Part shown: piece after piece, positions 1-12,907 of the stretch | Position numbering within the stretch: position 1 is the first letter of the stretch | Layout: the number at the start of each line of letters is the position of its first letter | From: Actinomycetes bacterium | GTDB taxonomy: Bacteria; Actinomycetota; Acidimicrobiia; Acidimicrobiales; Bog-793 | Direction of reading: 5' to 3' | NCBI GenBank assembly: GCA_021785095.1 | Contig: JAJYGM010000354.1 | Span: forward strand, 1 to 12,907 | Length of the DNA stretch: 12,907 nt | The notes under the pieces: generated by a model | Databases searched by the model: none | The model's input: only the letters and a program-made list of their open reading frames with translations | Told to the model about the DNA's origin: nothing | Program-made: the position numbers and the translations under genes

Positions 1-1
1 G

Positions 2-1126
2 CAGGAGCACGTCGCGAAGCGCTCACCGAAGGCGAACGGAGTCTCTGCGTTCGCGCACCGTGCGGCCGTGCGTGCCGCCAGCCTCGACGCCCTGCGCGGG
101 CTGCTGCCGGCAGGATGCCTGTCGAACGTCGGCATATACGGCACGGGCCAGGGCTACGAGCAGCTCCTGCTCCGGATGCGGGCGCATCCGCTCCCCGAGG
201 CCCGGCGATACGCCGAGCTGATGATCGTGGAGCTCCGCAAGGTCATCCCTAGCTTCCTCACCCGACTCGACCGGGAGGAACGTGGGGGCGTCTGGGTCGA
301 CTACTTCCGGCGGACCGAGGAGGCGACCGCCCGCGTCGTCGGGTCCCTCTTTCCACGCCAGGTACCGCAGCCGGGAGCGTCGGTGACCCTCACCTCCTTC
401 GACCCGGACGGCGAGGACCGTGTTCTCGCCGCCATCTGCTACGAGCACGCCAACCTGCCCGAGTCGGAGCTGCTCACCCGCGTCCGTGAGCTGCCCGCCA
501 CCGAGCGCCAGCGCCTGTTCACGTCCTACGTCGGCGAGCGCGTCAACCGCCGCCATCGCCCCGGGCGCGCCTTCGAGGCGACCACCTACCGCTTCGACGT
601 CGTATGCGACTACGGAGCATTCCGTGACCTGCAGCGGCACCGCCTCCTCACGATCGAGTGGCAGCCGCTCGGCACCGACCTCGGATACGAGGTGCCCGAG
701 CTTGTCGAGGAGGCCGGGCTCTCGGACCGCTACGTGGACCAGCTCGAGCGATCGAGGTCGCTCCACGACGCGCTCGCGAAGTACTTCCCCGACCAGTGCG
801 GGTACGCCGTCGCGTTGGCCTACAACATCCGTTTCTCGATGGAGATGAACGCGCGCGAGGCGATGCACCTCATCGAGCTCCGCTCGACGCCTCAAGGGCA
901 CCCGGCGTACCGCAAGGTCGCGACAGAGATGCACCGTCTCATCGCCGAGGAGGCCCACCACGTGGGAATCGCCGGCGCGATGTCCTTCGTCGAGCGGGCA
1001 GAGGCTGACCTCGGCCGCCTCGATGCGGAGCAGCGCGCGGAGGCAAAGGCGGCGGCACGGCAGGTGTCGGGGGCCGCAGAGGGCCGCCGGCTACGGGCGG
1101 TCCGACCGCACGGGCCGACTGCATGA
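2..1126 (+). CDS. ThyX-superfamily protein, C-terminal part (5' end outside window)
   Basis: The frame is open from the left edge (first full codon at position 2), so the 374 visible residues are the C-terminal part of a longer protein. A GTG at 68 could be called as a start, but conserved-looking sequence runs through it (LDALRGLLPA, SNVGIYGTGQ), so it is internal. The visible part contains the end of one ThyX-like domain and a second one with R212-H213-R214 and the ThyX-like C-terminal helix (MHLIELRS..., then EMHRLIAEEAHH). ThyX is the flavin-dependent thymidylate synthase that methylates dUMP using methylenetetrahydrofolate and NADPH. The fingerprint here is degenerate: in RHRx7S the final serine position is Pro222. 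Doubled ThyX-like proteins of this sort are annotated in actinobacteria and often coexist with another thymidylate synthase, so catalytic activity is uncertain. Membership of the superfamily is well supported; function is not. Confidence 0.85.
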   Translation, partial: QEHVAKRSPKANGVSAFAHRAAVRAASLDALRGLLPAGCLSNVGIYGTGQGYEQLLLRMRAHPLPEARRYAELMIVELRKVIPSFLTRLDREERGGVWVDYFRRTEEATARVVGSLFPRQVPQPGASVTLTSFDPDGEDRVLAAICYEHANLPESELLTRVRELPATERQRLFTSYVGERVNRRHRPGRAFEATTYRFDVVCDYGAFRDLQRHRLLTIEWQPLGTDLGYEVPELVEEAGLSDRYVDQLERSRSLHDALAKYFPDQCGYAVALAYNIRFSMEMNAREAMHLIELRSTPQGHPAYRKVATEMHRLIAEEAHHVGIAGAMSFVERAEADLGRLDAEQRAEAKAAARQVSGAAEGRRLRAVRPHGPTA

Positions 1127-1160
1127 CGACTCTGTGACGGCGCTTGACAACGACCGGAAT

Positions 1161-1176
1161 CGGCGCGCGCGCGCCG
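1161..1176. terminator. GC-only perfect palindrome after the ThyX-like gene
   Basis: A 16-bp perfect palindrome of C and G only, 34 nt after the stop codon. It can form a 5-bp stem with a CGCGCG loop in RNA, and the alternating CG run could adopt Z-DNA. There is no T-tract. Position after the gene suggests a U-less actinobacterial terminator, but this is a guess from position. Confidence 0.3.
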
Positions 1177-1206
1177 GGCCGGACGTCCCGAAGAGGAGCA
1201 GGCATC

Positions 1207-1263
1207 GTGAGCAGGGCCATTCCCGGGCCGCTTGACGAGTTCGCAGGCGCTCGTCATAACTAG
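1207..1263 (+). CDS. Possible 18-residue leader peptide ORF
   Basis: A GTG at 1207 is preceded by a good Shine-Dalgarno sequence, GAGGAG at 1193-1198, with 8-nt spacing. It opens an 18-codon frame reading MSRAIPGPLDEFAGARHN and stops at TAG 1261-1263. The stop codon is the first three bases of a perfect 7-bp hairpin (1261-1267 with 1271-1277). A short translated ORF that ends in a hairpin upstream of a structured region is the layout of an attenuation or leader-peptide device. I do not recognise the peptide. A good sigma70-like promoter (1232-1260) sits inside the same bases, so only one of the two signals may be used. Conservation of the reading frame in relatives would decide. Confidence 0.3.
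   Translation: MSRAIPGPLDEFAGARHN
1232..1260 (+). promoter_or_regulatory. Sigma70-like promoter TTGACG-17-CATAAC
   Basis: The -35 box TTGACG (1232-1237) matches 5 of 6 consensus bases, and the -10 box CATAAC (1255-1260) matches 4 of 6, with an optimal 17-bp spacer. The predicted transcription start is near 1266-1268, inside the first hairpin of the structured region. There is no good start codon and ribosome binding site close downstream, which fits an RNA gene or a long structured leader. Confidence 0.5.
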
Positions 1264-1480
1264 AGGGTTCCCCTCTATCCGAGGGTGCCTCCGGAGGGTT
1301 CCGGACAAGGTGCCATGGTCGTCCGGGGGGAGTTGCGAGCGGTGGGACCCAGGGGGTCGAGTAGAGAACGCCCGAGTCGTCGGGAGACCGGCGGCATCGC
1401 CCGGGCAGGCGACAGGGTGGCCCCAAAGGCGCCCCTGGGTCTCCCCACCTTTCGAGCCCGCCCGTCACGTGTGACGGGAC
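1261..1480 (+). ncRNA. Candidate structured RNA (small RNA or long 5' leader)
   Basis: About 210 nt downstream of a good promoter is dense in inverted repeats and has no convincing protein frame. Perfect arms seen: 1261-1267 with 1271-1277 (7 bp, loop TTC); 1301-1306 with 1321-1326 (CCGGAC/GTCCGG); 1347-1355 with 1432-1440 (ACCCAGGGG/CCCCTGGGT), extended beyond a 3-nt bulge by 1341-1346 with 1444-1449 (GGTGGG/CCCACC). The last makes a 15-bp closing stem around 76 nt. Inside it are smaller hairpins at 1371-1375/1380-1384 and 1397-1401/1408-1412. An alternative pairing, 1283-1289 with 1428-1434, would compete with the closing stem. A symmetrical hairpin at 1461-1478 could end the transcript. 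It does not show the landmark sequences I know for RNase P RNA, tmRNA, SRP RNA or common riboswitches. A 6S-like RNA is possible but not shown. GC richness alone produces some stems, so confidence is moderate. Confidence 0.4.
1461..1478. promoter_or_regulatory. Perfect 8+2+8 inverted repeat (operator or terminator)
   Basis: CCCGTCAC (1461-1468) and GTGACGGG (1471-1478) are perfect reverse complements around a central GT. It lies 50 bp upstream of the likely -10 box of the acidic DUF4193 gene and just after the structured region. It could be a dimer-binding operator or, read as RNA with a CGTG loop, the terminator of the preceding RNA. There is no T-tract. Confidence 0.4.
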
Positions 1481-1528
1481 CCCGAACATCGTTCGTCGGG
1501 AACACGCGGGCTGACGCCGGTGTTGCCG

Positions 1529-1534
1529 TATAGT
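1529..1534 (+). promoter_or_regulatory. Likely -10 box TATAGT for the DUF4193 operon
   Basis: TATAGT matches the sigma70 -10 consensus at 5 of 6 bases and stands out in very GC-rich surroundings. No good -35 box is found at 16-18 bp upstream; CTGACG at 1511-1516 is too close. The predicted start near 1541 gives a leader of about 47 nt before the ATG at 1588, with AAGGGAG at 1577-1583 as ribosome binding site. Confidence 0.4.
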
Positions 1535-1587
1535 CATCGCGCTCCAGTCCGAGCGGCGAGAGCGTCAGGAGCGACCAAGGGAGCCCA

Positions 1588-2103
1588 ATGCCAAAGGACA
1601 TCGAAGAGGACGTCGCCGGGGACGACCTCGACGAAGACGCTCTCCAGGGCGAAAGCGACATCGAGGACCTCTCCGAGGACGAGGACCTGCTCGACGAGGA
1701 CGAGCTCGAGGATGACGACGAGATCGGCGAGGACGACGACGACGACGACGAGCTCGCCGACGACGGGCTGAGCGAGGAGGAGGACTCCGAGGAGGGCGCC
1801 GTCCGCACCGCGACGCACACGACCGAGGGCGACGAATCGGGCAGCGAGGACGAGGACGAGGACGAGCTCGACGACGATGACGTGGAGGCGAGCCTCGACG
1901 TCATCTTGAAGGAACGCCTCGTGGTCGAGGACGAGGAGCAGGATGACGAGGACGAGCCGGCCGATGCCGAGGACCGGGGCGACGGAAGCACGCGCGTCCT
2001 GCCGAAGCAGCCCGGCGAGTTCGTCTGCAGGTCCTGCTTCCTCGTGAAGAGCGAGACGCAGCTCGCCGATCCGAAGCGCATGCTCTGCAGGGACTGCGTC
2101 TGA
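1588..2103 (+). CDS. DUF4193-family acidic protein with C-terminal zinc ribbon
   Basis: The 171-residue protein has an extremely acidic, low-complexity N-terminal part (about residues 1-130, long Asp/Glu runs) followed by a compact C-terminal domain. The latter reads RVLPKQPGEFVCRSCFLV, with C147-x2-C150 and C167-x2-C170, a four-cysteine zinc-ribbon pattern. This C-terminal block matches the DUF4193 family of actinobacteria, whose members are usually about 100 residues; the acidic extension makes this one unusually long. No function is established for the family as far as I know. The acidic arm could mimic nucleic acid or contact a basic partner. ATG is preceded by AAGGGAG. It is the first gene of a four-gene run (31-nt gap to the next). 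Confidence 0.85.
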   Translation: MPKDIEEDVAGDDLDEDALQGESDIEDLSEDEDLLDEDELEDDDEIGEDDDDDDELADDGLSEEEDSEEGAVRTATHTTEGDESGSEDEDEDELDDDDVEASLDVILKERLVVEDEEQDDEDEPADAEDRGDGSTRVLPKQPGEFVCRSCFLVKSETQLADPKRMLCRDCV

Positions 2104-2134
2104 TCCGGCGGCGGCGCAGGTAGGGTCGAGCGGC

Positions 2135-2677
2135 GTGGCTGACGAACGACCTGTCCACGAACGACTTCTCGACCTCGCCCTCTACGTCCCGGTCGGCATC
2201 GCGACCGCGGTCGTCGAGGAGCTGCCGAGCTTCGCGGAGAAGGGTCGCCAGCGGCTGAAGGGCCAGCTCGAGATCGCCCGCGCGATCGGCAAGTTCACAG
2301 TTGCCGAGGCGCAGCGGCGCGTCGGCAAGGCGACCGGAGCCACAGCGCGACCGCACGCCGTCGGCGACGAGCTGCGCGAGACGCCCGAGCGAGCAGTGCA
2401 ACCGGGCGCACGAGGGGTCCCGAGGGAGGAAGAGGACGAAAGCACCTCTCGCCCCGGAGCCGAGGCCATCACGGGTGAGACCGCACCCGATGTCGCTTCG
2501 TTGCCCATCCCCGGCTACGACACGCTGGCGGCCTCACAGGTGGTCCAGCGCCTTGCCTCTCTCCGCCCGGACGAGCTCGACGCAGTGCGCCGTTACGAGG
2601 AGTCGACTCGTGGGCGCAGGACCATCCTCCACCGGATCGCCCAGCTCAGCTCCTCGGACGGGCGCGCGACGGCCTGA
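2135..2677 (+). CDS. Uncharacterised actinobacterial protein, helical N-terminus and conserved-looking C-terminal motif
   Basis: GTG start with AGGTAGGG (2118-2125) upstream. Of 180 residues, 6-62 look helical and amphipathic (YVPVGIATAVVEELPSFAEK, then a Lys/Arg-rich helix). Residues 63-122 are a charged, probably disordered linker, and 123-171 form a distinct block beginning LPIPGYDTLAASQVVQRLAS and ending GRRTILHRIAQL. That C-terminal block is a pattern I associate with uncharacterised, possibly lipid- or membrane-associated actinobacterial proteins; I cannot name the family safely. The hydrophobic stretch near residues 14-26 is short for a membrane span. It lies between the DUF4193 gene and the acetyltransferase gene, 7 nt from the latter. 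Confidence 0.75.
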   Translation: MADERPVHERLLDLALYVPVGIATAVVEELPSFAEKGRQRLKGQLEIARAIGKFTVAEAQRRVGKATGATARPHAVGDELRETPERAVQPGARGVPREEEDESTSRPGAEAITGETAPDVASLPIPGYDTLAASQVVQRLASLRPDELDAVRRYEESTRGRRTILHRIAQLSSSDGRATA

Positions 2678-2684
2678 GGGCGGC

Positions 2685-3206
2685 TTGGACGTCTCGGCAC
2701 GGCGAGCGGGGGACTCGGACGCCGCGCCGCTTGCCGTGCTTCGACGCACGGCGCACGAGGCGGTTCTCTCCGAGCGATCCGGACCGTTGCACCTCCGGGT
2801 CGAACACCTGGCGTCACCGGTCGTCGGCTCCGGGGAGCACGATGCCGGGGAGCACGATGCCGGGGAGCGCGAACAGCGGCGGCCCGGGTCGGTGGAGCCT
2901 GAACCGCTCGTGGCCGTCGCCGAGATCGACGGCGTCGTCGTCGGGTTCCTCGAAGCGGAGCTTCTCGCGATCCACGGCGAGCGCCCGCTCTGCCGGGTCT
3001 CTGCCCTCTACGTAGAGCCGGCAGCGCGCGAAGTCGGTGCCGGCGAGGCACTCATGGACCTCGTGTCGAGCTGGGCGTCGGGTCGAGGAGCAGTCGGCAT
3101 CGACGTGCTCGCACTCCCAGGTGCGCGTGAGGTGAAGAACTTCCTCGAGTCCGCCGGTTACGTCGCCCGGCTCATCGTGATGCACCGGCCGCTGGAAGGA
3201 GCGTGA
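2685..3206 (+). CDS. GNAT-family N-acetyltransferase
   Basis: The frame has no ATG near the expected start. TTG 2685 is chosen because it follows GAGGG (2676-2680) and opens the usual GNAT beginning (DVSARRAGDSDAAPLAVLR), giving 173 residues. GNAT enzymes transfer an acetyl group from acetyl-CoA to an amine. Visible elements are the beta-strand VAVAEIDGVVVGFLE (77-90), LYVEPAAR (108-115) and the acetyl-CoA pyrophosphate loop R115-E-V-G118-A-G120, followed by the alpha helix and a C-terminal strand. Residues 50-62 (GEHDAGEHDAGER) are an insertion encoded by a 15-bp tandem repeat. The stop overlaps the GTG of the Nudix gene (GTGA), so the two are probably translationally coupled. Substrate is unknown. 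Confidence 0.8.
   Translation: MDVSARRAGDSDAAPLAVLRRTAHEAVLSERSGPLHLRVEHLASPVVGSGEHDAGEHDAGEREQRRPGSVEPEPLVAVAEIDGVVVGFLEAELLAIHGERPLCRVSALYVEPAAREVGAGEALMDLVSSWASGRGAVGIDVLALPGAREVKNFLESAGYVARLIVMHRPLEGA
2831..2868 (+). repeat. 15-bp tandem repeat, 2.5 copies, inside the acetyltransferase gene
   Basis: The unit cggggagcacgatgc occurs perfectly at 2831-2845 and 2846-2860, then partially at 2861-2868. It encodes repeated GEHDA in a surface-loop position before the GNAT core. As the unit is a multiple of three, slippage would change loop length without a frameshift. Confidence 0.9.
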
Positions 3207-3634
3207 AGCCTCTCCAGCCCGTGCTTGCCGTCGGTGCTGTCGTGCTGCACGAGGGTCGGCTCCTCCTCGTTCGGCGCATGCAGCCTCCGGCGGTCGGCGC
3301 CTGGAGCGTCCCGGGCGGGCGTGTCGAGCCGGGGGAGACGCTCACAGCTGCCGTGGCCCGCGAGGTGCTCGAGGAGACCGGGCTACTGGTCGCAGTGGAC
3401 GAGCTCGTGGGCTGGGTGGAGCGGACGGGTGACGCGTACCACTTCGTGATCCTCGACTTCTTCGCCCACGTCCTCGGCGACGACCTCGAACCGGTTGCAG
3501 GCGACGATGCCGGCGAAGCTCGTTGGGTCGAGGCAGCGGACCTCGACGAGCTACCCCTCGTCGCCGGTCTGGCGGACTTCCTCCGTGACCACGGGGTCCA
3601 CCTCGGGACTGGGGGCGGGAGCAAGAAGGATTGA
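3203..3634 (+). CDS. Nudix hydrolase
   Basis: A 143-residue single-domain Nudix protein. The full signature Gx5Ex7REUxEExGU is present: G39, E45, R53, E54, E57, E58, G60, L61, with the Mg2+-binding glutamates intact. Nudix enzymes hydrolyse nucleoside diphosphates linked to another moiety. The framing sequences (LLLVRR, WSVPGGRVEPGE, and the later ARWVEAADLDELPLV) resemble ADP-ribose pyrophosphatase/MutT-like members, but substrate cannot be read from the sequence. The GTG start overlaps the stop of the acetyltransferase gene by 4 nt. Its last 84 nt overlap the 3' end of the opposite-strand 513-residue gene, so no room exists for a separate terminator. Confidence 0.92.
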   Translation: MKPLQPVLAVGAVVLHEGRLLLVRRMQPPAVGAWSVPGGRVEPGETLTAAVAREVLEETGLLVAVDELVGWVERTGDAYHFVILDFFAHVLGDDLEPVAGDDAGEARWVEAADLDELPLVAGLADFLRDHGVHLGTGGGSKKD

Positions 3635-5092
3635 CGCAGGCTCTTCGGGCGACGGCTCTGCGACCGGCTCTGCGACCGGCTCTGCGACCGGCTCTGCAGC
3701 CCGCTCTGCCTGCGGCTCGGGCCGGCGCGGCGGCCGCGCGGGCGGGCGGGCGGCCGGATGGGGCGGCGGCGGGATCGCCATGCCGAGCAGCCTGCCGAGT
3801 GCCGGGATGCGGCTAGCTGCGGCACGTGCCTGTCGCTCCACTCCACCGTCGGGGTCCTTCGGCAGGCCGACGGGCTTCACCTGGCGCCGCACGGGTGACT
3901 GCACGGCAGCCTCGAGGAGCGAGAGCCAGCGTTCCGGGGTGGTCTCCTCGGTCATCGCCTGACCTGCAGCCTCCGCAAGAGGCTTGACGAGGGCGGCCGG
4001 GAAGCGAGCGGTCGGCTCGGGTGGCTTGGCGGACAGCCGGAGCGCCTGGAGAACCCTGCCGTCTCCGAGCGCCTGTGTCAGGTGCTGCTCCCAGTCCTGG
4101 CGCAACTTCCTGACACGGCGGTCGAGGGTCTCCCGGAGATTGCGCTCGAGCTCCCTCCCGGCCTCGTCGCGAGGTGCCGCCCCGACGACGGTGGCGCGCA
4201 GGTCACGCAGCGTGATCTCGTCAGCCTTCTCGAGGGCCGCCTCGGCCCGGTCCAGCCAGACGGCGGCTTTCACGTCGCCGAGCAACTCCTCCGCGATGGC
4301 GATGATGGGTTCGCCCGAGGCGATCGGCCGCCCCTCTTCCTTCGCCCGCTGCTGTTCGTCCGTGAGCGCTTTGCGAAGGGCCGGCAGGCCACCTGCCGCA
4401 AGCCGCTCGGCGATCGCCCGCTGCTCGGGCGTGAGCGTCTCGAAGAGGCGGTTGCGGTGGGCCGTCCCGGGCTCGAAACGCGGGGGCATCCTCCGGCCCG
4501 GCTTCCCGCTCCCGGGCTCGCCACCCGCCCCGCCAGCGTCCCGTGCCGGGCGGCCGTGGGGCGCTCTCGCGTCACCGGACGCTGTCGCGCGCGGTGGGCG
4601 CTCCTCTCCGCGGGTGCGGTCGCCACCCTCGAAGCGCCTCGACCCGTCCCGCCGGCCGCCTGCAACGGTCGAACGGCCGGCTGCATCGCCCGACCGCTCG
4701 CCGTCACGGCGGCGTGGCGTTCGCTCACCGCGCCCAGCGCGCTGGTCGGCTCCCCGCGGACCGCGTCGCTCCCCCTCGCGACCGAAGCCTCCGCGGCGCT
4801 CCGGGCGACCGGCCAGCACCGTGGTGACACCGGGCGCGGAGCGCGGGGGACCGAGGTGCTCGATGCGATTGGTCGTGTCCTCGTGCTTCTCCTTCGGAGG
4901 GATGACGGACAGCACGGTGATGCCGTCGAGCTCGACCTCCACCTCCGCCCGCAGGACGTCCCCTACCTTGGAGTGAGGTGGGAGCACCGAGATCGGCACC
5001 ACGCCCCGGGGCTGGCGCGCACCGGCAGCTCGCCAGGTGTAGGTGTCGTCGTCTCGAGCGCTCGTCAGCTCGATGTCCATGCGGTTCGCCAT
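3551..5092 (-). CDS. Uncharacterised 513-residue protein with Arg/Gly-rich centre
   Basis: No family recognised. Four parts are visible: a small beta-rich N-terminal domain (about 6-70, ending VELDGITVLSVIPPKEK) that could be an OB/S1- or TRAM-like fold; an Arg/Gly/Asp-rich disordered stretch (about 83-200, several RGG-like clusters); a helical core (about 205-435, from LTPEQRAIAERLAAGGLPAL to ASRIPALGRLLG); and a Pro/Ala/Glu-rich tail with AEPV repeats. An OB-like domain plus RG-rich region suggests RNA binding, which is inference. Two in-frame ATGs (5092 and 5080) are possible starts; neither has a strong ribosome binding site. The 3' end overlaps the convergent Nudix gene by 84 nt. The acidic 78-residue gene lies 82 nt upstream on the same strand. 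Confidence 0.7.
   Translation of the reverse strand: MANRMDIELTSARDDDTYTWRAAGARQPRGVVPISVLPPHSKVGDVLRAEVEVELDGITVLSVIPPKEKHEDTTNRIEHLGPPRSAPGVTTVLAGRPERRGGFGREGERRGPRGADQRAGRGERTPRRRDGERSGDAAGRSTVAGGRRDGSRRFEGGDRTRGEERPPRATASGDARAPHGRPARDAGGAGGEPGSGKPGRRMPPRFEPGTAHRNRLFETLTPEQRAIAERLAAGGLPALRKALTDEQQRAKEEGRPIASGEPIIAIAEELLGDVKAAVWLDRAEAALEKADEITLRDLRATVVGAAPRDEAGRELERNLRETLDRRVRKLRQDWEQHLTQALGDGRVLQALRLSAKPPEPTARFPAALVKPLAEAAGQAMTEETTPERWLSLLEAAVQSPVRRQVKPVGLPKDPDGGVERQARAAASRIPALGRLLGMAIPPPPHPAARPPARPPRRPEPQAERAAEPVAEPVAEPVAEPSPEEPASILLAPAPSPEVDPVVTEEVRQTGDEG
3649..3695 (-). repeat. 12-bp tandem repeat coding AEPV
   Basis: The unit gcgaccggctct (+ strand) is repeated perfectly three times at 3660-3695, with a degenerate 11-bp copy at 3649-3659. 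On the - strand it encodes AEPV repeats in the C-terminal tail of the 513-residue protein. Unit length keeps frame. Confidence 0.9.
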
Positions 5093-5174
5093 GACCCGGC
5101 CAAGCTACAGCAGCGAAGGATCGCCGCTCACCACGTCGGCTGTGCCGTCACCCTCAAAGTGGGCAAGGGACACC

Positions 5175-5411
5175 TCACCACGTGGAGTCGTCGGCGACCT
5201 TCTCTGGGTCCTCGAGGTGGGCGTCCTGGCCACCCTCGGCGTTGCCTGCCTCTTCCTCGCCGATCAGCAACTCGTCCTCGTTCCCGTATTCCTCGTCGTC
5301 GAAGTCCACCTCGCTGTCGACGCCGGACGTGTCGGCGGGTGCCGCGTCCCGAAAACCGTCCTCGGTCTCGACCACATGCTCGGTGCCGTCGAAGAGCTCT
5401 GACTCGCTCAT
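5175..5411 (-). CDS. Small acidic protein, 78 residues, function unknown
   Basis: The frame MSESELFDGTEHVVETEDGF... is rich in Asp and Glu and has no cysteines, hydrophobic span or recognised domain, so it is probably disordered. Coding is supported by its use of gap space between two real genes and by its head-to-head arrangement with the acyl-CoA dehydrogenase gene. A -10-like TAGAAC (5423 down to 5418 on the - strand) lies 6 nt before the ATG, which would make the message nearly leaderless, as is common in actinobacteria. No clear -35 box was found. It may be co-transcribed with the 513-residue gene downstream. Alternative: a chance frame in GC-rich DNA, which I think less likely given its composition. 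Confidence 0.55.
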   Translation of the reverse strand: MSESELFDGTEHVVETEDGFRDAAPADTSGVDSEVDFDDEEYGNEDELLIGEEEAGNAEGGQDAHLEDPEKVADDSTW

Positions 5412-5488
5412 GATCCCGTTCTATCCGGTTGGCAGTCCTCGTCGGCCTCTGCAACGCTCGGTGGAACGGCCTGATCAGAGGAGGCGAG

Positions 5489-6694
5489 ATGGACTTCGAA
5501 CTGTCATCGGTGGCAGAGGAGTACCGCAAGCGGCTGCTCGAGTTCATGGACGAGCTCGTCTACCCGAACGAGCAGACCGCCGTGGAGCAGATCGCCGAGT
5601 CCGGGAACCCTCACCACCATCCCGAGGTCGTGGAGGACCTGAAGCAAGCGGCCCGCGGTCGCGGTCTGTGGAACCTGTTCCTCCCGCACGAGACGAAGTG
5701 GACCAAGGGACTCTCGAACCTCGACTACGCGCCGCTGGCGGAGATCACCGGCCGCTCGCCGATCGCACCCGAGGCGCTCAACTGCTCGGCGCCCGACACG
5801 GGGAACATGGAGATCCTCACGATGTTCGGCACTAGCGAGCAGCAGGAGGAGTGGCTGTACCCGCTGTTGGAGGGCGAGATCCGATCGTGTTTCGCCATGA
5901 CCGAGCCTGCGGTCGCGAGCTCGGACGCCACGAACATCACCACGTCCATCCGGACAGACGGCGACGACTACCTCATCGACGGCCGGAAGTGGTGGATCTC
6001 GGGCGCTTCGGACGAGAGGTGCAGGATCTCGATCGTCATGGGCAAGACGGACCCGAGCGCCCCACCACATCTCCAGCAGTCGATGGTGCTCGTCCCGATG
6101 GACACACCCGGGGTGAGGGTGGTCCGCAACCTGACGGTGTTCGGCTACGCCTCACAGGAGGGGCATTGCGAGATCGAGCTCGACTCCGTGCGGGTCCCGC
6201 GGCGGAACCTCCTCGGGGAGGAGGGGGGAGGATTCGCCATCGCCCAGGCGCGGCTCGGCCCCGGTCGGATCCACCACTGCATGCGCGCCATCGGGGCCGC
6301 CGAGCGGGCGCTCGAGATCATGTGCCGCCGCGTGCTCGACCGCCGTGCGTTCGGGGGCCCGCTCGCCGACCAGGGTGTGGTGCAGCAGTGGATCGCCGAG
6401 TCTCGCCTCGAGATCGACCAGGCGCGCTGGTACGTGCTCGCCACAGCCGATGCGATGGACCGCCAGGGGAACAAGGCGGCCCGTACCGAGATCGCCGGCA
6501 TCAAGGTCCTCGCGCCGAACGTCGCCCTCCGGGTGGTCGATCGCGCCATCCAGGCGTGCGGTGGCGCGGGTGTCGGCCCTGACCTCCCGCTCGCTCGCAT
6601 GTACGCGTCGCTTCGCACGCTTCGCATCGCGGATGGTCCCGACGAGGTGCACCGCCGGACTGTCGCCCGAAGGGAGCTGCGCAAGTACTCCTGA
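5489..6694 (+). CDS. Acyl-CoA dehydrogenase, ACAD10/11-like
   Basis: The 401-residue protein has the three parts of the acyl-CoA dehydrogenase fold: N-terminal helices, a central beta domain ([16 protein letters not shown] at 135-150, then WWISGASD) and C-terminal helices ([28 protein letters not shown] at 365-372). These FAD enzymes oxidise acyl-CoA to 2-enoyl-CoA in beta-oxidation. In place of the usual YEGTxEI near the end it has ADGPDEVHR (391-399), which is characteristic of the ACAD10/11-like branch, so its substrate may be a long, branched or modified acyl chain. ATG 5489 is chosen over an upstream frame extension because AGAGGAGG (5477-5484) immediately precedes it and the fold begins there. 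It is a single-gene unit ended by a strong hairpin. Confidence 0.93.
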
Positions 6695-6714
6695 GGCGGG
6701 CCCGCTCGGGCATG

Positions 6715-6782
6715 GCCGGCGGACCGGGCATCAGAGTCGCGCCGGCGAGGGATCGGCGCGGGGGCTGGCCCGGTCCGCCGGC
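6715..6782. terminator. Bidirectional terminator, nested 15-bp and 7-bp hairpins
   Basis: Between two convergent genes, 6715-6729 (GCCGGCGGACCGGGC) is a perfect 15-bp reverse complement of 6768-6782. Inside it, 6738-6744 (CGCGCCG) pairs with 6754-6760 (CGGCGCG). Stops are at 6692-6694 (+) and 6786-6788 (-), so the structure fills the gap. There is no T-tract on either side, as in many actinobacterial terminators. Confidence 0.75.
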
Positions 6783-6785
6783 GAT

Positions 6786-7976
6786 CTAGGTGGGGGGCTC
6801 CAGCAGGGGCAGAGGGTGAGGGCGCCCGAGGAGGTAGCCCTGTCCGAAGGAGGCGCCGAGGTCGCGCAAGGCCTCGAGCTCCCCGGGAGTCTCGATGCCC
6901 TCGGCTACGACGGTCGAGCCGATCTCGGCCGCGAACGCCACGATGGCGGCGCCGAGCGCGCGTCTTGTTGAGCTGACGTCGATGCCACGGGTGAGCTCCG
7001 TGTCGAGCTTGATCATCTCCGGGCGCAGCCGGACGATGTGCTGCATGCTCGACCAGCCAGCACCGGCGTCGTCGACCGCGATCCGCACACCGGAGCGACG
7101 GAGCGCTCCGATGCCTTCCTCGATCCTCTCGTAGTCATCCACGCGGCTGTGCTCGGTCACCTCGAGGACGATCCGGTCCGCCGGGTAGCTCCGAAGGAGC
7201 CGTTCGAGCTCGTGCGAGACGAGCGTGGCGGGGGAGAGGTTCACCGAGAGGAACGCGTGCGAGGGAACGTGGTCGAGGTGCCCGAGTGCGGTCTCGAGTG
7301 CGATCATGTCGAGGGGCAGCTGGAGCCCGACGTCCGCTGCTCGCTTGAACCAGTGGTCCGGCGGCATCGGCGGGTACAGGCGGAAGCGGGCGAGTGCCTC
7401 CGCGCCGACGAGCTTCCCGCTTCGAAGGTCGATGATCGGCTGGAGCAGCATGTCGAGATTGCCCGTCTCGACCACCCCGTTCAGGACGGCGATGGTCGCG
7501 TCGCGCTCCCGGTTCTGTCGCTCGGCCTCCTCGTGGACTACGGCGAGCTCGAGCTCGCGGTGGTAGCGCTCGGTGATGTCCTCGGAGATCCCGAGGATGA
7601 ACCGGGCTTCTCCGTCGTCGCCGAAGATCGGGATCCTCTTCGTGTGCAGCACCCGCCGCCCGCGATAGCGGGTGGCCACGAACTCGGCTTCGATCTCTAT
7701 CATGCGACGCTCGGCGACGACGCGGCGATCGATCGCGGCGAGGAAGTCAGCATCCTCCTTCGGGAGGATGTCGTGGTCCCGAAGCCCGACGATCTCGGCC
7801 CGTGCGTATCCGAGGAGCTCTTCGGCGGCTCGGTTCAGCCGTACGAAGCGCAGGTCGTCTGCGGACTTCACGAAGACCATGTCGGGGATGTTCTCGACGA
7901 TCTGCTCGAGCATGCCGGCCTGGTCGCCGCTGTATCCGTTCACGCGCGGGTTCTCGGGCTCGACGGCCGTCGTCAT
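6786..7976 (-). CDS. PAS-EAL cyclic-di-GMP phosphodiesterase
   Basis: The 396-residue protein has a PAS sensor domain (about 21-137, with the PAC-type end ILGISEDITER), a short helical linker (about 138-170) and an EAL domain (about 172-392). EAL domains hydrolyse c-di-GMP to pGpG. The known metal and catalytic positions are all present: E193 of EAL, N246 in SVNLSP, E275 in LEVTE, D302 and D303 in VDDAGAG, K323 in IKLD, E359 in AEGIE and Q379 in GQGYLLGRP. There is no GGDEF domain, so it is predicted to degrade only. No membrane segment is seen; it should be cytoplasmic. Its ATG overlaps the stop of the serpin gene by 4 nt (ATGA), so it is the last gene of a sigma-serpin-EAL operon and probably translationally coupled. 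The PAS ligand is unknown. Confidence 0.93.
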   Translation of the reverse strand: MTTAVEPENPRVNGYSGDQAGMLEQIVENIPDMVFVKSADDLRFVRLNRAAEELLGYARAEIVGLRDHDILPKEDADFLAAIDRRVVAERRMIEIEAEFVATRYRGRRVLHTKRIPIFGDDGEARFILGISEDITERYHRELELAVVHEEAERQNRERDATIAVLNGVVETGNLDMLLQPIIDLRSGKLVGAEALARFRLYPPMPPDHWFKRAADVGLQLPLDMIALETALGHLDHVPSHAFLSVNLSPATLVSHELERLLRSYPADRIVLEVTEHSRVDDYERIEEGIGALRRSGVRIAVDDAGAGWSSMQHIVRLRPEMIKLDTELTRGIDVSSTRRALGAAIVAFAAEIGSTVVAEGIETPGELEALRDLGASFGQGYLLGRPHPLPLLEPPT

Positions 7977-9457
7977 GAAGCAACCGCCGCCGGATCGGCG
8001 ACGACCGCTTCGACGATGACGGCGCCGGTGGCGTCATCACGGATCAAGAAGACGAACGGGTGGTTGAAGGCGACGGCGACGGCATCGCGGCCGCCTGACA
8101 CGAGTGTCGAGACAGAGCCGGTCCCACCGCCGGCGTTCGTGCCGTGCTCGTCGACACGGATGGCGACGCTCTGGCCGACCATGTCGAGAGCCGTGGGCGT
8201 GCTGGTGATGCCGCCGAAGTCGGCGCCGGTGGAGAAGGCCTGGCGCACGCCGGCCGCTCGAAGCGCGCCGTTGCAGGATGACGCCGAGCCGAGAGACAAG
8301 CGCGGGAGCGCGAGATCGACAGTCGCCTGACGCAGCCCGGCCTCGAGGTGCGACAGCGAGGTCGGCGTCCACGAGTCGAGCATCGTCGTGAGCGACCCGG
8401 TCTCCGGCTCGATCGCGAGCGCAGAGAAACGCCCACCGGCATACGGCAGCTCGACGGCCCGCATGCCGTCGAGAGCGGCGGTCCGGAGGACGCCGCTCCA
8501 ATGCATCGTCGGGACCGAGACGGTTGCGCCGCTCGCGAGGTGGAACACGGCGGAGTGCGTCCGGCCGGGATCGAAGGCGAGCGCGCGTGACCAGCTGGCG
8601 TCGAAGTGGAACGCGTTGGCGAGCACGAACGCGGTCCTCCGAGTGATCGATCCCGGCGGCAGCAGCGGCGGGACCCGCAGGTGGCTCACCGAGCGCACCC
8701 ACGAGTTGATCGTCCTGGTCGTTGCCGCCGGGCGACCGGCGAAGTCCGCCTCCCAGATCCCTTCGCCGAAGTATCGAGCGAGGGCGTCGAGATAGGTGCC
8801 GTGCACGTGGAGGGTGCGCTCGAGGAAGAGGTAGTTGGCCTGCTCCAGCTGGACGTGGGACACCCGCTGATCGATCGTCAGCTGTTGCGAGAGCGCGTTC
8901 CAGAGCTGAGCCTGAGCAGAGGCAGACGTGCCGCCCATCCCGAGCGCCGTCGCGATCTGCGAGCCCGTCTGCCCGCGCGCTCCGAGCTCCAGCTGGACGA
9001 GGACCTCTCCGAGGCTGCTCGGGACGAGCACGACATTGCGGGTGGTTCCCGCGCTCCGATAGAGGCTGGCCGTCGTGGCGGTGAGCAGGGAGAGATCCGA
9101 CCGCGCCGCCTGCCTCGCGTCCGCGAGGACGCGCGGGGTCGTCAACCGCCTCATGTGCGCTGCCAGCTCGCCGAGGAGGGGAGCATGACCGCTCGCTGCT
9201 CGACTCTGCTGCTGGCGCGCCGGTGAGGGATGGGACAGCGGGACGAGTGCTGTCACGAGCGCCGCGACAGCTGCGACCGCCGCCGCAGCTGTCGCGGCAC
9301 GCCGGCGGCGGATGCGACCGGTTCCCCGCGCTCTCACGAGCTCCGGCGAGGGGAGCGCCGGAGCGAGTTCCGATGACCATGCCTCGAGTGCCCGCCGGAT
9401 GCGGGCGTCCGCCACGCTGTTGCGGTCGTCAGGCGTCCTGCGTCCGCTCGCAGTCAT
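7973..9457 (-). CDS. Membrane-anchored serpin, putative anti-sigma partner
   Basis: 494 residues from ATG 9457, chosen over a start at 9505 because GGAGG (complement of 9464-9468) sits 6 nt upstream. Layout: cytoplasmic tail 1-53 ending in Arg-rich RIRRRR, one transmembrane helix about 54-74 (Ala/Val-rich), a spacer, then a full serpin domain about 100-494 predicted outside the cell. Serpin marks: INSWV (250-254), VLANAFHFDASW (278-289), VELPYAGG (335-342), hinge VDEHGTNAGGGT (435-446) and FNHPFVFLIRD (464-474). The hinge has T440 at P14 and small residues at P12-P9, as expected of an inhibitory serpin that traps serine proteases by loop insertion. Overlap with the sigma gene is 29 nt, the position where anti-sigma genes usually lie. 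The short Arg-rich tail could bind the sigma factor, but I see no recognised anti-sigma domain. Confidence 0.9.
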   Translation of the reverse strand: MTASGRRTPDDRNSVADARIRRALEAWSSELAPALPSPELVRARGTGRIRRRRAATAAAAVAAVAALVTALVPLSHPSPARQQQSRAASGHAPLLGELAAHMRRLTTPRVLADARQAARSDLSLLTATTASLYRSAGTTRNVVLVPSSLGEVLVQLELGARGQTGSQIATALGMGGTSASAQAQLWNALSQQLTIDQRVSHVQLEQANYLFLERTLHVHGTYLDALARYFGEGIWEADFAGRPAATTRTINSWVRSVSHLRVPPLLPPGSITRRTAFVLANAFHFDASWSRALAFDPGRTHSAVFHLASGATVSVPTMHWSGVLRTAALDGMRAVELPYAGGRFSALAIEPETGSLTTMLDSWTPTSLSHLEAGLRQATVDLALPRLSLGSASSCNGALRAAGVRQAFSTGADFGGITSTPTALDMVGQSVAIRVDEHGTNAGGGTGSVSTLVSGGRDAVAVAFNHPFVFLIRDDATGAVIVEAVVADPAAVAS

Positions 9458-9947
9458 CTGTCGCCTCCAGCGCGTCGAGAGCGGCCGAGAGGTGGAGGCG
9501 TCCACGGCTCAGCCATGATTTCACGGTGCCGATGGGGACGCCCATCTCCGTCGCGATCTCGTGATTCGTGAGGCCGAGCAGATAGTGGAGAACGAGGGCC
9601 TGCCGATGCTCGGGTGACAGGGTCGAGAGAGCGGCTGCCAGCTCGAGCCGGGAGCGGTCGCCGGGATCCTCCTCGACGACCTGCTGAGGCAAGGGTTGCT
9701 CGCTGAAGCGCCGTCTCCGCCTGTTCGAGTTCTTGGCGAGGTTGAAGGCAACTCGCCTCACCCATGCGTGCGGGTCGTCGAGGTGCGCCACGCGCTCCCA
9801 ACGCGTCCATGCCCGGACATATGCCTCTTGGACGACATCGAGGGCTTCGGCGGGGTCGTTCGTGAAGGCGAAGATCTGGCGCGCGAGACGCGCGGATCCG
9901 TCGCGATAGAAGGCGTCGAAGCCTTCCGTGGAACTCGCCCCCAACAC
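9429..9947 (-). CDS. ECF-type RNA polymerase sigma factor (SigE-like)
   Basis: 172 residues with sigma region 2 (about 10-72: FDAFYRD..., DVVQEAYVRAWTRW, DPHAWVRRVAFNLA) and region 4 (about 105-157: LSPEHRQALVLHYLLGL, helix-turn-helix NHEIATEMGVPIGTVKSWLSR). The linker is short and there is no extra C-terminal domain, typical of extracytoplasmic-function factors of the actinobacterial SigE-like group. GTG 9947 is the assumed start; TTG 9944 is the alternative. A TATACC box 7 nt before the GTG suggests a leaderless message. Its 3' end overlaps the serpin gene by 29 nt, and the serpin ribosome binding site lies inside this gene, so the two products should be made in fixed proportion. It is divergent from a secreted protease gene, a likely but unproven target. 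Confidence 0.93.
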   Translation of the reverse strand: MLGASSTEGFDAFYRDGSARLARQIFAFTNDPAEALDVVQEAYVRAWTRWERVAHLDDPHAWVRRVAFNLAKNSNRRRRRFSEQPLPQQVVEEDPGDRSRLELAAALSTLSPEHRQALVLHYLLGLTNHEIATEMGVPIGTVKSWLSRGRLHLSAALDALEATDDCERTQDA

Positions 9948-10156
9948 TCCCCACGGTATACATCACACACGAGCGCCCCAAAAGGTTGCACCTCAGAAAA
10001 AAAAAATCTAGAGGTTTTCAGGGACTTTTCCCGGTGTCATGCTCGCAGTGCGGACGCACGCGGGGAGCTCCGGGGGTCAGCAGTGTGGCGCTCCATGCTG
10101 AAGGTCTGCCGAGGCTGTCGCGGGGGTCAGCGAACCTACAACGCACAGGAGGGCAG
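9948..10156. other. Divergent regulatory region with A10 tract and direct repeats
   Basis: The 209 bp between the sigma and protease genes holds an AT-rich island (about 9978-10030) with ten consecutive A at 9997-10006, rare in this genome and possibly an UP-type or bending element. CGGGGGTCAGC occurs twice as a perfect 11-bp direct repeat at 10071-10081 and 10121-10131, exactly 50 bp apart. No clear sigma70 promoter for the protease was found; TACAAC at 10137-10142 is a weak -10 candidate. Confidence 0.5.
9955..9990 (-). promoter_or_regulatory. Candidate promoter of the sigma-serpin-EAL operon
   Basis: On the - strand, TATACC (9960 to 9955) lies 7 nt before the GTG start and would give a leaderless transcript; no good sigma70 -35 box accompanies it. 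Alternatively, TGCAACC (9990 to 9984) resembles the AAC-type -35 motif of ECF promoters, with the -10 region falling near 9967 (TGTGATG), which would allow autoregulation. The two readings exclude each other in detail. Confidence 0.3.
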
Positions 10157-11506
10157 ATGTCTCGCCATCAACTCGTCCGACCCCTCGGCTCTGCTGCCGC
10201 CGCCTTTGCCTGCATGGCGTTGTCGGTGTCGCTGCTCGCCTCGCCCGCCGGGGCACAGGAGCAGGGGGTCAGGGCGGCATCGCTGTTGCACCGGCGCTTG
10301 CCTGCGGCGGAGGTGTCGGCCACTCCGAGAGAGGTGGCGGCGGCATCCGCGCTCGTGACGCCGGGCGACCCGCTCGGGATGTGGGAGCAGCGCATGTCGA
10401 GGGACTTCCCGGACACCTATGGAGGGCTGTACGTGGACGCGTCGGGCAACCTCGTGATCCCGACCGTCGGTGCGGCCCGAGGCTTGCGGGCATGGGCGAA
10501 GGCCAACCTCTCCGCAGTCGTGACCCAGTACCTGTCCGACGCCCTTGGTACCGGCGCGCTGCTCGGCCGGCGCACGTCTGCGGGAACCCTCGGGACCAGC
10601 CGGGCCGCCGGGGCACCGGCGCTCACCTTCACGACGGCGCGGAGGAGCCTGGCGGACCTCACGGTTCTCAAGGCCGACATCCTTGCAAACCGGCGTTTTG
10701 CCGAGGCAGGCGTCGTCGGTGCCGGGATCGACGTGAAGAACGGGGCCGTCTCGGTCACGACGACAGGCGGTTCGATCGACGCGACCCTTCGAGCGGACTA
10801 CGGCTCAGAGGTGGAGACCACCGCTGCCACCAGTTCCTCGCTCGACGCGTCGCGCACGTCCGACACGCCGCCATGGAACGGCGGCGACATGATCGGGTCC
10901 TCCTCGGGGACGCTCTGCACCTTGGGTTTCGGCATCCACGACACCGCCGGCGACACCTACTCGCTCACGGCCGGCCACTGCGGTTACAACACCTGGTACA
11001 ACGTCCCGCCAAGCAGAGGCTCGCTCGATGACAGCACCCGTGTCGGCACTACGGTCTCCGGCTCGAAGTCCACCTGGGGTGTCGATGCACAGCTCGTCAG
11101 GGACAGCTCGTCGTGCATCTCCTGGGGTTCGGGCACGACGCGGTTGTTCATCACCGGTGCCGCGGATCCGCCGCAAGGCGCGACGATCTGGTCGGAGGGT
11201 TCGGTCACCGGTCAGGAGAGCGGCCGTGTTGTCACCTACGACTGGAGCGGCAACGTCGGCGGCGAGCAGCTCAGCAACCTCGACCTCACGACAGCCGCCC
11301 CGCAGCCCGGCGACAGCGGTGGCCCGGTGGTCTACCCGACCGGCTTCGGCCCCCTCGCCGGCGGCTCTGTCGTCGGCCTCATCGTCTACGCAGACGGCAC
11401 GTCCGTCGGCGTGACCCAACTCATCGATGCAGAGATCTTCGACTACTCGGTACGGCTCGGCACGAGCCTCGCGGTGAACACCTCGGCCAACGGCTACAGC
11501 TGTTGA
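10157..11506 (+). CDS. Secreted S1 (chymotrypsin-fold) serine protease with propeptide
   Basis: ATG 10157 is chosen because AGGAGGG (10147-10153) precedes it and a signal peptide follows at once: basic MSRHQLVR, hydrophobic core 10-28, and probable cleavage after SPAGA (29-33). Of 449 residues, about 34-240 form a propeptide, with a segment near 187-200 (VGAGIDVKNGAVSV) that resembles propeptides of the alpha-lytic/streptogrisin type. The mature domain starts near 240. The catalytic triad is visible: H274 in TAGHC, D310 in WGVDAQ and S387 in GDSGGP. C264 and C275 match the disulfide around the catalytic histidine; C320 and C449 may also pair. No membrane anchor or wall signal is present, so it should be released. 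It is transcribed away from the sigma-serpin operon and ends 15 nt from the convergent lyase gene. Pro-dependent folding is likely by analogy. Confidence 0.93.
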   Translation: MSRHQLVRPLGSAAAAFACMALSVSLLASPAGAQEQGVRAASLLHRRLPAAEVSATPREVAAASALVTPGDPLGMWEQRMSRDFPDTYGGLYVDASGNLVIPTVGAARGLRAWAKANLSAVVTQYLSDALGTGALLGRRTSAGTLGTSRAAGAPALTFTTARRSLADLTVLKADILANRRFAEAGVVGAGIDVKNGAVSVTTTGGSIDATLRADYGSEVETTAATSSSLDASRTSDTPPWNGGDMIGSSSGTLCTLGFGIHDTAGDTYSLTAGHCGYNTWYNVPPSRGSLDDSTRVGTTVSGSKSTWGVDAQLVRDSSSCISWGSGTTRLFITGAADPPQGATIWSEGSVTGQESGRVVTYDWSGNVGGEQLSNLDLTTAAPQPGDSGGPVVYPTGFGPLAGGSVVGLIVYADGTSVGVTQLIDAEIFDYSVRLGTSLAVNTSANGYSC

Positions 11507-11521
11507 CCGAGCGCCGGCGGA

Positions 11522-12343
11522 TCAGTCGAGGCCGCCTGTGGCGACGGCGCCGAACGCGTCGGCGGCCGCTCGGGTGAGTGGACCCGGGGCGTGCGGCAGC
11601 TCGCGCCCGTCGAGGAGCGCGATCGGCTGGACGCCACGGGTCGTCGACGTCAAGAACGCTTCGTCGACATCGCTCAGGCGATCACGCGGCAGGTCCCGTT
11701 CGACCGCGCCGGTGATCTCGATCACCAGCCCTCGGGTGACGCCCGCCAGGCAGCCGGCCGAGAGGGGAGGCGTGAGGAGGTCGCCTCCGATGCCGAGGAA
11801 GATGTTCGTGCCGGTTCCTTCGCAGACGTTCCCCGCCGTATTGCACCAGAGCGCCTCTGTTGCGCCTCGCTCTGCCGCATATGCCAGGGCGACGACGTTC
11901 TCTGCGTAGGAGATCGTCTTGGCACCTGCGAGAGGCCCGCGCTCGTTCTTCGGCCACGGCGCCACGACGACCACGGCCGGTCCGGCCGGCGGGGCGGCAG
12001 CCTCGCAGGCGATCACGACCGTCGGGTCGGCTTTGCCCCTCGCCGATCCGAGCCCCGCGTTCCCTCCTGTCACCGTGATCCGGAGCTTGCCGGCCCGGCA
12101 GCCGGCTTCGTCGACGACCATGCGCGCCGCCCTCTCGAGCTCCTCGCCAGGTGGCAGGGGCAGGCCGATGGCGGAGGCGGAGCAGGCGAGCCGCTCGAGG
12201 TGGCGGCTGAGGGCAAAAGGTCGACCGTCGCGGATGGCGATGCTCTCGAAGACGCCGTCCCCCGTCACGAGGCCGTGGTCGAACACCGACACGGTCGCTT
12301 CGGCGGCGTCCAGCATCACGCCGTTCACGTAGACCGAGGGCAC
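11522..12343 (-). CDS. pabC: PLP fold-type IV enzyme, probably aminodeoxychorismate lyase
   Basis: The 273-residue protein is a class IV aminotransferase-fold enzyme: FDHGLVTGDGVFESI (21-35), cofactor lysine K142 in AGAKTISYAENV, and the phosphate/PLP-binding E175-G-T-G-T-N-I-F. Size and the EGxxTN pattern fit 4-amino-4-deoxychorismate lyase, which makes 4-aminobenzoate and pyruvate for folate synthesis. Branched-chain or D-amino-acid aminotransferase activity cannot be excluded from sequence, so the symbol is tentative. The GTG start lies 18 nt after the stop of the upstream exonuclease gene, with no strong ribosome binding site; TACACT (complement of 12352-12357) just before it could be a -10 box for a leaderless message. 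Confidence 0.85.
   Translation of the reverse strand: MPSVYVNGVMLDAAEATVSVFDHGLVTGDGVFESIAIRDGRPFALSRHLERLACSASAIGLPLPPGEELERAARMVVDEAGCRAGKLRITVTGGNAGLGSARGKADPTVVIACEAAAPPAGPAVVVVAPWPKNERGPLAGAKTISYAENVVALAYAAERGATEALWCNTAGNVCEGTGTNIFLGIGGDLLTPPLSAGCLAGVTRGLVIEITGAVERDLPRDRLSDVDEAFLTSTTRGVQPIALLDGRELPHAPGPLTRAAADAFGAVATGGLD
11530..11567. terminator. Possible terminator-like inverted repeat at the convergent junction
   Basis: GGCCGCC (11530-11536) and GGCGGCC (11561-11567) are perfect 7-bp reverse complements separated by 24 nt. They lie inside the 3' end of the lyase gene, 24 nt after the protease stop. Position suits termination of the protease transcript, but the stem is ordinary for this GC content. 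Confidence 0.25.
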
Positions 12344-12361
12344 GGCGCCCGAGTGTACGGC

Positions 12362-12907
12362 TCAGCGCGTCCCGGGGGTCCCGGGGGCTTCGGCGGCGAG
12401 GCCGGACGCCCGCTCCGACAGTGCCGGTGAGCCGAGTCGCCCGACCAGCTCGTCGAAGCCGTCCGACGGGCCGCGCCACTCGAAAGCCTTCGTGCCGGCG
12501 ACGAGCGAGTCGTCGACGCGCAGGGTGGCGAGGCTCCGGAACAGCTCGGCGAGGTCGTGATCGTCACAAAGCCGCGCCGCGAGCGTGGGCGCCGATCGCA
12601 CGCGTGCCAGCACCTCGGTTGCCCAAGCCGCCGCGTCCGACGGGATCTGTTCGAGGTGGACGTAGTGGCGGAGAACGGCGGCGGCGCTCTGCTTCCCCCA
12701 TCCGGCGATCCCCGGGAAGCCGTCGGCGCTGTCGCCGACGAGCGCGAGCCAGTCCGGGATCGACTCCGGAAGGACCCCGTACTTCGCCAGCACCGCCTCT
12801 TCGTCGAGGATCGCCTTGTTCCGGCGGTCGACCTGGACGACCCGCTCGTCACGGACGCACTGAGCGAGGTCCTTATCAGGCGTCCAGATGAGGACGCGGT
12901 CGACGGC
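12362..12907 (-). CDS. 5'-3' exonuclease (PolA N-domain type), C-terminal part
   Basis: The frame is open to the right edge, so the N-terminus is outside the window; 181 residues are visible. A GTG at 12793 is internal, since conserved sequence lies before it: VLIWTPDKDLAQCV, with D11 and D13, then ERVVQVDRR. The block IPDWLALVGDSADGFPGIAG, with D59 and D62, and the following GKQSAAAVLRHY form the helix-three-turn-helix DNA-binding motif and a metal-binding aspartate cluster of the FEN/PolA 5' nuclease family. These enzymes remove RNA primers and flaps. The sequence stops about 115 residues after the motif with no sign of a polymerase domain, so it is a stand-alone exonuclease and not DNA polymerase I. 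It precedes the lyase gene by 18 nt and may share its transcript. Confidence 0.92.
   Translation of the reverse strand, partial: AVDRVLIWTPDKDLAQCVRDERVVQVDRRNKAILDEEAVLAKYGVLPESIPDWLALVGDSADGFPGIAGWGKQSAAAVLRHYVHLEQIPSDAAAWATEVLARVRSAPTLAARLCDDHDLAELFRSLATLRVDDSLVAGTKAFEWRGPSDGFDELVGRLGSPALSERASGLAAEAPGTPGTR

What the first reader, a model, noticed from the sequence alone, without database searches (positions are those of the whole stretch)
6786..11506. Sigma factor, membrane serpin and c-di-GMP phosphodiesterase operon facing a secreted protease
Seen: an ECF sigma gene overlaps a transmembrane serpin gene by 29 nt; the serpin overlaps a PAS-EAL gene by 4 nt; a secreted S1 protease is divergent from the sigma gene. 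Known: ECF factors are usually held by a co-transcribed membrane anti-sigma factor, and inhibitory serpins change shape irreversibly when attacked by a serine protease. Inference: the serpin takes the anti-sigma seat and acts as a one-shot protease detector whose collapse releases the sigma factor, with c-di-GMP breakdown as a second output. The protease could be the trigger, a target gene, or both. I know of no described system of this form.
Basis: partly seen in the sequence, partly recalled or inferred. Interest (0 to 1): 0.88.

Follow-up and report, generated by a model that had tools for sequence, protein, structure and literature searches.

The report
Membrane serpin in an anti-sigma seat
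In uncultured actinobacteria a protein of the protease-trapping (serpin) family is anchored in the membrane and encoded in overlap with a gene switch, which suggests that the cell uses it to feel protease attack and turn genes on.

Summary
The anatomy is confirmed. An ECF sigma gene (TIGR02983) overlaps by 29 nt a gene for a single-pass membrane serpin; the serpin gene overlaps a PAS-EAL gene by 4 nt; a secreted S1 protease is divergent. The host is an Acidimicrobiales relative. The sigma-serpin pair recurs. Intact pairs occur in the window's clade, in a second clade of its family, in a second family of the order and in another class of the phylum. The tailed serpins are not one clade (AU test on a 42-row subset). 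Of the serpin ORFs with enough upstream DNA, an intact sigma precedes 5 of 7 with a long cytoplasmic tail (the other two show remnants) and 1 of 112 others. Some close relatives of these sigmas have tail+TM proteins with beta-propeller ectodomains in the same seat, so the serpin looks like one exchangeable module. RCL hinges look insertable. I judge the serpin to be the ectodomain of a class-II-like anti-sigma factor that senses serine proteases (0.55). Closest precedent: RsiV, which both inhibits and senses lysozyme. Binding, cleavage and release are untested. The EAL and protease neighbours are not general. Two species keep the tailed serpin after losing sigma, which argues for an inhibitor role too.

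The parts
9429..9947 (-). ECF sigma factor, SigE family (TIGR02983), 172 aa
7973..9457 (-). membrane serpin, 494 aa from the likely ATG (510 aa from GTG at 9505); overlaps sigma by 29 nt
9311..9457 (-). cytoplasmic tail (residues 1-49), two predicted helices 12-30 and 38-43, Arg-rich end; candidate sigma-binding part
   Evidence: AF2 model; conserved in P0002, P0004, P0006
9248..9310 (-). single transmembrane helix (residues 50-70)
   Evidence: hydropathy
7991..9067 (-). extracytoplasmic serpin domain (residues 131-489)
   Evidence: PF00079; PDB matches
8057..8149 (-). reactive centre loop with hinge E-H-G-T-N-A-G-G-G-T
   Evidence: alignment to conserpin
6786..7976 (-). PAS-EAL c-di-GMP phosphodiesterase, 396 aa, catalytic motifs present by eye; 4-nt overlap with serpin
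   Evidence: orthologue next to a serpin end in G007 C132
10157..11506 (+). secreted S1 (streptogrisin/alpha-lytic type) protease, 449 aa, divergent from sigma
9948..10156 (.). intergenic region between sigma and protease; no sigma-70-type promoter found; ECF promoters not analysed

Best explanation
The serpin is the extracytoplasmic sensor of a membrane anti-sigma factor. Its 49-residue cytoplasmic tail (two short helices and an Arg-rich end, laid out like a class II anti-sigma factor) holds the overlapping SigE-family sigma factor at the membrane, and its ectodomain is an inhibitory serpin. A serine protease outside the cell cuts the reactive centre loop, the serpin snaps irreversibly and traps the protease, and the changed or loaded ectodomain makes the anti-sigma factor a substrate for regulated intramembrane proteolysis, which frees sigma. 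Shown here: gene order, domain make-up, the shared tail+TM seat, recurrence of the pair in separate lineages, and other ectodomains in the same seat. Inferred: sigma binding by the tail, loop attack as the signal, and the release step.
For: 1) In 22 of the 30 loci fetched for the closest sigma relatives (window species included; one search lists many more rows) the gene directly downstream overlaps the sigma stop and encodes a protein with one N-terminal hydrophobic helix behind a mostly basic stretch; the serpin sits in that seat. 2) Of nine such partners scanned, four have BNR/Vps10-like propeller matches above Pfam's cut-offs (L146, L147, L148, L159), L154 one below it, four none. L159's sigma is sister to the serpin-linked L013/L014 sigmas. 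3) Sigma plus tailed serpin in G001, G007 (17-nt overlap), G021 (17 nt), G343 (1-nt gap), G530 (11-nt overlap). 4) All tailed serpins as one clade: AU p 6e-69 on 42 rows; 4 changes, 3 forced, on the 134-row tree. Serpin-linked sigmas: 4 changes, 3 forced. 5) Intact sigma before 5 of 7 tailed serpins against 1 of 112 others, Fisher p 7e-7, rows not independent. 6) Tail profile: 5 of 19 weak non-self matches lie directly behind a sigma gene. 7) Gly-Thr at P15-P14 and mostly small residues after it in the 12 anchored serpins examined. 8) Serine protease genes beside serpins: divergent S1 (window), S8 9 nt downstream (G007), an S1 homologue 38 nt upstream of a lipoprotein serpin in G130.
Against: No Pfam anti-sigma domain in the tail at E 1e-3. 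Tail similarity to other partners is weak (E 8e-5 to 5e-3), and the best weak match (L126, 1.1e-4) is not behind a sigma gene. In G030 and G003 (genus g3) the sigma gene is only a remnant while the tailed serpin with an intact hinge persists, so the serpin has a use without sigma. In G645 a sigma gene precedes a lipoprotein serpin without cytoplasmic tail, and in a Ruminococcus contig serpins follow a separate sigma/anti-sigma-like pair: serpins can simply be sigma targets. Glu at P17 of the hinge is missing in the second clade (Pro) and in G530 (Gly); the window has GGG where most have AAA. No protease gene was recognised beside the pairs of G021, G343 and G530. No binding, cleavage or expression data exist.
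Confidence: 0.55

Rival explanations
1. The serpin is an ordinary membrane-tethered protease inhibitor that the sigma factor autoregulates; the tail is only an anchor and sigma is controlled by something else.
For: Most serpins scanned look like surface lipoproteins (101 of 129 ORFs have a lipobox-like motif by a loose pattern). Sigma can be lost while the serpin stays. L195 and L011 show serpins behind a sigma gene or a sigma/anti-sigma-like unit.
Against: No other anti-sigma candidate was recognised in the ORFs read around the pairs. The tail is conserved in sequence in the window's clade and long tails were seen almost only in sigma-linked serpins. The same seat holds non-serpin tail+TM proteins beside sister sigmas.
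Confidence: 0.25
3. Chance neighbours: sigma and serpin are functionally unrelated.
For: Only 6 of 122 serpin ORFs with at least 900 nt upstream have a sigma gene directly before them.
Against: Overlapping reading frames, the tail+TM layout and recurrence in separate lineages.
Confidence: 0.03

Closest known systems
RsiV / sigma-V of Bacillus subtilis (abstract and passages of PMC4183432 and PMC5014341)
   Same: Membrane anti-sigma factor whose ectodomain both inhibits and senses an attacking enzyme (lysozyme); binding leads to signal peptidase cleavage and release of an ECF sigma.
   Different: Ectodomain and target differ (lysozyme, active-site block); a serpin would act by irreversible covalent trapping and its own fold change. 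Release step here unknown.
RsgI anti-sigma-I factors of Clostridium thermocellum and Acetivibrio (passages of PMC12484212, PMC3413522, PMC3990059)
   Same: Anti-sigma family with exchangeable extracellular sensor modules.
   Different: Modules there sense polysaccharide; sigma-I is not of this SigE family (recalled); no serpin module in the passages seen.
[quoted passage not shown]
   Same: Two alpha-helices that contact sigma-4 and sigma-2; same layout as the predicted tail.
   Different: No sequence relation was tested; binding here not tested.
Bacterial serpins such as miropin, Bifidobacterium and cellulosomal serpins (passages of PMC8233489 and PMC12484212)
   Same: Serpin fold; PMC8233489 notes membrane-anchored prokaryotic serpins and hinge motifs.
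   Different: Those are described as inhibitors; that they lack a cytoplasmic tail and sigma partner is recalled, not tested.

Membership tests
Serpin (PF00079), inhibitory type | full serpin domain | tested here: met
   model matches several cleaved serpins at rmsd 2.0-2.6
Serpin (PF00079), inhibitory type | hinge consensus: Gly P15, Thr/Ser P14, small residues P12-P9 | tested here: met
   EHGTNAGGGT; the consensus is recalled, its existence mentioned in PMC8233489
Serpin (PF00079), inhibitory type | SDS-stable complex with a protease | not testable with these tools
   bench assay
SigE-family ECF sigma factor (TIGR02983) | score above the curated cut-off, regions 2 and 4 present | tested here: met
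   145.0 bits against 141.55
Membrane anti-sigma factor, class II-like | gene adjacent to and overlapping the sigma gene | tested here: met
Membrane anti-sigma factor, class II-like | short helical cytoplasmic tail and one TM helix | tested here: met
   mean pLDDT of the tail and TM blocks only 47-76
Membrane anti-sigma factor, class II-like | tail binds and inhibits the sigma factor | not testable with these tools
   two-hybrid or reporter needed
Class I anti-sigma factor (ASDI / zinc anti-sigma) | recognisable anti-sigma domain | tested here: not met
   only PF00079 at E 1e-3; NCBIfam CU044_5270 match E 0.013, below its cut-off
RsiV-type receptor anti-sigma | RsiV-like ectodomain | tested here: not met
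   the ectodomain matches the serpin family only; it may work like RsiV without being one
S1 peptidase | catalytic triad and chymotrypsin-type relatives | tested here: met
   motifs TAGHC and GDSGGP and an Asp read by eye
EAL phosphodiesterase | EAL domain with catalytic residues | tested here: met
   E 3e-52; E, N, E, DD, K, E, Q positions read by eye against a recalled consensus

The most novel reading that the evidence does not exclude
Actinobacteria have more than once joined a serpin to an anti-sigma tail, making a suicide sensor: each molecule reports one protease attack by an irreversible fold change and covalent capture, so that the cell both disarms the protease and counts attacks through sigma release. 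To my knowledge this would be the first serpin acting as a transmembrane signal receptor.
Probability: 0.45. Interest if true: 0.9.

Novelty: new variant of a known kind. Interest (0 to 1): 0.78.

Why it matters
Serpins are known as inhibitors and carriers; a serpin wired to a sigma factor would be an irreversible protease counter. It would extend the RsiV principle (the inhibitor is the receptor) to proteases, in two defined proteins that can be moved to a laboratory host and tested with a reporter.

Tried and rejected
Scan of genome contigs with the serpin gave one locus, a Ruminococcus contig. The first classification of serpin N-termini failed because the profile included the N-terminus; it was redone with a core profile. 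Searches in the family and class of G530 and the family of G343 added no new pair; two partial G730 pieces (L221, L222) were not scanned for sigma. The protease was sought in 147 relatives (2 genomes with matches, G001 included) and 397 of the order (4 with matches, G001 included): it is not a general partner. A sigma-70 promoter scan found none; ECF promoters were not analysed. EAL and protease homologues share exact contig lengths 36359, 13318 and 1365085, which suggests linkage in three more genomes, but none of the 115 serpin hits listed has those contig lengths, and I could not fetch the contigs, so what lies between is unknown; a chance length coincidence was also seen (10438). Rows without a locus that I did not ask for, mostly partial matches, are outside the 125 loci scanned. 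The AU tests on the 134-row serpin tree did not finish and were replaced by one on a 42-row subset that I chose. Literature: listings of nine searches and abstracts or passages of ten papers; several listed papers that hold both words were not opened, and only open-access papers are in that library.

Full report
WHAT IS THERE. On the minus strand the window carries an ECF sigma factor (9429-9947), a serpin with a cytoplasmic tail and one membrane helix (7973-9457 from the likely ATG) and a PAS-EAL protein (6786-7976), with overlaps of 29 and 4 nt. On the plus strand, divergent, is a secreted S1 protease (10157-11506). Some database relatives of the EAL and protease are named Acidimicrobiales bacterium. 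The window's own assembly is not held; the nearest genome, G001, carries the same locus at 99-100% protein identity.

THE SEAT. I read the gene behind each sigma in the 30 loci that one search returned for the closest sigma relatives in 60 genomes (one locus per genome, window species included; many more matches were listed without loci). In 22 of 30 it overlaps the sigma stop (starts -4 to -77 nt) and encodes a protein with one strong hydrophobic stretch near the N-terminus, mostly behind basic residues. The other 8 showed no such gene in reach (contig ends, other frames or other genes). The serpin gene has this layout. Pfam on nine of these partners gave BNR/Vps10-type propeller matches above the cut-off in four (L146, L147, L148, L159), one below it (L154) and nothing in four. 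L146 belongs to the window sigma's nearest non-self relative (48%); L159's sigma is the sister of the serpin-linked sigmas L013 and L014 with strong support. So the ectodomain behind these sigmas differs between close relatives, and the serpin is one option. A profile of the tail (A1, four sequences) gave 20 matches in 118 genomes, 19 of them weak and not the window's own. Five of the 19 lie directly behind a sigma gene on the same strand, four of these non-serpin proteins (L127, L129, L137, L143) and one the G007 serpin. Their E-values are 1.3e-4 to 5e-3; the best weak match of all (L126, 1.1e-4) is not behind a sigma gene. This is support, not proof.

CONSERVATION OF THE PAIR. Serpins (PF00079) occur in 68 of 397 genomes of the order, 64 of 396 of the phylum sample and 6 of 35 of the family. 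In 125 loci scanned, 6 of 122 serpin ORFs with at least 900 nt upstream have a sigma gene directly before them: G001 (the window's species), G007, G021, G343, G530 and G645. In the first five the serpin has a cytoplasmic tail and membrane helix; in G645 it is a lipoprotein by eye. Of 129 serpin ORFs with a readable domain start, 101 show a lipobox-like motif by a loose pattern, 8 no helix, and 20 another helix. By eye seven of the 20 have a long tail with upstream DNA; one more (L016) begins at a contig edge, and L019 is ambiguous and was counted as not tailed. Five of the seven have an intact sigma before them; in the other two (L015, L017) only remnants of the sigma end remain. Against 1 of the 112 other ORFs with at least 1000 nt upstream this gives Fisher p 7e-7, a figure that ignores relatedness: L013 and L014 are one clade.

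HOW MANY ORIGINS. On the 134-row serpin tree the label 'tailed' (12 rows: seven loci, the edge case L016, and database proteins P0002, P0004, P0006 and P0011, whose neighbours I could not see) needs 4 changes, 3 of them forced by supported branches; adding the G645 lipoprotein makes 5 and 4. An AU test on a 42-row subset rejects the tailed serpins as one clade (p 6e-69). The ten tailed rows of the window's own family need 2 changes with 1 forced, so one origin there is not ruled out. A change can be a loss as well as a gain, so the plain reading is at least three gains (window's family, G343, G530) unless losses are invoked. On the sigma tree (41 rows) the five serpin-linked sigmas need 4 changes, 3 forced.

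IS THE SERPIN STILL A TRAP? The hinge has Gly-Thr at P15-P14 and mostly small residues after it in the 12 anchored serpins examined. Exceptions: Thr at P10 in P0002 and P0006, Val at P9 in P0011; Glu at P17 is missing in the second clade (Pro) and in G530 (Gly). The AlphaFold2 model (mean pLDDT 83.5, 33 sequences) places residues 439-452, the loop, as a strand. Many of its PDB matches below 3 A rmsd are titled cleaved, while antithrombin and other entries align at 12-16 A; some cleaved entries (3cvm, 5ei0, 3eox) do too. AlphaFold tends to give relaxed serpins (recalled), so this says only that insertion is sterically possible. The model gives two helices, 12-30 and 38-43, before the membrane helix 50-70, with block confidence 53-76: the layout of the class II factor CnrY described in a passage of PMC7406223.

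PROTEASES AND OTHER NEIGHBOURS. The window has a divergent S1 protease. G007's second-clade locus has GH44, sigma, serpin and S8 subtilase in a row on one strand, with a 40-nt gap, a 17-nt overlap and a 9-nt gap. G130, of another family, has a homologue of the window's protease (37% identity over the matched part, with a legume-lectin domain) 38 nt before a lipoprotein serpin. Three neighbourhoods thus join a serpin to serine proteases of two unrelated families. Around the pairs of G021, G343 and G530 Pfam on ten neighbouring ORFs showed no such protease. EAL follows the serpin in G001 and, at 66% identity, in G007 contig C132, which starts 26 codons before the serpin end; no relative of it lies in the loci L013, L014, L034, L177 or L195. 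So EAL is a lineage-specific output, if an output at all.

MECHANISM. I commit to the receptor anti-sigma model (0.55). RsiV gives the logic: an anti-sigma factor whose ectodomain inhibits lysozyme and, when bound, is cut so that sigma is freed (abstract and passages of PMC4183432 and PMC5014341). A serpin would make this irreversible and specific for serine proteases. Each step beyond gene order and domains is inference.

AGAINST. Two species of genus g3 lost the sigma but keep the tailed serpin. Other serpins lie behind a sigma gene without any tail (G645) or behind a separate sigma/anti-sigma-like pair (Ruminococcus). The tail has no recognised anti-sigma domain.

NOVELTY. Searches of the open-access library for serpin with anti-sigma factor, anti-sigma, extracytoplasmic function, and sigma factor with related terms listed no paper whose title or abstract start describes such a pair. 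In the passages I read of PMC10059941, PMC3413522, PMC9569102, PMC3990059 and PMC12484212 the two words occur apart; other listed papers were not opened, and subscription papers are not covered. I rate it a new variant of receptor-type anti-sigma systems.

Noticed in passing
L015 3321-6159 and L017 8900-10582: Sigma gene decayed to remnants upstream of an intact tailed serpin in two species of one genus: loss of sigma with retention of the serpin.
   Followed up: partly
L011 348-7338 (Ruminococcus MAG contig): Sigma gene, anti-sigma-like membrane protein, another lipoprotein-like protein, then four serpin genes, the last cut by the contig end.
   Followed up: partly
L054 295-3833: S1 protease with C-terminal legume-lectin domain 38 nt upstream of a lipoprotein serpin, no sigma found: a likely protease/inhibitor pair.
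   Followed up: partly
L013 4386-12148: GH44 glycosidase, sigma, serpin and S8 subtilase in one row: hints that the regulon concerns secreted hydrolases.
   Followed up: partly
L117, L181, L190: In one genus of another family a lipoprotein-like serpin gene lies within about 1 kb upstream of a sigma gene, with a membrane partner seen in L117 and L190.
   Followed up: no
G730 contig 138, 35836-38297 (L098, L221, L222): A serpin gene next to two half-length serpin ORFs that together cover one domain.
   Followed up: no
window 1588-2103 and 3551-5092: A very acidic 171-aa protein ending in CxxC motifs (not searched), and a 513-aa protein without Pfam match.
   Followed up: no
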